This document shows positions 1 to 64,000 of a DNA stretch of 64,000 nucleotides, in pieces. The translations under genes were made by a program, and so were the position numbers. The number at the start of each line of letters is the position of its first letter. Positions within the stretch are counted from its first letter, which is position 1. Under the pieces are notes generated by a model that worked only from the letters and a program-made list of their open reading frames with translations, did not search any database and was not told the origin of the DNA. Source of the stretch: Ruegeria sp. AD91A (GTDB lineage: Bacteria; Pseudomonadota; Alphaproteobacteria; Rhodobacterales; Rhodobacteraceae); the NCBI RefSeq assembly GCF_003443535.1, contig NZ_CP031947.1, positions 1 to 64,000 of the forward strand, written 5' to 3'.

Positions 1-67
1 AAATGTAACTAACTTCTCGACCGGCCAGGCGATCACGTCGGCATCATACTGGCAGGTGACCAAGTAA
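1..67 (+). CDS. C-terminal end of an upstream ABC substrate-binding protein (partial)
   Basis: An open frame enters from the left edge and ends at TAA 65-67; the last residues read NFSTGQAITSASYWQVTK. The stop directly abuts the ATG of the DppB-like permease. In peptide-type ABC operons the gene before the two permeases is normally the periplasmic binding protein, and the tail is compatible with that. Only 21 codons are visible, so the assignment rests on context. Confidence 0.5.
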   Translation, partial: NVTNFSTGQAITSASYWQVTK

Positions 68-1126
68 ATGGCACTGGCCGAAAGACCAACTGAGGGGCGC
101 CGCGCGGCGCCTCTTATCCATTGGATCAAGAGCATCCTTAAAACTGTTGGCACCATTGCTATTACAATGCTGGGCCTGCTGTTCGTGACCTTCGTCATCG
201 GTCGCGTCATGCCGATCGACCCGGTGCTGGCGATCGTTGGCGAGCGGGCCTCGCAATCGACGTATGACGCGGTCTATCAACAGCTTGGTCTGGACAAGCC
301 GTTGTTGGTGCAGTTCGGATACTATCTTTGGGATGTCCTGCATGGCGATTTTGGCAACTCTCTGCTGAATGCCCGCCCGGTGTCCGAGGATATTGCCCGC
401 GTATTTCCGGCTACGCTTGAATTGGCAACTCTGGGTGTGTTGATCGGCATCTTTATGGGTGTTCCGCTGGGTGTGATCGCCGCTGTCAAGCGCGGATCGT
501 GGATCGACCAGATTGCACGTGTAGTCGCGCTTGTTGGTTATTCGATGCCAATATTCTGGTTGGGGCTTATGGGTCTGCTGGTCTTCTACGGGATACTTGG
601 CTGGGTTGGCGGTCCAGGTCGGCTGGACATTTTCTATGAAGATATAGTTCCTGCGCGAACAGGACTGATCCTTGTGGACAGCGCCATAGCTCAAGATTGG
701 GATGTCTTCCGAAATGCTTTGTCCCATATCATCCTGCCAGCCGCGCTGCTGGGGTATTACTCGCTGGCCTACATCAGCCGGATGACGCGATCCTTCATGC
801 TGGAACAGTTGTCGGCGGAATATGTTATTACCGCTCGCGTCAAAGGCCTGTCAGAGCGGCAGGTTATCTGGCGCCATGCCTTCAAGAATATCCGAGTACA
901 GCTTATTACAGTCATCGCGTTGAGTTATGCTAATCTGCTTGAAGGTTCTGTTCTGACCGAGATCATCTTTAGCTGGCCGGGGATCGGCAGCTATATCACG
1001 ACCGCTCTGCTAAGCGCTGACATGAATGCCGTTCTCGGAGGAACAGTGGTGGTTGGTCTGATCTTTATCTGCCTGAACATATTCTCGGACCTTCTTTACC
1101 GTTTCTTTGATCCGAGGTCGAAATGA
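68..1126 (+). CDS. Peptide/opine-type ABC transporter permease, DppB family
   Basis: An inner-membrane permease of about 352 residues in the Dpp/Opp/Nik class. A hydrophobic segment lies near residues 33-55, followed by the conserved periplasmic region with MPIDPVLAI and the QLGLDKPLLVQ motif, then several membrane spans. The EAA coupling loop is visible as ITARVKGLSERQVIWRHAFKN at about residues 255-275. The ATG directly follows the upstream stop, and the end overlaps the next permease by four bases, so the genes are translationally coupled. It would form the channel with the DppC-like partner. The substrate cannot be told from sequence; peptides, opines and other small solutes are all known for the class. 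Confidence 0.9.
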   Translation: MALAERPTEGRRAAPLIHWIKSILKTVGTIAITMLGLLFVTFVIGRVMPIDPVLAIVGERASQSTYDAVYQQLGLDKPLLVQFGYYLWDVLHGDFGNSLLNARPVSEDIARVFPATLELATLGVLIGIFMGVPLGVIAAVKRGSWIDQIARVVALVGYSMPIFWLGLMGLLVFYGILGWVGGPGRLDIFYEDIVPARTGLILVDSAIAQDWDVFRNALSHIILPAALLGYYSLAYISRMTRSFMLEQLSAEYVITARVKGLSERQVIWRHAFKNIRVQLITVIALSYANLLEGSVLTEIIFSWPGIGSYITTALLSADMNAVLGGTVVVGLIFICLNIFSDLLYRFFDPRSK

Positions 1127-2034
1127 GCGACATGACTTTGCGTCAGTGGCTGCTGACCGACGAACCCACATCCCGCCAGCATGCCAGATTGGCCAGCTTG
1201 TACAAAGGCTGGCTGACCTTGCGGTCGAACTCGATGGCTATGGTTGGTTTGGCAATCCTTGTGGTTCTCGTTTTCGCTGCCGTCTTTGCGCCTATCCTCG
1301 CGCCATATGATCCGTTTGTTCAGAATCTGTCCAGCCGATTGCTTCCCATCGGCGCCGAAGGACACTTGCTTGGAACCGACAGCTTGGGGCGGGATATTCT
1401 GTCCCGTCTGATCTATGGGGCGCGAATTACGCTATACATCGTGGCGCTGGTGGCGCTCATTGCCCCGGTCGCGGGTCTTTTGGTCGGGACTGTCGCCGGA
1501 TATGCGGGTGGATGGGCAGATGTGATCCTCATGCGGATAACCGACATCTTCCTCGCCTTCCCGCGACTTGTTTTGGCATTGGCTTTTGTAGCTGCGCTTG
1601 GGGCAGGGATCGAAAACGCGGTGCTGGCAATTTCGCTCACGGCATGGCCGCCTTATGCACGCATGGCGCGGGCAGAAACGCTTACGATCCGATCGACCGA
1701 CTATATCAACGCGATACGCCTTCAGGGTGCCGGGCCGCTGCGGATCATTACTCGGCATATCTGGCCGCTTTGTATCTCGTCACTGATAGTACGTGTTACG
1801 CTCGACATGGCGGGGATCATTCTGGCCGCAGCCGGTCTTGGCTTTCTTGGCTTGGGGGCACAACCGCCAAGCCCGGAATGGGGCGCGATGATTTCAGAAG
1901 GCCGCAGGTTCATCCTTGATCACTGGTGGGTCGCGACTGTACCGGGGCTTGCGATTTTTACGGTCTCACTCGCCTTCAACCTGTTGGGCGATGGGCTGAG
2001 GGACGCGCTCGACCCGAAGGATGGTGGACAATGA
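1123..2034 (+). CDS. Peptide/opine-type ABC transporter permease, DppC family
   Basis: A 303-residue partner permease. It has the N-terminal cytoplasmic stretch and first membrane span typical of DppC (around residues 40-60), the motif LGTDSLGRDILSRLIYGAR at about 82-100, and the EAA-loop equivalent with AIRLQGAGPLRIITRHIWP near 197-215. The start overlaps dppB-like by four bases (ATGA) and the stop overlaps the next ATG, giving a tight operon. It forms the transmembrane channel with the preceding gene product. Confidence 0.9.
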   Translation: MSDMTLRQWLLTDEPTSRQHARLASLYKGWLTLRSNSMAMVGLAILVVLVFAAVFAPILAPYDPFVQNLSSRLLPIGAEGHLLGTDSLGRDILSRLIYGARITLYIVALVALIAPVAGLLVGTVAGYAGGWADVILMRITDIFLAFPRLVLALAFVAALGAGIENAVLAISLTAWPPYARMARAETLTIRSTDYINAIRLQGAGPLRIITRHIWPLCISSLIVRVTLDMAGIILAAAGLGFLGLGAQPPSPEWGAMISEGRRFILDHWWVATVPGLAIFTVSLAFNLLGDGLRDALDPKDGGQ

Positions 2035-2879
2035 GTCTTTTGGATATCGAAGACCTGTGGGTTCGGTTCCCGACCCGGCAGGGTGTGTTTGATGCTGTGC
2101 GCGGTGTCTCTTTTTCGCTGGGGCGAGAACGTTTGGGTATCGTCGGCGAAAGTGGTTCCGGCAAGTCGATGACGGGCCGGGCCATTCTGCGCCTGATCCG
2201 CAAACCGGGTATCGTCGAGGCTGATCACATCAATCTGGAAGGTCAAGACCTGCTGAAACTCAGCGAACGCAAAATGCGCGAGGTGCGTGGCAAAAAGATT
2301 TCCATGGTCATGCAGGATCCGAAGTTCTCACTGAACCCAGTAGTTACTGTTGGAGAGCAGCTCATGGAGGCCTACCTTCAGCATAATTCCGGTTCAAAGG
2401 CACGCGCCAAAAAGATGGCGATCGAGATGCTGGAGAGTGTTTCTATCCGTGATCCCGAGCGTGTGATGCGGGCTTATCCGCATGAGGTTTCAGGTGGGAT
2501 GGGGCAGCGTATCATGATTGCCATGATGCTAATTCCCAATCCCAAGATACTGATCGCCGATGAACCCACTTCGGCACTGGATGTCAGCGTTCAGCGGCAA
2601 GTACTGAACATTATGGACGGGCTGGTCAAGGAACGGGGAATGGGTTTGATTTTCATCAGCCATGATTTGAATCTGGTGTCCGAATTCTGCGACCGCGTCC
2701 TGATCATGTATTCCGGGCGGATTGTCGAGGTTTGCGAAGCTGACAAGCTGCACAAGGCCCGGCATCCCTATACCAGAGGGCTACTGAATTCACTCCCGCG
2801 GCTTGATGACAAACGCTCACACCTGAGTGTGCTGGCCCGCGATCCGGCCTGGTCCGAAGCGCCAAGCGTGAGGGGTTGA
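2031..2879 (+). CDS. Peptide-type ABC transporter ATPase, DppD family
   Basis: An ATP-binding subunit of about 282 residues. Walker A GESGSGKS lies near residue 40, the signature SGGMGQR near 155, Walker B ILIADEPTSALD shortly after, and the H-loop in FISHDL. The C-terminal HPYTRGLLNSLPR stretch is typical of oligopeptide-transporter ATPases. I chose ATG 2031 because it overlaps the previous stop as ATGA and starts at the conserved MSLLDIEDL; an in-frame start about 100 bases upstream would lie deep in the previous gene. It energises the importer with its neighbour. Confidence 0.9.
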   Translation: MSLLDIEDLWVRFPTRQGVFDAVRGVSFSLGRERLGIVGESGSGKSMTGRAILRLIRKPGIVEADHINLEGQDLLKLSERKMREVRGKKISMVMQDPKFSLNPVVTVGEQLMEAYLQHNSGSKARAKKMAIEMLESVSIRDPERVMRAYPHEVSGGMGQRIMIAMMLIPNPKILIADEPTSALDVSVQRQVLNIMDGLVKERGMGLIFISHDLNLVSEFCDRVLIMYSGRIVEVCEADKLHKARHPYTRGLLNSLPRLDDKRSHLSVLARDPAWSEAPSVRG

Positions 2880-2880
2880 A

Positions 2881-3636
2881 ATGATTGCACTGGAAATCAG
2901 GGACTTGAATGTCTGGTTCGGTCACGCGCACGATCGCGTAGATGCAGTAAGAGGCGCGAGTCTTGAGGTAATACAGGGCGAGAGTTTTGGTCTTGTGGGT
3001 GAGAGTGGTTCCGGAAAGTCGACTATTCTACGTGCAATAACGGGGCTTGCACCGCATTGGTCGGGTACTATCAACGTTGAAGGTCAGCCACTTTCCGGAT
3101 CAAGACGGGACCGATCGTTTTTTCGAACCGTTCAGATGGTGTTTCAGGATCCATACGCTTCACTACATCCGAGGCACACGGTTGATCAGGTTCTCAGCGA
3201 AACAATTCACCTGCATGGATTGGATAATATCGACAAACGTGTAGCCGGGCTGTTGGACGATGTTGGGCTTGGGCAGCGTTTTCGGTTCCGCTTTCCCCAT
3301 CAACTCTCTGGTGGCCAACGACAACGTGTCGCGATTGCACGGGCCTTGGCCGGTGAGCCGGACATCTTGCTATTGGACGAACCCACTTCTGCTTTGGATG
3401 TCAGCGTTCAGGCTGAGGTGCTCAATCTGCTGACTGATCTGCGCAAACAGCGCGGGCTGACTTATCTAATGGTTTCCCATGATCTTCCAGTTGTCGCGCA
3501 TATGTGCAAAAAACTGGCAGTTATGCGTAATGGTGAGATTGTTGAGGTAATGTCCTCGGAGACTCTGCGCACGGGTCGTCCCAACCACGAGTACTCTAAG
3601 CAATTGCTTACTGCGTCGGTTGCTCCGCACCAGTAA
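2881..3636 (+). CDS. Peptide-type ABC transporter ATPase, DppF family
   Basis: The second ATPase of the importer, 251 residues. It shows Walker A GESGSGKST, Q-loop MVFQDPYASLHP, signature LSGGQRQR, Walker B LLLDEPTSALD and H-loop MVSHDL. It starts one base after the previous stop. With the preceding four genes it completes a binding protein, two-permease, two-ATPase set. The operon ends here: the following DNA is a decayed gene fragment. Confidence 0.9.
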   Translation: MIALEIRDLNVWFGHAHDRVDAVRGASLEVIQGESFGLVGESGSGKSTILRAITGLAPHWSGTINVEGQPLSGSRRDRSFFRTVQMVFQDPYASLHPRHTVDQVLSETIHLHGLDNIDKRVAGLLDDVGLGQRFRFRFPHQLSGGQRQRVAIARALAGEPDILLLDEPTSALDVSVQAEVLNLLTDLRKQRGLTYLMVSHDLPVVAHMCKKLAVMRNGEIVEVMSSETLRTGRPNHEYSKQLLTASVAPHQ

Positions 3637-3722
3637 AATCGTTCGCGACTACAGGTACGCCATCTCCGGATTTTACACCGGCGCGTGGACCCCTTTTGCT
3701 CCGGGATTGACACGATTTTCAG

Positions 3723-4217
3723 GTGCAGATGCGCGGTTATGTCTGGTGGCTGGGTGCCGCGACGCTGGGCCTGATCGGGCTGTTCAGCCTGCTGACACCG
3801 TTCCAGGATCCGACCTGCTTCGAACGTTGGTTTAACTTGCCTGGGAGCCTGGTCTCGATGGCCGTTTCGCTGGTCATGCTGGCGCTGACCTGGGTGTTCT
3901 TTACGATCCTGAATGATCAGAAGGATCTGCAGCCCTTCCTTTCGGCGCTTGGGTTCTTTGTCGTCAGCTTCGTCGGCATCCGCATCAGTTTCTATCCGAT
4001 GATAGTTCCGCCGTCGCTCAGCATCTAGCAGGCCGCTGCCCAGGACGAAAGCCTTGCTTTCGCACTGGTCGGAACCCTGATCCTGGTTGCGTTCATTCTG
4101 ACCTACACGGGTTATGCCTATTGGGTGTTCCGCGGTCTTGTGGTTCGCAAGCGTGGTGGGGCGAGCTGCCGTCGCATTTGCCATCCACCTGATCATCTGA
4201 ATGTAAGCCCCGCGTAG
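3723..4217 (+). pseudogene. cydB (cytochrome bd oxidase subunit II) C-terminal fragment
   Basis: From 3723 the frame reads as the C-terminal third of a CydB/CioB quinol oxidase subunit: MRGYVWWL, CFERWFNLPGSL, then PFLSALGFFVVSFVGI and YPMIVPPSLSI. A TAG at 4026-4028 interrupts it where an intact protein would continue into the AA(A/P) segment. The same frame then continues as QAAAQDESLAFALVGTLIL and YTGYAYWVFRGLV, the family's final helix and end, to a stop at 4215-4217. The N-terminal two thirds and any cydA are absent. This is a non-functional relic. The family match is from memory, not an alignment. Confidence 0.75.
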
Positions 4218-4344
4218 GAGCAGAGCCGTAGTGTATTGGTCTCTTTCTGCAGTCCTGCATCGCCGAGAAGATTCTCCGGGATATTGCCAAACTGTTGACC
4301 GGGATTGATCTGGGTGTGTCAGCGTCATTGGTATTCCACCTCAT

Positions 4345-4575
4345 ATGCCTCGACTGTAAGGCGTCCGCTACCTTCGTGACACCATTGCGCGCGCGGTACG
4401 GGTGTACCACCGATTAGCGTCGAGCACGGCTGATGCCGAACACCTGCTGGCGGTGTCGGGCGTCATTGTCAGCCGGGAAGCGATCCGACTGCGGGTCAAT
4501 CGCCTTGGACGACATTTTCTAGGTTGCGTCCGCCGGGATAGAACGGATCGCCATTTCCATCGAGGTGGCCCTTAA
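4345..4575 (+). mobile_element. IS6-like transposase N-terminal remnant
   Basis: Translation from 4345 gives MPRL, a stop codon at 4357-4359, then GVRYLRDTIARAVRVYHRLA, ADAEHLLAVSGVIVSREAIR and NRLGRHF. This follows the start of IS6-family transposases (a basic start, a helix ending in VWLYHRF, then the DVEDLLAERG..VS.E.IR helix-turn-helix). The catalytic DDE part is missing and the frame stops at 4573. It is a dead insertion-sequence relic next to the cydB fragment. Terminal repeats were not found. Confidence is moderate because the resemblance is judged by eye. Confidence 0.5.
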
Positions 4576-4635
4576 AGATTTTTTGCGAGAGAACCCTGTT
4601 CCGGATACAATACGTGTCACCTGGCGAGGGATTGT

Positions 4636-5562
4636 ATGCGCTATTTATTATTGCAAGTATTGGCGATTGTTGCTTTTGCAGACGCGCTGTGCGCGGAAAA
4701 GAGCGATTATATCGAACTTGCACAGAAAGGATGGGGGTATGAGCTTCGGTCCACGATGCTGGGGCGCGATATGGCGATTCCAGTTCACATCAATGGCCGC
4801 GATCAGGTTGGTGCAGCCTTGTGCCTGGTCGGTGAACAACCGCATCCGCAAACGCTGGTCGTTCTTGATACTTTTCGAGAGTTGCTGAAACACAGCTTCG
4901 GCCACCCGACACCCATGCGGTACGCTGGCCCGTCTGCGCGGGATTGTGGAACCGGTCGAACCGTGGTTTTGCGATTGTATTCCGGGTTCCCTCCCAACCG
5001 GGACCTTTCAGCAGATATCGACTGGCTCAGTGAACTCCACCAGCTTGGACTGCCTGCGGGTCGAAACTATGTGGTGACATCACCGGCGATGGCGCAGACC
5101 TTTTTTGGCTATCGGGGGCAGGGCACCCATATCGTGGTCAAACAACCGGCCCATGATCGCCCCGGCAAGCTTGAAAGGGACTTTCACAAATCGATTCTGC
5201 TGGAAGAGCTGTTTCAGTCCTTCACCTTTGGCATGGACATCCTGCTGTATGACAAGTCGTCAGGGTTTTTGTCCAAACTGCAGGAAACGCCGGTAAACTT
5301 GCAGCGTCTGCCTTGGAGTTCGCACGACTTTATGCGCGCATTGTTGGCTTCGAACCCAAGCGGTCTTTGTGCCTTTGACATCTTCATGATGCACGCAGTC
5401 GCGCAATCCCCGGTGGATCAAACCATAGACCCCGGCTTTATCGAATACATTGATACCCAATATGATCGCCTATGGGCGCAGACGGATGAAACACTGGCCA
5501 ATCCCAGATTTGCAGCTCTTTTGGACGAAGGCTGCACCAAGTCTGTTCGTGTGCCCAGGTAA
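4636..5562 (+). CDS. Exported protein of unknown function
   Basis: A 308-residue protein with a short N-terminal signal-like segment (MRYLLLQVLAIVAFADALCA), so probably periplasmic. Cysteines occur near residues 63, 108 and 247. The central region has GRTVVLRLYSGFPPNRDL, and the C-terminal half has ILLEELFQSFTFGMDIL, whose Glu-Glu-x-x-Gln pattern faintly recalls DUF2927-type exported proteins; I would not assign it on this. It lies 84 bases before moxR on the same strand and may be the first gene of that transcription unit. No function is proposed. Confidence 0.6.
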   Translation: MRYLLLQVLAIVAFADALCAEKSDYIELAQKGWGYELRSTMLGRDMAIPVHINGRDQVGAALCLVGEQPHPQTLVVLDTFRELLKHSFGHPTPMRYAGPSARDCGTGRTVVLRLYSGFPPNRDLSADIDWLSELHQLGLPAGRNYVVTSPAMAQTFFGYRGQGTHIVVKQPAHDRPGKLERDFHKSILLEELFQSFTFGMDILLYDKSSGFLSKLQETPVNLQRLPWSSHDFMRALLASNPSGLCAFDIFMMHAVAQSPVDQTIDPGFIEYIDTQYDRLWAQTDETLANPRFAALLDEGCTKSVRVPR

Positions 5563-5646
5563 TACCATCTGGTGTGTTTCGCTGAACAGGTGACTCCGAG
5601 TAGCCTGAATGCAGGCAATGCGCCCTGAGAGTCTATGGGAGGACAT

Positions 5647-6603
5647 ATGGATACGAGGCCTGAAAACCCGCCACGCGCCATAGCGGGATTGTCGGGGTAT
5701 CTGTCGCAGGGGCTTGTTGGTCACGAGCATCTGGTTGAATCCCTTCTAATCGCCCTGCTAGAAGGTGGTCATCTTCTGGTAGAAGGGCCGCCCGGGCTGG
5801 CGAAAACACGCGCGGTCAAATGGTTGTCGAACGCCGTCGAGGGCGGCTTTGCCCGCATTCAATGTACTCCGGACCTGATGCCGTCCGATCTGACCGGAAC
5901 ACCAGTGTACCAGCCCCAGGAAGGCCGCTTTGAATTTGTTCCGGGGCCTGTGTTTCACACATTGGTGCTGGTTGACGAGATCAACCGTGCGCCGCCCAAG
6001 GTGCAGTCCGCTTTGCTCGAATCCATGGCAGAACATCAGGTTACGGTTGGAAATGAAACATATGCCCTGCCGGATCCCTTTCTGGTCGTGGCGACCCAGA
6101 ACCCCATTGAACACGACGGAACCTTTCCCTTGCCTGAGGCACAGTTGGACAGGTTTCTGCTGCATGTCGTTTTGACTTTGCCGGATCTGGAAACGGAACG
6201 TGAGATCCTCGATCTGGTCATCGCTGAAACACGGAATGGGCCTCCAGTCGCGCAGCAGATGACGCTTGATGAGCTGAAGATTGCCCGTACCCAAGCGCAA
6301 TCGGTTCACGTTGCGCCAGAGTTGCGGGATTATATCGTACGACTTGTGCTCGCGACGCGTGAAGGTCCGTTTGCCGAATTTATTGAACATGCAGTCTCGC
6401 CCCGCGGGTCGTTGGCCCTGGCCTCGGCATCTCGCGCACGCGCCTATCTGCGAGGCCGGGATTTCGCCTTGCCTGAAGATGTAGCCGCCGTCGCGCCCGA
6501 TGCGCTGGCCCATCGCATGGTGCTGACCTGGAGAGCCGTTGCGGATGGCAAAAAGCCACGCGAATTGGTGGCCGACATTCTAAATGCTGTCGAGCCGCTG
6601 TGA
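5647..6603 (+). CDS. moxR: MoxR-family AAA+ ATPase
   Basis: A cytoplasmic AAA+ chaperone-like ATPase of about 318 residues. Walker A GPPGLAKT is near residue 50, Walker B LVDEINRAPPKVQSALLESM near 107, sensor 1 ATQNPIEHDGTFPLPEAQLDRF near 150, and the C-terminal AAA lid follows. MoxR proteins act with vWA-domain partners to mature or insert metal into target complexes; in Paracoccus and Methylobacterium the homologue (MxaR) sits in the methanol dehydrogenase cluster. I prefer ATG 5647, preceded by GGGAGGA at 5637-5643, over the ATG at 5635 that lies within that site. It starts an operon that runs to 11573. Confidence 0.9.
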   Translation: MDTRPENPPRAIAGLSGYLSQGLVGHEHLVESLLIALLEGGHLLVEGPPGLAKTRAVKWLSNAVEGGFARIQCTPDLMPSDLTGTPVYQPQEGRFEFVPGPVFHTLVLVDEINRAPPKVQSALLESMAEHQVTVGNETYALPDPFLVVATQNPIEHDGTFPLPEAQLDRFLLHVVLTLPDLETEREILDLVIAETRNGPPVAQQMTLDELKIARTQAQSVHVAPELRDYIVRLVLATREGPFAEFIEHAVSPRGSLALASASRARAYLRGRDFALPEDVAAVAPDALAHRMVLTWRAVADGKKPRELVADILNAVEPL

Positions 6604-7505
6604 CGGGGGTACTGGCACATGCGGGGGTTCGCCTGACAACTGAGGCTTTGATTGCATTGCGGCACATCGCATTGACCGACCACAGCAACCCAACAATGAC
6701 GGCCCTGCCCGGAGGATTTCTGACCCGAAAGCGCGGGCAGGGCGTCGAGGTTGCAGATGTACGTGAATATGTAGACGGGGATGACATTCGTCATTTGGAT
6801 CGCGGAACAACCGCCCGCACAGGGCGTATGCATATCCGGCAGTTTCAGGAGGAACAGGATCGCGTCGCCCTGTTGGTTGCTGATTTTCGATCGCCGATGT
6901 TCTGGGGCCTCCAACGGGCTTTTCTTTCGGTGGCAGCCGCCGAAGCTCTGACCTTGATCGGGTGGTTCATGGTTGAAAGCGGCGGGCGTGTTGGTCTGTT
7001 GGCGCTCACCACCGGCACACCCGTTATTGTTCCCTTGCGCGGAAAAACGCGCGGGATGCTGGACGTGATCGGAGGTCTGGTTCAGGCCCACGCGCGCAGT
7101 CTGACCGCGCTGCAAAAGGGTGAAGATGAAGGCTGGACGCTGGAACAGGCGCTTGCCGGCGCTGATCGCCTGACCCCGACGGGGGCCGAGATTATCATCG
7201 CGTCTGGCTTCGATCAGCAGGGAGACGGCTTTTCAGACGTGCTGGACCGGCTCAGTCATCGCCGCAACCCAAGACTGCTGCTTGTGACCGAAAGCAAAGC
7301 GCACGAGATGCCAAAAGGCTGGTATCCGATCCGCCTTTCAGATGGGCAGCAAAAGCGGGTTTATCTGGCCCAGGCAGAGCCTTCCGGTGAATTTGTGTTT
7401 CAGAAGGTCGCAACACATTCTGCGCTTGTCTTGAATGCCAGTGACCCGGTTGAACAAACCTCTCGTCGCATTTCGTCGGTCTTCGCGACAAGGTATGTGG
7501 CATGA
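6600..7505 (+). CDS. DUF58 domain protein (MxaS-like)
   Basis: A 301-residue DUF58 protein. The family hallmark is visible as GFLTRKRGQGVEVADVREY and DDIRHLDRGTTARTGRMHIR near residues 38-80. These proteins occur between MoxR and vWA genes, as MxaS does in methylotroph clusters, and are thought to act with them in complex maturation; their biochemistry is not settled. The GTG start at 6600 overlaps the moxR stop by four bases, and the end overlaps the next gene, showing tight coupling. Confidence 0.85.
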   Translation: MTGVLAHAGVRLTTEALIALRHIALTDHSNPTMTALPGGFLTRKRGQGVEVADVREYVDGDDIRHLDRGTTARTGRMHIRQFQEEQDRVALLVADFRSPMFWGLQRAFLSVAAAEALTLIGWFMVESGGRVGLLALTTGTPVIVPLRGKTRGMLDVIGGLVQAHARSLTALQKGEDEGWTLEQALAGADRLTPTGAEIIIASGFDQQGDGFSDVLDRLSHRRNPRLLLVTESKAHEMPKGWYPIRLSDGQQKRVYLAQAEPSGEFVFQKVATHSALVLNASDPVEQTSRRISSVFATRYVA

Positions 7506-7873
7506 GTGAGAAAGCCCTTTCTGAAGCCACAATGCTGGCCAGCCTGCGGGACATCCATTTGCCCGCCGAGGCTGCAGGCGGGGTGTTTGCCGAATACGCG
7601 GCTGTCGTTGGTATCGCGGCGCTGGCCTCAGTTGGCTGTGTCGCCATCTTGCGGTTTCTGAGCATCAAGACCGCTGCAAACATGCAGATGGGTCCATCTG
7701 ATCAGACTGCTGAACGACCGGGTTGGTCTGTGGATCGCCGCAGAGTGGCTCTTTTGCACAGACTGCGAGTTGAGAATCCGAAGCGATATGAAGAGTTGAC
7801 TGGCGGTCTTTATCAACCTGGCGGCGGACCGGATCTGGAGACCTTGCAAGAGGAGGTCGCGAGTCGTGTTTGA
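7502..7873 (+). CDS. Small DUF4381-like membrane protein
   Basis: A 123-residue protein with the motif LRDIHLPAEA near residues 14-23, one membrane span near 30-52, and a charged C-terminal tail. DUF4381 proteins in MoxR/vWA operons carry the same LRDIHLP start before a single span, so this is probably a member. It overlaps its neighbours by four and eight bases. In mxa clusters the equivalent place is taken by a larger protein. The function is unknown; membrane anchoring of the vWA/MoxR complex is an inference. Confidence 0.6.
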   Translation: MSEKALSEATMLASLRDIHLPAEAAGGVFAEYAAVVGIAALASVGCVAILRFLSIKTAANMQMGPSDQTAERPGWSVDRRRVALLHRLRVENPKRYEELTGGLYQPGGGPDLETLQEEVASRV

Positions 7874-8825
7874 ACTTGCTGATCCCTGGGTCCTGCTCGC
7901 GCTGCCATTACCTTTTGTCATCGTGCGTTTGGTCAAACCTCGGCCGGTTTTCGAGCGGGGGTTCCCAGTCCCTGACCGCATAGGCGGTATGCTTATGGCG
8001 GCCAGTCCACAGAATAAGGCCGAGACCCGGTTTTTGGCGGACCACCTCATATTGTGGATCATTTGGGCGCTCACGATTTTTGCCTTGTCCGGTCCGCGCG
8101 AACTTCAACCCGTTAGCGCTTTGAAAGTGTCCGGACGGGACCTTGCGATTGTTTTGGATCTTTCGGGATCAATGGTGCGGGATGATTTTCATCTCGACGG
8201 GCGCCAGATCACCCGTTTGGAGGCGGTGACACGCGTTGGATCCGAGTTCGCCAGACGTCGCGCCGGCGACCGGGTGGCTTTGATTGTTTTCGGGTCCGAA
8301 GCCTATTTCGCCACGCCTTTCACATTTGATACCGAGGCTGTTGCACGACGGATCGAAGAGGCCACGATTGGTATCTCGGGCCGTGCTACAAACATCTCCG
8401 ATGGTCTGGGCCTCGCCTTGAAGCGTCTGGCCAACAGCAAGGCGGCTTCGCGGGTCGTTATTCTGTTGTCGGATGGGGTGAACAACGCGGGTGCAACGAA
8501 CCCCAGTGGCGTGGCCGAACTGGCGGCTGAGATGGGGGTGCGGGTCCATACAATTGCGCTCGGCCCGAAAGACCTGCAAAGCGCCGAACTCGGTGAACGC
8601 GGTGTAGTCGATGCAGTCACGCTGCGTGCTATCGCCGAAGTTTCGAGCGGCGAGGCGTTTCGCGTCAAGACCACCGATGATCTTATTGAAGTGACACAGG
8701 CACTGGATCGTTTGGAGGCGACGGATAGAACGGGCCTAACGGCCGAGGTCCACAGATCTTTTTGGACCTGGCCCGCAGCAATGGCGGCGGCACTTGCCCT
8801 GTTGGCGGCGTGGAGGCAAGCGTGA
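7866..8825 (+). CDS. vWA domain membrane protein (BatA/MxaC-like)
   Basis: About 319 residues, starting at GTG 7866. Two N-terminal membrane spans (about residues 10-22 and 58-75) precede a von Willebrand A domain with an intact metal-ion-dependent adhesion site, DLSGS at 98-102. The supporting VILLSDGVNNAG follows, and a final span lies near 297-316. This is the BatA/MxaC layout. MxaC of methylotrophs is needed for calcium loading of methanol dehydrogenase, so a role in metal loading of XoxF is plausible here but inferred. Confidence 0.85.
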   Translation: MFELADPWVLLALPLPFVIVRLVKPRPVFERGFPVPDRIGGMLMAASPQNKAETRFLADHLILWIIWALTIFALSGPRELQPVSALKVSGRDLAIVLDLSGSMVRDDFHLDGRQITRLEAVTRVGSEFARRRAGDRVALIVFGSEAYFATPFTFDTEAVARRIEEATIGISGRATNISDGLGLALKRLANSKAASRVVILLSDGVNNAGATNPSGVAELAAEMGVRVHTIALGPKDLQSAELGERGVVDAVTLRAIAEVSSGEAFRVKTTDDLIEVTQALDRLEATDRTGLTAEVHRSFWTWPAAMAAALALLAAWRQA

Positions 8826-9724
8826 TGATTGAGCTGGATGTCACTCTGCTTAGGCCGGTCTGGGGGCTTTTTTTGGTGGTCGTGTGCGGGGCCGGGTGGT
8901 GGTTGCTTTCCCGCGCCGGCGGGTTCGGAGCGTGGGACAAGGTCACCGACCCGCAGCTTGTCCAAGCGATGGCTGCGATTGGCCGGATCGAAGGCGGCTC
9001 CTTTCCGCTCACAACGGCCGCCTTATTGCTGACCACCGGGATCATTGCAATTGCTCTGATCGGCCCGGCAATCGAACGGCGCGACGCGCAAACCTATCGC
9101 AATCTGGATGGCGTATTGTTCCTTGTGGATGCATCAGAAAGCGTGGCTGATGACGACCGCTGGCCACAAATGCTAAGCATGGGACGCTTGGGTGTCAGTG
9201 CGCTTGGGTCGCGGCCCGGCGGCATCATCGTATACGCGGGCGATGCCTATGTCGCCACGGATATGACGACCGATCACCGCCAATTGGGTCAAACACTCTC
9301 GCTCATCGATGGGCAGACCGTTCCGGACAAGGGATCGCGACCCGAACGCGCACTGGCACTGGCGGATCAGCGGACGGAGGAGGCGGGCATCCTGGCCGGG
9401 GACGTGGTCATATTCACTGACGGGGACGGGCTTGGAACATCTTCTTTGCAGCAGGTCGCATCTCTTGCCTCACGAGGGGCACGTGTGTCTTTGGTTTCAG
9501 TTCACTCTCCGACTGCGCAAATTCAAACCCACGCCACTGTCGGCGGCGGAGCTGTCTTCACATTGAACCAGTCAGATGATCTGGCCATCTGGTTGGCAGA
9601 TGATGCCGCAACCCGCTTGAAACGGGCGGACTATCCGGTGCTGTTCTGGCACGATTTGGGACGGTACCTGTTGTTTTTCGCACTGCTCCCCCTTCTGTTT
9701 TTGTTTTGGAGGGCAGGGGCATGA
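8825..9724 (+). CDS. vWA domain membrane protein (BatB/MxaL-like)
   Basis: About 299 residues. Spans at roughly 12-28 and 64-80 are followed by a vWA domain with DASES at 102-106 as the adhesion-site motif, VVIFTDGDGLG later, and a C-terminal span near 277-295. I chose ATG 8825, which overlaps the upstream TGA and has GGAGG at 8812-8816; longer in-frame starts lie inside the previous gene. It is probably the partner of the preceding vWA protein. It resembles MxaL/BatB rather than a duplicate of MxaC. Confidence 0.85.
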   Translation: MIELDVTLLRPVWGLFLVVVCGAGWWLLSRAGGFGAWDKVTDPQLVQAMAAIGRIEGGSFPLTTAALLLTTGIIAIALIGPAIERRDAQTYRNLDGVLFLVDASESVADDDRWPQMLSMGRLGVSALGSRPGGIIVYAGDAYVATDMTTDHRQLGQTLSLIDGQTVPDKGSRPERALALADQRTEEAGILAGDVVIFTDGDGLGTSSLQQVASLASRGARVSLVSVHSPTAQIQTHATVGGGAVFTLNQSDDLAIWLADDAATRLKRADYPVLFWHDLGRYLLFFALLPLLFLFWRAGA

Positions 9725-10395
9725 GATGGTTCGCGATTGCGGGTGCCGCATGTATTGTCGTTGCCTTTGCGCTGGGCGGCGCTGCCCCCTTTGGCCGCAT
9801 TGCATTGGCGATTGGTCTGTACCCAATGGCTGCAAATCTGTTTTCCGACCCTGACTGGCAGGGGGTTGCCTTCTACCGTGCCGGAACTTTCGACAAAGCT
9901 GCCAGTGCTTTTGAAAGCGCTGGAAACCAGTATAATCTTGGCAATGCTTACGCCAGGAACGGCCAGCTGGCCGCTGCGCTGGAAGCCTATGATCAGGCCA
10001 TAGCCAAGGGAAATCCGGATGCTCGGGCGAATTTCGATCTGCTGGCCGCCTTTTACGCAGGGCAGCAGATCGACCCCGAGGCTTTGGGCCTTTTCCCCGA
10101 ACGCAAATCCGGCCCCAAGGCCGACAGTTTTGTCGCGCGCGGGAATGCGCGGGCGGCGGGAACCGGCAGTGAGGTCACGAACTCGAACACGATGCTGGGA
10201 TTGGCAGAATTGGACAGTCGTGGACGACTGGGCGTACGGCGCATTTTTGACGACAAGTTCATGGTAGCCGACCAGCGCTGGCTCAATCAGCTTTCCGATG
10301 TTCCGGGTGAGTTCATGGCGGCGCGGATCGCGCAGGAACACAAGCGCAGGTTAAAGCTGGGCCTGTCCCCTCCTGAAGCGGAGAGCCCGGAATGA
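9721..10395 (+). CDS. TPR-type exported or membrane protein (BatC/MxaK-like)
   Basis: About 224 residues, starting at an ATG that overlaps the upstream stop. A hydrophobic N-terminus (residues 1-40) is followed by tetratricopeptide-like helices with GVAFYRAGTFDKAASAFES and YNLGNAYARNGQLAAALEAY near residues 48-85. TPR proteins occupy the same place in bat operons (BatC), and MxaK holds it in mxa clusters. The C-terminal half has no recognisable domain. It probably scaffolds the vWA proteins. Confidence 0.75.
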   Translation: MRWFAIAGAACIVVAFALGGAAPFGRIALAIGLYPMAANLFSDPDWQGVAFYRAGTFDKAASAFESAGNQYNLGNAYARNGQLAAALEAYDQAIAKGNPDARANFDLLAAFYAGQQIDPEALGLFPERKSGPKADSFVARGNARAAGTGSEVTNSNTMLGLAELDSRGRLGVRRIFDDKFMVADQRWLNQLSDVPGEFMAARIAQEHKRRLKLGLSPPEAESPE

Positions 10396-11573
10396 AGTGG
10401 TTGGTTTTAATTCTCGTCGCACTTCCTGTTCAGGTTTTGGCACAGTCCAAAACAGTGCTGCCGTCCGAGGCGTCGATAGAGGTTACCATTGCAGACGACG
10501 CCCCCGTTCCGTTCACCCGCGAGATGGTGCTGTTGACGATCCGGGGTGTCTACCGTCGGCACATCACGCGCGAAGAACTGATCCAGCCCCTCTTTGATGG
10601 GTTCAGCTGGGCACAGCTGGGGCCGGACAGTTGGTCGGAAGAAAGGATCAATGGTCGGAAATACAAAGTGCTTACCCGACGTATGGCGATCTATCCTGTC
10701 GAGGCAGGCAAGCTTTCAATTGGTCCGTTTGTGCACAGGTTGACCCTGACAGACGAAAATGACGACTGGTTCGAACATGAGATTCAATCAGATCCGCTGA
10801 CCATTCAGGTGGCGAAAGCCCCGGCCACGCAGGATTGGTGGTTTCCGGTTCGCAAGTTGCAGATTTCGGATCAGTGGTCGAATGCGCCGGATCAACTTGC
10901 ACCGGGTGAGGGTGTCTTGCGCGTCATTCGACTTGAAGCCTTGGGTGCGACACCCGAGATGCTTCCGCCAATGCCTGAGTTGACATCGCCGTCAGCCCTG
11001 ATCTTCGCGCATCCCGAGAAACGGCTTGTCGAACTGACCCCGGAAGGGCCGGTCACCTATGCGTTTTGGCGCTGGACCATACGCCCTTCAAACGACACGT
11101 CTGGCATCGTTGAGCCCCTTCAATTCAGTTACTTTGACACTGTGGCCCGCGAAACCCGAGAGGTCACCATCTCGCCGCAACGCATTGCCTACGGCACGGT
11201 TACCCAAGAGGAAGGCCCCGACAGATCGGAGAAAGATGTCGCACAAGCAAAGCTGTTGGGTGGGCCTGGCGCCGCAATCGCCAGTGTTGTTTTTCTGGCC
11301 GGTTTGGTATTGGGCATGTCCGGTCACAAGGTGGCCGCTTCAAGGGCACTGCAACGCTTTGGTATTTTCGATCCACTGGTTCGTGATTTGCAGAGCTGTG
11401 CCAAGACCGGTCGTGCAGACGGATTGCGACAAGCTGCTTCTGCCATCTTGCACCGCGACGGACCCTCATCCAGACGCCTTAAACAAATGCAGGACTTTGA
11501 CAGGCAGTATTTTGATCCCAAGGCCGCAGCGCCTGATTTGAAGGAGTTTGCCAGAAGTTTCCTCAAGAATTAG
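10392..11573 (+). CDS. BatD-like exported protein
   Basis: 393 residues with a signal peptide (MKWLVLILVALPVQVLAQ) and a long beta-rich periplasmic part that begins in BatD style with EASIEVTIADDAPVPFTREMV. A single membrane span lies near 292-312 (ASVVFLAGLVLGMSG) and a short cytoplasmic tail follows. BatD/oxygen-tolerance proteins close MoxR-vWA operons; in mxa clusters MxaA has comparable features. It overlaps the previous gene by four bases and ends the operon. Confidence 0.7.
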   Translation: MKWLVLILVALPVQVLAQSKTVLPSEASIEVTIADDAPVPFTREMVLLTIRGVYRRHITREELIQPLFDGFSWAQLGPDSWSEERINGRKYKVLTRRMAIYPVEAGKLSIGPFVHRLTLTDENDDWFEHEIQSDPLTIQVAKAPATQDWWFPVRKLQISDQWSNAPDQLAPGEGVLRVIRLEALGATPEMLPPMPELTSPSALIFAHPEKRLVELTPEGPVTYAFWRWTIRPSNDTSGIVEPLQFSYFDTVARETREVTISPQRIAYGTVTQEEGPDRSEKDVAQAKLLGGPGAAIASVVFLAGLVLGMSGHKVAASRALQRFGIFDPLVRDLQSCAKTGRADGLRQAASAILHRDGPSSRRLKQMQDFDRQYFDPKAAAPDLKEFARSFLKN

Positions 11574-11683
11574 GTTATCTGTGTCATCAAGCTTTTGTTA
11601 TCTATGGTATCTTTCGCTTGTATCAAAACGAAACAGTTGAACTGATCCGGAAATGCTGTACTTTTCCCTTTGGAGGAGAAGCA

Positions 11684-12403
11684 ATGCAGATTGCGGGATG
11701 CCCTAAACCGGTGGACCAGGTGTCCAGTGTGCTGATAGTGGATGATCATCCGCTGTTCAGTGACGCGCTGGCCGCGGCATTGAAGCTGAGCTTCGAGAAC
11801 TGCCGAATTGAAAAAGCCGATACGCTGAAGCAGACACTTGAGATACTTGGCGCAGGCTTCAAGCCTGATCTGATCATGTTCGATCTGAAATTGCCGGACG
11901 TGACGGGTATCTCGGGTTTTCAGCAGCTCCGGCAGCGCTGTCCGAATGCGCCGGTTCTGGTAATATCGTCCCTGGCATCCGGAGAGCTGGTGCGATCGTT
12001 GCTGGACCACGGTGCGATGGGATTTCTGCCAAAAGATACGCCGGCGCAAACCCTGAAACACGCCATTCAGGAGATCACCTCTGGACGGAGATACGTGCCC
12101 ACCGAATACAACCGGGTCGAAGAGCTGAAGCCATCCGAAAGCACCGTTTATCAGTCCAGCCCCGAGCTTTCATCATTGACGCCGCAGCAGGTCAAAATTC
12201 TCAAGCTTATCTGCGTGGGCCAATCCAACAAGCAGATTGCATATGAGCTGTCGCTGGCCGAGGCGACGGTCAAGGCGCATATCACCGCTTTGCTGCGCCG
12301 CCTTGGGGTGCGCAACCGGACCCAGGCCGCTGTTCTGGTTGATTCAGTTGTCGCCCGACAGTCGCGACATGAGCCGGAGGTTAAATCCTTTCTTCAACAC
12401 TAG
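11684..12403 (+). CDS. LuxR/NarL-type response regulator (FlhR/ErbR-like)
   Basis: About 239 residues. The receiver domain has acidic residues in VLIVDDHPLFSD, the phospho-acceptor in MFDLKLPDVTG and the conserved Lys in FLPKDTPAQ. The LuxR helix-turn-helix is LTPQQVKILKLI..QSNKQIAYELSL..ATVKAHI. I chose ATG 11684, preceded by GGAGGAG at 11672-11678, over a TTG 66 bases upstream. Regulators of this type control PQQ alcohol oxidation (ErbR/AgmR in Pseudomonas) and formaldehyde oxidation (FlhR in Paracoccus). The FIST protein and hybrid kinase that follow are its likely partners. Confidence 0.85.
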   Translation: MQIAGCPKPVDQVSSVLIVDDHPLFSDALAAALKLSFENCRIEKADTLKQTLEILGAGFKPDLIMFDLKLPDVTGISGFQQLRQRCPNAPVLVISSLASGELVRSLLDHGAMGFLPKDTPAQTLKHAIQEITSGRRYVPTEYNRVEELKPSESTVYQSSPELSSLTPQQVKILKLICVGQSNKQIAYELSLAEATVKAHITALLRRLGVRNRTQAAVLVDSVVARQSRHEPEVKSFLQH

Positions 12404-12412
12404 GGGGCGCGC

Positions 12413-13570
12413 ATGCGGGATCTGGAGCATGAACCGAATTTCATTGCGATTGGCCGTTCCGTTGACTTGGACCCGACGACCGCTGTTGAAGAAGCCTGCG
12501 CGGAAATCGATTGCCTGCTGTCTTGCTTTGTCCTGGCCTTTATTCCCAGCACTCTTGATCCAGTCGAAGTGTCGCGTTGCCTGAACAGGAAACTCGCGGG
12601 TGTTCCTGTTTTCGGCTGTACCACGGCAGGACAAATCACGCGGTCGGGTTATGAATCGCATGCGCTTTTGCTGCTGGCCTTTCCGAAGTCCAACTTTCGA
12701 TGCTCGTCCATTTTGTTCGAATCGCTCAGACCGCTCAATTCAACGGAAACCGCTGCCACAGCGCAGCGACTGGCCGAAAGATTCCGCCATACGGCGGGGT
12801 GGAACAGGCTGGCGCTGGTTTTTACGGATGGATTGTCTAAGCAGGAAGACTTGTTGGTCTCAACGCTGGAAACCGTACTGGATGGATTGCCGATATTTGG
12901 CGGTTCTGCCGGGGATGGCCTTCAATATGAAGAGACGTTCGTTTTTCACGGTGGCAAGGCGCACAACAATGCTGCCGTCCTGTTGTTGATTGAAACCAAC
13001 CTTGGTTTTCAGGGCATAGGTTTTGATCATTTCCTGCCCATCGGATCAGAGATCATCATCACCGACGCCAACCCGGAAGAACGCGTGGTTTATGAGATAA
13101 ACGGGGCACCGGCGGCGCAGGAATATGCCCGATTGGTCGGGTGCGCTGCCGAGGATCTTTCGCCACTGGTATTTGCAGAAAACCCTCTGCTTCTCAGGCA
13201 AAACCTCAACTACTATGTACGTGCCATTCGTGAACCGATGGAGGGGGGGTCCCTATCCTTTCTCGCGGCGATTGATGACGGTCTGATCATGACACTGGGG
13301 CGTGGGAAGGAGATCATTGAAACGCTCAAAGCTGGGCTGAATGTGCGCGACAACACCGGAACCGCCCCGGATTTCATTCTTGGGTTCGACTGTATTCTGC
13401 GAAAACTGGAAATCGAACAGAAACAGTTGAGCAAACAGGTTTCGGATGTTTTGCAATCTCACCGGGTGGTTGGCTTCAATACCTACGGAGAACAGCAATC
13501 CGGCGTGCATATGAACCAGACCTTTGTGGGGGTCGCTTTCTTTGAGCCCGAGAAGCGAGACCTGAGCTGA
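12413..13570 (+). CDS. FIST-domain sensor protein (NosP-like)
   Basis: A 385-residue cytoplasmic protein with FIST N and FIST C domains. Motifs include VPVFGCTTAGQI near residue 62, LPIFGGSAGDGL near 160, and the C-terminal GFNTYGEQQSGVHMNQTFVG ending typical of FIST C. FIST domains bind small ligands, and the NosP subgroup binds haem and nitric oxide and controls the co-transcribed hybrid kinase NahK. Here the next gene, two bases downstream, is such a kinase. Haem binding is not proved by sequence, so the ligand is open. Confidence 0.85.
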   Translation: MRDLEHEPNFIAIGRSVDLDPTTAVEEACAEIDCLLSCFVLAFIPSTLDPVEVSRCLNRKLAGVPVFGCTTAGQITRSGYESHALLLLAFPKSNFRCSSILFESLRPLNSTETAATAQRLAERFRHTAGWNRLALVFTDGLSKQEDLLVSTLETVLDGLPIFGGSAGDGLQYEETFVFHGGKAHNNAAVLLLIETNLGFQGIGFDHFLPIGSEIIITDANPEERVVYEINGAPAAQEYARLVGCAAEDLSPLVFAENPLLLRQNLNYYVRAIREPMEGGSLSFLAAIDDGLIMTLGRGKEIIETLKAGLNVRDNTGTAPDFILGFDCILRKLEIEQKQLSKQVSDVLQSHRVVGFNTYGEQQSGVHMNQTFVGVAFFEPEKRDLS

Positions 13571-13572
13571 CC

Positions 13573-15828
13573 ATGCTGAATCCAGACGACCCGCCAGAGA
13601 TCCAGATATCCAAACAGGCCAAGATCATCGATGCGTTGATGCGGCGCGCCAACCGCCAGAAAGATGTGGGTCCGTCCGCCTTTCTGGCGTTTCAGTCGGC
13701 GATAGAGTTGCAGCAGCAGGTGATGGAGCAGAGCCGCGATCTGGAGCGCGCGACCACCGAACTTGAAAGCGCCAGGTACGAACGCGAACAAACCCGCAAG
13801 AGCCTCGTCAAGGCCTTGTCTTCCATGGAAGAAGGGTTCGCGCTGTTCACAGATGGTGAATTGAACCTGTGTAACGATTTGTTTCAGGCGATCTTCCCGG
13901 ACATGTCTGACGTTGTCGGGCCCGGCCTCAGCCTGGGTCGGTTTTTTCTGTTGGCGCAGAACAGCCCCGATTTCGTATCGTCCGACCATGGAATATCGAA
14001 AATGTTGGATACGCTTGAGCGCAATTGCCATACCGGGATGGTGTCCAGCGACGTGATCGAATTGCGTGGTGACCGTTGGTATCAACTCAGCGCACAATAC
14101 ACGTCGCCTCAGAATGTGGTCATTCTGCTAACCGATATCACATCCGTTGTTCGCAGGAACCGCGATGAAAAAGAAACCCTGATTGACCGGCAGGAAGACT
14201 ACCTTCAGGCGGTTTTCCAAAACATGAGCTCTGGCGTTTGTACATTTTCATCAGATACGAAGATCATGATGCACAATGCGCGGTTCCGGGAAATACTGAA
14301 CCTGCCGCTATCCGTCTTGCAGGGAAACATACCTGTTCAAACGCTTCTGGATCTTATGCGGACACGCGGGCTGATCAAGGCCGACGATGAACTCAGGATC
14401 GACAAGTGGCAACACGAGCTCAAAAGCCGCGGCTGGTTGCGCAAACGTGTGCGCGATGGATCAGACCGCGTATTGGACATTCAGGTCAACCAACTGCCGG
14501 ATGGTGGTTTTCTGGTCGAATTGAAAGACGTGACGTTTGAAGCACGTGCGACCGAAACCCTGGAAAACCGGGTTATGGAACGCACGGCAGAGTTGACCCA
14601 TGCCAACGCCAAGCTGGTTCAGGAATACGAAGAAAAAGCGCGGGTGGAAGAGGCGCTGCGGATCGCAAAGGAACGAGCCGAAGCTGCGGTCTCTTCCAAG
14701 ACACGATTTCTTGCGGCGGCCAGCCACGACCTGCTTCAGCCGATCAATGCTGCAAAACTCATGATCTCGACCCTGCTGGAGATCACGCGTGAGACAGAGC
14801 TTCATGAGATGATGGAGCGGTTAGAGGGTGCCTTTGGATCTGCTGAACAACTGTTGCACTCATTGCTGGATATATCGCGGCTCGAAACTACCGATCCAGA
14901 CACGGTCTCACCCACAGAAGTTAGTCTCGCTACGATAATTGCAGGGATACAGGGCGACCAAACGCTTGTCGCCGAGAACAAGAACGTGAGGCTTGATGTG
15001 GTTCCGTGTTCGGAAATCGTAAAATCCGATCCGGTCTACCTGTTGCGCTCGATCCAGAATCTGGTCGTGAACGCCATCCAGTACACCGAACCCGGAGGTC
15101 GGGTTCTGGTGGGGTGTCGCAGGCGTGGCGACAAGGTCATTTTGCAAGTCTGGGATACTGGTATCGGGATTGCGCGCAAGGACCAGGAACGCGTGTTCGA
15201 GGAATTCACGCGGGCCGAAAACGTGCCATTGGGTTCCGGCATGGGATTGGGTTTGTCTGTAGTAGACCGCGCCTGCCGACTTTTGGGCCACAAGCTTTCG
15301 CTTCGATCCAAACCCCGCATTGGTTCGGTGTTCAGCATAGAAATGGACAGGGTAGAAACAGAGAAAAGCGCCGTCGAACCGTTGGACCTTCTGGCCAATA
15401 CGGGCGATGTGCCGTTGGATTTCATCATTCTGGTGATCGAAAACGACCGTGATGTTTTGTTTGGGACAACGCAGTGGCTGGAACAAAACGGTGCCAGTGT
15501 TCTGCCGGCCCGGTCGCCGAAGGAAGCGATGCAATTCACAAAAGACATTGGAATGCCGCCGGATATCATTCTGGCCGACTACCAATTGGATGATGGGGAA
15601 ACCGGCGTTAATGCAATTCACCGGATCCGAGAGATGACGCAGACCCAAGTTCCGGCAATTCTGATCACCGCTAATCGCAGTGAAGCGTTACGCAAAGACG
15701 GATTGCGGCATGAGATTTCGGTTATGGCGAAACCAGTCAAACTGCCGCGGCTCCGGTCTTTGATCATCTGGAAAATTCAGAATGCTTTGCACACGCAAAC
15801 GCTCAATACCGACAAAAGTCGGCGGTGA
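13573..15828 (+). CDS. Hybrid sensor histidine kinase (NahK-like)
   Basis: 751 residues without obvious membrane spans. An N-terminal coiled coil (about 45-85) is followed by two PAS-like regions (about 85-195 and 215-320) and a second coiled coil. The dimerisation domain carries the phospho-acceptor in AASHDLLQPINAAKL. The ATPase boxes are NLVVNAIQYTEPGG, VWDTGIGI and GMGLGLSVV. A C-terminal receiver has DIILADYQLDDGETG and MAKPVKLP. The SHDLLQP H-box is characteristic of the NahK/ErcS' group. It is two bases from the FIST gene and follows a LuxR regulator, so the three form a signalling module. Confidence 0.85.
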   Translation: MLNPDDPPEIQISKQAKIIDALMRRANRQKDVGPSAFLAFQSAIELQQQVMEQSRDLERATTELESARYEREQTRKSLVKALSSMEEGFALFTDGELNLCNDLFQAIFPDMSDVVGPGLSLGRFFLLAQNSPDFVSSDHGISKMLDTLERNCHTGMVSSDVIELRGDRWYQLSAQYTSPQNVVILLTDITSVVRRNRDEKETLIDRQEDYLQAVFQNMSSGVCTFSSDTKIMMHNARFREILNLPLSVLQGNIPVQTLLDLMRTRGLIKADDELRIDKWQHELKSRGWLRKRVRDGSDRVLDIQVNQLPDGGFLVELKDVTFEARATETLENRVMERTAELTHANAKLVQEYEEKARVEEALRIAKERAEAAVSSKTRFLAAASHDLLQPINAAKLMISTLLEITRETELHEMMERLEGAFGSAEQLLHSLLDISRLETTDPDTVSPTEVSLATIIAGIQGDQTLVAENKNVRLDVVPCSEIVKSDPVYLLRSIQNLVVNAIQYTEPGGRVLVGCRRRGDKVILQVWDTGIGIARKDQERVFEEFTRAENVPLGSGMGLGLSVVDRACRLLGHKLSLRSKPRIGSVFSIEMDRVETEKSAVEPLDLLANTGDVPLDFIILVIENDRDVLFGTTQWLEQNGASVLPARSPKEAMQFTKDIGMPPDIILADYQLDDGETGVNAIHRIREMTQTQVPAILITANRSEALRKDGLRHEISVMAKPVKLPRLRSLIIWKIQNALHTQTLNTDKSRR

Positions 15829-15873
15829 CATGGGGCGATTAGCCCATACTCTCATCGCGGGGAGGACAAAATC

Positions 15874-16548
15874 ATGAGAAGGCTTCTTTGCGGAATTGCC
15901 GTTTTGGTTTTGAGTTTGATTTCGGTTTCCGCGGCATCGGTTGATGCCGAGCAAGCCTATGATTTGCTGTTCCAAGATGGCGTTCTGGACACTATCTCGC
16001 GTGACAAGGAACTCATTTATCAGCGTACCGTCACAAACCAGATAAGACCGGATACGGCTGAACGTGATACCGGTGTTATTGCGCTCAGCTTTACGAACGA
16101 CGGGAACGAAATGGCACATCTGGAATTTCGCCAAGATGACAAACACCGCGCTATGGGTGTTTTTCCGGCCAACGTCGGCAATCCGATGATTATGGTTTTC
16201 TATGAAAGCGCCATCCGGGATATGGCCGAGTCCGCCGGAGGTAGCCCGTTTTATATCCGAAACCGCATCAAGGATGCGCTGGTTCAACCTGCCGAGATCG
16301 TCGAGAGCGAGGCGGTGGTCGATGGCAAAACCATCCCCGTACAGATCATCTTTATGCGCCCTTTCGCTGAAGATCCGAACCGGGACCGGATGCAAGGTTT
16401 CGGAGACCTCGTTCTCCGCGTCTCAGTGTCAGAGGAGATTCCGGGGTGGTATTTAAGCCTTGTGGCGGAAGCTGTTTCTGAACGTGACGGCATGGCCGTT
16501 TATCGATCGGAAATGCGGTTTGGAGGAGTGCAGGAGGGTCGCGAATGA
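15874..16548 (+). CDS. Exported protein of unknown function in the XoxF locus
   Basis: 224 residues with a clear signal peptide (MRRLLCGIAVLVLSLISVSAASVDA) and a good ribosome site (GGGGAGGA at 15859-15866). The mature protein, about 200 residues, is mixed alpha/beta with ALSFTNDGNEMAHLEFRQD and IPVQIIFMRPFAEDPNRDRM. No cysteine follows the signal peptide and no catalytic motif is evident. It overlaps the next exported protein by four bases, so the two are probably co-produced. I do not recognise the family. Confidence 0.7.
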   Translation: MRRLLCGIAVLVLSLISVSAASVDAEQAYDLLFQDGVLDTISRDKELIYQRTVTNQIRPDTAERDTGVIALSFTNDGNEMAHLEFRQDDKHRAMGVFPANVGNPMIMVFYESAIRDMAESAGGSPFYIRNRIKDALVQPAEIVESEAVVDGKTIPVQIIFMRPFAEDPNRDRMQGFGDLVLRVSVSEEIPGWYLSLVAEAVSERDGMAVYRSEMRFGGVQEGRE

Positions 16549-16931
16549 AAACGTCAGGCCAAATTCGGGAACGCAGCCGCATGACCCTTGCAGCTTTGAT
16601 CACGGCCGTTCTGGCCGTGCCCGTCGCAGTGTCGGCTCAAAGCGTTGCGGAACGGCTCAATGACTACCCGACCGCAGCGCGTGCGGATTACGTGTTCGCG
16701 TGCATGGTCACCAACGGCCAAACTCGCGAGATGCTGGACAGGTGTTCATGCTCGATCGATTTGATCGCTTCGATCCTTCCCTATGAGCAATATGAACAGG
16801 CGGAAACTGTTCTGTCTATGCGTCGGGTCGGAGGAGAGCGCATGGCGTTTTTCAAAAGTGCGGTGCTGGCCGAAAACATGGTAGCCGACTTGCGCCGGGC
16901 GCAGGCTGAAGCCGAGGTTGTCTGTTTCTGA
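16545..16931 (+). CDS. Small exported cysteine-containing protein
   Basis: 128 residues; signal-like segment at about 13-31 (MTLAALITAVLAVPVAVSAQ). The mature part has the conspicuous pattern YVFACMVTNGQTREMLDRCSC, then SIDLIASILPYEQYEQAETV and a terminal VVCF, giving four cysteines that could form two disulfides or bind metal. An internal ATG at 16581 would give a more standard signal peptide. It is coupled by ATGA to the preceding gene and faces the SoxYZ-like gene. I know of no function for it. Confidence 0.65.
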   Translation: MKTSGQIRERSRMTLAALITAVLAVPVAVSAQSVAERLNDYPTAARADYVFACMVTNGQTREMLDRCSCSIDLIASILPYEQYEQAETVLSMRRVGGERMAFFKSAVLAENMVADLRRAQAEAEVVCF

Positions 16932-16949
16932 TAAACGCAGTCTGGTCCG

Positions 16950-17762
16950 TCAGCTGGCCGCGGCTTTGGGCAAGTCTTTTTCGAACGTGTTGCCCTCGGT
17001 ATCCGTTGCCTTGACAGTCAACATGGTCGAGCCGTTGTCGTTATAGGCAAAACGGAAAGCCGGGTTCTCCGAGATCGAAATGCCGCCGTCCATAGTGAAC
17101 AGCAACTCATCCCCCTGCCAAACTTCGATATGGTCGATGAAGTGCGCAGGGATGAATAGTTGCGTAACCTGATCGCGCTGCAGGCCGGAATAGTTCGGGT
17201 GACGGATCATGATCTGAGCTTCTCGACGCGGTGCGGAAATCTGCGCCTCTTGCCCAAAGCTGCGCAGCTTCATCTTGCCCATGGACGCCAATGCGACCTC
17301 TGGATCTTTGCTGGCTGGTGCTGAACAGCCGCCCGATGCTTTGACAAACCGGCCGGTCATATGAAGCCCGTCAGGCGTTTCAGCAATCACGCGGACATTC
17401 GAATATTGGTTCACGCGGACTCGCATCTCGAAATCCAATTCACCCATGGCTGGTGAAAAAGCAAAGACGCCTGCGATCGGGGCCGGGTTTTCGTCGATCA
17501 CGACAGTGGCAGCGGAAATCCGGGCATCGGGATCAAGCTGTTTCAAAACGATCGGCACCGTTGCGGCATCATGCGCCCGGTAAGGGGCGTCCAGCGAAAG
17601 CAGCGTGTCCGCATTTCCGATCTGGGCATCGCCCACGACATCGTATTGCAGGTCCTTCCAGGTCTCGCTGCTGACCAGCGGATTTTTGATTGGCTGCTCT
17701 GCCCATGCAGGTAGGGCTAGTGCAAGTGAAAGGATTGTTGCGGGTGCTAGTGCTCTGGCCAT
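16950..17762 (-). CDS. Quinoprotein dehydrogenase-associated SoxYZ-like carrier protein (copy 1)
   Basis: About 270 residues; signal peptide MARALAPATILSLALALPAWA from the ATG at 17762, with GGAGGA at 17769-17774. The N-terminal half is SoxY-like and carries a conserved cysteine in SGGCSAPASKDPE. The C-terminal half is SoxZ-like, with IMIRHPNYSGLQRDQVTQ and the IEVWQGDELLFTMDGGISISENP strands. Fused SoxYZ-like proteins accompany PQQ dehydrogenases and are thought to carry a group on the cysteine in a relay or maturation role. A second copy lies at 26759-27577. It is convergent with the preceding gene. Confidence 0.85.
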   Translation of the reverse strand: MARALAPATILSLALALPAWAEQPIKNPLVSSETWKDLQYDVVGDAQIGNADTLLSLDAPYRAHDAATVPIVLKQLDPDARISAATVVIDENPAPIAGVFAFSPAMGELDFEMRVRVNQYSNVRVIAETPDGLHMTGRFVKASGGCSAPASKDPEVALASMGKMKLRSFGQEAQISAPRREAQIMIRHPNYSGLQRDQVTQLFIPAHFIDHIEVWQGDELLFTMDGGISISENPAFRFAYNDNGSTMLTVKATDTEGNTFEKDLPKAAAS

Positions 17763-17884
17763 GTTGTTTCCTCCGGCAACCGGTAGCGAAAAATGTGCCA
17801 CAAAACGCAAGGAAAATAAATGCCGACGAAAGGCGTGGTGGTTCTGTCAGAGATCTGTGCCACTGTTCTGGTCGGAGGGCTGCT

Positions 17885-18916
17885 ATGTTTGAAGCCGTGA
17901 TTTTGCTATGCGCTCAGGTTGCGACAGAGCCTTGCAGAGAACAGCTTTTGCCGGGTTACGAAGCCCGATCACAGGCTGAATGCGAGCAGAAGCTGAAAAC
18001 AACTCTTCCGCCGCTTTCCGATTGGCGCAGCGGCGAACCGTTTTGCCAACACATTGGTCAGGCACTGGAATTTGAAGAAGCTGCGCCAGGTCTGTTCGTG
18101 CATCGCGGTTTGATAGCGGAACCCGCCGCGGACAATCTGGGCGATGTGTCCAATATCGGATTTGTCATCGGCCAGGACAGTGTTGCGGTGATTGATACGG
18201 GAACGGCACCTTGGATAGGAGAGGCTGTCTGGCGGGCCATTCGGGCCGAGACGGACAAACCAGTCAGTCACGTAATTTTAACCCACATGCATCCCGATCA
18301 CACATTGGGGACTGAGTCTTTGACCCTTTCAGGTGCGCAGGTTGTCGGCCATGTGGGGCTGGAGAGAGCGTTGCTGGACCGGTTGGGCAACTATGTCGAA
18401 AGCCTGAGCGCCGCGATCGGCGATAGCGCCTATGTGGGCGTCGGGCCAGTTTCGGTCGACATCGCTGTCGAAACCACGGACGAGATCGACCTGGGTGGGC
18501 GTAAACTGATCCTGCGGGCCTGGCCCCGAGCACATACCGGGAATGACTTGACCGTCATGGATGCAAACACCGGCGTTATGTTCACGGGCGATCTGGTATT
18601 TCACCGGCATACCCCGGCATTGGATGGTCAACTGATCGGCTGGCAACGCGTCCTGAAGCAGATGACCGGGCTTGACGTCACCCAAATCGTACCCGGCCAC
18701 GGTGGGCCGATCCTGGCGTGGCCTGAGGGCGCCGAGGATATGAGGCGCTATTTGAATGTGCTGGAAACCGACACGCGCGAAGCAATCGACAGTGGTCAGC
18801 GACTGGGCGATGCGGTTGAAACGATCGCTCAGGAAGAAGCGGCGCACTGGGAATTGTTTGACGCCTACAACCCGCGCAATGCGACGGTCGCATTCACCGA
18901 ACTTGAATGGGAATAG
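17885..18916 (+). CDS. Quinoprotein relay system zinc metallohydrolase (MBL fold)
   Basis: About 343 residues. An N-terminal exported segment contains VATEPCREQLLPGYEA with cysteines. The metallo-beta-lactamase domain follows, with the metal motif HMHPDH at 134-139, a later His in PRAHTGND, Asp in FTGDLVFHRHTP, and IVPGHGGP. This is the layout of the quinoprotein relay metallohydrolase 2 family found beside SoxYZ-like carriers. The start at 17885 has GGAGGG at 17874-17879. It is divergent from the SoxYZ-like gene, with which it probably works; its substrate is unknown. Confidence 0.8.
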   Translation: MFEAVILLCAQVATEPCREQLLPGYEARSQAECEQKLKTTLPPLSDWRSGEPFCQHIGQALEFEEAAPGLFVHRGLIAEPAADNLGDVSNIGFVIGQDSVAVIDTGTAPWIGEAVWRAIRAETDKPVSHVILTHMHPDHTLGTESLTLSGAQVVGHVGLERALLDRLGNYVESLSAAIGDSAYVGVGPVSVDIAVETTDEIDLGGRKLILRAWPRAHTGNDLTVMDANTGVMFTGDLVFHRHTPALDGQLIGWQRVLKQMTGLDVTQIVPGHGGPILAWPEGAEDMRRYLNVLETDTREAIDSGQRLGDAVETIAQEEAAHWELFDAYNPRNATVAFTELEWE

Positions 18917-18921
18917 CCCTG

Positions 18922-19701
18922 TCAGCGAATAGCCCGATCCAAGTTTTTAGCGGCACCCAGATTGGTCTGATCTGCGCCCCCAACGTCAGTCAGCCGCGTT
19001 GCCGTCAAATCGGCATTCGTAAAATCGGCACCGGACAATGTGGCCCCTGTCAGGTCCGCCCCGCCCAATGTGGCCATCGACAAATCCGCATTGGTGAAAT
19101 TTGCGTTGGGCAATTTGGCAAATTCCAGATCGGCGCGGGACATTCGCGCGTCAGTGAAATCCACGTCTGATCCGCGAGCCGAGGACAGAACGCCGCGCAT
19201 AAGCCCCATGGATTGGTTGCGCATGTCGGCCGAAAAATCCGCCCCTTTGAATACTGCCCGGTTCAAATTGGACTTGGTGAAATCGGCGGCTGTTCTGGCA
19301 TTTGTGAAATCCGTATCGCTCAGATCCGCCTGGCTGAGCTGGGTCTGGAACAGCTCGGCCCCGACAAGAGATGCACCTGAAAGGTCGGCGCCGATCATCC
19401 AGGATTGGCTGAGAATCGCGCCGTCCAAAGTCGATCCCGATAAATTGGTGCCGTTCAATGACGTCGCTCGCAGGATCGCGTTGCTGAAATCCAACCCGGA
19501 CAAGTCGAGATTGTTCAACCAGACCCGGGTGAAATCTGCGGGGGCGTCGGCCGTGGCAGCGGCAAGCCGGGTCACGACATCGGCGCGGGACATTTGCGCT
19601 TGGGTCATTTTGGGCAGAGTCATGTCAACACCGCTGAGTGGGGACTGGCCTAGGGCCGAGAGAGGCGACAGCGTCAGAAAGACGATCAGTAGGTGTTTCA
19701 T
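18922..19701 (-). CDS. Exported pentapeptide-repeat protein
   Basis: About 259 residues; signal peptide MKHLLIVFLTLSPLSALG, with GGAGGG upstream of ATG 19701. The body is built from A(D/N)LxX pentapeptides, for example ADLSGASLVGAELFQTQLSQ, which form a right-handed quadrilateral beta helix. The secreted location is less common than cytoplasmic forms. The neighbouring 204-residue gene is upstream on the same strand, 29 bases away. The role is unknown; placement among quinoprotein accessory genes suggests a periplasmic scaffold. Confidence 0.8.
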   Translation of the reverse strand: MKHLLIVFLTLSPLSALGQSPLSGVDMTLPKMTQAQMSRADVVTRLAAATADAPADFTRVWLNNLDLSGLDFSNAILRATSLNGTNLSGSTLDGAILSQSWMIGADLSGASLVGAELFQTQLSQADLSDTDFTNARTAADFTKSNLNRAVFKGADFSADMRNQSMGLMRGVLSSARGSDVDFTDARMSRADLEFAKLPNANFTNADLSMATLGGADLTGATLSGADFTNADLTATRLTDVGGADQTNLGAAKNLDRAIR

Positions 19702-19730
19702 ATTTCCCTCCTTGCCAAGAGGCCGCTGCA

Positions 19731-20345
19731 TTAACCTTGATCTGAGGTCAACTGTTGCAGCATTTGCGAAATCGCGAACAGGCGTCGCTCGATTATTTGC
19801 GGTGTTTCGCAAAGATAGGTGATCGAGCGTTGACGGTCAGAATAGATCAGCTGATCCCAATCCAGCTGCTCTTCCAGGGCGTCGATGCGGTCATAGTCCG
19901 GCGAGTCGGAAGACAGGGCTTGCTCCATTTCCACCCGGGCCAGATCAATCTTTTCAGCCATATCGATCTGGTTCAACGAAAACTCTCCGATCCCCGCAAT
20001 GATGCGCTTGCGCCTTTTGGATAAGGTGTCAAAGACGCGCTGGAACACCTGACCCAGAATATCCGGATCACCGTTGTACCGCGAGGCAAACTCTGCAACT
20101 TGTGGTCGAAGATCCTCCAGGTCGATCCGCCTCAGCGCCAACAGGCCAGCAATTTCATCGATGTCGGCATTATCTTCGGTGGTTTCGCTGTCAAGGACCT
20201 GGTACGGCCACATGAGGCCCAGCGACAGGTCCTCGACTTTGCGTTGGATGCACGGCCAGGTTGGGTCGGAAAAATCCGCTGCCAGGCCTGGGCCAGCCGC
20301 GCCGAGCCAAGCCAGCGCCGAAATTATTAGCTTGCCGTTAGACAT
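19731..20345 (-). CDS. Exported helical protein of unknown function
   Basis: About 204 residues; signal peptide [23 protein letters not shown]. The start at 20345 has GGAGGAG just upstream. The body is almost entirely helical and charged, with [18 protein letters not shown] and a coiled-coil-like [20 protein letters not shown]. Two cysteines (in TWPCIQRK and TYLCETPQ) could bridge the ends. It is co-directional with the pentapeptide gene and divergent from flhA. No family was recognised. Confidence 0.7.
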
Positions 20346-20510
20346 CGCAGCTCTCCTCCACGCGGACATCATGCATGGAATCTGCGCGCGAAGTCCATTC
20401 AACCCAATACACACCATTGTCTTAATTGTTTGCACATGGCGCTCACCCTCATACTCGACCCAAGCTGCCGGACTACGGTTGATTCCGGTGCCATGGGAGG
20501 AAAGACAGAG

Positions 20511-21623
20511 ATGAGAACACGCGCGGCGGTTGCTGTGGCGGCAGGCCAACCCCTGGAAATCATGGAGGTTGAGCTTGATGGCCCGAAAGCAGGCGAAGTC
20601 CTGATTGAGGTCAAGGCGACCGGTCTTTGTCATACGGATGAGTTCACTCGTTCAGGTGATGACCCCGAAGGGATTTTCCCTGCAATTCTGGGTCATGAAG
20701 GCGCCGGAGTGGTTTTGGAAGTAGGGGAAGGTGTCACCAGCCTTGAGGTTGGAGACCACGTGATCCCTCTTTACACCCCCGAATGCCGTGAATGCGAGTA
20801 TTGTCTGAATCCCAAGACAAACCTGTGCCAGAAAGTTCGTGCCACGCAGGGTGCGGGTTTGCTGCCAGATGGTACGACCCGGTTCAGCATGCTGGACGGG
20901 ACACCCATCCATCACTACATGGGCTGCTCGACTTTTGCCAATCACACCGTTGTGCCCGAGATTGCGTTGGCCAAGGTGCGCAAGGACGCGCCGTTTGACA
21001 AGATTTGCTACATCGGCTGTGGCGTCACCACCGGCATCGGGGCCGTCATCAACACCGCCAAGGTCGAAATTGGTTCACGTTGCGTGGTCTTTGGTCTGGG
21101 CGGAATTGGTTTGAACGTCATTCAGGGCTGTCGAATGGCGGGCTGTGATCAGATCGTTGGTGTCGACTTGAATGACGGCAAGGCCGAAATGGCGACTCAT
21201 TTCGGTATGACTGATTTCGTGAATCCCTCGAAAGTCAGCGGCGATATCGTGGCACATCTGGTCGAACTGACCGGCGGTGGCGCAGATTATACCTTTGACG
21301 CGACCGGCAATGTTGGCGTGATGCGAACCGCTTTGGAATGCGCACACAAAGGTTGGGGAGAAAGCATTATCATCGGTGTGGCACCTGCTGGCGCCGAGAT
21401 TTCAACGCGTCCTTTCCAGCTGGTCACCGGCCGGTCATGGCGTGGAACCGCGTTCGGCGGAGCCAAGGGCCGGACGGATGTTCCGAAGATCGTTGATTGG
21501 TACATGGCCGGCAAGATCGAGATCGATCCCATGATCACGCACAAGCTGACTCTTGATGAAATCAACCACGGCTTTGACCTGATGCACCAAGGTAAATCAA
21601 TCCGTGCGGTAGTGGAGTACTGA
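20511..21623 (+). CDS. flhA: S-(hydroxymethyl)glutathione dehydrogenase / class III alcohol dehydrogenase
   Basis: 370 residues, the usual length. It oxidises S-hydroxymethylglutathione, formed from formaldehyde and glutathione, to S-formylglutathione with NAD. Catalytic zinc ligands are in [18 protein letters not shown] and the later IGCGVTTG; the structural zinc site is [15 protein letters not shown]. The Rossmann motif is [14 protein letters not shown] chose ATG 20511, preceded by GGGAGGA at 20495-20501 and starting at the conserved MRTRAAVA. It is the first gene of the formaldehyde and xoxF run. Orthologues are also called adhC or frmA. Confidence 0.95.
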
Positions 21624-21624
21624 T

Positions 21625-22458
21625 ATGGATTTGAAAGTCATCTCGCAAAATCGCAGTTTCGGAGGTGAGCAGACTGTCTACTCCCACTCGTCCGAGACGT
21701 GTGATTGCGAGATGACCTTTGCTGTCTACCTGCCGCCTCAGGCCAAATCCGGGCCGGTGCCGGTGTTGTGGTACTTGTCCGGCCTGACCTGCACCCATGA
21801 AAACGCGATGACCAAGGGCGGATTTCAGGAGGCAGCCGCAGATTACGGCGTCGCGGTTGTGTTTCCCGATACGTCACCGCGAGGGGACAGTGTTGCCGAT
21901 GACGATGCTTATGATCTGGGGCAGGGGGCCGGTTTTTACGTGAACGCCACCCGGGACCCATGGCGGGCCCATTTCAGGATGTATGACTACATTGTCGACG
22001 AGCTGCGCGACATTGTACTGAAGAATTTCCCCGTGCAGGATCGTCACGGGATAACTGGTCATTCAATGGGTGGCCACGGCGCGATTACCATCGCCATACG
22101 CAACGCCGACAAATTCGGATCTCTTTCGGCATTTGCGCCGATTGCGCACCCGACGCGGTCGGATTGGGGCCGTAAACAGCTTAGCAGCTATCTCGGTGAC
22201 GACGAAAATACCTGGGTCGAGCATGACGCCACTCTGCTGCTGGAAGAGCACGGCTGGAAAGGTGACCTGCTGATCGATCAGGGCGCCGATGATCAGTTCC
22301 TTGATCTTCTTAAACCCGAAGCACTGGCCAATATGATGGCCAAGCGTCGCCAGCCCGGACAGATCAGAATCCAGGAAGGGTATGACCACTCGTATTTCTT
22401 CGTAAACAGTTTTGCGCGCGACCATGTCGAATGGCACGCGGAACGCCTCAACCAATGA
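21625..22458 (+). CDS. fghA: S-formylglutathione hydrolase
   Basis: 277 residues, an alpha/beta hydrolase that splits S-formylglutathione to formate and glutathione. The nucleophile elbow GHSMGGHG places the serine at residue 147. The family's N-terminal LSGLTCTHENAMTKGGFQ and the acid/base pair in DQGADDQFL and YDHSYFF are intact. It begins one base after flhA, completing the glutathione-dependent formaldehyde route. Confidence 0.95.
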   Translation: MDLKVISQNRSFGGEQTVYSHSSETCDCEMTFAVYLPPQAKSGPVPVLWYLSGLTCTHENAMTKGGFQEAAADYGVAVVFPDTSPRGDSVADDDAYDLGQGAGFYVNATRDPWRAHFRMYDYIVDELRDIVLKNFPVQDRHGITGHSMGGHGAITIAIRNADKFGSLSAFAPIAHPTRSDWGRKQLSSYLGDDENTWVEHDATLLLEEHGWKGDLLIDQGADDQFLDLLKPEALANMMAKRRQPGQIRIQEGYDHSYFFVNSFARDHVEWHAERLNQ

Positions 22459-22480
22459 AAACAGCAAGGAAAGATTGATA

Positions 22481-22870
22481 GTGATCAGAACGGTATTTGC
22501 AGCAACCTGCCTCATGCTTTCCCCCGCCTTCGCAAGCGCCGAAGGCGACCCCGAAGCGGGCGAGAAAGTCTTTCGCAAGTGCAAGGCGTGCCACGCGGTG
22601 GGCGAGGGGGCTGAAAATAAGGTAGGGCCGATGCTGAACGGTATTGTTGGACGTCAGGCCGCAAGCGTTGAAGGGTTTGGCTATTCACCGGTGTTGATTT
22701 CCCTGTCCGAAGAGGGGCTGGTCTGGACACCGGAAGAACTGAACGCGTTTCTGACAAAACCACGCGACTACGCGAAAGGGATCAAGATGACCTTCGCGGG
22801 GCTGCGAAAAGAGGACGATCGAGCGAACATCATCGCATATCTTGCGACCTTTGAGGACAACGGGTCGTAG
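22481..22870 (+). CDS. Class I cytochrome c (c2-like)
   Basis: About 129 residues. A signal peptide (VIRTVFAATCLMLSPAFASA) precedes the mature EGDPEAGEKVF. The haem motif CKACH is at 34-38, and the axial methionine is probably that in GIKMTFAGL. The family ends with NIIAYLATF as here. I chose GTG 22481; a TTG six bases upstream is possible. It is a small soluble periplasmic cytochrome and may accept electrons from XoxG and pass them to oxidase. It lies directly before the xoxF leader. Confidence 0.85.
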   Translation: MIRTVFAATCLMLSPAFASAEGDPEAGEKVFRKCKACHAVGEGAENKVGPMLNGIVGRQAASVEGFGYSPVLISLSEEGLVWTPEELNAFLTKPRDYAKGIKMTFAGLRKEDDRANIIAYLATFEDNGS

Positions 22871-22876
22871 GAGAGC

Positions 22877-22986
22877 GCATTGCTCACCCACCGATGCGAC
22901 CGGAAAACTACCGGTCCGGGCGAGCATTAACAGACACCGTAATCCGACCTGGGTGAGGTGTTGCAATGCAGAGAGAGATCTCTGCA
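22877..22986 (+). ncRNA. Candidate structured RNA leader of xoxF
   Basis: The 134-base gap before xoxF folds by inspection. Seven pairs join 22877-22883 (GCATTGC) to 22963-22969 (GCAATGC). Seven more join 22884-22890 to 22950-22956, leaving a six-base 3' bulge. Inside, 22894-22897 pairs with 22924-22927, and GACCGG at 22898-22903 pairs with CCGGTC at 22911-22916 across a seven-base loop. A second hairpin, TGCAGAGA (22967-22974) with TCTCTGCA (22979-22986), shares bases with the outer helix, so both cannot form fully. The Shine-Dalgarno AGGGAGGAG (22991-22999) follows. No known riboswitch class was recognised. It is a prediction without alignment. Confidence 0.5.
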
Positions 22987-23004
22987 CGAAAGGGAGGAGA
23001 TTGA

Positions 23005-24807
23005 ATGAAAAATCTATCGCTTTGGACCTCCGGGATTGCCATTGCACTGGCCACCGCGGCCTATGCAAATGACGACCTGGTTGCCCAGATGGAGAACGCG
23101 AAACAGTGGGCGATCCAGACGGGTGACTACAAAAATCAGCGCTATTCCGCACTGGATCAGATCAACGCAGACAATGTTGGTGATCTACAGGTCGCATGGA
23201 CCTTCTCGACCGGCGTTCTGCGCGGTCATGAGGGTTCGCCGCTGGTGATTGGCGACATGATGTATGTCCACACGCCGTTCCCGAACATTGTCTATGCTCT
23301 GGATCTGGCCAATGACGGCAAAATCGTCTGGAAGTATGAGCCTAAGCAGGACCCGGACGTGATTCCGGTTATGTGCTGTGACACGGTGAACCGTGGCGTG
23401 GCTTACGCTGATGGCAAGATTTTCCTGCATCAGGCCGACACCAAGGTTGTGGCGCTGGATGCCAAGTCCGGCGATGTCGTGTGGGAAGTCCAGAATGGTG
23501 ACCCGGCGATTGGTGAAACCAACACAGCCACAGTGTTGCCGATCAAGGACAAGGTCATTGTCGGTATCTCGGGTGGTGAATTTGGTGTGCGCGGGTCGGT
23601 TACGGCCTATGACATGAACTCGGGCGAGCAGGTTTGGCGCGCATATTCCATGGGACCGGACTCCGATATCCTGGTTGATCCTGAAAAAACCACCCATCTG
23701 GGCAAGCCGGTTGGCGCGGATTCCGGAACCAACACGTGGGAAGGCGACCAATGGAAAATTGGTGGCGGCACCACCTGGGGTTGGTATTCGGCCGATCTGG
23801 ACGAAAACCTGATGTACTACGGCACCGGGAACCCGTCGACATGGAACCCGGCGCAGCGTCCGGGCGACAATCGCTGGTCGATGACAGTCATGGCCCGCGA
23901 TATCGATACCGGTATGGCGCGTTGGTTCTATCAGATGACGCCACATGACGAATGGGACTATGACGGCATCAATGAAATGATCCTTTCGGAGCAGGAAATT
24001 GATGGCGAGCAGCGCAAACTGCTGACCCATTTCGATCGGAACGGTCTTGGTTACACCATGGACCGGGTGACGGGTGAATTGCTGGTGGCCGAGAAGTTCG
24101 ATCCGGTGGTCAACTGGACCACGGGCGTCGACATGGATCCCAACAGCGAAACCTACGGTCGTCCTGCTGTTGTTGCTCAATACTCAACCGAGCAGAATGG
24201 CGAGGACGTGAACTCGACCGGTATCTGCCCGGCTGCTCTGGGCACCAAGGACCAACAGCCCGCAGCCTATTCGCCAAAGACCGAGCTTATGTACGTGCCG
24301 ACAAACCACGTCTGCATGGACTATGAGCCGTTCCGCGTGTCTTACACCGCCGGTCAGCCCTACGTGGGTGCGACGCTGGCGATGTATCCGGCGCCGGACA
24401 GCCATGGCGGTATGGGCAATTTCATCGCCTGGGACAACACCGACGGTTCCATCAAGTGGTCGATCCCCGAGCAGTTCTCGGTTTGGTCGGGCGCTCTGGC
24501 AACGGCAGGTGACATCGTGTTCTATGGCACGCTTGAAGGGTATCTGAAGGCTGTGCATGCCGAGACAGGTGAAGAACTGTATAAGTTCAAGACGCCCTCA
24601 GGCATTATCGGAAACGTGATGACCTACGAGCAGGGTGGTAAGCAGTATATCGGCATCCTGTCGGGTGTTGGTGGCTGGGCCGGTATTGGTCTGGCGGCTG
24701 GTCTGACCAATCCCAATGACGGTCTGGGCGCCGTGGGTGGCTATGCTGCTCTCAGTGATTACACCGCGCTGGGCGGTCAGCTGACGGTGTTCGCACTGCC
24801 GAACTAA
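23005..24807 (+). CDS. xoxF: Lanthanide-dependent methanol dehydrogenase XoxF
   Basis: 600 residues; signal peptide to about residue 21. A periplasmic PQQ enzyme oxidising methanol, and possibly formaldehyde or ethanol. Diagnostic residues are the vicinal disulfide in [10 protein letters not shown] (124-125), a Glu in GGEFGVRG (192), an Asn in GTGNPSTW (276), the catalytic Asp 318 and the extra Asp 320 in HDEWDYDG. Calcium-type MxaF has Ala at the last position, so this is a lanthanide enzyme. Tryptophan-docking repeats of the eight-blade propeller are present. It is followed by xoxG and xoxJ, the standard order. The nearby pqq and lut-like genes fit. Confidence 0.97.
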
Positions 24808-24820
24808 GCAAAGGAAATGC

Positions 24821-24848
24821 CCGGCGCGACCCGTGATGGCCGCGCCGG
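24821..24848 (+). promoter_or_regulatory. Hairpin between xoxF and xoxG
   Basis: CCGGCGCG at 24821-24828 and CGCGCCGG at 24841-24848 form a perfect eight-pair GC stem with a 12-base loop in the 69-base gap. There is no T run after it, so it is less likely a strong terminator than an mRNA-stabilising or attenuating element that would let xoxF exceed xoxG. Confidence 0.6.
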
Positions 24849-24876
24849 AACTCTACTTTAAGCAAATGAGATATCC

Positions 24877-25380
24877 ATGAACCACGTTACACGTCTTTTG
24901 GCACTTTCACTCATGTCATGCCTTCCTTGTGCCGTGGCAGCGGACAACCTGACTGCCGCATACACCGAGGATGGACGGTATTACACCGAAGACGATATCC
25001 CGACTTTCAACGTGGCCGAGGATGGAACCGTGGACTGGATGACATTTTCAGGTTTCCGGCGGTATCACGCGGAATGCCATGTTTGTCATGGTCCGGATGG
25101 CGAGGGTTCGACCTATGCGCCGGCTTTGAAAGAGTCAGCGCTGGAAATGGATTATTACGACTTCGTTGATATCGTCACAAATGGCCGACAGGTGGTGAAC
25201 GCCGCTGAAAACTCGGTAATGCCGGGATTTGGCGACAACCCGAATGTGATGTGCTTTCTGGATGACATCTATGTATACTTGAAGGCTCATGGGTCGGGTG
25301 CGATCCCGCGTGGACGGCCGCCCAAGAAAGAGGCTAAATCTGACGTGATCCGCGAGGATGAAGATGCGTGTATGGGCTAA
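24877..25380 (+). CDS. xoxG: XoxG, cytochrome c electron acceptor of XoxF
   Basis: 167 residues with a signal peptide (to about residue 21). The haem-binding CHVCH is at 67-71, and the axial ligand is probably the Met in NSVMPGFGDN. The long N-terminal segment before the haem (TEDGRYYTEDDIPTFNVAEDG) is typical of the cytochrome c-L/c553i group. It takes electrons from reduced PQQ in XoxF. The gene follows xoxF and its 3' end overlaps xoxJ by 23 bases. Confidence 0.9.
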   Translation: MNHVTRLLALSLMSCLPCAVAADNLTAAYTEDGRYYTEDDIPTFNVAEDGTVDWMTFSGFRRYHAECHVCHGPDGEGSTYAPALKESALEMDYYDFVDIVTNGRQVVNAAENSVMPGFGDNPNVMCFLDDIYVYLKAHGSGAIPRGRPPKKEAKSDVIREDEDACMG

Positions 25381-26206
25381 GGCCTGCCTTGCTATTTGCG
25401 GACTTAGCGTCTGGCTCGGTCTGACGCTGCCGGTGCAGGCGCAGACCTCTGATCTGGTTTCAAAAACAGCTTTTCGCGTGTGCGCGGATCCTGCCAATTA
25501 TCCAGTGTCATCCGAGGATGGAACGGGATATGAAAACAAGCTGGCGGAATTGATTGCGGCAAAGCTTGAACTGCCCGTGCAATATGTTTGGTTTCCTCAG
25601 GCGACGGGCTTCATACGGAACACGCTTGCCGCAAAGCGTTGCGATGTGGTGATCGGCTATGCGCAAGGTCATGAGTTGGTGCAAAACACCAACCACTACT
25701 ACACGTCTGCTTATACCTTAATTGTACCAAAGGATGGCGACCTGGCTCAGGTCGACACGTTGAACGATCCGATGCTCAAGGGGCGACGGATCGGCATTAT
25801 TGCCGGCACACCGCCTGCGGCGCATATGGCGCGGAACGGGCTGATCGGGCAGGCCAAGCCTTATAACCTCTTTGTTGACCGACGTGTGGAAAGCCCCGCC
25901 ATCGACATGCTGGATGATCTGCAATCGGGTGAGATTGATGTGGCCATTCTTTGGGGTCCACTGGGCGGACCTTTGGTCACGGCAGACTACCCTGATTTTA
26001 AGGTGATCCCGCTGGTCAAAGAGGAGCTGCCGCCGCGTCTGTTTTACCGCATCACCATGGGCGTGCGTCAGGGTGAGAAGGTTTGGCAGCGGCAGTTGAA
26101 CTCGCTGATCCGCCGTAATCAGGATGAGATCAATTCAGTATTGGCCGAGGCAGGCGTTCCACTTGTGAATGATCTTGGGACCGAGGTATTGGACCTGTCT
26201 CAATGA
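25358..26206 (+). CDS. xoxJ: XoxJ, periplasmic binding-protein-like methanol oxidation protein
   Basis: 282 residues; signal peptide to about residue 28, then a solute-binding fold beginning FRVCADPANYPVSSEDGTGYEN. The ADPxNxP(F/V)S start is characteristic of XoxJ/MxaJ. These proteins are not paired with a transporter; structural work suggests they help activate the dehydrogenase. The start overlaps the end of xoxG; an ATG six bases downstream would also serve. It overlaps the next gene by four bases. Confidence 0.9.
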   Translation: MKMRVWAKACLAICGLSVWLGLTLPVQAQTSDLVSKTAFRVCADPANYPVSSEDGTGYENKLAELIAAKLELPVQYVWFPQATGFIRNTLAAKRCDVVIGYAQGHELVQNTNHYYTSAYTLIVPKDGDLAQVDTLNDPMLKGRRIGIIAGTPPAAHMARNGLIGQAKPYNLFVDRRVESPAIDMLDDLQSGEIDVAILWGPLGGPLVTADYPDFKVIPLVKEELPPRLFYRITMGVRQGEKVWQRQLNSLIRRNQDEINSVLAEAGVPLVNDLGTEVLDLSQ

Positions 26207-26757
26207 TGCGGGCCACGGTGGCAATTGCGCTAATCTCGACTGCGACAACAGCGCAGACAGTTCCCGAGCCAAGTGACTACCGCATGGATCACTACCGCGC
26301 ACCGGTGCCGGATCAGATAACCGGTGGAACAACCATCGGTCCGGAAGAGGCGCACGGCCTGTGGCTGGATCAGAGCGTTGCGTTCATCGACGTTTTGCCG
26401 CAGCCGCCCAAACCAGCCAATTTGCCTGAAGGCACGATCTGGCGCGACAAGCCGCGCGACAGTATTCCAGGAGCAATCTGGTTACCCAATGTCGGCTACG
26501 GAGCAATCGCAGAGGTCACTGCAGACTATTTTCGATCCGGTTTAGAGGCCAGCACCAATGGCGATATCAACCAAGGTGTCGTGTTCTTTTGCCTGGAAGA
26601 TTGCTGGATGAGCTGGAATGCCGCCCGACGCGCAATCGAATGGGGATACGCCAAGGTCTACTGGCTTCCAGAGGGTACCGACGGCTGGGCATTGTGGGGC
26701 TATCCGCTGGATCGGGTCGAGCCGGCCCCGGGCCAACCCGTTACCGGAGGCGGTTGA
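26203..26757 (+). CDS. PQQ-dependent catabolism-associated CXXCW rhodanese-like protein
   Basis: 184 residues; exported (MMRATVAIALISTATTAQ). A rhodanese-like fold ends in the hallmark CLEDCWMSWNAARRAIEWGY, where CxxCW replaces the usual active-site loop. The family occurs only with PQQ alcohol dehydrogenase systems. It may handle sulfur on the SoxYZ-like carriers encoded nearby, although this has not been shown. It overlaps xoxJ by four bases and is convergent with the second SoxYZ-like gene one base away. Confidence 0.9.
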   Translation: MMRATVAIALISTATTAQTVPEPSDYRMDHYRAPVPDQITGGTTIGPEEAHGLWLDQSVAFIDVLPQPPKPANLPEGTIWRDKPRDSIPGAIWLPNVGYGAIAEVTADYFRSGLEASTNGDINQGVVFFCLEDCWMSWNAARRAIEWGYAKVYWLPEGTDGWALWGYPLDRVEPAPGQPVTGGG

Positions 26758-26758
26758 T

Positions 26759-27577
26759 CTAGAAGCCCGCCAGTTTCTTGTGCAAATGACTGACCGTTCC
26801 GTCAGTATCCGTCATGGTCACATCGACCGCTTGCGCCCTGCTTGGAACAGATATGCCAACCCTCGGATTTTCGGACAGTGAAATCGACCCCGTCATCTGG
26901 ATATACCCGGCACCATCAAGATCGATATCCACGGTTTCAACATATCGCATCGGTATGAAAAGCAAAGAAATCTGATCCATCTGCATTCCGGAATGCGACG
27001 GATGATCAATGCTGAGATCCATCTTGTTGGCGCGATCCGCACCCAGGTTGGACAGCCGCTTCAGCGTGTTCAGCGCAGGCACACGGCCGACCAGTTCGGC
27101 CTCCATCGTTCCAAGGTTAGCCAAGGCCAGTTCCGGGTCAGTCCCAGGAGGCGCGGCGCAAGCGCCAACACCAGAGGTCTTGACGAAAGTTCCTGACACC
27201 CACAGGCGTCCATCGGTGGTCTCGGCGACGACGTGCATCGGGGTCGGACCGTTCACACGCATGGTCACATCGAAGTAGAAGCTCGGCAGTGGCTCTTCCA
27301 ACTCGAACACGGCAGAAACCGGCATCGGGTTTTCATCCAGCACCAAAGTCACCTTGGCCACTTTCGTCCCCCGAGGGGCTACGACCTGAGCCGCCAGTTG
27401 AGCCCGCGCGTCATCGGGTGTGCGATAAGGTGCATCAATCGCGATCAACGCATCTCCGTTCTGCATCGGTCTGTCGCCATAAAGCAGAGCTCGGACATTT
27501 TCCCATGCCTCGTTGGATGCCCAAACCGGTGCCGCCAACACACTGAACACGGCCGCAATCAGATGAGATGCTTTCAT
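26759..27577 (-). CDS. Quinoprotein dehydrogenase-associated SoxYZ-like carrier protein (copy 2)
   Basis: 272 residues; signal peptide MKASHLIAAVFSVLAAPVWA. It parallels copy 1: APYRTPDDARAQ corresponds to APYRAHDAATV, the cysteine is in GVGACAAPPGTDPE, and the SoxZ-like half has IDHPSHSGMQMDQISLLFIP. The two copies are clearly diverged paralogues. It is the third gene of a minus-strand operon with the MxaD-like and propeller genes, overlapping the latter by four bases. It probably serves as carrier in the quinoprotein relay. Confidence 0.85.
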   Translation of the reverse strand: MKASHLIAAVFSVLAAPVWASNEAWENVRALLYGDRPMQNGDALIAIDAPYRTPDDARAQLAAQVVAPRGTKVAKVTLVLDENPMPVSAVFELEEPLPSFYFDVTMRVNGPTPMHVVAETTDGRLWVSGTFVKTSGVGACAAPPGTDPELALANLGTMEAELVGRVPALNTLKRLSNLGADRANKMDLSIDHPSHSGMQMDQISLLFIPMRYVETVDIDLDGAGYIQMTGSISLSENPRVGISVPSRAQAVDVTMTDTDGTVSHLHKKLAGF

Positions 27578-28521
27578 TGTTGTCCTCCTTGCAGGAACCT
27601 GCCAAAGGCACGTGGTCCATCACAGGTTTCTATTGTTTCTACCACCGACAGTGCCTGCGGGTCCACGATGCTGACGGTGTTGTCGAACCAGTTTGCAATG
27701 ACCACCAGATCTTCTCCTGCCGTCGTATCAATGCCTTCGGGATATTCTCCAACATCAATCACAGCCTCATGTTCGAGCGTCTCAAGAGACATGACGCTGA
27801 GGGTATTGGCATATTGGTTCGTGACGAACACGCGACCATGGGCGAAGGCGATGCCATATGGGCGTTCACCAACTGGGATCGTTGCGGTGACGGCGCCGGT
27901 TTCAGCATCGACCAGGCTGACATCGTTGCTGCCGACATTGCCGACGAACAGACGCCCATCGGGGGCAAAACGCAGTCCGAAGGGGCGCGTTCCAACCGGG
28001 CTGCGGTGCAGTAGCTGAAGAGTGTCGGCATCAAATACCGACACTTGATCCGCGTCCTTGTCGGCCGACGCCAGAAAACGCCCGTCTTTCGATATCGCGA
28101 TACCCGCCGGGGCGGCTCCGGTGGGTAACTCGGTTTGCACCTTCAGAGTTTTGCTGTCCAGAACCCAAAGACGGGCGTTGTACCAATCCGAGACAAAAAC
28201 CCGTCCGCGTTCTTGATCCAAAGCGATTCCGATTGGCCCCCCTTCAAGAGTGACTTGCGCTATCGCTTCACCGGTCTCAGCAGACAAACGCCTCACTGTT
28301 TTGCTGTTCGGGGACACGGTGAACAGCGTTTCATCCAAACCAACCGCCACACCCGCAGGCTTTCCGGGTAATGGCCAACGGGCTGTTTCCTGCATTTGTG
28401 CAAGATCTATCCGACTTAGTTCCTCACCGTTTTGACAGGTGATAAACGCTGTCTCTGCCAGTGTCGGGCTGCCAGAGAGCGCCAAGAACAACATCAGCGG
28501 GTAGTTAACTTGCCGCACCAA
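27574..28521 (-). CDS. Exported YVTN-type beta-propeller protein
   Basis: About 315 residues, a secreted propeller of YVTN repeats, such as PVGTRPFGLRFAPDGRLFVGN and PVGERPYGIAFAHGRVFVTNQ. The start is uncertain: TTG 28521 or GTG 28518, overlapping the MxaD-like gene, gives a normal signal peptide (VRQVNYPLMLFLALSG), while ATG 28494 gives a short one. Propellers of this kind recur in PQQ dehydrogenase loci, as with the second one at 30557. A role as scaffold or metal handling is unproven. Confidence 0.8.
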   Translation of the reverse strand: MVRQVNYPLMLFLALSGSPTLAETAFITCQNGEELSRIDLAQMQETARWPLPGKPAGVAVGLDETLFTVSPNSKTVRRLSAETGEAIAQVTLEGGPIGIALDQERGRVFVSDWYNARLWVLDSKTLKVQTELPTGAAPAGIAISKDGRFLASADKDADQVSVFDADTLQLLHRSPVGTRPFGLRFAPDGRLFVGNVGSNDVSLVDAETGAVTATIPVGERPYGIAFAHGRVFVTNQYANTLSVMSLETLEHEAVIDVGEYPEGIDTTAGEDLVVIANWFDNTVSIVDPQALSVVETIETCDGPRAFGRFLQGGQQ

Positions 28522-29044
28522 ACCGCTCGATCAGCGCGTCGAGACCTGCCTGATAGACGCCGGTTACGGCGGCAACGGCGGCTTCGTCATTCAACTCGGC
28601 CGGAGGATCGTTGTTTGGATATCCGCGATAGAAAGCCCCACGCCATTCGATGATCGAACCACCTCCGTCGCGCGGTTTTACCGTCAGATGCGACGAGTAG
28701 TTGGTGACAGGCAGTACCTCTACCGCGACCTCGGTGATCCGGTAGGAGTAGCTCATTTTGTCTTCGCTGTACTTGTAAAGGATTTCATTGATCGTTGGCC
28801 CGCCTTCCTGACCAAGTGTCAGCAATCGGGTCGCATCAATCGCGTTGCCGCCGTTGCCTTCGGTCGCAAACACAGCCGGATGCCACGACATGTCATCAAA
28901 GTTCCCGACAACGGCCCAGACTTCCTCTGGTGAGGCTGCGACCTCAGCAGACAGCGTGACTTTCTGCCTGGTAGGCCCATGGGCCCAAACCTGACCCGGA
29001 ACCAGCAGAGCGGCGGTTGCAGCAAGAAGAAGTCGTCGATTCAT
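28505..29044 (-). CDS. MxaD-like SRPBCC-family periplasmic protein
   Basis: 179 residues; signal peptide MNRRLLLAATAALLVPGQVWA, then a START/Bet v1-like (SRPBCC) fold with AASPEEVWAVVGNFDDMSWHP near 35-55 and YSYRITEVAVEVLPVTNY later. MxaD of methylotrophs is this kind of protein and stimulates electron transfer from methanol dehydrogenase to its cytochrome. It is the first gene of the minus-strand operon and is divergent from the lutA-like gene across a 312-base promoter region. Confidence 0.8.
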   Translation of the reverse strand: MNRRLLLAATAALLVPGQVWAHGPTRQKVTLSAEVAASPEEVWAVVGNFDDMSWHPAVFATEGNGGNAIDATRLLTLGQEGGPTINEILYKYSEDKMSYSYRITEVAVEVLPVTNYSSHLTVKPRDGGGSIIEWRGAFYRGYPNNDPPAELNDEAAVAAVTGVYQAGLDALIERFGAAS

Positions 29045-29356
29045 TCCATGTCCTCCCTGAATGCGCTGAGCGTTTACACGCGCGGCTCCGTCGCAGCGTG
29101 CCTCCTGTCAGAACTGACGTGCGAGCGCACGCTACCGGTCACCCGTGACACCCCCTGAGAAGTCGAGGGAAGCCGCGGGAAACCATAGCAAGATCAACCG
29201 TATACGCGCACTCTTATAAAATAAGAATCGAGCTCAATGATGAAGCTGTTAGGCTTTGTTTTACAACACGGCCAAAAGTATCGGTTCCGTTTTTCGGGGC
29301 GCTATGCCCCGGTTGGTTCAACCTGAACTCTGACATTCAGGCAACGGGAGGACATC
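29045..29356. promoter_or_regulatory. Divergent promoter region, mxaD-like / lutA-like
   Basis: No gene is seen in these 312 bases. They separate the minus-strand mxaD-like operon from the plus-strand lutA-like operon, so both promoters should lie here. The first half is GC rich and the middle has an AT-rich patch (about 29200-29270) containing the palindrome described separately. The TTG start of the lutA-like gene has GGGAGGA at 29346-29352. Confidence 0.6.
29210..29227. promoter_or_regulatory. Palindromic operator candidate shared with the pqqA promoter
   Basis: The site reads ACTCTTA-TAAA-ATAAGAA, containing the perfect dyad TCTTAT/ATAAGA around AAA. The same 14 conserved bases with the same four-base gap recur at 37801-37818 before pqqA. 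It lies about 130 bases before the lutA-like gene and 166 before the mxaD-like gene. A likely binder is the OmpR-type regulator encoded at 37841, but this is inference. Confidence 0.5.
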
Positions 29357-30544
29357 TTGAGTATTCGCCTGCTGTCGCTGCTTGCGGCGCTTCTTTGGTA
29401 TGCATCCGCGATGACCGCGGCGGCGCTTGATGTAAAGGCTGCGGTGCTGCGGATCGACTATCCATCGCTTCTGCCTATCTCGCGATATGATCTGAAACCC
29501 GACGATCTGGGGTTTGCTGGTGCGGCGCTTGGGGATGAGGATAACGGAACTACGGGCGGATTTCTGGGACATACCTATGAGACCGTCACTATTGCCGTTT
29601 CGCCGGAAGAGGCCGACGCCGCAATGGACCGGATCCTTGCCGGCGGCGTACGCCTGATCGTCCTTTTGGCCAAAGCCCCTGACGTACTGCGCCTGACGGA
29701 CAAGGCGGCAGAGTCCGGGGCGCTTGTTTTCAACGTGTCTGCGCCTGATATCGACTTGCGCGACGCAAACTGCCGGGGCAACCTGCTTCATATCGCACCG
29801 TCCCGTGGCATGAAAGCCGATGCTGTTGCACAGTTTGCCGTCTGGAAGAAATGGGGCGACTGGTTCCTGTTGGCCGGATCCAACCCCGAGGATGTCAAGC
29901 TCGCCGACGCGTATCGCCGCGCGGCGAACAAGTTTGGTGCGAAGATCACCGAAGATCGGACCTTTGCGGATACCGGGGGATCTCGCCGAACGGATTCCGG
30001 TCATGTCCTAGTTCAGCGACAATTGCCACTGGACACACAGGATGTACGAGACCACGATGTTGTGATCGCCGCTGACGAAACCGACTATTTTGCGCGCTAT
30101 CTGTCTTATCACCTTTGGACTCCGCGTCCTGTGATGGGTTCCGGCGGTCTGCGCCCGACGACGTTTCATGGAGCCCATGAAGCTTGGGGCGCGACGCAGT
30201 TCCACACCCGTTTCGAGGAAATGACGGGTCGATACGTGCGCCCGGAAGATTACAATACGTGGCTTGCTTTACGGGTTATCGGTGAGGCCGTGACCCGTGC
30301 CAGCACAGCCGAACCGGAAGGTGTGCGTGATTATGCCCTTTCGGACCAGTTCGAACTTGCGGCTTTCAAAGGACAGAAAGTGACGTTCCGCGACTGGAAC
30401 GGGCAGCTACGCCAGCCGATCCTTCTGTATGACGGGTCAATCACTGTCAGTGTCAGCCCGCAGGAGGGATTTCTGCACCAGGTCTCGCCGCTCGATTCAA
30501 TGGGATTGGATCGGGCGGAATCCAGCTGTCACGCTTTTGAGTAA
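29357..30544 (+). CDS. ABC substrate-binding protein of PQQ alcohol dehydrogenase systems (LutA/PedA-like)
   Basis: 395 residues from TTG 29357, with signal peptide MSIRLLSLLAALLWYASAMTAAA. The fold is a branched-chain-type (type I) binding protein, with AAVLRIDYPSLLPISRYDL at the N-terminus and GLRPTTFHGAHEAWGATQF near 275. It matches the family always found with PQQ dehydrogenase loci and known as LutA in Methylobacterium and PedA in Pseudomonas, implicated in lanthanide uptake. The matching ATPase and permease are not adjacent but lie at 40132-41666. Confidence 0.8.
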   Translation: MSIRLLSLLAALLWYASAMTAAALDVKAAVLRIDYPSLLPISRYDLKPDDLGFAGAALGDEDNGTTGGFLGHTYETVTIAVSPEEADAAMDRILAGGVRLIVLLAKAPDVLRLTDKAAESGALVFNVSAPDIDLRDANCRGNLLHIAPSRGMKADAVAQFAVWKKWGDWFLLAGSNPEDVKLADAYRRAANKFGAKITEDRTFADTGGSRRTDSGHVLVQRQLPLDTQDVRDHDVVIAADETDYFARYLSYHLWTPRPVMGSGGLRPTTFHGAHEAWGATQFHTRFEEMTGRYVRPEDYNTWLALRVIGEAVTRASTAEPEGVRDYALSDQFELAAFKGQKVTFRDWNGQLRQPILLYDGSITVSVSPQEGFLHQVSPLDSMGLDRAESSCHAFE

Positions 30545-30556
30545 CCGGAGGTTTTG

Positions 30557-31528
30557 ATGAAACGACTATTGCTGACCGTTGCCTTTGCGGCGCTTGCCTC
30601 GGGTCCGGCGCTGGCGGGCAAGGCTTTTGTCTCGAATGAGCGGGGCAACACCATTACCGTAGTTGATACCGAAACCTGGGATGTGATCACCGAATTTCCG
30701 GGCGGCAACCGCCCACGCGGCATCACTGTCAGCCCGGATGGCAGCAAACTGTATGTTTGTGCGTCTGACGACAATATTATTCGGGTGTTTGATACTTCGA
30801 CTTATGAGGAATTGCCCAGCTTACCTTCTGGCCCGGATCCCGAGCTCTTCATTCTCGAACCCTCGGGTAAGCGGCTCTATATCGCCAATGAAGACGACAA
30901 TCTGGTGACGGTTACAGACACCGAAACCCGCACCGTTCTGGCCGAGATTCCGGTAGGTGTCGAGCCCGAAGGCATGGGAATGAGCCCCGACGCCAAATTT
31001 GTGGTCAACACGTCCGAGACCACCAATATGGCGCATTTCATTTCCACCGAGGATTATTCCATCAAGCATAATGTCTTGGTCGACCAGCGCCCACGCTATG
31101 CCCAGTATACGGCGGATGGAAAACGCCTGTTCGTGACATCGGAAATAGGCGGAACCGTCACGGTAATGGACATTGCAGAAGACGGAACGCCGACGGTTGT
31201 TGGCAAAATCAGCTTCGAAGTGGCGGGCGTGCAACCGGAGTGGTTGCAACCCGTCGGTGCCAAGGTGACTTCGGACGGAAAACGTCTGTTCGTTGCTTTG
31301 GGGCCCGCAAACCGGGTCGCCGTTGTTGACGCGCAAAGCCTTGAAGTTCTGGACTATATCCTGGTTGGGCAACGGGTCTGGCAGCTCGATTTCACGCCGG
31401 ACGAAAAATATCTGCTGACCACAAATGGTAATTCAAACGACATAACAATCATTGATGTGGCTGCAGAGAAAGCCATCAAATCAGTACAGGTCGGTCAACA
31501 GCCCTGGGGCGTGGTGACCATTGACTGA
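30557..31528 (+). CDS. PQQ-dependent catabolism-associated beta-propeller protein (LutB-like)
   Basis: About 323 residues; signal peptide MKRLLLTVAFAALASGPALA, with CCGGAGG at 30545-30551. Repeated YVTN blades are evident, such as PGGNRPRGITVSPDGSKLYVC and PVGVEPEGMGMSPDAKFVVN. This family (PQQ ABC repeats) sits next to the LutA-type binding protein in Methylobacterium and Pseudomonas. It follows the lutA-like gene by 12 bases. The molecular function is not established. Confidence 0.85.
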   Translation: MKRLLLTVAFAALASGPALAGKAFVSNERGNTITVVDTETWDVITEFPGGNRPRGITVSPDGSKLYVCASDDNIIRVFDTSTYEELPSLPSGPDPELFILEPSGKRLYIANEDDNLVTVTDTETRTVLAEIPVGVEPEGMGMSPDAKFVVNTSETTNMAHFISTEDYSIKHNVLVDQRPRYAQYTADGKRLFVTSEIGGTVTVMDIAEDGTPTVVGKISFEVAGVQPEWLQPVGAKVTSDGKRLFVALGPANRVAVVDAQSLEVLDYILVGQRVWQLDFTPDEKYLLTTNGNSNDITIIDVAAEKAIKSVQVGQQPWGVVTID

Positions 31529-31547
31529 AGTTCTGGGAGGGACGGGA

Positions 31548-31985
31548 ATGAAGAAATTAGTGATCGCAGTGATGATTGCAGCGTTGGGTGGACCAGTATC
31601 GGCGGCGCCACTGTGTGACGATCTGGGATTCGCCGGACTTCTGGCGAAATGCAACCGGGGAGAAACCATAAAGCTGACACTCGCCTCAGGGCAGCCGCTG
31701 GGTGAAGACGTGGTTCTGCAATCCGGCGCGTATTACAAGCTTGAGATCACCGCTGATGGTTCAGCGGAACTGGCCATCGAGGGGCCATCGTTCTTTCGCG
31801 CAATCTGGATGAACGAAATCGTGATTAACAAGATCGAAATTCGTCCGATGGCGGTAGATAGCATCGAGTTTGACAAGGCTGGCGTGGCTGAATTGTCGTT
31901 TATCGCAATCAAACCCGGCAGTCATGAAATTCGCATCCCCGGGTCCACGGGTGAAACGCAACGCATCACTGTTAGTATTCAATAG
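31548..31985 (+). CDS. Small exported beta-rich protein of unknown function
   Basis: About 145 residues; signal peptide MKKLVIAVMIAALGGPVSA, with GGGAGGGACGGGA before ATG 31548. Two cysteines occur early (PLCDDL and AKCNRG). The remainder is beta rich: VVLQSGAYYKLEITADGSAEL, RAIWMNEIVINKIEIRPM and KPGSHEIRIPG. The layout recalls a cupredoxin-like sandwich but the usual copper ligands are not evident. It belongs to the lut-like operon, 19 bases after the propeller gene. Confidence 0.65.
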   Translation: MKKLVIAVMIAALGGPVSAAPLCDDLGFAGLLAKCNRGETIKLTLASGQPLGEDVVLQSGAYYKLEITADGSAELAIEGPSFFRAIWMNEIVINKIEIRPMAVDSIEFDKAGVAELSFIAIKPGSHEIRIPGSTGETQRITVSIQ

Positions 31986-32000
31986 AGAAGGGATAGGTAC

Positions 32001-32249
32001 ATGAAAAATATTGGAATTTTTATAATCACCGGACTTTTGGCGGCGCCGGCTTCCGCCGACGAAGTTGATACCGAAACAGTGGAAAGGATTGAGGCCTATC
32101 TTGCCTCTATCGAATGCCAGATGGACCCGGATGACATCGAGGTAGAAGACGATGGGTATGATCTGGATGACGTCATTTGTAAGGGTGGCAACCAGTTCGA
32201 TATCAAGCTGGACAAGGATTTGAATGAAGTCAGCCGAAAAGCGGAATAG
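32001..32249 (+). CDS. Very acidic small exported protein (PepSY-like)
   Basis: 82 residues with signal peptide MKNIGIFIITGLLAAPASA. The mature protein is about 63 residues, with roughly 22 Asp/Glu against six Lys/Arg, and includes MDPDDIEVEDDGYDLDD and two cysteines. The pattern of a helix followed by short strands ending FDIKLDKDLNEV resembles a PepSY domain. Its acidity and position between the lutB-like gene and a complete ABC importer make a metal-binding role conceivable, but no ligand can be named. Confidence 0.6.
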   Translation: MKNIGIFIITGLLAAPASADEVDTETVERIEAYLASIECQMDPDDIEVEDDGYDLDDVICKGGNQFDIKLDKDLNEVSRKAE

Positions 32250-32269
32250 CGAATAAACAGGATTGAGCC

Positions 32270-33235
32270 ATGACCAAACTATTTGCCGCCTGCCTTGCAC
32301 TTGCACTCATTTCGGGGGCTCTAGCCGCTGAGACCCTGCCGACCATTCGGGCGGCCGTACTCAAGATAGGTACGGTGAATTGGGAACTGGAGACCATTCG
32401 CCAGAACGGTCTGGATCGGAAACATGGCTTTATCCTTGATGTTCAACCTTTTGCCGACAATGGCGCAACGCGCATTGCGGTCGAAGGCGGCGAAGCCGAT
32501 CTAGCCGTTGCCGATTGGATCTGGGTTGCTCGACAAAGGGCTGCGGGCAAGGGCTATGTTTTCATTCCCTATTCCAAAGCAGTTGGTGGCGTGGTTGTAC
32601 CCGCTGACAGCCCTGCGACCAGTTTGAGGGATCTGGCCGGTGGCAAGATCGGCATAGCGGGTGGCCCGCTGGATAAATCCTGGCTGATTTTGCGCGCCTT
32701 TGCAGCACGGGAATATGGGATGGACCTGAAAGCCGACACCGAGCAGGTGTTCGGTGCGCCCCCTCTGATCTTCAAATCTGCTTTGAACGGTGACTATGCC
32801 GGCGCGATCAATTTCTGGCATTTTCTGGCCAAGATGAAAGCGTCCGGCATGAAAGAGCTGATCTCGGTTGAGGGTGCTGGGCAGGCTTTGGGGCTCGACA
32901 CAAATACACCCCTGCTGGGTTATTACCTGAAAGAGACTTTTCTGAACGAACACCCCGACCTTGCGCAAAGCCTGTTTGCCGCCAGCCGCGATGCCAAGGA
33001 CCTGTTGGCCAATTCGCCTGAGGCGTGGGAGGCGATCAGACCGCGCATGAACGTCACGTCCGATGCACAGTTTGAGCAACTCAAGTTCGATTGGATCGCC
33101 GGTATTCCCGATCGCCGCCCGGTTGATGAGGTTGCGGCCAACAAGATGTTGGAACTTATGGCCGAATTAGGCGGGGCTGAACTGGTGGGCGCTGCGACGA
33201 CTGTGCCACAGGGTCTTTTTGCTGACGTGGAATAG
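32270..33235 (+). CDS. NitT/TauT-type ABC substrate-binding protein
   Basis: 321 residues; signal peptide MTKLFAACLALALISGALAA. A type II binding fold of the SsuA/TauA/ThiY kind follows, with AAVLKIGTVNWELETIRQNGLD, EGGEADLAVADWIWVARQRA and LAGGKIGIAGGPLDKSWLI. Its permease and ATPase follow at once, forming a complete importer. The substrate is unknown. Family members carry nitrate, sulfonates, thiamin precursors and others; position inside the pqq/lut locus suggests a solute needed by the quinoprotein system. Confidence 0.8.
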   Translation: MTKLFAACLALALISGALAAETLPTIRAAVLKIGTVNWELETIRQNGLDRKHGFILDVQPFADNGATRIAVEGGEADLAVADWIWVARQRAAGKGYVFIPYSKAVGGVVVPADSPATSLRDLAGGKIGIAGGPLDKSWLILRAFAAREYGMDLKADTEQVFGAPPLIFKSALNGDYAGAINFWHFLAKMKASGMKELISVEGAGQALGLDTNTPLLGYYLKETFLNEHPDLAQSLFAASRDAKDLLANSPEAWEAIRPRMNVTSDAQFEQLKFDWIAGIPDRRPVDEVAANKMLELMAELGGAELVGAATTVPQGLFADVE

Positions 33236-33241
33236 GATCAG

Positions 33242-33991
33242 ATGCAAAACGCGCGCCTTACGCCGCTTATGTCTATCGCAGGCCTTGTCGCGTTGTGGAT
33301 TGTTTCAGCGTCTCTGACCGCTGATCCTCAGATTCTGCCGCAACCTTGGGATCTGTTTCCCCGGTTTCAGCAAGAACTTGCGTCAGGCGAATTGCTACGC
33401 AGCCTTGGCGCGACTCTGTTACGCGTGATCTGGGCCTTTGTGTTGGCGATGACCTTGGGAACGATCATTGGCCTGGCCATGGGGCGGTCGGATGCGCTGA
33501 ACCGCTGGCTCGATCCATGGCTGGTTATCTTCCTGAACCTGCCCGCGTTGGTTCTGATCGTGCTGTGTTATCTCTGGATCGGGCTGACCGAAGCTGCGGC
33601 GATCACCGCAGTTACGCTGAACAAAATTCCCAATGTCGCAACGATCCTCCGAGAGGGCGGCAGGGCCCTAAGCCCAGATCTGGATGCTATGGCACAGGTC
33701 TACCGGATGCCGTGGCAAACGCGACTGCGTCATGTGATCCTGCCGCAGCTTGCCCCGTTTATCGCCGCTGCTGCACGGTCTGGGCTTTCTCTGATCTGGA
33801 AAATCGTGCTTGTGGTCGAATTTCTTGGGCGATCATCCGGTGTCGGGTTCCAAATCCACTTGTATTTTCAGCTGTTTGATGTGGCTATGGTGCTGGTTTA
33901 CGCATTCTCGTTCATTGCGGTCATGCTGGTCGTTGAGTGGTTGGTTCTACAGCCTTTGGAGCGCAACGCTCGACGGTGGAGAACTGCATGA
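33242..33991 (+). CDS. NitT/TauT-type ABC permease
   Basis: 249 residues with about six membrane spans. The EAA-type loop is DLDAMAQVYRMPWQTRLRHVI-LPQ near 143-165, and LGRSSGVGFQI ends the core as in SsuC/TauC. The gene starts six bases after the binding-protein gene and overlaps the ATPase gene by four bases. It forms a homodimeric channel for the importer. Confidence 0.85.
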   Translation: MQNARLTPLMSIAGLVALWIVSASLTADPQILPQPWDLFPRFQQELASGELLRSLGATLLRVIWAFVLAMTLGTIIGLAMGRSDALNRWLDPWLVIFLNLPALVLIVLCYLWIGLTEAAAITAVTLNKIPNVATILREGGRALSPDLDAMAQVYRMPWQTRLRHVILPQLAPFIAAAARSGLSLIWKIVLVVEFLGRSSGVGFQIHLYFQLFDVAMVLVYAFSFIAVMLVVEWLVLQPLERNARRWRTA

Positions 33992-34584
33992 TCCAAATTG
34001 ACATCCACAAAAAGCACTTTGAAAACGATGCCGTTCTGGGCCCCATTGCCTTTGAAATCGCTGCCGGGGAAACAGTCGCTCTGACCGGGCCCTCGGGCAT
34101 TGGAAAGACGACGCTGCTGAGATTGGTGGCAGGCATTGACCCGAACTTTGAAGGCCATATCGTTCGGCCGGATCGACTGGCCATTGTATTTCAGGAACCC
34201 ACTTTGCTGCCATGGCGTTCGGCTATCGATAATCTGACCCTGATTCATGGCGACCTGTCGCAGGCTGAGGCCGACGCCGCGCTGACTGACGTGGGTTTGG
34301 AAGGAAAGGGGGATTTGTTTCCCGGCCAGTTGTCACTGGGTCAGCAGCGCCGGCTTTCTTTGGCACGCGCATTTGCCGGGCAGCCTGAGTTTCTGATTAT
34401 GGACGAGCCCTTTGTGTCTCTGGATTCTGAAACAGCCGAGACGATGCTGACCCTGACCGAGGACCTCATCATGCGGCACCGGCCGGCGACCCTGTTCGTG
34501 ACGCATTCCAGACCAGAAGCAAATCGGCTTTCCGACCGGATCCTAAACCTGATATCCGGGCCAGACGGGGCCGTTCTGGGTTAG
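33988..34584 (+). CDS. NitT/TauT-type ABC ATPase (short)
   Basis: 198 residues, shorter than the usual 240-260 of SsuB/TauB. Walker A GPSGIGKTT, Q-loop VFQEPTLLPWR, signature LSLGQQRR, Walker B FLIMDEPFVSLD and H-loop VTHSR are all present, so it is complete as an ATPase but lacks the C-terminal extension. ATG 33988 overlaps the permease stop. It ends convergently with pqqE, overlapping it by four bases. Confidence 0.85.
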   Translation: MIQIDIHKKHFENDAVLGPIAFEIAAGETVALTGPSGIGKTTLLRLVAGIDPNFEGHIVRPDRLAIVFQEPTLLPWRSAIDNLTLIHGDLSQAEADAALTDVGLEGKGDLFPGQLSLGQQRRLSLARAFAGQPEFLIMDEPFVSLDSETAETMLTLTEDLIMRHRPATLFVTHSRPEANRLSDRILNLISGPDGAVLG

Positions 34585-35699
34585 GGGTCATTCGCAGACT
34601 TCGTCGCGGCACCGGGTGCGGTACGATAGATGAAAGGCGCATCCGCTTTGGCGGCATGTTTGTTTGCCTGGTTTTGCAGGGTCTGATGAAGGGGTGATTT
34701 GATGCAAACGGGATCGGTGGCGCTTGCGTCTCCGACAACGGCCATGGCCTGACAGCGGCAGCCGCCAAAATCAATGGTTTTGCGTTCGCAGGTTTTGCAC
34801 GGGTCCGACATCCATTCCGTTCCGCGATAAGCATTGAACGCGCTGCCACTGTACCAGATATCCGCAAGCGGTTTGTCCTGCACCCTGTCAAATGTCAGAT
34901 GCGGGATGGACTGTGCCGCATGGCAAGGCAGAACCAGACCGTCTGGCGCCACGTTCAGCCCGGTTGTGCCCCAACCGCCCATACATCGCTTGGGATAGTC
35001 ATCATGATAGTCCGCCGGGACATAATCGATGACCAGTTGTCCCTTGAGGTCCTTCCTGGCCTCGGCCACCTGTCTCGTCACCTGTTGCGCCTGTTCCCGC
35101 GTCGGCATTAAGGCGTCCCTGTTCTTCAAGGCCCAGCCGTGGAATTGTACGGTTGCAACTTCGATCCGTCGCGCTCCCATTTCGCGCGCCAGTTCCAGCG
35201 CCCGCGGCAGTTGGTGGGCATTGTGACGGTGCAGCACGAAGTTCAGGGTCAGCGGAAACCCGATTTTTTTGATCCATTCGACCGTTTTCATTTTGCGGTC
35301 AAACCCACCTCGGTAGCCGCCTACCTTGTCCGCCATCGCGGCGTCAGTGCCCTGAAGAGAAAGCTGGATGTGGTCCAGGCCGACTTCGTCCAGCTCATGC
35401 AGGCGTCGCTCGGACAGTCCGATCGCCGAAGTGATCAGGTTGGTATATAGTCCAGCCTCACGCGCGGCGTTGACCAGCGCAACCAAGTCTCGGCGGGATG
35501 CGGGTTCTCCGCCTGACAGATGCAATTGCAAGACGCCAAGCGCCGCCGCTTCTCTGAAAACACGTGCCCAGGTTTCGGTATCCATTTCGCTGTCGAGTTT
35601 GGCCATTTCGACTGGGTTGGAGCAATAGGGGCAGGACAATGGGCATCGATGCGTCAGCTCGGCCAGCATGGCAATTGGGGGAGGGGTTTTTACCTGCAT
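34581..35699 (-). CDS. pqqE: PQQ synthesis radical SAM enzyme PqqE
   Basis: About 372 residues. The radical SAM cluster motif is CPLSCPYC near residue 20 (C-x3-C-x2-C). The C-terminal SPASM cysteines are visible in VLPCHAAQS, DPCKTCE and FGGCRCQAM. With PqqD it forms the carbon-carbon bond between Glu and Tyr of PqqA, the first step of PQQ synthesis. The ATG overlaps the pqqD stop. It is the last gene of pqqABCDE. Confidence 0.95.
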   Translation of the reverse strand: MQVKTPPPIAMLAELTHRCPLSCPYCSNPVEMAKLDSEMDTETWARVFREAAALGVLQLHLSGGEPASRRDLVALVNAAREAGLYTNLITSAIGLSERRLHELDEVGLDHIQLSLQGTDAAMADKVGGYRGGFDRKMKTVEWIKKIGFPLTLNFVLHRHNAHQLPRALELAREMGARRIEVATVQFHGWALKNRDALMPTREQAQQVTRQVAEARKDLKGQLVIDYVPADYHDDYPKRCMGGWGTTGLNVAPDGLVLPCHAAQSIPHLTFDRVQDKPLADIWYSGSAFNAYRGTEWMSDPCKTCERKTIDFGGCRCQAMAVVGDASATDPVCIKSPLHQTLQNQANKHAAKADAPFIYRTAPGAATKSANDP

Positions 35700-35974
35700 C
35701 AAATGACATCCAGAAAACGACGCACCCGAAGGGCATCCAGAAACCCCGAGCTGTCTTCGACAATCTGTTCTTCCGGGGCGTTGTACTTCTTTGACAGGCT
35801 TGCGGTGATCTGACCAAAGCTGCGTTGGCCGTCTACTTCGCTCAGAATCGCATGTCCGATCTGATCCAACGTCACGGCCCGTTCAGGTGCCAGCAGAACC
35901 CATTGTTCCCGCACAGAATCGTACTGGATGCGGACACCACGCGGAAGCAAGGGGACCTCCTGCGCCAACATCAT
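35699..35974 (-). CDS. pqqD: PqqA-binding chaperone PqqD
   Basis: 91 residues, the usual length. It starts MMLAQEVPLLPRGVRIQYDSV and contains WVLLAPERAV and VDGQRSFGQI, typical of the PqqD winged-helix-like peptide chaperone that presents PqqA to PqqE. I chose ATG 35974, which overlaps the pqqC stop as ATGA; an upstream in-frame extension would lie inside pqqC. Confidence 0.93.
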   Translation of the reverse strand: MMLAQEVPLLPRGVRIQYDSVREQWVLLAPERAVTLDQIGHAILSEVDGQRSFGQITASLSKKYNAPEEQIVEDSSGFLDALRVRRFLDVI

Positions 35975-36720
35975 GATGCCTGCCGCATCCGTAAACCGGT
36001 GTCCGGCTTCCATGCCCCGGGAGGAATTCGGGCAGGTTCGACATAAGCGCCCCACAAGGCATCCAGCTGCGACCAGAGGACATCGGTCTTGAATATCAGT
36101 GCTTTGGCTGCCGCTTCCTGTTTTTCTGCAGTGTCGGCATGATCCAATACCCATGCCAGGCCAAAGGCCACATCCTTGGGGGCTTCTTTCAGGCGGTTGC
36201 GGAAATAGGCAAGTGAGCTGTCATCCGCAAAATCGTAATGCTTAAGCAGGCCTTCGATCCTGTTGGCGTGAATCTTGGGAGCAAATAGTTCAGTGAGTGA
36301 GGCCGCAACCGCTTCCAGCAACGACTTTTCACGGACGTATCGCACGTAAGCGTCCACCGCAAATTTGGTGGCAGGCAATACGCCGTCACATGAGGCGACA
36401 TATTCCGGATCCAGACCGACTGCTTCGGCCAGTCGCAACCAGCGCCGGATACCACCTTCGTTGTCTTCCGTGCCGTCATGATCTTCGATCCGCGACCGCC
36501 AGGCTCGGCGCAGCGCGGGATCATCTACACGCGACATGAAGGCGGCGTCCTTCATCGGGATGGAATGCTGATAATAGTAGCGGTTGATCACCCAGGCCCG
36601 CACTTCGTCAGGCGTGCATTGACCACCGTGCAGGCGATGATGAAAAGGATGCAAGTCGTGGTAACGCTCGGCTCCGATCTGACGAAGCCGGGCCTCGAAC
36701 TCTTTGCGGCTTTGGGTCAT
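35971..36720 (-). CDS. pqqC: Pyrroloquinoline-quinone synthase PqqC
   Basis: 249 residues, all-helical oxidase that carries out the final ring closure and eight-electron oxidation to PQQ. Recognisable stretches are YHDLHPFHHRLHGGQCTP near 19-36, WVINRYYYQHSIPMKDAAF and the later RIEDHDGTEDNEGGIRRWL. It overlaps pqqB by four bases and pqqD by four. Confidence 0.96.
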   Translation of the reverse strand: MTQSRKEFEARLRQIGAERYHDLHPFHHRLHGGQCTPDEVRAWVINRYYYQHSIPMKDAAFMSRVDDPALRRAWRSRIEDHDGTEDNEGGIRRWLRLAEAVGLDPEYVASCDGVLPATKFAVDAYVRYVREKSLLEAVAASLTELFAPKIHANRIEGLLKHYDFADDSSLAYFRNRLKEAPKDVAFGLAWVLDHADTAEKQEAAAKALIFKTDVLWSQLDALWGAYVEPARIPPGAWKPDTGLRMRQAS

Positions 36721-37613
36721 AGTGTTATCTCCATGCCATCTTGGCCTATCGTCCAGCCTTTGGCCCGTGCCTGAGCGTTCTCAGTGCTGTCGGGGCGCAG
36801 AACCGGATTGGTGTTGTTCATGTGGATAAACACTTTCCGGCCGATTTTCATATCAGCGAAACCGGCGATCGATCCATCTGGGCCGTCCATCGACATATGG
36901 CCCATGCGCTTGCCCGTTTTCTGACCCAGCCCGGCCTGCACCATTTCTGTGTCGTGCCAAAGCGTGCCGTCGAAAAACAAAAGATCGGCCTCGTCAAGCC
37001 GAGCGCGCAACTCGGGCGTCAATGCGGCACAGCCCGGTATATAATACGCCGTCTTCCCTTGTGTGCTTAGTGCCACCCCGACAGTTTGTTCGCCAACCAG
37101 CTCGGTTTCGACGTGTTCCCCTTCAAGATACAGAGGCACTTTGCCGGGCACAGGGAACAAAGTTGCCTCCAAGCCTGAAACCAGTTCGAATGTCTCATTC
37201 AACGAGATCGACGCGCGTTTCACGACCGAGGCGTTCAAGGCGTCGAATATCGGATTCTGCGCTAGAACATCCTGAATGCTTTGAGTCGCAAACAGCGTAA
37301 ATGGCTGCATCTCGCGCAACGTGAGCAAGCCAGCCACATGGTCAATATCACCGTTTGTAACCAGTACAGAATTAATCGGCATCTCGCGCAACCCAGTCGG
37401 ATACAGGAGAGGTGTATTGCCGAGCTGTGCTCGAATATCCGGAGATGCGTTCAGGATGGCCCAGTTCTGACCATCGGGGGACACGGCGAGTGATGACTGC
37501 GTCTGCGCGGGAATAACTCCGCTTCGGGCCAGATTGCAGTTCTCACATCCACAATTCCATTGCGGAAGGCCGCCTCCAGCAGCGGCCCCAAGTATTATTG
37601 CGCGCAACGTCAT
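36717..37613 (-). CDS. pqqB: PqqB, metallohydrolase-fold oxygenase of PQQ synthesis
   Basis: 298 residues with the beta-lactamase-like fold. It begins with the conserved IILGAAAGGGLPQWNCGCENC, has VLVTNGDIDHVAGLL at about 86-100 and ends with FIHMNNTNPVL. PqqB hydroxylates the tyrosine ring of the cross-linked Glu-Tyr. It is separated from pqqA by 23 bases. Confidence 0.95.
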   Translation of the reverse strand: MTLRAIILGAAAGGGLPQWNCGCENCNLARSGVIPAQTQSSLAVSPDGQNWAILNASPDIRAQLGNTPLLYPTGLREMPINSVLVTNGDIDHVAGLLTLREMQPFTLFATQSIQDVLAQNPIFDALNASVVKRASISLNETFELVSGLEATLFPVPGKVPLYLEGEHVETELVGEQTVGVALSTQGKTAYYIPGCAALTPELRARLDEADLLFFDGTLWHDTEMVQAGLGQKTGKRMGHMSMDGPDGSIAGFADMKIGRKVFIHMNNTNPVLRPDSTENAQARAKGWTIGQDGMEITL

Positions 37614-37636
37614 CTATTGTTGGCGCTTGCGGCTGA

Positions 37637-37738
37637 TCAGATCAGGCCGCCACCGCGCTCATCGTCATGATCGGGGCCGTACATGTTGATTTCCATGCCG
37701 CATTCGATTTCGCGAATAACAGGTCTGTTCCAAGCCAT
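37637..37738 (-). CDS. pqqA: PQQ precursor peptide PqqA
   Basis: 33 residues, missed by ORF cut-offs: it begins MAWNRPVIREIECGMEINMY and ends RGGGLI. The Glu and Tyr of the E-x3-Y core (EINMY) are the two residues joined to make PQQ. AGGAGGAGG lies just upstream of ATG 37738. Stop at 37637-37639. It heads the pqqABCDE operon. Confidence 0.95.
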   Translation of the reverse strand: MAWNRPVIREIECGMEINMYGPDHDDERGGGLI

Positions 37739-37800
37739 ATCAGGGTCCTCCTCCTAAGGTGTGCTGGTTTCCAATGTGGCAGGACTTATCGGATGGTGCG

Positions 37801-37818
37801 ACTCTTAATTCATAAGAA
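37801..37818. promoter_or_regulatory. Palindromic operator candidate of the pqq operon
   Basis: ACTCTTA-ATTC-ATAAGAA lies 63 bases before the pqqA start, a normal place for an activator or repressor site. The internal dyad is TCTTA/TAAGA. The same sequence with the same spacing is found at 29210-29227. The OmpR-type regulator gene ends 23 bases away. Confidence 0.5.
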
Positions 37819-37840
37819 AGAATTAGACTTTGGTCGGTAC

Positions 37841-38524
37841 TCAGCTGTCATCCAATAACGGAGCGACACCTTGAAGGCAAAACCCTTGATTGCGTATGGT
37901 TTTGATTTCAAACCCAAAATCGTCTGACGCTAGCTTTCTTCTCAGATACCCAATATAGACGTCCACCACATTTTCGTTGCTGGATCCTTCCTGCGACCAA
38001 AGCGTGTCAAACAGCTCTCCCCGGGAAATTGGCGATCCGGCCTGGCTGTTGAGCAACGTGAGCAGATCGAATTCACGTTCGGTGAGTGCAATGCTTGTCT
38101 CTCGGATTGAAATTGTTCTGTCCCGCGTGGATAGCCGCGCGGGGTCCGGGCGGTGAGAGAGTGCGCGCTGTTCCTGTACTTGCAATCGGGCGACAAGTTC
38201 ATCAAAGCTGAACGGCTTTACGACATAGTCATCGGCTCCGGCTTCCAGCCCTGCGGCGCGATGGTCGACATCCGATAGCGCCGACAACATCAGGATCGGG
38301 ATTCCGACCCCAGCACAGCGCGCAGCTCGGACCAGTTCGACACCGCTATCCGTTCCCAGCATCACATCAACAATCGCACCTGAGAATGCACCGCTTTTCA
38401 ACCGTTCCAACCCTTGGTCGGCGCGGTTTTCAGCCTCGGCTGAGTAGCCGTGCAGCGTCAGGCCCCGGACAAGGGCCGACGTGATTCTGGGGTCGTCATC
38501 TATGATCAGAAGCTTGGAGACCAT
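37841..38524 (-). CDS. OmpR-type response regulator
   Basis: 227 residues. The receiver has LLIIDDDPRITSALV, the phospho-acceptor in GAIVDVMLGTDSG and Lys in DYVVKPFSFDE. The winged-helix domain has LTEREFDLLTLLNSQAGSPISR and ENVVDVYIGYLRRKL. It follows its kinase by nine bases and precedes pqqA, so it is a candidate regulator of PQQ synthesis and, through the shared palindrome, of the lut-like operon. Confidence 0.88.
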   Translation of the reverse strand: MVSKLLIIDDDPRITSALVRGLTLHGYSAEAENRADQGLERLKSGAFSGAIVDVMLGTDSGVELVRAARCAGVGIPILMLSALSDVDHRAAGLEAGADDYVVKPFSFDELVARLQVQEQRALSHRPDPARLSTRDRTISIRETSIALTEREFDLLTLLNSQAGSPISRGELFDTLWSQEGSSNENVVDVYIGYLRRKLASDDFGFEIKTIRNQGFCLQGVAPLLDDS

Positions 38525-38533
38525 GTATTTATT

Positions 38534-40135
38534 CTATGCCTTCGCCAGCGGTAATCGAATGCAGACAATTGTACCGGCATTTGATCCCAGAGCATTGTTG
38601 CGAGGAACCGGGCTTGCCACCGAAATGGTTCCTTCATGGGCCTCGACGACCCATCTGGCCAGTGCCAGCCCGACACCGAAGCCCTGACTGTTTGCCGCCC
38701 CTCCCTGAACAAACCGCTCGAAGATCCGGGTTTGGGCGCCATCGGGAATGCCGGGGCCGTTATCCGTTAGCTGTATTTGAACACCGCTGTCTACTGTTTT
38801 ACCGGACAGTAACAACGCCTTCCCTTCGCGCGCATGTCGGATCGCATTGCGTATCAGGCTAAGCAGGACCTGACGAATCCAATTCAGGTCACAGTGCAAC
38901 GAACAATCCGGGAAGCGGCCCGTTTCGAGCTGCATGTTGGCGCTGTCGATTTCAGGCTGAATGTCGCTGACAATTGTTTGTATCAGATCGCATAGTGCAA
39001 CGTTAGTTGGTTCCAGAGCCAGCTCACCGGTTTCGGATCGGGCGACGCGTAGCAAATCATCGATGCTCTGGTTCAGTTTTGCGGCGCTGTTTTCGATTGT
39101 TGCCAACACCTCTGGCGCGGTCTGGACATCCCTCTGGCCAATCTGAGCTTCCATCATGATCACCGTCAGCGGTGTGCGCAGTTCGTGACTGACATCAGCA
39201 AAAAAGCGGCGCCGGTTTTCGTCAATCTTGGACAGGGATTCGTTTGCAGCGCTAAGTTCCCGGGTTCGCTGGGCAATGGTCTCGTTTAACCGGGCCCACT
39301 CTGCGTCAACCTCGGCCTGGCGTTGTCTCAATGCAGCCGCCATGCGGTTGGTCTCGCCATATAACTGGCCGATCTCATCATTGCGGGTTTGCGGCAGCGA
39401 AATTGCGAATTCGGATTGGCCGACCTGAACCGCCGCATTGCGCAGCCGATCCAGGCGAGAGAACTGCGGCCGCACCAGACCAAAGTAGAACCACGCCGTG
39501 CTGAGCAAGGCGAATAATGCCAGTGTCAGTGCCACCCAAGTCAGAACCAGGCGGGTCCTTTCGATCCCGGCCAATACGGAATTTCGAAACAGAACCTCGG
39601 TATTCACCGCCTGACTGAGCAGAGGATCAAACGCCGACGCAAACGAGTCGACATGGGCACGCAGCCGCGCCTGATCGGCCTCCGCGTCGGCCAGCCCTTC
39701 CAGCGTGCTGGCCAGAAGCGCCTCCATTCTGGCCAGACCCAAGGATTGGGTTCCGTAACGCGATTGTTCGTCCAGCCCCAGGGACTGAACCGCGGCAACA
39801 GCGTCTTCCACATCAGAACGAAGCTGCAGAAACGTTGTCGCAATCTGGTCTCGGATCGGGGAAAGGCGATCAATTCGTGACTCGACTGTTTGGCCGGTTT
39901 GTATCGACTCGGTTGCGATCACAAGAAAGGTGGCGGCCTGGGTCGACAGAGCCGCATAGCGTGCCATACGGGTTTCCGAAGCCAGCGCGGTTTCCAGACG
40001 GCTGGCGACGTTCTGCATCCCGAAGTAAAGGGTTGCGGCCGCCAGCAAGGTGCCTGATCCAAGCACGACGGCACCAAGGCCCAGCCGGGTTTTCAGAAGC
40101 AGACTGCGCTTTGCGGTTTGTGGCGCGGCTGTCAC
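38534..40135 (-). CDS. Membrane sensor histidine kinase
   Basis: 533 residues. A first membrane span at about 17-40 and a second near 215-238 enclose a periplasmic, helical sensing region of about 175 residues. A HAMP-like segment follows, then HisKA with VSHELRTPLTVIMMEAQ, N-box LIRNAIRHAREGK, and DNGPGIPDG and GFGVGLALA. It is paired with the adjacent OmpR regulator. The signal is unknown; location between pqqA and the lutEF-like genes suggests alcohol, PQQ or lanthanide status. Confidence 0.88.
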   Translation of the reverse strand: MTAAPQTAKRSLLLKTRLGLGAVVLGSGTLLAAATLYFGMQNVASRLETALASETRMARYAALSTQAATFLVIATESIQTGQTVESRIDRLSPIRDQIATTFLQLRSDVEDAVAAVQSLGLDEQSRYGTQSLGLARMEALLASTLEGLADAEADQARLRAHVDSFASAFDPLLSQAVNTEVLFRNSVLAGIERTRLVLTWVALTLALFALLSTAWFYFGLVRPQFSRLDRLRNAAVQVGQSEFAISLPQTRNDEIGQLYGETNRMAAALRQRQAEVDAEWARLNETIAQRTRELSAANESLSKIDENRRRFFADVSHELRTPLTVIMMEAQIGQRDVQTAPEVLATIENSAAKLNQSIDDLLRVARSETGELALEPTNVALCDLIQTIVSDIQPEIDSANMQLETGRFPDCSLHCDLNWIRQVLLSLIRNAIRHAREGKALLLSGKTVDSGVQIQLTDNGPGIPDGAQTRIFERFVQGGAANSQGFGVGLALARWVVEAHEGTISVASPVPRNNALGSNAGTIVCIRLPLAKA

Positions 40136-40923
40136 GATTTCCGCCTCATCAGGCCCCGGGCCGGATCATACCCCCAAACGGCGATCGCGCTCAGTATCGC
40201 AGTTGATGCCAGAACCCACAGCAGGGCCCCCCAGTTGATCTGCAAGTAAAGCAGAAACCGGATCAACTCGACCACATGCGTGAAAGGATTGAGCGCACAG
40301 ATATCACGCAGCAACGGCGAGCTTTCAGCCATTTTCCACAGCGGATAGAGGGCGGAAGACAAGAAGAACATCGGGAAGATGACAAAGTTCATTACGCCGG
40401 CAAAATTCTCTAGTTGCCTGATGAAACTGGACAGCACCAGCCCCAGCGCGCCCAGCATCAGACCGCCCAGAACCAATCCCGGTAGAACCGCGACATAACC
40501 GGGCAACGGCAGGACAATGCCGAACAAAGCGGCCAATGCGAGAAACGTATAGACCTGCAGGATGGATATCGCCGTTGATCCCAGCAGGCGGCAGAGCAAC
40601 AACCACCAGCGCGGGAACGAACTGGTCAGCAGCAGACGCATCGAGCCCATCTCGCGGTCATAGACAAGGCTCAGTGAGCTTTGCATCCCATTGAACAACA
40701 GAACCATCGCACAGAGGCCAGGGATGATATAGGTCTCGTAGGTGATATAGGTCTGATAGGGTGGAATTATCGACAGGCCCAGGGCGGCACGAAACCCTGC
40801 AGCGAAAATCAAAAGCCAGACCATTGGCCGAACCAGAGCTGCGAGAAATCGTTCACGTTGATGGATGAAACGCAGAAACTCGCGTTCGATGATGGCACGT
40901 GCGACACCCAGGAACCCGCTCAT
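40132..40923 (-). CDS. ABC-2 type permease of PQQ alcohol systems (LutF/PedC-like)
   Basis: 263 residues with about six membrane spans. It shows FIHQRERFLAALVRPMVWLL near 20-40, GMQSSLSLVYDREMGSMRLLL near 85 and ALYPLWKMAE later, as in the PQQ-linked ABC-2 permease family. Named PedC in Pseudomonas and LutF in Methylobacterium. It overlaps the kinase gene by four bases at one end and the ATPase gene at the other. It is probably the channel used with the lutA-like binding protein at 29357. Confidence 0.85.
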   Translation of the reverse strand: MSGFLGVARAIIEREFLRFIHQRERFLAALVRPMVWLLIFAAGFRAALGLSIIPPYQTYITYETYIIPGLCAMVLLFNGMQSSLSLVYDREMGSMRLLLTSSFPRWWLLLCRLLGSTAISILQVYTFLALAALFGIVLPLPGYVAVLPGLVLGGLMLGALGLVLSSFIRQLENFAGVMNFVIFPMFFLSSALYPLWKMAESSPLLRDICALNPFTHVVELIRFLLYLQINWGALLWVLASTAILSAIAVWGYDPARGLMRRKS

Positions 40924-41666
40924 GTCGCAACCTCGGTTCGGGACAGGAACCAGTCGGGCAGGGTTTGATCCCCCCGCAGGCTGCCTGTCTGCCCACTGGC
41001 AATAATCTGACCGCGATGCAGAACCAGCAGCTGGTCGTCGTCGCGCACTTCATCTGTCAGGTGCGTGGCCCACAAGATGCACAACCCCTGTTCCGCCAGG
41101 TCGTGCACATGGTCGGTTATCGCGTGCCGTGCCGCGGCATCAAGCCCAACTGTTGGCTCGTCCAACAGCAACACCGATGGTTCGTGCAGCAGGGCACGAG
41201 CCAGTTCCATCCGACGGCGATGACCACCATTAAGATCGCGTACACGTTCCCCGGCACGTTCCCGCATGTTCAGCCGATCCAGCGCTGCGTCGATACGGTC
41301 GGGGACATCGGATCGAGGTAGCCCATGCAGCGCGGCAAAATAGGTCATGTTCTGGCGTACCGTCAAACCCAGATCCAGTGTCGGTTGCTGAAAGACCACG
41401 CCGAGCTTTGCCAGCGCCTTGCGCGGGGATTGGCGAAGATTATGGCCTGCGACCGTGATTTCACCATCTGGCGCTACTAGCAATCGCGTGAGCAACGACA
41501 CCAGTGTCGATTTCCCAGCCCCATTCGGACCAAGCAGACCGCAGAACGTCCCCGCCAACACGTCAAAAGAGACAGCATCCAAAGCCGTCTTGGCGCCATA
41601 GTGAAAACTCAGGTCGCGTACCGCGAGACCAGGATTGGATTCCGCCGAAGGGCGCGCGTCTGACAT
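40920..41666 (-). CDS. ABC ATPase of PQQ alcohol systems (LutE/PedB-like)
   Basis: 248 residues. Walker A GPNGAGKST, Q-loop VVFQQPTLDLGL, a signature replaced by LNGGHRRR, Walker B VLLLDEPTVGLD and H-loop WATHL. The LNGGHRRR signature is typical of the PQQ-linked ABC ATPase group. I chose ATG 41666, preceded by GGAGGAAGA; a longer frame exists upstream without support. It is the first gene of a run through permease, kinase, regulator and pqq genes on the minus strand. Confidence 0.87.
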   Translation of the reverse strand: MSDARPSAESNPGLAVRDLSFHYGAKTALDAVSFDVLAGTFCGLLGPNGAGKSTLVSLLTRLLVAPDGEITVAGHNLRQSPRKALAKLGVVFQQPTLDLGLTVRQNMTYFAALHGLPRSDVPDRIDAALDRLNMRERAGERVRDLNGGHRRRMELARALLHEPSVLLLDEPTVGLDAAARHAITDHVHDLAEQGLCILWATHLTDEVRDDDQLLVLHRGQIIASGQTGSLRGDQTLPDWFLSRTEVAT

Positions 41667-41886
41667 TCTTCCTCCGTCCCGGACCGTGGGTCTTGACAGC
41701 AGCTTGCAATGTCGGGCCGCGTTTCTCAACCTTCCAGTCTGAGGCTCGTCCACGACTTAAGTATGTGAAGGTTCACGGATTTGATGCATGTGCCCGCAGG
41801 ATTTGTCGCGACGTTTCGACCAACTGAGTTTGTGAGGCGAAGCGGTGCCTTATTGGCGGTAGCAACCGTATTGCGGAAACCGCTCT

Positions 41887-42771
41887 TCAGTTCGCGGCCA
41901 GCAAAAATGATCGTAACTCGTTGAAGGCGGGGGATCTGCTGAACGATGGAGTAAATTTCGCCACCATTGCACTCGGAAGCTTCAACGAGGCTGAAAAAGG
42001 GCGGACCAGATCGCCAGAGTCCAGCAAGTTCTGTACCAGAATTTCGTGCGCCATCAACACGCCGCCGCCATGACGCGCCTCCTCCAGCGCGACAGAATAT
42101 AGCGAGTGTACAGTTCCCGTCTGCGGCACGTTTGCTCCACCAGGCTGACTGTTCAACCAATTGCCCCAATCATTTGCCCACGACCCGTCATGGAGAAGTG
42201 TTTCCTTCGAAAGATCCGAAACAGAATTCAATCTGTCCGCGACTGAGGGGGCGCAAACTGGGAAAATCACATCTTCCGCTATTCTGATTTCGTTTGCTCC
42301 GATCAGCTCACTAGTAAAAAACAGGGTCATGTCAAAAGGTTCACGCGCGAGGTTTGGCGGTGTTTCGAGTGCAACAACAGACACGGACAAATCCGGAGCA
42401 ATACGCCTTAGCTTTCCAAGCCGCGGGGCCAGCCACAACTGCGCGATCGACGGCAACGCAGCAACTTTGACCTTCCGAGGCAAGGCCTTGCTTCGGAGTT
42501 CCTGCACAGCCATTCCCAATTGGTCAAACGCCTGGCTAAACCCGGGCAAAAGCTCTTCGGCGAGCGCCGTCATCTCAACCCCACGGGCATTTCGGACAAA
42601 AAGTTGGGTGCCCGCCCAAGCTTCCAGGGTCTTGACGTGCTGGGTTATCGCGCCCGCGGTAACGGATAGCTCGTCTGCCGCAGCGGCAAAACTTCCCAGC
42701 CGAGCTGCTGCCTCAAATGCTCGCAGGGCATTGAGATGTGGACCTTTTGGACGACGAGGAGAAAGTGACAT
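41887..42771 (-). CDS. LysR-type transcriptional regulator, GcvA-like
   Basis: 294 residues. The N-terminal winged helix reads LNALRAFEAAARLGSFAAAADEL, VTAGAITQHVKTLEAWAGTQLF, typical of the GcvA/AmpR subgroup. The substrate domain follows. It is divergent from glyA across 108 bases, so it may control serine hydroxymethyltransferase and glycine metabolism. The effector is not known. Confidence 0.87.
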   Translation of the reverse strand: MSLSPRRPKGPHLNALRAFEAAARLGSFAAAADELSVTAGAITQHVKTLEAWAGTQLFVRNARGVEMTALAEELLPGFSQAFDQLGMAVQELRSKALPRKVKVAALPSIAQLWLAPRLGKLRRIAPDLSVSVVALETPPNLAREPFDMTLFFTSELIGANEIRIAEDVIFPVCAPSVADRLNSVSDLSKETLLHDGSWANDWGNWLNSQPGGANVPQTGTVHSLYSVALEEARHGGGVLMAHEILVQNLLDSGDLVRPFSASLKLPSAMVAKFTPSFSRSPAFNELRSFLLAAN

Positions 42772-42879
42772 CTACTTGAGCCTTAGTTTTTCTGCGGCAA
42801 ATAAATAGCAATACTGATTTGCTTCCGCCAGTGAAACTCTGGATTTTGGATTAAACCAAAACGCATCGGAGGAGCCCGG

Positions 42880-44145
42880 ATGTCGCGGCACTTTGAAAAT
42901 CCAGTCGGGACGACCGATCCCGTCGTCGCAGAAGCTCTTGCAAACGAGAAAAAGCGTCAGCAGAATCAAATTGAGCTGATCGCGTCCGAAAACATCGTCA
43001 GCCGTGCAGTGCTCGATGTCCTCGGACATGAGATGACCAACAAGACGCTTGAGGGGTATCCGGGTAACCGGTTCCACGGAGGTGGTCAGTTCGTCGACGT
43101 CGTCGAGCAAGCGGCAATCGACCGCGCCAAGGAATTGTTCGGGTGCGACTATGCCAACGTTCAGCCCCATTCCGGCAGCCAGGCGAACCTTGCTGTTTTC
43201 TTTCTGCTACTCAAGCCTGGCGACAAGGTCTTGTCGCTGGATCTGGCAGCTGGCGGTCACCTGAGTCACGGCCTGAAAGCCAACCTGTCGGGTCGCTGGT
43301 TCGAATCGCATCACTATGGTGTTGATGCCGACTCCGAAGTTATTGACTGCGATGCGCTGGAAAAACTGGCTGAGGAAATCCAGCCAAAGCTGTTGATCAC
43401 GGGTGGTTCTGCCTATCCGCGCGAAATCGACTTTGAGCGCATGGGGCAAATCGCGAAGAAGGTGGGCGCACATTTCCACGTGGACATGGCTCATATTGCC
43501 GGGCTTGTCGCCGCTGGCGCGCATCCCTCGCCTTTCCCACACGCTGACATTGTAACTTGCACCACGACAAAAACACTGCGTGGCCCGCGTGGCGGACTGA
43601 TCCTCACGAACAACGAGGACTGGTTCAAGAAGCTGCAGTCTGCGGTTTTCCCCGGCGTTCAGGGCTCGATCCACAGCCAGGTACTGGCAGCCAAAGCTGT
43701 TTGTCTCGCAGAAGCGCTTACGGACGAGTTCAAGGATTACGGAGCACAGGTTAAAGCCAACGCCGCCAAACTTGCAGAAACCTTGCAGACCCGGGGCTTG
43801 CGTATTGTTTCCGGTGGCACCGACACGCACCTGGTACTCGTGGATCTCAGCCCAAAGGGTATCACGGGCAAACGTGCTGAGGTCGTCCTGGAAAAGACCA
43901 ATATCACGGCAAACAAAAACGCGATCCCCAATGACAGCACACGTCCGACAGAATGGGTTGGGTTGCGTCTGGGCGTGAGCGCAGCCACGACCCGCGGAAT
44001 GAAGGAAGCCGAGTTCGAAGAGTTGGGCAATGTGATTGCGGACTTGATCGAAGCTGAGGCAGCAGGTGATGCTGACGCGACAGTCCTGCGCTGTAAAGCT
44101 ACAGTCGCCGTGTTGTGCGCGTCATTTCCCACCTATGCGGTGTAA
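42880..44145 (+). CDS. glyA: Serine hydroxymethyltransferase
   Basis: 421 residues. PLP enzyme interconverting serine plus tetrahydrofolate and glycine plus methylene-tetrahydrofolate. The N-terminal QNQIELIASENIVSRAV, GGHLSHG, and the PLP lysine in TTTKTLRGPRGG are all present. It ends AVLCASFPTYAV as the family does. GGAGGAGCCCGG precedes the ATG. It may be a second, catabolic copy, since it sits beside the demethylase that produces methylene-tetrahydrofolate and glycine-type products. Confidence 0.95.
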   Translation: MSRHFENPVGTTDPVVAEALANEKKRQQNQIELIASENIVSRAVLDVLGHEMTNKTLEGYPGNRFHGGGQFVDVVEQAAIDRAKELFGCDYANVQPHSGSQANLAVFFLLLKPGDKVLSLDLAAGGHLSHGLKANLSGRWFESHHYGVDADSEVIDCDALEKLAEEIQPKLLITGGSAYPREIDFERMGQIAKKVGAHFHVDMAHIAGLVAAGAHPSPFPHADIVTCTTTKTLRGPRGGLILTNNEDWFKKLQSAVFPGVQGSIHSQVLAAKAVCLAEALTDEFKDYGAQVKANAAKLAETLQTRGLRIVSGGTDTHLVLVDLSPKGITGKRAEVVLEKTNITANKNAIPNDSTRPTEWVGLRLGVSAATTRGMKEAEFEELGNVIADLIEAEAAGDADATVLRCKATVAVLCASFPTYAV

Positions 44146-44175
44146 ACACTCCTTGCCCGGAAATGGCCCAGTTCC

Positions 44176-44310
44176 TTACGCTGTGTCTGCGATCAAGCTC
44201 TCGTGGTGCAGGTCAAGCCGTTTTTTGATCCGCGCCACCATTGTCATCCCCGATCCGACCTCGTTCTGCCGGTTGAGCGGGTGCCTCGACGCCGATGATC
44301 CGGGTCAATC
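44176..44310 (-). mobile_element. IS1182-like transposase remnant
   Basis: The minus strand of the 336-base gap after glyA reads IIGVEAPAQPAE in one frame, then EVGSGMTMVARIKKRLDL, HHESLIADTA in another before a stop at 44176-44178. This follows the IS1182-group transposase core (VEATPA..., TMIDRVEERF, LIGDTAYG) with a frameshift and truncation. No ends or target duplication were seen. It is a dead relic. Confidence 0.5.
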
Positions 44311-44441
44311 CGGCAGTTTTCAAAGTAACTTAGGGTTACAGGGCATTTAACTGCGCTGGACCATTTGCGTGTGAGCGTCACCGCGGCGGCTACGAAAACT
44401 CGTGCCTGATTGTGTGTTCAGGCTGGACCCTATTGGCAAGT

Positions 44442-44466
44442 TTTGGCATATTCGTGCAATGCCAAA
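44442..44466. promoter_or_regulatory. Operator candidate before the DeoR-type gene
   Basis: TTTGGCAT at 44442-44449 and ATGCCAAA at 44459-44466 form a perfect inverted repeat with nine bases between, 15 bases before the ATG of the DeoR-type gene. It probably mediates autoregulation. A further TTGGCA lies just upstream at 44433. Confidence 0.5.
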
Positions 44467-44481
44467 CCATAGGGCCGGCCA

Positions 44482-45237
44482 ATGCTAGCACCCGAACGCC
44501 ACGCCATTATTCTGGAAGAAGTCTCGCGCCAACCCGCGGTCTCGATCCGATCTCTGACTGAACGGCTTGGTGTATCCCGGGAAACCGTGCGCAAAGATAT
44601 TGAACAGCTGGCTCAGGAGAACAAGCTTCATCAGGTGCGGGGCGGGGCGACCAGTGTGCGCAGGCAGGAACCTTCCATGGCCGACCGGTCCCAAACCAAC
44701 CCGGAGGGTAAGAAGCGGATTGGAGCCTATGTGGCCAGCGTAATCCCGGACGGGGCCAGCGTGATAGTTGACAATGGGTCAACGACACTGGCAGCGGCGC
44801 AGGCTTTGGCGACTGTGCGCCAGAATCTTACTATATATACCAACGACTTAACTATTGCTTCTGTGCTGGCACCAGCGGCCACCGAAGTCACGCTGCTGGG
44901 CGGGCGGCTGGATTTTTCAGAGAATGCTACGTTGGGTTTGGACACGCTCGACCACCTGTCGCGGTACAATGCGGAATATGCACTGATAGGGGTCGGCGGT
45001 GTGAGTTCTCGGGCATTGTTTACAGACTTTTCGCTAGAAGGTGCCAACCTGCGTCACATGATGATGGAACGGGCGCAGCGGCCACTGATTCTGGCGGATG
45101 GCAGCAAGTTCGATGTGGTTGGTCCGATCGCGATGAAACCGCTGCCGGTGAAAGCAGCACTGGTGGTGGATGAGGAGTTGCCAAATAGCATAGTTGGCGC
45201 GTTACAAAATCAACCCGTGGATATTGTGAAAGCGTAA
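44482..45237 (+). CDS. DeoR-family transcriptional regulator
   Basis: 251 residues. N-terminal helix-turn-helix with RHAIILEEVSRQPAVSIRSL, GVSRETVRKDIEQL and HQVRGGA; the sugar-isomerase-like sensor domain has IVDNGSTTLAAAQAL, TIYTNDLTIASVLA and LADGSKFDVVGP. These regulators usually repress a neighbouring catabolic gene and respond to a phosphorylated metabolite. The FAD/GcvT demethylase gene follows after 86 bases that carry another inverted repeat. Confidence 0.87.
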   Translation: MLAPERHAIILEEVSRQPAVSIRSLTERLGVSRETVRKDIEQLAQENKLHQVRGGATSVRRQEPSMADRSQTNPEGKKRIGAYVASVIPDGASVIVDNGSTTLAAAQALATVRQNLTIYTNDLTIASVLAPAATEVTLLGGRLDFSENATLGLDTLDHLSRYNAEYALIGVGGVSSRALFTDFSLEGANLRHMMMERAQRPLILADGSKFDVVGPIAMKPLPVKAALVVDEELPNSIVGALQNQPVDIVKA

Positions 45238-45264
45238 CGCAAAAATAAGAAAGCAGTTGCCAAA

Positions 45265-45281
45265 ATTTGCAAAGTGCAAAT
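45265..45281. promoter_or_regulatory. Operator candidate before the FAD/GcvT demethylase
   Basis: ATTTGCA-AAG-TGCAAAT is a perfect seven-base inverted repeat at 45265-45281, 43 bases before the ATG at 45324. TTGCCAAA overlaps it upstream and resembles the half-site before the DeoR-type gene, so the same regulator may bind both. Confidence 0.5.
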
Positions 45282-45323
45282 AGGGTGGAAGCAAATCCGA
45301 ATCCCTGAGTACGGAGCGAGCCG

Positions 45324-47786
45324 ATGGCTGACACCAAACTTCCGCACAGCGCACAATATGTCATTGTGGGAGGCGGTATCATTGGCTGCTCGGTTGCGTA
45401 TCATCTGACCAGGATGGGGCATCGTGACGTGGTGCTTCTGGAGCAGGGGCAGCTGAGCTGTGGCACCACATGGCATGCGGCCGGTCTGGTTGGTCAGTTG
45501 CGCAGCCAACCCGCGATGACCAACCTGATCCGCTATTCGACCGAGCTCTATTCGCAGCTTGAGGCAGAGACCGGGCTCGCGACAGGCTGGATGGAGTGTG
45601 GCTCGGTTACTGTTGCACGGACAGATGACCGTATGACCATGCTGCTGCGCACGGCTGCGGCGGCGCGGGCGCAGGGTGTCGAGGTTCAGGTCATCAGCGC
45701 ACAGGAAGCGCAGGACAAGTGGCCGGTAATGCAGGTGGATGATGTCAAGGGCGGGTTGTGGATGCCTGGGGACGGCAAGGCAAATCCGACCGATCTGACT
45801 CAATCGCTGGCCAAGGGCGCACGGATGGGCGGCGCAAAGGTGATCGAGGGCATAAAGGTCACCGATATCCTGACTGAGAATGGCGCGGTAAGCGGTGTGG
45901 TGACTGATCAGGGCACGATCAAGGCCGACGTCGTAGTCAATTGCGGTGGCCAATGGGCACGGCAACTTGGCAAGATGTGCGGCGTCAACGTTCCCATGCA
46001 TTCGGCCGAGCATATGTATATCGTGACTGAGCAGGTTGAGGGTGTGACCCCTAACCTGCCGGTGCTCCGCGATCCAGACGGTTACATCTATTTCAAGGAA
46101 GAAACCGGTGGCTTGGTGTTGGGTGGGTTCGAACCTGAGGCCAAGCCCTGGGCAATGAATGGAATACCTGACAAGTTCTTCTTCCAGTTGCTGCCCGATG
46201 ACTGGGACCAGTTCGAGATTCTTCTGAAAAACGCACTGGTCCGGGTGCCGCAGATGGCCGAAGCCGGCGTGCGCAAATTCTACAACGGCCCCGAGAGCTT
46301 TACGCCCGACAACAACTATCTGCTTGGAGAGGCCCCTGAACTGAAGAACTTCTTCATCGGCGCCGGGTTCAACTCGATGGGTATTGCCAGCGCCGGCGGG
46401 GCAGGGCGCGCTCTGGCAGAGTGGATTGTCGAGGGGGCTCCGACCTCGGACCTGTTTGCCGTTGATATCCGCCGGTTTGCCAGTTTCAACAACAACCCCA
46501 CTTGGCTGCATGACCGGGTCAAGGAAACTCTGGGACTTCATTACGCGATGCCCTGGCCGAACCGAGAGCTGGATTCGGCGCGTCCATTCCGACGTTCTGC
46601 CCTCTATGACCGTCTGGCTGCGAAGAATGCCGTATTTGGATCGAAAATGGGCTGGGAGAGGGTGAATTATTTTGCGCCTGAAGGTGAGGCGCCCGAGATT
46701 CATTACAGTTTTGGCCGTCAGAACTGGCATGACGCGGTTGCCACTGAGCATAAGAATACCCGCGAGGGGGTTTCGGTCTTTGACCAGAGCTCGTTTGCCA
46801 AGCTCCTGGTTCAAGGTCGCGATGCCTGTGCCCAGCTAAACCGGATTTGTGCGGCCAATGTGGATGTGCCGGTGGGTCACACAATCTACACTGGCCTGCT
46901 GAATGAGCGCGGCGGGTATGAATCTGATCTGACCGTGCTGCGCCTGAAGGATCAGGAGTTCATGCTGATCACGGGCTCGGCACAGGCTGTGCATGATGCG
47001 GATTGGATACGCAGGAATTTCGTCGAGGATGCACACGCATTCCTGACGGATGTCACTTCGGCCTGGTCAGTGCTGGCCGTGATGGGGCCAAAGTCTCGCG
47101 ACGTGCTCCGCAAGCTGACCAAAGCTGACCTGTCCAATGCCGGTTCCCCATTTGCCGCGGTACAGGAGATTGACCTGGGTTACGCCACCGTGTTGGCAAA
47201 TCGCATGACCTATGTAGGCGAACTGGGTTGGGAACTGGTGGTTCCGGTTGAATTCACCATCGGTGTCTATGAAGACCTGATGTGCGCCGGAGCAGAGCAC
47301 GGCATTCGCGACGCCGGATATTATGCGCTGGAGGGGCTGCGGCTGGAAAAGGGATACCGCGCCTGGAGCCGTGAATTGACCCCCGGTATCACACCGTTGC
47401 AGGCGGGGCTGAGTTTTGCGGTCGATTTCGAAAAGCCGGGCGGCTTTATCGGGAGAGAGGCGCTGCTGGCTGCGAAAGAAGACCCCAGTCACCTGAAAAC
47501 CCGCATTGTTCAGCTGGTGCTGGATGATGGCGCACAGCAGCTTTGGGGCGGCGAGGCCGTCCTGTGTAACGGCGTTGAAATCGGAGAAGTTCGTTCAGCG
47601 GCGTATGGCCATACGCTGGGGGCAGCGGTAGCTTTATGCCAGCTTGACGCTCCGGAACGCATCACATTGGAATATATCCTGAACGGCGGTTTCGAGATTG
47701 ATCTTGCCGGAACCAGATTTTCAGCAACAGCCCATTTAAGAAGCCCATATGATTTCGGGAACGAACGACCCAAGATGGACGGCTAG
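45324..47786 (+). CDS. FAD-dependent demethylase with GcvT domain (dimethylglycine/sarcosine dehydrogenase type)
   Basis: 820 residues. The N-terminal DAO-type FAD domain has VIVGGGIIGCSVAYHLTRMG and TTWHAAGLVGQLRSQPAMT. The C-terminal half is a GcvT aminomethyltransferase fold with FDQSSFAKLLVQGRDACAQLN, NERGGYESDLTV and YVGELGWELVVP. Such enzymes remove N-methyl groups from dimethylglycine, sarcosine or related amines and pass formaldehyde to tetrahydrofolate. The exact substrate is not determined. Nearby glyA could use the methylene-tetrahydrofolate. It is probably controlled by the DeoR-type gene upstream. Confidence 0.88.
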   Translation: MADTKLPHSAQYVIVGGGIIGCSVAYHLTRMGHRDVVLLEQGQLSCGTTWHAAGLVGQLRSQPAMTNLIRYSTELYSQLEAETGLATGWMECGSVTVARTDDRMTMLLRTAAAARAQGVEVQVISAQEAQDKWPVMQVDDVKGGLWMPGDGKANPTDLTQSLAKGARMGGAKVIEGIKVTDILTENGAVSGVVTDQGTIKADVVVNCGGQWARQLGKMCGVNVPMHSAEHMYIVTEQVEGVTPNLPVLRDPDGYIYFKEETGGLVLGGFEPEAKPWAMNGIPDKFFFQLLPDDWDQFEILLKNALVRVPQMAEAGVRKFYNGPESFTPDNNYLLGEAPELKNFFIGAGFNSMGIASAGGAGRALAEWIVEGAPTSDLFAVDIRRFASFNNNPTWLHDRVKETLGLHYAMPWPNRELDSARPFRRSALYDRLAAKNAVFGSKMGWERVNYFAPEGEAPEIHYSFGRQNWHDAVATEHKNTREGVSVFDQSSFAKLLVQGRDACAQLNRICAANVDVPVGHTIYTGLLNERGGYESDLTVLRLKDQEFMLITGSAQAVHDADWIRRNFVEDAHAFLTDVTSAWSVLAVMGPKSRDVLRKLTKADLSNAGSPFAAVQEIDLGYATVLANRMTYVGELGWELVVPVEFTIGVYEDLMCAGAEHGIRDAGYYALEGLRLEKGYRAWSRELTPGITPLQAGLSFAVDFEKPGGFIGREALLAAKEDPSHLKTRIVQLVLDDGAQQLWGGEAVLCNGVEIGEVRSAAYGHTLGAAVALCQLDAPERITLEYILNGGFEIDLAGTRFSATAHLRSPYDFGNERPKMDG

Positions 47787-47982
47787 GTTCCGATGGTAAC
47801 CGACTGGCCTAAATCCAGATGAAACACTGTTCTGTCATCAAACCTGACACGGCGCATGTCACGGATATCAGCACTTTTGTGCTGGGATGGATTGCCGTTG
47901 GATCAGCTTTCGTTGGGGTTGGCCTATCTGAGAGCCGAACTGTAATGAAAGAAAAAAAACTTGCCTATATCGTCGAGCCACT

Positions 47983-48822
47983 ATGACAATACAGGCAGTT
48001 CTCATCGTATTGACCGCAGCCGTGTTGCACGCGCTCTGGAATGCAGTTGTCAAAGGCGCGCCCGACAAAGCCGTGGTTTTGGGGCTGGTGTCGCTTGGCC
48101 ACGCTGTGCCTGCGTTGATTGCGTTGCCTTTTGTCGGGTTGCCGGTTTGGGCAGCTGTCCCCTTCATCATCGGTTCGACCCTGATTCACTGGGGTTACTA
48201 TTGGTTTCTCAACACCGCGTACAAGCACGGTGACCTGTCGGTAGTGTACCCAATCTCACGCGGGATGACGCCAATCCTGGTTACGGTGGGTGCTATCATT
48301 TTTGCGGGTGAGTTTCTGCCGCCGATCGCATGGGCCGGTATTGTCTGCATCTCGGTTGGGATCGGGTGTCTTTCCTTGGCCGGGCTGGGCAGAAACACAA
48401 ACTGGATCGCCGTAGCGGCCGCGTTTGGCACGGGTCTGATGATTGCGTCCTATTCGATCGTGGATGGTATCGGTATCCGGCTTTCCGGAAATACGTTGGG
48501 ATACATTGCAGCATTGTTCGTTGCCGAGATTATTGTTGCCGGGTTTATCTTCACGACCAGATGGCAGCGTTTCGTTGCACTGCCCAAGCGCTATGTCTGG
48601 GCGGGTCTGACAGGCGGCGTCATCTCTGGGCTGGCGTACGGGTTGGTACTCTATGCCAAGACCATTGCGCCCTTGGGCGTGGTATCCGCCCTCCGGGAAA
48701 GCTCAGTTATCTTTGCGTCGCTTATTGGTGTGATGTGGTTTGGTGAGGGGCCAAAATCCAACAGGCTTCTTGCAGCGACCATCGTCGCGATCGGAATAGT
48801 AATCCTTGCAATGACACGTTGA
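47983..48822 (+). CDS. EamA/DMT-superfamily transporter
   Basis: 279 residues with ten predicted membrane spans in two EamA repeats: AAVLHALWNAVVKGAPDKAVV at the start, VYPISRGMTPILVT in the middle and SALRESSVIFASLIGVMWFGE near the end, as in the RhaT/YedA-like group. The substrate is unknown. No obvious ribosome site precedes the ATG. It is the last gene before a 732-base gap. Confidence 0.85.
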   Translation: MTIQAVLIVLTAAVLHALWNAVVKGAPDKAVVLGLVSLGHAVPALIALPFVGLPVWAAVPFIIGSTLIHWGYYWFLNTAYKHGDLSVVYPISRGMTPILVTVGAIIFAGEFLPPIAWAGIVCISVGIGCLSLAGLGRNTNWIAVAAAFGTGLMIASYSIVDGIGIRLSGNTLGYIAALFVAEIIVAGFIFTTRWQRFVALPKRYVWAGLTGGVISGLAYGLVLYAKTIAPLGVVSALRESSVIFASLIGVMWFGEGPKSNRLLAATIVAIGIVILAMTR

Positions 48823-49554
48823 GCGTCCTTCGGGGCATCGAAGAAAAGTTTGCGGAATTCAGACCCTGAAACATGCCTGAGTGTTCTGCTGATCGTCATA
48901 AGCCAGTTCCGCAATGATTTGGTGGGGTAGGGCGGTTTCGGTTGGGTGGCGGACGGCCCAAGCCGCGAAGACCTTGGGGAAACGTGGTTGGTTTTGCCCG
49001 CCGTTTTGCCGCCAACAAGCCTGTTGAGCCAGCCGGGTATCCCTTTTTGTCCCAGCCTCAATGAAAAGACAAAGCTTGAAAGATGTCTTGGATGATACGG
49101 AAGCCGAACGCTCTGAACGCAGCGGTTTTTAACTCGCCTTTGGTAATCCGGAAGAGCCGACGAACCGGATGTCAGACCTCAGATTGCCTTCGCGGCAGTC
49201 CAGTTTGTCCATTCTCTGTACGAAACCATACCGGCTGGCCGCAATTGGTGCCTGCACGCTGCATGTACACTTGGATATGGATTAAAACGGGGAAGATGCG
49301 CCGATAGGGATACGTTCGGAATAATGGACCATGAGATCGCACAAAAGCAAAAACCAGGTTCGTGAATTCGCCCTGTTCGGCCTGACGCCTTGCCAATTTC
49401 ACCTATAGGTAATGCTTATGACATCGAAGATATAATCGATTTTTATTGGCGTTTTTATCTGTCAAACTGCTGTCAAACAATCGGTGCATAATAATCGAGT
49501 TCGAACGCCGCGTAAGAATGGCGAAAACAACATAATTACCAACAGAGGATCACA
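48823..49554. other. Long intergenic region before the aminoethylphosphonate operon
   Basis: No gene is supported in these 732 bases. Short frames exist on both strands but lack ribosome sites or recognisable families; they may include decayed coding DNA. The last 170 bases are AT rich and carry the LysR-type box at 49405 and the promoter of the binding-protein gene. The start of that gene has CAGAGGATCACA just upstream. Confidence 0.5.
49405..49419. promoter_or_regulatory. LysR-type box candidate, aminoethylphosphonate importer promoter
   Basis: ATAGG-TAATG-CTTAT is an imperfect dyad that meets the LysR T-N11-A rule. The same ATAGG-N5-CTTAT is found at 54780-54794 between the LysR gene and phnW. 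It lies 136 bases before the binding-protein gene. Confidence 0.5.
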
Positions 49555-50574
49555 ATGAAACACACGACATCATTTCTCGCGGCTCTGACTATAGGTGCGC
49601 TAACGGCAACGGTTGCGGCATCGGAAACTGAATTGACAGTTTATACCGCAGTCGAGGCGGAAGACTTGGCCCGGTACGCCGAAACTTTCAATCAAAGTCA
49701 CCCTGATATCAAGATCAATTGGGTTCGCGACTCGACCGGCATCATTACGGCGAAATTGCTGGCAGAACGTGATAATCCGCAGGCAGACGTTGTTTGGGGC
49801 CTGGCCGCCACGTCGCTGCTGCTGCTGAAATCAGAAGGTATGTTGGAGCCTTATGCGCCGGCTGGTGTGGAAAAGCTGGACAAAAAATTTGTTGATGGCG
49901 ACAACCCCCCTGCCTGGGTCGGTATGGACGCCTGGGTTGCTTCCGTCTGCTACAATACAGTCGAGGCCGAGAAGGCCGGGTTGACCCCGCCGACTTCCTG
50001 GAAGGATCTCACCGACCCAATGTACAAAGATCAGGTGATCATGCCCAACCCGAATTCATCGGGTACAGGGTTCCTCGATGTGTCCAGCTGGTTGCAGATG
50101 TTCGGTGAAGAAGGTGGTTGGGAATACATGGATGCGCTGCACGAGAACATTGCACGGTACACCCATTCAGGTTCAAAACCTTGCAAGTTGGCGGCAGCAG
50201 GCGAGATCCCTATCGGCATCTCTTTCGCGTTCCGCGGGGCAAAATCCAAAGCCGACGGCGCGCCGCTTGAGATCATCGTGCCTTCTGAAGGCGTAGGCTG
50301 GGACATGGAAGCCACCGCAATTGTCGCTGGCACTGCAAATCTGGAGGCCGCACAGAAGCTGGTGGACTTCACGGTCACCAAGGAAGCCAACGAGATGTAC
50401 AACACCGGCTATGCCGTCGTGGCTTATCCAGGTGTTGCAAAGCCGGTTGAGCACTTCCCAGACGGTCTGCTGGATGCAATGATCGAAAACGATTTTGAGT
50501 TTGCCGCCAATAATCGCGCGGCAATCCTGAAGGAATGGCAGTCTCGCTATGACGGAAAGTCGGAAGCGAAGTAA
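49555..50574 (+). CDS. 2-aminoethylphosphonate ABC transporter substrate-binding protein
   Basis: 339 residues; signal peptide MKHTTSFLAALTIGALTATVAA. A type II, iron-type-like binding fold starts TELTVYTAVEAEDLARYAETF and has IKINWVRDSTGIITAKLLAERD. This family occurs with phosphonate genes and binds 2-aminoethylphosphonate. The importer genes and the PhnW/PhnA/PhnY enzymes downstream support the substrate. Confidence 0.87.
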   Translation: MKHTTSFLAALTIGALTATVAASETELTVYTAVEAEDLARYAETFNQSHPDIKINWVRDSTGIITAKLLAERDNPQADVVWGLAATSLLLLKSEGMLEPYAPAGVEKLDKKFVDGDNPPAWVGMDAWVASVCYNTVEAEKAGLTPPTSWKDLTDPMYKDQVIMPNPNSSGTGFLDVSSWLQMFGEEGGWEYMDALHENIARYTHSGSKPCKLAAAGEIPIGISFAFRGAKSKADGAPLEIIVPSEGVGWDMEATAIVAGTANLEAAQKLVDFTVTKEANEMYNTGYAVVAYPGVAKPVEHFPDGLLDAMIENDFEFAANNRAAILKEWQSRYDGKSEAK

Positions 50575-50706
50575 TCCCTTTAGCAGGAGAGGCTTTTGTG
50601 CCTCTTCTGCACACCAGTTTCTTGTTCCCCAACAAACAACTTACTCACCCGGTTCAAACCGGCCAGGATCGGCCGTGCCCGAGGTGCAGATGTGAGGACC
50701 TCTCCC

Positions 50707-51822
50707 GTGCTTCAGAAAACACCACCCGGTGAACTGTATCTCAGCATCCAGAATTTGTGGAAGGCGTTCGGCAGCTTTCTGGCGCTCAAGGACATCTCTC
50801 TTGAAATCAATGAAGGGGAATTTGTCTGCTTTCTAGGCCCGTCCGGTTGCGGTAAGACCACTCTTTTGCGGGCGATTGCCGGATTGGATTTGCAGACAAA
50901 GGGTACGGTCATGCAGGATGGCAAGGACGTATCCAATCTCCCCCCGTCCGAACGGGATTTCGGGATTGTGTTTCAGTCCTACGCTCTGTTCCCGAACCTG
51001 ACGATTGAAAAGAACATCGCCTTTGGCCTTGAAAACACCGGCCGCAGCAAATCGGATATCGCTGTTCGGGTAAACGAACTCTTGAATCTGGTTGGTTTGC
51101 CGGAACAGGGCAAGAAATATCCAGCGCAATTGTCAGGTGGTCAGCAGCAACGGATTGCACTGGCCCGCGCCATCGCGACCAACCCGGGTCTTTTGCTTCT
51201 GGATGAGCCGTTATCGGCGCTGGACGCCAAAGTGCGCGTTCATCTGCGGCATGAGATCAAGGAGTTGCAGCGAAAGCTGGGTGTGACCACCGTGATGGTG
51301 ACCCACGATCAGGAAGAAGCGCTGGCCATGGCAGACCGGATCGTGGTCATGAATCATGGTGTGATCGAACAGGTGGGGCCTCCCACCGAAATCTACCGGG
51401 AGCCGGCCAATCTGTTTGTCGCCGACTTTATCGGTGAAATGAACCAGATCCGGTCGCAGGTTACCAAAGGCGGACGATTGAGCGTCGGGGAAAAGACCTT
51501 TGCCTGCCTTAGCCACAAATTCAACGATGGGACCCCGATCATCGCAGCTATTCGACCCGAAGATATCATCCCTCATGAAGCTGGTTACCTGGACACAGGT
51601 GGCAATCGGAACTGCATAGAGGTCACGCTTGATGAGATGGAGTTCCTGGGTTCGTTCTGGCGCTGCCGATTGAACAACGAGAGGTTCGGATCATCGGAAC
51701 TAATCGCGGATTTCTCGATCAACGCTGTACGTCGTCTTGAGCTGGAAGAAGGGCGCAGCATGGTGATTGAGCTCCCCGAAAACCGCCTTATGGCTTTTGA
51801 CGTCCCGGAGGCTGAGGCATGA
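50707..51822 (+). CDS. 2-aminoethylphosphonate ABC transporter ATPase
   Basis: About 371 residues. Walker A GPSGCGKTT, Q-loop VFQSYALFPNLT, signature LSGGQQQR, Walker B LLLDEPLSALD and H-loop VTHDQEEA; the C-terminal part is a TOBE-like regulatory domain. The start is uncertain: GTG 50707 has GAGGA eight bases upstream, and GTG 50692 is also possible. Earlier in-frame starts look spurious. It overlaps the permease gene by four bases. Confidence 0.87.
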   Translation: MLQKTPPGELYLSIQNLWKAFGSFLALKDISLEINEGEFVCFLGPSGCGKTTLLRAIAGLDLQTKGTVMQDGKDVSNLPPSERDFGIVFQSYALFPNLTIEKNIAFGLENTGRSKSDIAVRVNELLNLVGLPEQGKKYPAQLSGGQQQRIALARAIATNPGLLLLDEPLSALDAKVRVHLRHEIKELQRKLGVTTVMVTHDQEEALAMADRIVVMNHGVIEQVGPPTEIYREPANLFVADFIGEMNQIRSQVTKGGRLSVGEKTFACLSHKFNDGTPIIAAIRPEDIIPHEAGYLDTGGNRNCIEVTLDEMEFLGSFWRCRLNNERFGSSELIADFSINAVRRLELEEGRSMVIELPENRLMAFDVPEAEA

Positions 51823-53840
51823 GCTCGCTTTCGACCAACCAAGGCACCTTGCCTGTCGGGCCGGACATCAAGCCAAAGCTCAGCCGCGACGACATCCTGA
51901 TGCGCGGAAGCATGATGGTGATCGCGCTGTATCTGGTGGTGACGTTGGCGTTGCCACTTTACACGATGCTCTCCAAGTCGTTCTCGACCTATCGGATAGA
52001 ACTGTCCCAGTATGAGTTTCTGGTAAGTGACGATGCAGGCGTATTCGATGGAACGATCCTGTCGGCTGACGAACTGAACAGGCAATTGAGGGTCTTTTCC
52101 GACACTGATCTGGTGACGGGCTCGGACGGACGTTTGCCTGTGACCGGACTCTTCCCTGATTTCAGCTTTCGCAGCCCGGTCATGTACAAGATCCGTAACA
52201 CAACGGATACCGGGCGCTTTCTGGTCGGGTCGACTTTGAATGAAGGCGCCGATTGGGTCGAGCTTGATTCCAACACGTTCCGCCGGGTGCAAATGCGGCC
52301 GGTCCAGTCGCGAGGACTGGACAATTTCATCAACTACTTCTCGACACCGGCACTGTTCAATTCGATCAAGAACTCTCTTTGGATTTCGGTTGTCAGCACC
52401 ATTGTAACGGTGACGCTGGCGTTTTGGTTCGCCTATGCGCTGAACCGAAGCTGCATGCGGTTCAAAGGCGTTTTTCGCCTCATTGCCATGGCACCGATCC
52501 TGGTTCCGTCGCTCTTGCCGGGCATCGCGTTGGTCTACCTTTTCGGCAACCAGGGGATGATCAAGGAGTTGCTGTTTGGTGCCAGCATTTACGGCCCCAT
52601 CGGCATCGTGATCGGATCGGTTTTCTTTACCTTTCCGCACGCATTCCTGATCATATCGACCGCGCTCGCGATATCTGACGCGCGCCTGTATGAAGCTGCT
52701 GCCAGCTTGCGGTCGACGCCATGGCGAACCTTCTGGACCGTAACGATACCCGGGGCCCGCTATGGGCTGATCTCAGCGGCCTTTGTTGTTTTCAATCTGG
52801 TGATCACCGATTTCGGTCTACCCAAGGTCATCGGCGGTCAATTCAACGTGCTTGCAGTGGATATTTACAAACAGGTGATCGGTCAGCAGAATTTTGAGAT
52901 GGGCGCTGTGGTATCGGTGGTTCTTGTCATCCCGGCCATCCTGGCATTTGCCATCGACCGGATGGTTCAGTCCAAGCAGGTGGCGCAGCTTTCGGCGCGT
53001 TCTGTGCCGTATCAGCCGACTCCAAACCCAAAGGCTGATCGCATATTCCTGATCTACTGCAGCTTGGTCGGCCTGTTCATCGTCGGTCTTCTGGCTGTGT
53101 GTCAGTTTGCGGCGCTGATCAAGTTCTGGCCGTACGATCTGAGCCTGAGCCTCAAGAACTATCAGTTCAACAGAATGGACGGCGGCGGCTGGGGATCGTA
53201 TTTCAACTCGATCAAACTGGCGTTGCTGACGGCGGTTATCGGCACGACAGTTGTGTTCTTCGGAGCTTACTTGGTGGAAAAATCGAACGGGTTCAGAACC
53301 GGTCGGTCGATTTTCCAGATGTTTGCGATGCTGCCGATGGCGATCCCGGGCATGGTATTGGGGCTGTCGTACATCTTCTTCTTCAACAACCCATCCAACC
53401 CGTTGAATGGGATTTACGGCACGATGGCGATCTTGGTGATTTGTACAGTGACCCACTTCTACACCGTGTCGCACCTGACGGCCGTCACTGCGCTCAAGCA
53501 AATGGACAGAGAATTTGAGTCGGTGTCGTCTTCGCTCAAACAACCAACGATGAAGCTGTTTGCACGGGTAACGGTTCCGGTTTGCCTGCCAGCGGTTTTG
53601 GATATCTCAATCTATTTGTTCGTCAACGCGATGACGACCGTGTCGGCAGTGGTGTTTCTTTATTCTCCCAAAACGACGCTTGCGTCCATCGCGGTGCTGA
53701 ACATGGATGATGCCGGGGATATCGCACCGGCGGCGGCAATGGGTATGATGATCTTTTACACCAACGCTGCTGCCCGGATCGTTCATCTGATTGCTTCAAA
53801 AGGCATTCTGAAGCGCACTCAGGCTTGGCGAAGCAGGTAG
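51819..53840 (+). CDS. 2-aminoethylphosphonate ABC transporter permease, fused double-domain
   Basis: 673 residues with two permease units in tandem. The first has a membrane span near 35-55, then a periplasmic region of about 110 residues before NSIKNSLWISVVSTIVTVTLA, and the coupling loop EAAASLRSTPWRTFWTVTIPG. The second begins YFNSIKLALLTAVIGTTVVFFG and has the loop EFESVSSSLKQPTMKLFARV. Fused permeases are usual in this iron-type transporter class, so one polypeptide makes the whole channel. It is followed by a strong terminator. Confidence 0.87.
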   Translation: MSSLSTNQGTLPVGPDIKPKLSRDDILMRGSMMVIALYLVVTLALPLYTMLSKSFSTYRIELSQYEFLVSDDAGVFDGTILSADELNRQLRVFSDTDLVTGSDGRLPVTGLFPDFSFRSPVMYKIRNTTDTGRFLVGSTLNEGADWVELDSNTFRRVQMRPVQSRGLDNFINYFSTPALFNSIKNSLWISVVSTIVTVTLAFWFAYALNRSCMRFKGVFRLIAMAPILVPSLLPGIALVYLFGNQGMIKELLFGASIYGPIGIVIGSVFFTFPHAFLIISTALAISDARLYEAAASLRSTPWRTFWTVTIPGARYGLISAAFVVFNLVITDFGLPKVIGGQFNVLAVDIYKQVIGQQNFEMGAVVSVVLVIPAILAFAIDRMVQSKQVAQLSARSVPYQPTPNPKADRIFLIYCSLVGLFIVGLLAVCQFAALIKFWPYDLSLSLKNYQFNRMDGGGWGSYFNSIKLALLTAVIGTTVVFFGAYLVEKSNGFRTGRSIFQMFAMLPMAIPGMVLGLSYIFFFNNPSNPLNGIYGTMAILVICTVTHFYTVSHLTAVTALKQMDREFESVSSSLKQPTMKLFARVTVPVCLPAVLDISIYLFVNAMTTVSAVVFLYSPKTTLASIAVLNMDDAGDIAPAAAMGMMIFYTNAAARIVHLIASKGILKRTQAWRSR

Positions 53841-53852
53841 TCAAAGAACTCT

Positions 53853-53891
53853 GCCCCGCCGCTGATCAGGTATCGGCGGCGGGGCTTTTTT
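53853..53891 (+). terminator. Intrinsic terminator of the aminoethylphosphonate importer operon
   Basis: The arms 53853-53866 and 53872-53885 pair over 14 positions with one wobble around a five-base loop, and six T follow at 53886-53891. The hairpin overlaps the 3' end of the opposing LysR gene by design. There is no T run on the minus strand, so it acts for the plus strand. Confidence 0.85.
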
Positions 53892-54759
53892 CTTCCAGCG
53901 CGCGCTGGGCGAAGTCCATAAAGGCTCGGATGATCTTTACGTTGCGCCGTTGCGAAAGCGAAATCATGCTTTCACCCATTTGCAACTTCACGCCTGTCAG
54001 CTTGATTTGCCGCAACCGATCATCGTGCCCATACTCTGCTTCAGAGACAAATCCGATGCCCGCACCCGAGGCTACAAGCTCGCGAACGGCCTCGCGCCCT
54101 TCCGCAACGATTGCAGGATTCAACGTGATACCGCGCCTTTCGGCTTCTTCTTCCAGTTTCTGACGTGTTTTTGACCCATGCTCTCTGAAAACTAGCGGCT
54201 GATCGGCCAACTCTTCCAAAGAAAGCGAAGGTTTGGATGCCAAAAGCACACCTTGCGCGGCGAAGGCCACGATTTCAGTGGACCCCAGATTCAACACATC
54301 CATATCCTTGCCAGGAGACAAGCTGCCAACAACGCCGATCTCTGCGTTGTACGACCGAAGTTCTTCCAGAATTTCTTCGGTGTTTCCGGACCGCACGGTG
54401 ATGGTGATTTTGGGATACTTCTTTTGAAACGAACCCAGGAAAGACGTCATGTGATGCGCTGAGTCGGCAATGATCCGCAATTCCCCGTCGATCGCGGCCT
54501 TGGTTTCCGAGAGGTAGTCCTCGATCTGATCTTCGATCTCAAAATACTGCTTTGTGAACTGGTAAAGCTGTTCGCCTTCGGGGGTGAGGTTCACGCGTTT
54601 TCGTTCGCGCTGAAACAACAACAGGTCGTGATCCTGTTCCAGCTTTCGAACCTGTTCGGAAATCGCCGGCTGCGTCAGAAAAAGTGCCTCGGCCGCGCGG
54701 GAAAACCCGCCATGTTTGGCCACGTAATGAAAGGCTTTGAGCTGGCTGTGCCGCATCAC
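53866..54759 (-). CDS. LysR-type regulator of aminoethylphosphonate use
   Basis: 297 residues. Helix-turn-helix at LKAFHYVAKHGGFSRAAEALF and TQPAISEQVRKLEQDHDLLLF, then a substrate domain. It sits between the importer operon and phnW, divergent from phnW across 117 bases. The T-N11-A box found in that gap and before the importer operon is its probable binding site. LysR regulators of phosphonate genes allow induction by substrate rather than by phosphate starvation. Confidence 0.85.
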   Translation of the reverse strand: MMRHSQLKAFHYVAKHGGFSRAAEALFLTQPAISEQVRKLEQDHDLLLFQRERKRVNLTPEGEQLYQFTKQYFEIEDQIEDYLSETKAAIDGELRIIADSAHHMTSFLGSFQKKYPKITITVRSGNTEEILEELRSYNAEIGVVGSLSPGKDMDVLNLGSTEIVAFAAQGVLLASKPSLSLEELADQPLVFREHGSKTRQKLEEEAERRGITLNPAIVAEGREAVRELVASGAGIGFVSEAEYGHDDRLRQIKLTGVKLQMGESMISLSQRRNVKIIRAFMDFAQRALEEKSPAADT

Positions 54760-54779
54760 CGGTCCCCAATGATTAATGC

Positions 54780-54794
54780 ATAGGCTGCACTTAT
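54780..54794. promoter_or_regulatory. LysR-type box candidate, lysR-phnW intergenic region
   Basis: ATAGG-CTGCA-CTTAT lies 20 bases before the LysR start and about 83 before the phnW start. It has the T-N11-A form and matches 10 of 10 conserved bases with the site at 49405. Confidence 0.55.
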
Positions 54795-54876
54795 AATTAG
54801 ATTGATATTTGCAATTTCACATATAGCAACCGTTGCTGCAATGGTGTTTGTGAAAACGCTGTTCTGGAGCCTGGTA

Positions 54877-56064
54877 ATGACGCCATCCCATCCAAAAATC
54901 GAGCAACCGCGCCTCGGCGAACCATACCTTTTGACACCCGGGCCATTGACGACGTCCTATGCCGTGAAAGAGGCCATGTTGCGCGATTGGGGCAGCTGGG
55001 ACGACGACTTTCGCGCCATGACCCGGGAAGTACGATCAAGCCTGCTGGACCTGCTTGGTGAGGGCGCTGACGCGTTTGATTGCGTCCCAATGCAGGGCAG
55101 CGGATCGTTTTCAGTCGAGGCGATGCTGGCATCCTTCATCCCGCCGGAAGGAAAGGCGCTGGTATTGGCCAATGGCGCCTACGGGCAGCGTTCAGCCCAG
55201 ACATTGCAGTACCTGGGCCGGGACCATATCGTGCTGGACAAGGGCGATTACCTGCCGCCACGGGGCGACGAGGTTGCGCGTATTCTCGCGGATGACCCGG
55301 CCATCACGCATGTTGTTGCCATTCACTGCGAAACCAGCTCGGGTATCTTGAACCCTGTCGAGGAAATATCCGAGGCCACATATGCAGCCGGTCGCAAGCT
55401 GTTGATAGACTCGATGTCTGCCTTTGGTGCGATCGAGCTCAGGCCCACAGATATTCGATATGACGCCATGGTATCTTCTGCAAACAAGTGCATCGAGGGC
55501 GTTCCGGGCTTTGGGTTCATTGTGGCGCGCAAGAGCGAACTGGAAGCCGCAAAGGGCAACAGTCATTCCCTGTCTCTGGATGTGCACGCCCAGTGGGCGC
55601 ACATGAACAAGACCGGTCAATGGCGCTTTACCCCGCCGACGCACGTGGTTGCAGCCTTCATCGAAGCGCTTCGGGCGCACGCTGCTGAAGGCGGCGTTGC
55701 CGGCCGCGGCGCACGTTACACCCGCAACCGGGACGTTATGGTTTCGGGGATGCGCGAACTGGGTTTCGAAACACTGCTGGACAGCCGTTGGCTGAGCCCG
55801 ATCATCGTTACGTTCTTCTGCCCCGCCGACGAGAAGTTCGTATTCGATCAGTTCTATAACCTGATGAAAGACAAAGGGTTCATTATCTACCCGGGTAAGC
55901 TGACCGTCGTCGACAGTTTCCGCGTCGGATGTATCGGTCAGATGGACGAAGACGTCATGCGTAAGGTTGTGAACGCAGCAAAAGAATCCCTGGACGAAAT
56001 GGGCGTTACAAGTGCCGCTCCTCCTCTCCGGGCACTGGAAGAACGCGCCAAGTTGGCCGCTTAA
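54877..56064 (+). CDS. phnW: 2-aminoethylphosphonate:pyruvate transaminase PhnW
   Basis: About 395 residues, class V PLP aminotransferase. It moves the amino group of 2-aminoethylphosphonate to pyruvate, giving phosphonoacetaldehyde and alanine. Conserved stretches are YLLTPGPLTTSYAVKEAML, the HCETSSGILNP stretch, DSMSAFGAI and the PLP lysine 204 in SSANKCIEG. I chose ATG 54877, with GGAG seven bases upstream, because the conserved sequence begins there; a longer frame upstream adds an unlikely hydrophobic stretch. phnA follows 18 bases later. Confidence 0.93.
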   Translation: MTPSHPKIEQPRLGEPYLLTPGPLTTSYAVKEAMLRDWGSWDDDFRAMTREVRSSLLDLLGEGADAFDCVPMQGSGSFSVEAMLASFIPPEGKALVLANGAYGQRSAQTLQYLGRDHIVLDKGDYLPPRGDEVARILADDPAITHVVAIHCETSSGILNPVEEISEATYAAGRKLLIDSMSAFGAIELRPTDIRYDAMVSSANKCIEGVPGFGFIVARKSELEAAKGNSHSLSLDVHAQWAHMNKTGQWRFTPPTHVVAAFIEALRAHAAEGGVAGRGARYTRNRDVMVSGMRELGFETLLDSRWLSPIIVTFFCPADEKFVFDQFYNLMKDKGFIIYPGKLTVVDSFRVGCIGQMDEDVMRKVVNAAKESLDEMGVTSAAPPLRALEERAKLAA

Positions 56065-56082
56065 ACATCAAGGAAAACACAG

Positions 56083-57327
56083 ATGACTATCCAAACTCCT
56101 GTCGAAGCAAATGAGCGCGTCTATCCGACGCCGAAGGTGCCCGCCATTGCCATCTGCCTTGATGGATGTGAACCTGAATACCTCGATGTCGCGATTGCGA
56201 AAGGGCTGATGCCCAACCTCAAGCGAATGCGGGAAGAGGGCACGGACCGGCTGGCACATTCCGTTATCCCGTCGTTCACCAACCCCAACAATCTTTCGAT
56301 TGCCACCGGGCGTCCTCCAATCGTGCACGGAATCTGTGGCAACTACCTCATCGACCCAGACAGTGGTGAAGAGGTGATGATGAATGATGTCCGCTTCCTG
56401 CGTGCGCCGACCATCTTTTCCCAGTTCTACGACGCGGGTTTTCGCGTGGCGATGGTAACCGCCAAGGACAAGCTGCGCGCGCTGTTAGGTGCCGGGCTGA
56501 AGTTTGACGAAGGCAGGGCGGTCGCGTTTTCTTCCGAACGGTCGGGTGAAACGACGCTGGCGGAACACGGCATCGACAACGCCAGCAAATGGCTGGGCAT
56601 GGACGTCCCCGAGGTTTACTCGGCAGAGCTTTCCGAATTTGTCTTTGCCGCTGGCGTCAAGCTGCTGAAAGAGTTCAAGCCCGACGTGATGTATTTGTCG
56701 ACCACCGACTATATCCAGCACAAGTTTGCACCCGATCAAAAAGGCGCACTCGATTTCTATGCCATGTTCGACCGGTATCTTGGCGAACTGGATGAATTGG
56801 GTGCGGCCATCGTGGTGACCGCGGATCACGGCATGAAGCCCAAGCATTTGGCGGATGGATCGCCCTCTGTAGTTTACGTGCAGGACCTGATGGACGAATG
56901 GCTGGGCAAGGACGCGGCACGGGTCATCCTTCCGATTACCGATCCATACGTCGTGCATCATGGCGCGTTGGGTTCCTTCGCAACCGCCTATTTGCCTGAC
57001 GGAGCAGACCGGGACGACATCATCGGCAAGCTCAAGGCGACCAACGGCATTACGCACGTGCTGACCAAGGCCGAAGCGATCGAGCAATTCGAATTGCCAG
57101 GCGACCGCATTGGCGACATCGTGATGGTTTCCGGCGAAAACATCTGTATCGGCACGTCCGAGCATCGCCATGATCTGGCAGCGCTCAAAGAACCGTTGCG
57201 CAGCCATGGCGGTTTGACCGAACAGGAAGTTCCCTTCATCGTGAACCGCGTCATCGACCTGCCGAACCAACCCGTGCTGCGCAATTTCGATGCCTTCTTT
57301 TACGCAACAACAGCGGCGGCACAGTAA
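56083..57327 (+). CDS. phnA: Phosphonoacetate hydrolase PhnA
   Basis: 414 residues of the alkaline phosphatase/phosphodiesterase superfamily. It splits phosphonoacetate to acetate and phosphate using two zinc ions. Metal and catalytic residues are visible as Asp 27 in CLDGCEP, the nucleophile Thr 66 in SFTNPNN, STTDYIQHKFAP, and TADHGMKPKH. It ends RNFDAFFYATTAAAQ. It is the last step of the PhnW-PhnY-PhnA route. Confidence 0.92.
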   Translation: MTIQTPVEANERVYPTPKVPAIAICLDGCEPEYLDVAIAKGLMPNLKRMREEGTDRLAHSVIPSFTNPNNLSIATGRPPIVHGICGNYLIDPDSGEEVMMNDVRFLRAPTIFSQFYDAGFRVAMVTAKDKLRALLGAGLKFDEGRAVAFSSERSGETTLAEHGIDNASKWLGMDVPEVYSAELSEFVFAAGVKLLKEFKPDVMYLSTTDYIQHKFAPDQKGALDFYAMFDRYLGELDELGAAIVVTADHGMKPKHLADGSPSVVYVQDLMDEWLGKDAARVILPITDPYVVHHGALGSFATAYLPDGADRDDIIGKLKATNGITHVLTKAEAIEQFELPGDRIGDIVMVSGENICIGTSEHRHDLAALKEPLRSHGGLTEQEVPFIVNRVIDLPNQPVLRNFDAFFYATTAAAQ

Positions 57328-57330
57328 GCT

Positions 57331-58794
57331 ATGAAAGATCAGACCATGTCGAAAATCGAAGTACGTAACGAGGGAATGCGGATCGGTGGCGAGATTGTCT
57401 TTACCGACGACACTGTTCCCGTTCTCTACCCGTACACCAACGAAGTCGTGGGTCACGTACCAGCCGGTAAAGCCGAACATGCGCGCCGGGCTTTTGAGAT
57501 TGCGGCGAATTACAAACCCAAGCTGACCCGATACGAGCGCAGCCAAATCCTGCAACGGGCGGGCGAGTTGATCGGCGAAAAGCGCGACTATCTTGCGAAA
57601 TGGCTGACGCTGGAGTTGGGGATCTGTCACCAGCATGCGATCTACGAAACCAAACGCGCGCAGGACGTGTATCAATTCGCGGCGGCCGAGGCACTGAAGG
57701 ATGATGGTGAGATCTTTTCCTGCGACCTGACCCATAACGGAAAGGCCCGCAAGATTTTCACCACCCGAGAGCCGGTGAAAGCAATCAGTGCGATCACGCC
57801 GTTCAATCACCCGCTGAACATGGTCAGCCACAAGATCGCGCCGTCGATTGCCACCAACAATTGCATGGTTTGCAAACCGACTGAACTGACGCCGCTGACC
57901 GCATTGACACTGGCTGACATTCTCTATGAGGCAGGCTTGCCGCCCGAGATGTTCCAGGTCGTGACAGGTTGGCCCGGCGACATTGGCGACGAGATGATCA
58001 CCAATGAACACATCGATATCATCACCTTTACCGGCGGTGTGCCCGTGGGCAAGATGATCGCCGAAAAAGGCGTCTACAAGCGTCAGGCGCTGGAACTTGG
58101 CGGCAACGACCCTCTGATCGTTCTGAATGACCTCACTGAGGCCGATTTGGACAAGGCGGCAACAATTGCCGTGGCGGGGGCTACAGGAAACTCCGGTCAG
58201 CGTTGCACGGCGGTCAAGCGCATACTCGTGCAGGAAAGTGTGGCCGACAAGTTTGTGCCGCTGGTTCTTGAGAAGGCGAAGAAGATCAAGTTCGGCGATC
58301 CGCAAGACCCGGAAACCGAACTGGGATGCGTGATCCATGACAAGGCCGCCGAGATTTTTGAAAACCGTGTTCTTCAGGCGGAAAAAGAGGGGGCTGAAAT
58401 TCTGTACCACCCCGGCCGTCAGGGTGCGCTGCTGCCGCCTATCGTGGTCGACAAAGTGCCCCATGACAGCGAATTGGTGATGGAGGAAACCTTTGGTCCT
58501 ATCGTGCCGATCGTTCGCGTGCCGGACAACGACGAAGAGGTGATGGCAATTTCAAACGGCACCGAGTTTGGCCTGTCTTCGGGTGTCTGCACAAACGATC
58601 TGAACCGGGCGATTGCTTTCATCAACGGGTTGAACGTCGGCACCTGCAACATCTGGGAACAGCCGGGCTATCGCATTGAAATGTCGCCCTTTGGCGGCAT
58701 CAAGGACAGTGGAAACGGGGTGAAGGAAGGCGTCATCGAAGCAATGAAGTTTTTCACCAACGTCAAAACCTATTCGTTGCCGTGGCCTAACTAA
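57331..58794 (+). CDS. phnY: Phosphonoacetaldehyde dehydrogenase PhnY
   Basis: 487 residues, NAD-dependent aldehyde dehydrogenase family. It oxidises phosphonoacetaldehyde to phosphonoacetate. The general-base Glu is in LELGGNDPL, and the nucleophile Cys is near residue 291 in [10 protein letters not shown] start at ATG 57346 would give [10 protein letters not shown] and is also possible. It follows phnA by three bases, which with phnW gives the complete hydrolytic route. Confidence 0.92.
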
Positions 58795-58900
58795 GCGTAC
58801 CGCCTTTTCCCCATCTGTGGAAAGGGTAACACAGTTCCTCCCTGGTACTGGCGGGCCTTGCGGGGTCCGCATCATTTGATGACGGCAAAGAGGAGCGGAC

Positions 58901-60253
58901 ATGCCACAAATTGTCCATACTGAAGGGGAATCAAACACGTCTGAGGCGCGCAAGGTGTGGTTGCAAAAGTCCATGGGGCCGAAGTCAACGCCATTGCTCA
59001 AACGCGATGCGAACGTGTTCCTGCATCAATCTCTATCCTCACCTTGCGTCAGCACCATTGCAAAGGCCGAGGGGATCTGGATCGAGGATATGGAGGGCCG
59101 CCGGTACATGGATTTCCATGGCAACTCGGTGCACCACATCGGTTATGGCCATTCCCGTTTGGTTGCCGCCATTAAGGCACAGCTTGACGATCTTCCTTTT
59201 GCGCCACGCCGCTTCACCAATGATCCGGCCGTAGAGTTGGCCGAGAAACTGGCAGAGATCGTGCCTGGCGATCTGGGGAAAATGCTCTTTACCACCGGCG
59301 GCTCTGACGCCAACGAGGTCGCCCTCAAGATTGCACGCGCCGCTACGGGTCGGTTCAAAACGATCAGCTTCTGGGATGCCTTCCATGGCGCTGGTTTCGG
59401 CGCCGCAAGTGTGGGCGGAGAGGCGACGTTTCGCAGTCATATCGCAGGCCCCCTCCTGTCCGGTACCGAACATGTCGCCCCCTTTGCCTGCTATCGATGC
59501 CCGTACAATCACACGGGCCCCGAAACCTGCGGACTGGCCTGCGCGAAAATGGTCGAATATGTCCTCGAGCGTGAAGGAGATGTGGCGGCTGTCATAGCGG
59601 AACCGATGCGCGCTGTGCCCTATGTCCCTCCGCCGGGGTTCTGGAAGACGGTTCGCGAGGCGTGCAACCGTCACGGGGCGCTTTTGATCATGGATGAAAT
59701 CCCAACGGGTCTTGGCAAGACTGGCAAGATGTTCGCCTTTGAGCATGACGAGATCATCCCGGATATCGTGACACTTGGGAAAGCGCTTGGCGGCGGCATC
59801 CTGCCCGTCGCGGCCTGCGTTGCCCGTAAGCAGCTGGATGTTTGCGGAGATTTTGCCATCGGACATTACACGCACGAAAAGAACCCGGTCACTGCCCGGG
59901 CCGCTTTGACGACGATCCAGATCATCGAAGACGAAGGCTTGGTTCACCGTTCAGCGGAACTGGGTGAACATGCCATTGGTCGCTTGATGGATGAACTTCA
60001 GAACGTTCCGATTGTCGGAGACATCCGGGGAAGGGGCCTGATGTTCGGGATTGAAATCGTCGATGATCGCGCCGACAAAACGCCGGGGAACGCGTGCGCC
60101 GAACGGATTTACTATGCCTGCCTCGAGGCCGGTCTAAGCTATAAGATCAGCCAGGGGTGCGTTCTGACATTGTCACCGCCGCTGACCATCTCGCGTTTGG
60201 ACCTGGACCGCGCAATCGACATTGTAATTGCCGCAATCAAGGCCGAGAGTTGA
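58901..60253 (+). CDS. pbfA: Probable (R)-1-hydroxy-2-aminoethylphosphonate ammonia-lyase PbfA
   Basis: 450 residues, class III aminotransferase fold with PLP. It has TTGGSDANEVALKIARAATG, WDAFHGAGFGAASVGGEATF, AEPMRAVPYVPPPGFW and MDEIPTGLGKTGKMFAFEH, with the probable PLP Lys in LGKALGGG. This sequence type, found beside phnW/phnY/phnA in marine bacteria, corresponds to PbfA, which turns the hydroxylated phosphonate into phosphonoacetaldehyde and ammonia. That would feed PhnY. If not PbfA it would be a transaminase for a related amine. AGAGGAG precedes the ATG. Confidence 0.7.
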   Translation: MPQIVHTEGESNTSEARKVWLQKSMGPKSTPLLKRDANVFLHQSLSSPCVSTIAKAEGIWIEDMEGRRYMDFHGNSVHHIGYGHSRLVAAIKAQLDDLPFAPRRFTNDPAVELAEKLAEIVPGDLGKMLFTTGGSDANEVALKIARAATGRFKTISFWDAFHGAGFGAASVGGEATFRSHIAGPLLSGTEHVAPFACYRCPYNHTGPETCGLACAKMVEYVLEREGDVAAVIAEPMRAVPYVPPPGFWKTVREACNRHGALLIMDEIPTGLGKTGKMFAFEHDEIIPDIVTLGKALGGGILPVAACVARKQLDVCGDFAIGHYTHEKNPVTARAALTTIQIIEDEGLVHRSAELGEHAIGRLMDELQNVPIVGDIRGRGLMFGIEIVDDRADKTPGNACAERIYYACLEAGLSYKISQGCVLTLSPPLTISRLDLDRAIDIVIAAIKAES

Positions 60254-60493
60254 CGTCCGCGACCAACCTCGTGTCACAATAGGATCAGTGATCGCGCCCT
60301 TCCGGGACCTCTTGGCCAACCTCATAAGCGACGGGTATTCCGTCAAAACGCTTTGAAATGGTTGCAGTGAAACACACAGGAGTTTACGCCTTGTGGGCCA
60401 CAATGGGATGTAACACTTCCCAATCGCGGTCAGACACATGAAAAATACCATGCGCTGCGATACACTGAGCCAACAATAATAACGGGGTAGAGT

Positions 60494-62158
60494 ATGGCAA
60501 TTGTCAGCTTCCTTATCAGCCTTGCCGGGGCGACGATGCTGCTTCTTTACGCGGTTCGCATGGTGCGAACCGGGATCGAGCGCAGCTATGGCGCGTCGTT
60601 CCAGCGTGTAATGACCCAACAGCGCAGTTACCTGCAGGCCTCGGTGGTTGGCTTGACGATGGCGGTTGTGCTGCAAAGCTCGGCGGCTGTTGCTCTGTTG
60701 ACCTCGGGATTTGCGGCCAGTGGAATGCTCAGTTTTCCTGCCGGCCTTGCGATTGTACTTGGCGGCGATCTGGGTTCGGCGCTGATCATCCAGATACTTT
60801 CGTTCCGGCTGGACTGGCTTGTTCCAATGCTGTTGGCGGTTGGGGGGTATCTGTTCGTAAAGACCGAAGCCAAAAAAACGCGACAGCTGGGGCGCATCCT
60901 GATGGGTGTGGCATTTATCCTGATCTCGCTTCGGTTCCTTCGCGAGGCGATGGATCCCATTCGGGATAGTGCGTTTCTGCCTGCGGTGGCCGATTATTTG
61001 GCGCGCGATTACATCACCGCGTTCCTTGTAGGGGGTGCTTTGGCTTTCATCATGCATTCCTCGGTGGCGGCCATCCTCATGTGTGTGACCCTTGTACAGA
61101 TCGGAGCGATCCCGTTTGCAGCCGGAATGTCCTTGGTATTTGGCGCAAACTTCGGCTCTGCCTTCATTCCGATTTGGCTCACCCGCGCCATGCCAGCCCC
61201 GGCCCGGCGCATTCCCTACGCCAACCTGGCATTGCGTGGCAGTTGGGCTTTGATGAGTTTGTTTGCGGCCAACATGGCTCTGCGGACCGGGGTATTGGGC
61301 GATCCGCAAGGCGGGCAGATGCTGGTCAATGTGCACGTTGTGTTCAATTTGTCGCTGCTGGTCCTCGCCTTACCGTTTTGTGGCAAATTGAAAGGCCCGT
61401 TCGAAAGGTTCTTGCCTGATCAGAAAAAGGCAAATGTACCGCAACCGGCACGACCGGCCAGCGCATTGGACATAGGCAACGTGGCAAATCCCAGCCAGGC
61501 CCTGCCGAGCCTCAAGCGTGAGTTGTTGCGGATGAGCGACCTTGTCGAAACCATGTTCCGGCCTTGCCTGGAATTGTATCGCAGCGGCGACAAACAACAG
61601 ATTCGAGCGGTGCAAGCCATCGACGAAGACGTGAACAATTGCCTGTCCGGGATCAGGGCATTCGTTTCGGCGATTCCGCCGGATGTTTACGAAAAAAGGG
61701 ACGCAAAAACTGCACGCGACCTTATGGAGTTCGCTATCCGGCTTGAGACGGCCGGGGACGTCGTTGCCAAGCGCTTGACAGTGTTGGCGGGTGAAATGCG
61801 GGCCAAGGGCTCGAGTTTCTCGCAGGAAGGCTGGTCGGAACTTGTTCAGATGCACGAGGGCATTCTGGCTAATGTGAAGCTGGCTTCAAACGTACTCATT
61901 TCAGACGATCTGGAAAGCGCGCGCCTGCTCAGCCTCGAGAAGACCGAAATCAAACGGGTGGAACGTGAAAGCCGAAAACGACACCTGCGCCGATTGCAGC
62001 ACGGGTCACGGGAAAGCTTCGAAACCAGTGATATTCATCTTGAGACGTTACGTGCGTTCCGAGAGTTCAACAGCCACATTGCATCTATTGCGTACCCGGT
62101 TCTGTACCAGAATGGCCAGCTTCTGGAGACGCGGTTGATCGACGAAATTGCGGAGTAG
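60494..62158 (+). CDS. Na/Pi-cotransporter family protein with PhoU-like tail
   Basis: 554 residues. Two Na/Pi repeats are visible with QSSAAVALLTSGFAASGMLSF near 72-92 and HSSVAAILMCVTLVQIGAI near 184-202, and about eight to nine membrane spans. A helical PhoU-like domain covers residues 340-550. Next to enzymes that free phosphate from phosphonates it may move phosphate, possibly outward; direction cannot be read from sequence. It is separated from pbfA by 240 bases. Confidence 0.85.
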   Translation: MAIVSFLISLAGATMLLLYAVRMVRTGIERSYGASFQRVMTQQRSYLQASVVGLTMAVVLQSSAAVALLTSGFAASGMLSFPAGLAIVLGGDLGSALIIQILSFRLDWLVPMLLAVGGYLFVKTEAKKTRQLGRILMGVAFILISLRFLREAMDPIRDSAFLPAVADYLARDYITAFLVGGALAFIMHSSVAAILMCVTLVQIGAIPFAAGMSLVFGANFGSAFIPIWLTRAMPAPARRIPYANLALRGSWALMSLFAANMALRTGVLGDPQGGQMLVNVHVVFNLSLLVLALPFCGKLKGPFERFLPDQKKANVPQPARPASALDIGNVANPSQALPSLKRELLRMSDLVETMFRPCLELYRSGDKQQIRAVQAIDEDVNNCLSGIRAFVSAIPPDVYEKRDAKTARDLMEFAIRLETAGDVVAKRLTVLAGEMRAKGSSFSQEGWSELVQMHEGILANVKLASNVLISDDLESARLLSLEKTEIKRVERESRKRHLRRLQHGSRESFETSDIHLETLRAFREFNSHIASIAYPVLYQNGQLLETRLIDEIAE

Positions 62159-62802
62159 CCGAAAGCCAAGGAGAGTTCGCTCTCAAATCTGCAAAAGCAA
62201 AGAAACGGTGCTACACTCTTGATGACGGCAGGGAACAGGAGCCGGACTCAATGCAAGCAAGGGAAAAGAAAAGAAAAAAAACGAAAATCGAAGCATCAAA
62301 GTGGCTTCAGGCTCGAAATTTGATTTTGAGATTGTTCGGCGTCTCTGGCACCTTCCGCCCGGAGCGCCGCACAAGAGATCACATCAATTCAAGTGAACCA
62401 GCTTCTCCTACAGTTGAGGGCAGGTCTTCAGATGCACGATCGTACCGTTTGATGCACGGAATAGATGGCAGAATTCAAAATGTCGCAGTCCAAAAGGCGA
62501 CCACGTTTTACCTGCCTTGATGCCTGATCGCGCGTCGGTTTTTTTGGGGGCTTGCGGAATCCTGACCTGTGAAAATCTCAGTTTTCAGCAACGCCGCGGG
62601 GTATGGAGGGTGTGACCGTCGCTTGGTAACGTGTTCGCGTGAACCTGCCGTTTGGAGCACTCAAAAACGGCCAATCTGTTTGCGGCTGCCTGCTAGCACG
62701 GCATTGTTTCTAAAGCGAAAGGAATGAGCCTTCCGCTGGTGTGTTCAAAGCTGTGCAACTAAACCAAAAACAGAAGGCAAATAAGTCCCTCGACAATCGA
62801 TA
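62159..62802. other. Intergenic region without recognised gene
   Basis: These 644 bases hold a short open frame (62251-62520, 89 codons) in an A-rich stretch with no known family, and nothing else that I can support. A small GAGAG-TTCG-CTCTC hairpin at 62171-62184 follows the transporter gene but has no T run. Confidence 0.5.
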
Positions 62803-63270
62803 TCAACAAGAAGGAATGGGCAGGGCATTGCTGCGTTTGATTTCGCGGAGAACGACATTCGTTTGCGCGCTTTCCACTGCCGGCAGGCGAAACAGGAATT
62901 CTTCGAGAAAAACGTTATACGCCCCGATATCCTTGCAGATCACCCGCATGTGGTAGTCTGCCTGCCCGGTCGTTGCGTAGCATTCCATTACTTCCGGGCG
63001 CGTCTCGATCGCTGCAATGAACTGCTCTAGATGTTCTGGATTGTGCCGGGTCAGATGTACATGCACCAGGGCCTGAAATGAAAGCCCGGCGTATTCAGGC
63101 GACAATTCGGCACGGTACTGCGAAATCAGGCCGGCCTCTTCAAACACGCGGACTCGACGCCAGCAGGCAGAAGATGACATGCCCACCCGTTCAGCAAGGT
63201 CAGCGTTTGAGATGCGGCAATCATTCTGAAGGATCGCGAGAAGTTGGCAGTCACGTGAGTCGAAAAGCAT
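62803..63270 (-). CDS. Lrp/AsnC-family transcriptional regulator
   Basis: 155 residues. The N-terminal helix-turn-helix has DCQLLAILQNDCRISNADLA, GMSSSACWRRVRVFEEAG, and the effector domain HLTRHNPEHLEQFIAAIE and GQADYHMRVI. ATG 63270 fits the family length; an upstream frame adds an unlikely extension. It is divergent from the indolepyruvate oxidoreductase gene and probably senses an aromatic or branched-chain amino acid. Confidence 0.88.
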   Translation of the reverse strand: MLFDSRDCQLLAILQNDCRISNADLAERVGMSSSACWRRVRVFEEAGLISQYRAELSPEYAGLSFQALVHVHLTRHNPEHLEQFIAAIETRPEVMECYATTGQADYHMRVICKDIGAYNVFLEEFLFRLPAVESAQTNVVLREIKRSNALPIPSC

Positions 63271-63396
63271 CCGGGAAAAATACCCTAAATTTCGACAAAA
63301 GAAGAGAGAATTTTTCAACAATACACGGTATTTTCGGGAAAGCAGAACAGATTCCTCAAAAAATATCGGTAAAATACCCAGTAACGTGAGGTATCC
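63271..63396. promoter_or_regulatory. Lrp-type operator cluster
   Basis: Three AAAATACC-type boxes are found in this 126-base divergent gap: AAAAATACCC at 63276-63285, the reverse complement GGTATTTT at 63327-63334, and AAAATACCC at 63371-63379 (within GGTA-AAA-TACC). Repeated boxes suit the oligomeric binding of Lrp-type proteins. Confidence 0.45.
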
Positions 63397-64000
63397 ATGA
63401 CTGACCAGTCCCTGAAATTCGAAACTTACGCCCTGTCGGACCGATACAAAGCCTCAGAGGGCCGTGTATTCCTGACAGGAACGCAAGCTCTGGTGCGCAT
63501 CATGTTAGACCAGGCCCGCAGGGACGCAGCCGCAGGAAACAATACGGCTGGGTTCATTTCCGGATATCGGGGGTCCCCCCTCGGTGGGCTGGATCTGGAG
63601 CTGTGGCGAGCGAAAGAGGAAACCGAGGCAGCCAGGATCACATTCATGCCGGCCGTAAACGAAGATCTCGGTGCCACAGCGGTTCTTGGTGCCCAGCAGG
63701 CTTCGCTTGATCCCGATTGTGAGGTCGAGGGCGTGTTTTCGATGTGGTATGGGAAGGGCCCCGGAGTCGATCGTTCAGGAGACGCGCTGCGCCATGGCAA
63801 TGCCTATGGTTCGTCGCCGAAGGGCGGTGTTCTGGTTGTCGCGGGTGACGATCATGGCTGCGTGTCTTCTTCAATGCCGCATCAGTCTGACGTCGCCTTC
63901 ATGACCTGGTTCATGCCAACGCTGAACCCGGCCAACGCGGCTGAATATCTGGAGTTCGGTGAATACGGGATCGCGCTGAGCAGATATTCAGGCACCTGGG
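63397..64000 (+). CDS. Indolepyruvate ferredoxin oxidoreductase, fused (partial)
   Basis: The first 201 codons run off the right edge. It begins YALSDRYKASEGRVFLTGTQA and has NTAGFISGYRGSPLGGLDLE and KGPGVDRSGDALRHGNAYGS, the pyrimidine domain of the large fused 2-oxoacid:ferredoxin oxidoreductases of alphaproteobacteria. It decarboxylates indolepyruvate, phenylpyruvate or similar acids from aromatic amino acids to acyl-CoA. The divergent Lrp-type gene is its likely regulator. Confidence 0.9.
   Translation, partial: MTDQSLKFETYALSDRYKASEGRVFLTGTQALVRIMLDQARRDAAAGNNTAGFISGYRGSPLGGLDLELWRAKEETEAARITFMPAVNEDLGATAVLGAQQASLDPDCEVEGVFSMWYGKGPGVDRSGDALRHGNAYGSSPKGGVLVVAGDDHGCVSSSMPHQSDVAFMTWFMPTLNPANAAEYLEFGEYGIALSRYSGTW

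Follow-up and report, generated by a model that had tools for sequence, protein, structure and literature searches.

The 134-base gap (positions 22871-23004) between the stop codon of a c-type cytochrome gene and the ATG of xoxF at 23005, whose length the original prediction gave correctly, carries a leader RNA of three hairpins that is kept across the Roseobacter branch. It is of this conserved structure alone that we are highly confident. The most likely mechanism, to which we assign a probability of roughly 0.35, would be post-transcriptional control of xoxF by sRNAs of the CcsR/ar14 type acting through the leader. Its main rival, close behind, is an element that governs mRNA stability. Throughout, the window denotes the whole stretch of 64,000 nucleotides that was analyzed.

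The xoxF locus and the hairpins of its leader

The neighborhood of xoxF in the window is a methanol-oxidation locus (Table 1). Encoded near the gene are S-(hydroxymethyl)glutathione dehydrogenase (TIGR02818), S-formylglutathione hydrolase (TIGR02821), a methanol-related cytochrome (TIGR03874), a MoxJ-like protein (TIGR03871) and a CXXCW protein (TIGR03865), all with scores above cut-offs. Judged from its name, XoxF is presumably the lanthanide type of methanol dehydrogenase; the xoxF of the closest named relative, an uncultured Ruegeria, is 99% identical. Genes at 34.6-37.7 kb of the window we take to be pqq-like, and the short gene listed as pqqA is presumed to be this gene from its sequence. 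At 11684-15828, beside the methanol genes, are encoded a response regulator, a protein that by eye is FIST-like, and a hybrid kinase whose nearest match, NahK, scores below cut-off.

Table 1. Positions of the leader hairpins, neighboring genes and candidate partners
Feature	Position	Strand	Remarks
c-type cytochrome ORF 5' of xoxF	22412..22870	+	ORF; NF043008 97.6 bits, under cut-off
Hairpin A	22881..22926	+	lower stem 22881-22885/22922-22926; upper hairpin 22898-22903/22911-22916
Hairpin B	22934..22961	+	outer stem 22934-22938/22957-22961; inner stem 22942-22945/22951-22954
Hairpin C (eight-pair hairpin of the original prediction)	22967..22986	+	stops 4 nt 5' of the Shine-Dalgarno (SD)
xoxF Shine-Dalgarno, AGGGAGGAG	22991..22999	+	9-nt complement of the CCUCCUCCCU loop of CcsR-type sRNAs
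xoxF, PQQ-dependent methanol dehydrogenase, 600 aa	23005..24807	+	TIGR03075, 770 bits, above cut-off
pqqA (presumed), 33 aa	37637..37738	-	SD region (AGGAGGAGGA) complements the CcsR loop over 9 nt (GGAGGAGGA)
CcsR/cuckoo array (L172), six CCUCC-loop hairpins	~321.1 kb of G000:C1	-	3' of a DUF1127 gene

A close xoxF is present in 9 of 54 genus genomes, and when the nine leaders were aligned RNAalifold yielded hairpins A, B and C. This fold is paired in 97.1% of 206 alignment cells and has six pairs with two-sided changes, a result equalled in 0/500 shuffles. An alignment of 17 leaders, which was itself fitted to the model, has 95.3% of cells paired and two-sided changes at 16/23 pairs, against 32-53% in slid controls. 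G-U pairs occur among the substitutions of these 17 leaders and suggest an RNA rather than a DNA palindrome.

The three hairpins differ in their individual properties. Hairpin A, in which an A.C mismatch (22886/22921) is followed by pairs 22887/22919 and 22889/22918, is paired in 95.8% of cells in the nine leaders and in 94.4% in the 17, with two-sided changes at 8/8 pairs in the larger set; folded alone it reaches a z of -4.12, and in longer context its probability is 0.29 with one choice of ends and 0.98 with another. The sequence of hairpin B is strikingly similar across the genus. Its outer and inner stems are paired in 100% and 94.4% of cells (nine leaders) or 98.6% and 92.9% (17 leaders), with pair probabilities of 0.79-0.88, and hairpin C is paired in 98.1% and 95.1%, respectively. 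Hairpins B and C have probabilities of 0.99-1.0 in a longer sequence context. For the entire leader (22860-23000), the advantage in folding over shuffles is only moderate (z -1.95, with 7/200 equally good). A pseudoknot between the loop of hairpin B and the SD was considered by eye and dropped because that loop varies, and the leader contains no site of the intrinsic terminator or attenuator kind (a GC hairpin followed by a U-run).

Stable, covarying hairpins that begin 10 nt downstream of the cytochrome stop codon (22868-22870), in a region with no sigma-70-like site between 20100 and 23100 of the window, are consistent with an intercistronic processing or stability element, that is, an RNase barrier or cleavage boundary by which the level of xoxF mRNA would be set apart from that of the upstream genes. 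The hairpins of the puf operon in Rhodobacter are of this barrier or processing type. We consider such an element a possible explanation, though a tentative one, and return to it where the loops of related leaders bear on it.

In searches with two models of the leader, strong matches were confined to the places before xoxF. Model R1 had 17 matches at E<=1 among 99 sources: nine training leaders, seven new xoxF leaders (L034, L035, L037, L040, L120, L122 and L124) and one false place (window 61618, E 0.81). Most other xoxF loci supplied gave no match to R1. With model R2 there were 12 untrained matches at E<=1, ten of them xoxF leaders and the remaining two an antisense place in L100 and, again, window 61618. 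Across 248 family genomes R2 reached E values under 1e-5 at four places, each of which is an xoxF leader according to its coordinates. A further 23 places were weak (E 0.0027-0.05), and those in G067, G106, G217 and G239 lie away from xoxF. Since R2 missed genomes that have xoxF (e.g., G002), absence of an R2 match says little. The window's own genome holds one strong match to the leader model. A search of 394 family genomes with the leader DNA returned the window itself, one 29-nt match and otherwise weak matches (E 0.0095 to 1). The 29-nt match (90%, E 4.7e-4) concerns the region of hairpins B and C. It comes from a genome for which no xoxF is listed (L002, G382:C72:49328-49356), has surroundings unlike an xoxF leader, and is probably due to chance.

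The nested fold and the idea of a switch

The original prediction drew a different, nested fold for the leader, and all 24 of its pairs are present in the sequence. Two seven-pair helices (22877-22883/22963-22969 and 22884-22890/22950-22956) are separated by a 6-base 3' bulge, inner arms (22894-22897/22924-22927 and 22898-22903/22911-22916) are separated by a 7-base 3' bulge, and hairpin C overlaps the outer helix at 22967-22969, all as described. Two perfect 7-bp helices so arranged were found in 0/2000 dinucleotide shuffles, and base composition does not account for them. We nevertheless reject the nested fold as the conserved one. Its energy is -27.8 kcal/mol as drawn and -38.8 kcal/mol when the two outer helices are enforced and the rest is left free, compared with a minimum free energy (MFE) of -45.9 kcal/mol, which leaves the enforced fold about 7 kcal/mol above the MFE even with its remainder free; the pair probability of the first outer helix is 0.11-0.12 and that of the second about 0. 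Among the nine genus leaders, 66.8% of 205 cells are paired in the nested fold (18/500 shuffles equally high), its two-sided changes are not above those of shuffles (145/500 equally high), and the double outer 7-bp helix was found by the same strict rule in 0/8 congeneric leaders.

What stands of the prediction is that the xoxF leader is a conserved RNA of regulatory appearance; it shows compensatory changes, which lie in the three-hairpin fold. The nested outer fold, and with it exclusive pairing in a riboswitch-like layout, is not borne out as conserved structure, being private to this species among the nine genus leaders; it may form as an alternative peculiar to the species. Assignment to no known riboswitch class agrees with our scan of the window, in which Rfam gave 0 matches at gathering score. 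Nor did any xoxF leader among 20 relatives match at that score, and the sole match of the window's leader at E<=5 was a CRISPR-repeat (E 1.2). Two fluoride riboswitches were seen near a Methylobacterium xoxF (L110, 1278-1350 on the minus and 2199-2270 on the plus strand), outside the xoxF leader. These analyses gave no evidence in support of lanthanide or PQQ sensing by the leader.

A conformational switch responding to a ligand such as lanthanide, PQQ or formaldehyde would operate by formation of the outer helices, upon which hairpin C would open and its 3' arm would cover the SD. The computed fold of the window behaves in this manner: enforcing the outer helices (the -38.8 kcal/mol fold) breaks hairpin C and pairs 22977-22983 with 22996-23002, a predicted rearrangement that covers the SD and is switch-like. 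The SD-covering helix has -7.4 kcal/mol in the local fold of the window's own leader and is strong only there, being absent from L112 and L114-L118, weaker in L113 and replaced by a different fold in L119. Hairpins A and B could also pair with each other, the 5' arm of A joining the 3' arm of B, in 83.6% of cells. This arm-to-arm alternative, in which only 1/7 pairs has a two-sided change, and the close similarity of hairpin B within the genus would also suit a switch. The outer double helix missing from all eight congeneric leaders, the lack of an excess of two-sided changes in the nested fold and the lack of an Rfam match all argue against it. A ligand switch in this one species finds little support from relatives, and we regard it as improbable.

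A purine-rich loop in related leaders

Comparison was extended to 124 xoxF leaders, 112 of them distinct, after 13 of a batch of 18 regions had been dropped because they gave no tblastn anchor; relatedness among the leaders inflates counts. A GGAGG upstream of the SD is present in 81/112 leaders and missing from 31, compared with 37.9 +/- 4.8 in shuffles. Under a strict rule that demands a stem of at least 7 pairs and a GGAGGA-type motif in its loop, 53/112 leaders have the hairpin and 59 fail, a density of 3.4 per kb versus 0.155 per kb elsewhere on both strands of the same loci. Stems of the 51 listed hairpins comprise 46 distinct 6-mers, and the loops consist mostly of G and A. These GGAGGA-rich loops on variable stems are left unexplained by a stability element.

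The loop of hairpin A, GGAGGA-rich in many relatives, is GGAAAACUA-like in the window, and the GGAGG motif is missing from hairpin A of the window, L112, L113 and L114. Since L115-L119 and the outgroups retain it, the motif was most simply lost in the window's species and three near relatives. A stability element accounts for the window's loop-less leader without added assumptions.

Other groups present the motif in different surroundings. Leaders of Rhizobiaceae, together with L093 and L148 of the window's own family, have a branched leader in which GAGGAGACC occurs together with a loop resembling GCAA and which shows little covariation (two-sided change in 2/20 pairs). A near-identical branched leader is common to L060, L062, L063, L073, L074, L077, L078, L082, L088, L093 and L148, a resemblance that suggests operon exchange or strong constraint. 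The Paracoccus hairpin is placed 43-48 nt ahead of the xoxF start, just 3' of a promoter-like TTGACG preceded by a ATACTTTAGGG-like word (by eye), an arrangement that speaks against a stability element, as an operon boundary would be needless there. The succession of a ATACTTTAGGG / AGACTTTAGGG-like word and TTGACG upstream of xoxF was seen in L064, L068, L069, L070, L084, L087, L089, L095 and L096, and is likely a regulator site. Paracoccus leaders provided no compensatory evidence and no useful consensus, their MAFFT alignment being misregistered. Seven of nine leaders of paralogous PQQ dehydrogenases have no similar feature; the motif of L268, by eye, belongs to a different start as its SD. 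The other two precede mxaF-like genes of Paracoccus (L263 and L264) and resemble xoxF in that a purine-loop hairpin-like stretch with GGGAGG or GGGGGGA was noticed by eye about 48 nt from the start.

Two readings of the upstream GGAGG as something other than an RNA docking site can be weighed here. A leader peptide is rejected, as a start codon soon follows the upstream GGAGG in 17/95 cases (0.18) versus 0.25 at random places, i.e., no more commonly than by chance. An RNA-binding protein might instead recognize the GGA-rich loop, whose constancy on freely varying stems would fit such recognition. The best-known GGA-loop protein is CsrA. A search for csrA found it in 0/10 genomes (the control was positive in 3/14), and a CsrA-regulated leader was consequently rejected. 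Recognition could fall to a DUF1127 protein of the CcaF1 kind, given that DUF1127 genes occur in 8/8 genomes and that CcaF1 binds RNA (PMC10253847). The window, however, lacks the loop motif that such a protein would read, and we hold protein recognition to be doubtful.

Small RNAs as candidate partners and known systems

The sRNAs of the ar14 family carry an ultraconserved CCUCCUCCC in their loops on highly different stems, and one of them silences ntrB at its translation start by means of such loops (PMC10746234). PMC8307010 and PMC10253847 describe CcsR1-4 of R. sphaeroides as targeting flhR and modulating C1 metabolism. Constant loops on variable stems make these sRNAs the mirror image of the xoxF leader hairpins. 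The array of the window's own genome (Table 1) comprises six loop hairpins behind a DUF1127 gene, five with CCUCCUCCC and one with CUCCUCCC; it matches RF02791 with 45.1 bits (E 3.3e-8; gathering 65.3) and RF02344 with E 1.1e-6, both under gathering. Each CcsR reportedly has two such loops. Eleven loop hairpins of this kind were seen in the relative G002 (L186). When 30 loci at DUF1127 places were scanned, CCUCCUCCC-loop arrays were found in 7/8 genomes, with none seen in the scanned loci of G219. Of the four genomes in which hairpin A lacks the loop motif (those of the window, L112, L113 and L114), three were scanned, and CcsR arrays are present in all three (L172, L176 and L171).

Complementarity to the sRNA loop is concentrated in xoxF leaders. 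A match of 8 nt or more to the CcsR/ar14 loop complement is present in 39/112 leaders, where 3.4 are expected from mononucleotide shuffles; 27 of these 39 matches (27/112 leaders) fall within the strict hairpin loop and 12 outside it. For the complement of the 16S tail, the corresponding numbers are 5/112 and 2.8. In 172 control leaders (the window and the L031-L110 loci, taken by a simple ORF rule) the CcsR-loop complement occurs in 2 (one of which holds the pqqA SD) and the 16S-tail complement in 0. In a class-wide sample, a start could be assigned at 27/28 loci, in some cases with a weak SD score, and 1/27 leaders had an 8-nt CcsR-loop match. These counts bear on a further reading, in which the purine loop would pair with the 16S anti-SD and serve as a ribosome standby site or SD-like stabilizer. 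The GGAGG core common to the 81 leaders would be suited to that role; the longer matches, however, track the sRNA loop and not the 16S tail (39 vs 5 of 112), and hairpin A of the window has no purine loop to offer. We therefore judge a standby function to be unlikely.

The SD itself provides a second potential contact. A match of at least 8 nt between the SD and the CcsR-loop complement was found in 41/112 xoxF genes versus 17/411 control genes. The SD of the window is only partly free. Its bases have unpaired probabilities of 0.27-1.0 when the leader is folded by itself, and six of the nine fall below 0.25 in two longer contexts that include coding sequence. AGATT of the SD region has a complement, AATCT, within the opening codons of xoxF (22998-23014), and pairing of the two may explain the low accessibility computed with coding sequence. 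Ranking 60 window starts by duplex energy with the sRNA loop placed pqqA second, xoxF third, the response regulator at 11684 sixth and adhI ninth, the top position being taken by an ABC-ATPase-like ORF at 41666 that is no known C1 gene. The response regulator is FlhR-like by position only; its SD is likewise complementary to the CcsR loop.

In the mechanism we propose, a loop of a CcsR/ar14-type sRNA would dock on the hairpin loop of the leader and also on the xoxF Shine-Dalgarno, and the docked sRNA would lower xoxF translation under stress, such that less formaldehyde would be made. Since hairpin A of the window is devoid of the loop motif, loop docking fails here as it stands and only the SD contact is possible. 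In the window's species and its three near relatives at most that contact would remain, only AGGGAGGAG fitting the sRNA loop, and hairpins A-C may be mainly spacing or stability elements. A broader formulation, which we offer more speculatively and consider rather unlikely in its entirety, is that evolution equipped the xoxF leaders of Rhodobacterales and Rhizobiaceae with a dedicated hairpin displaying a bait loop (GGGAGGAG) for multi-looped CcsR/ar14 sRNAs, a conserved kissing-loop target by which one sRNA would grip both loop and ribosome-binding site, for general stress control. Perhaps pqqA and mxaF would be under the same control. The literature searched, of which our coverage was partial, contained no report of a structured xoxF leader or of regulation of the gene by an sRNA.

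With a conserved leader, xoxF gains a post-transcriptional layer, and the presence of the loop in many relatives leads to a sharp and cheap prediction, namely that CcsR-type sRNAs bind the leader. If this is true, rare-earth methanol oxidation would be linked to stress RNAs for which an influence on C1 metabolism has already been reported.

The leader can be compared with four known systems. Like the riboswitches of Rfam 15, it is structured, precedes a ribosome-binding site and has a possible alternative fold in this species; unlike them, it yields no match at gathering score, and the alternative fold is not common to congeners. Leaders under CsrA/RsmA similarly have a stem, 5' of the SD, that is capped by a GGA-rich loop, but csrA was found in 0/10 genomes searched. 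Intercistronic hairpins of the puf type also occupy an operon gap, whereas the xoxF relatives have a purine loop kept in sequence and, in Paracoccus, a promoter-like word before the hairpin (by eye). The target site described for an ar14 sRNA (PMC10746234) is a translation start, in contrast to the putative site in an upstream hairpin loop of the xoxF relatives; hairpin A of the window is itself without the motif, and xoxF is a candidate target only. With targets of the CcsR/ar14 'cuckoo' sRNAs (RF02791, RF02344) it nonetheless shares the complementarity of many xoxF leader loops to CCUCCUCCC, the connection to C1 metabolism reported for CcsR through flhR (PMC8307010, PMC10253847), and a genome that carries the sRNA array.
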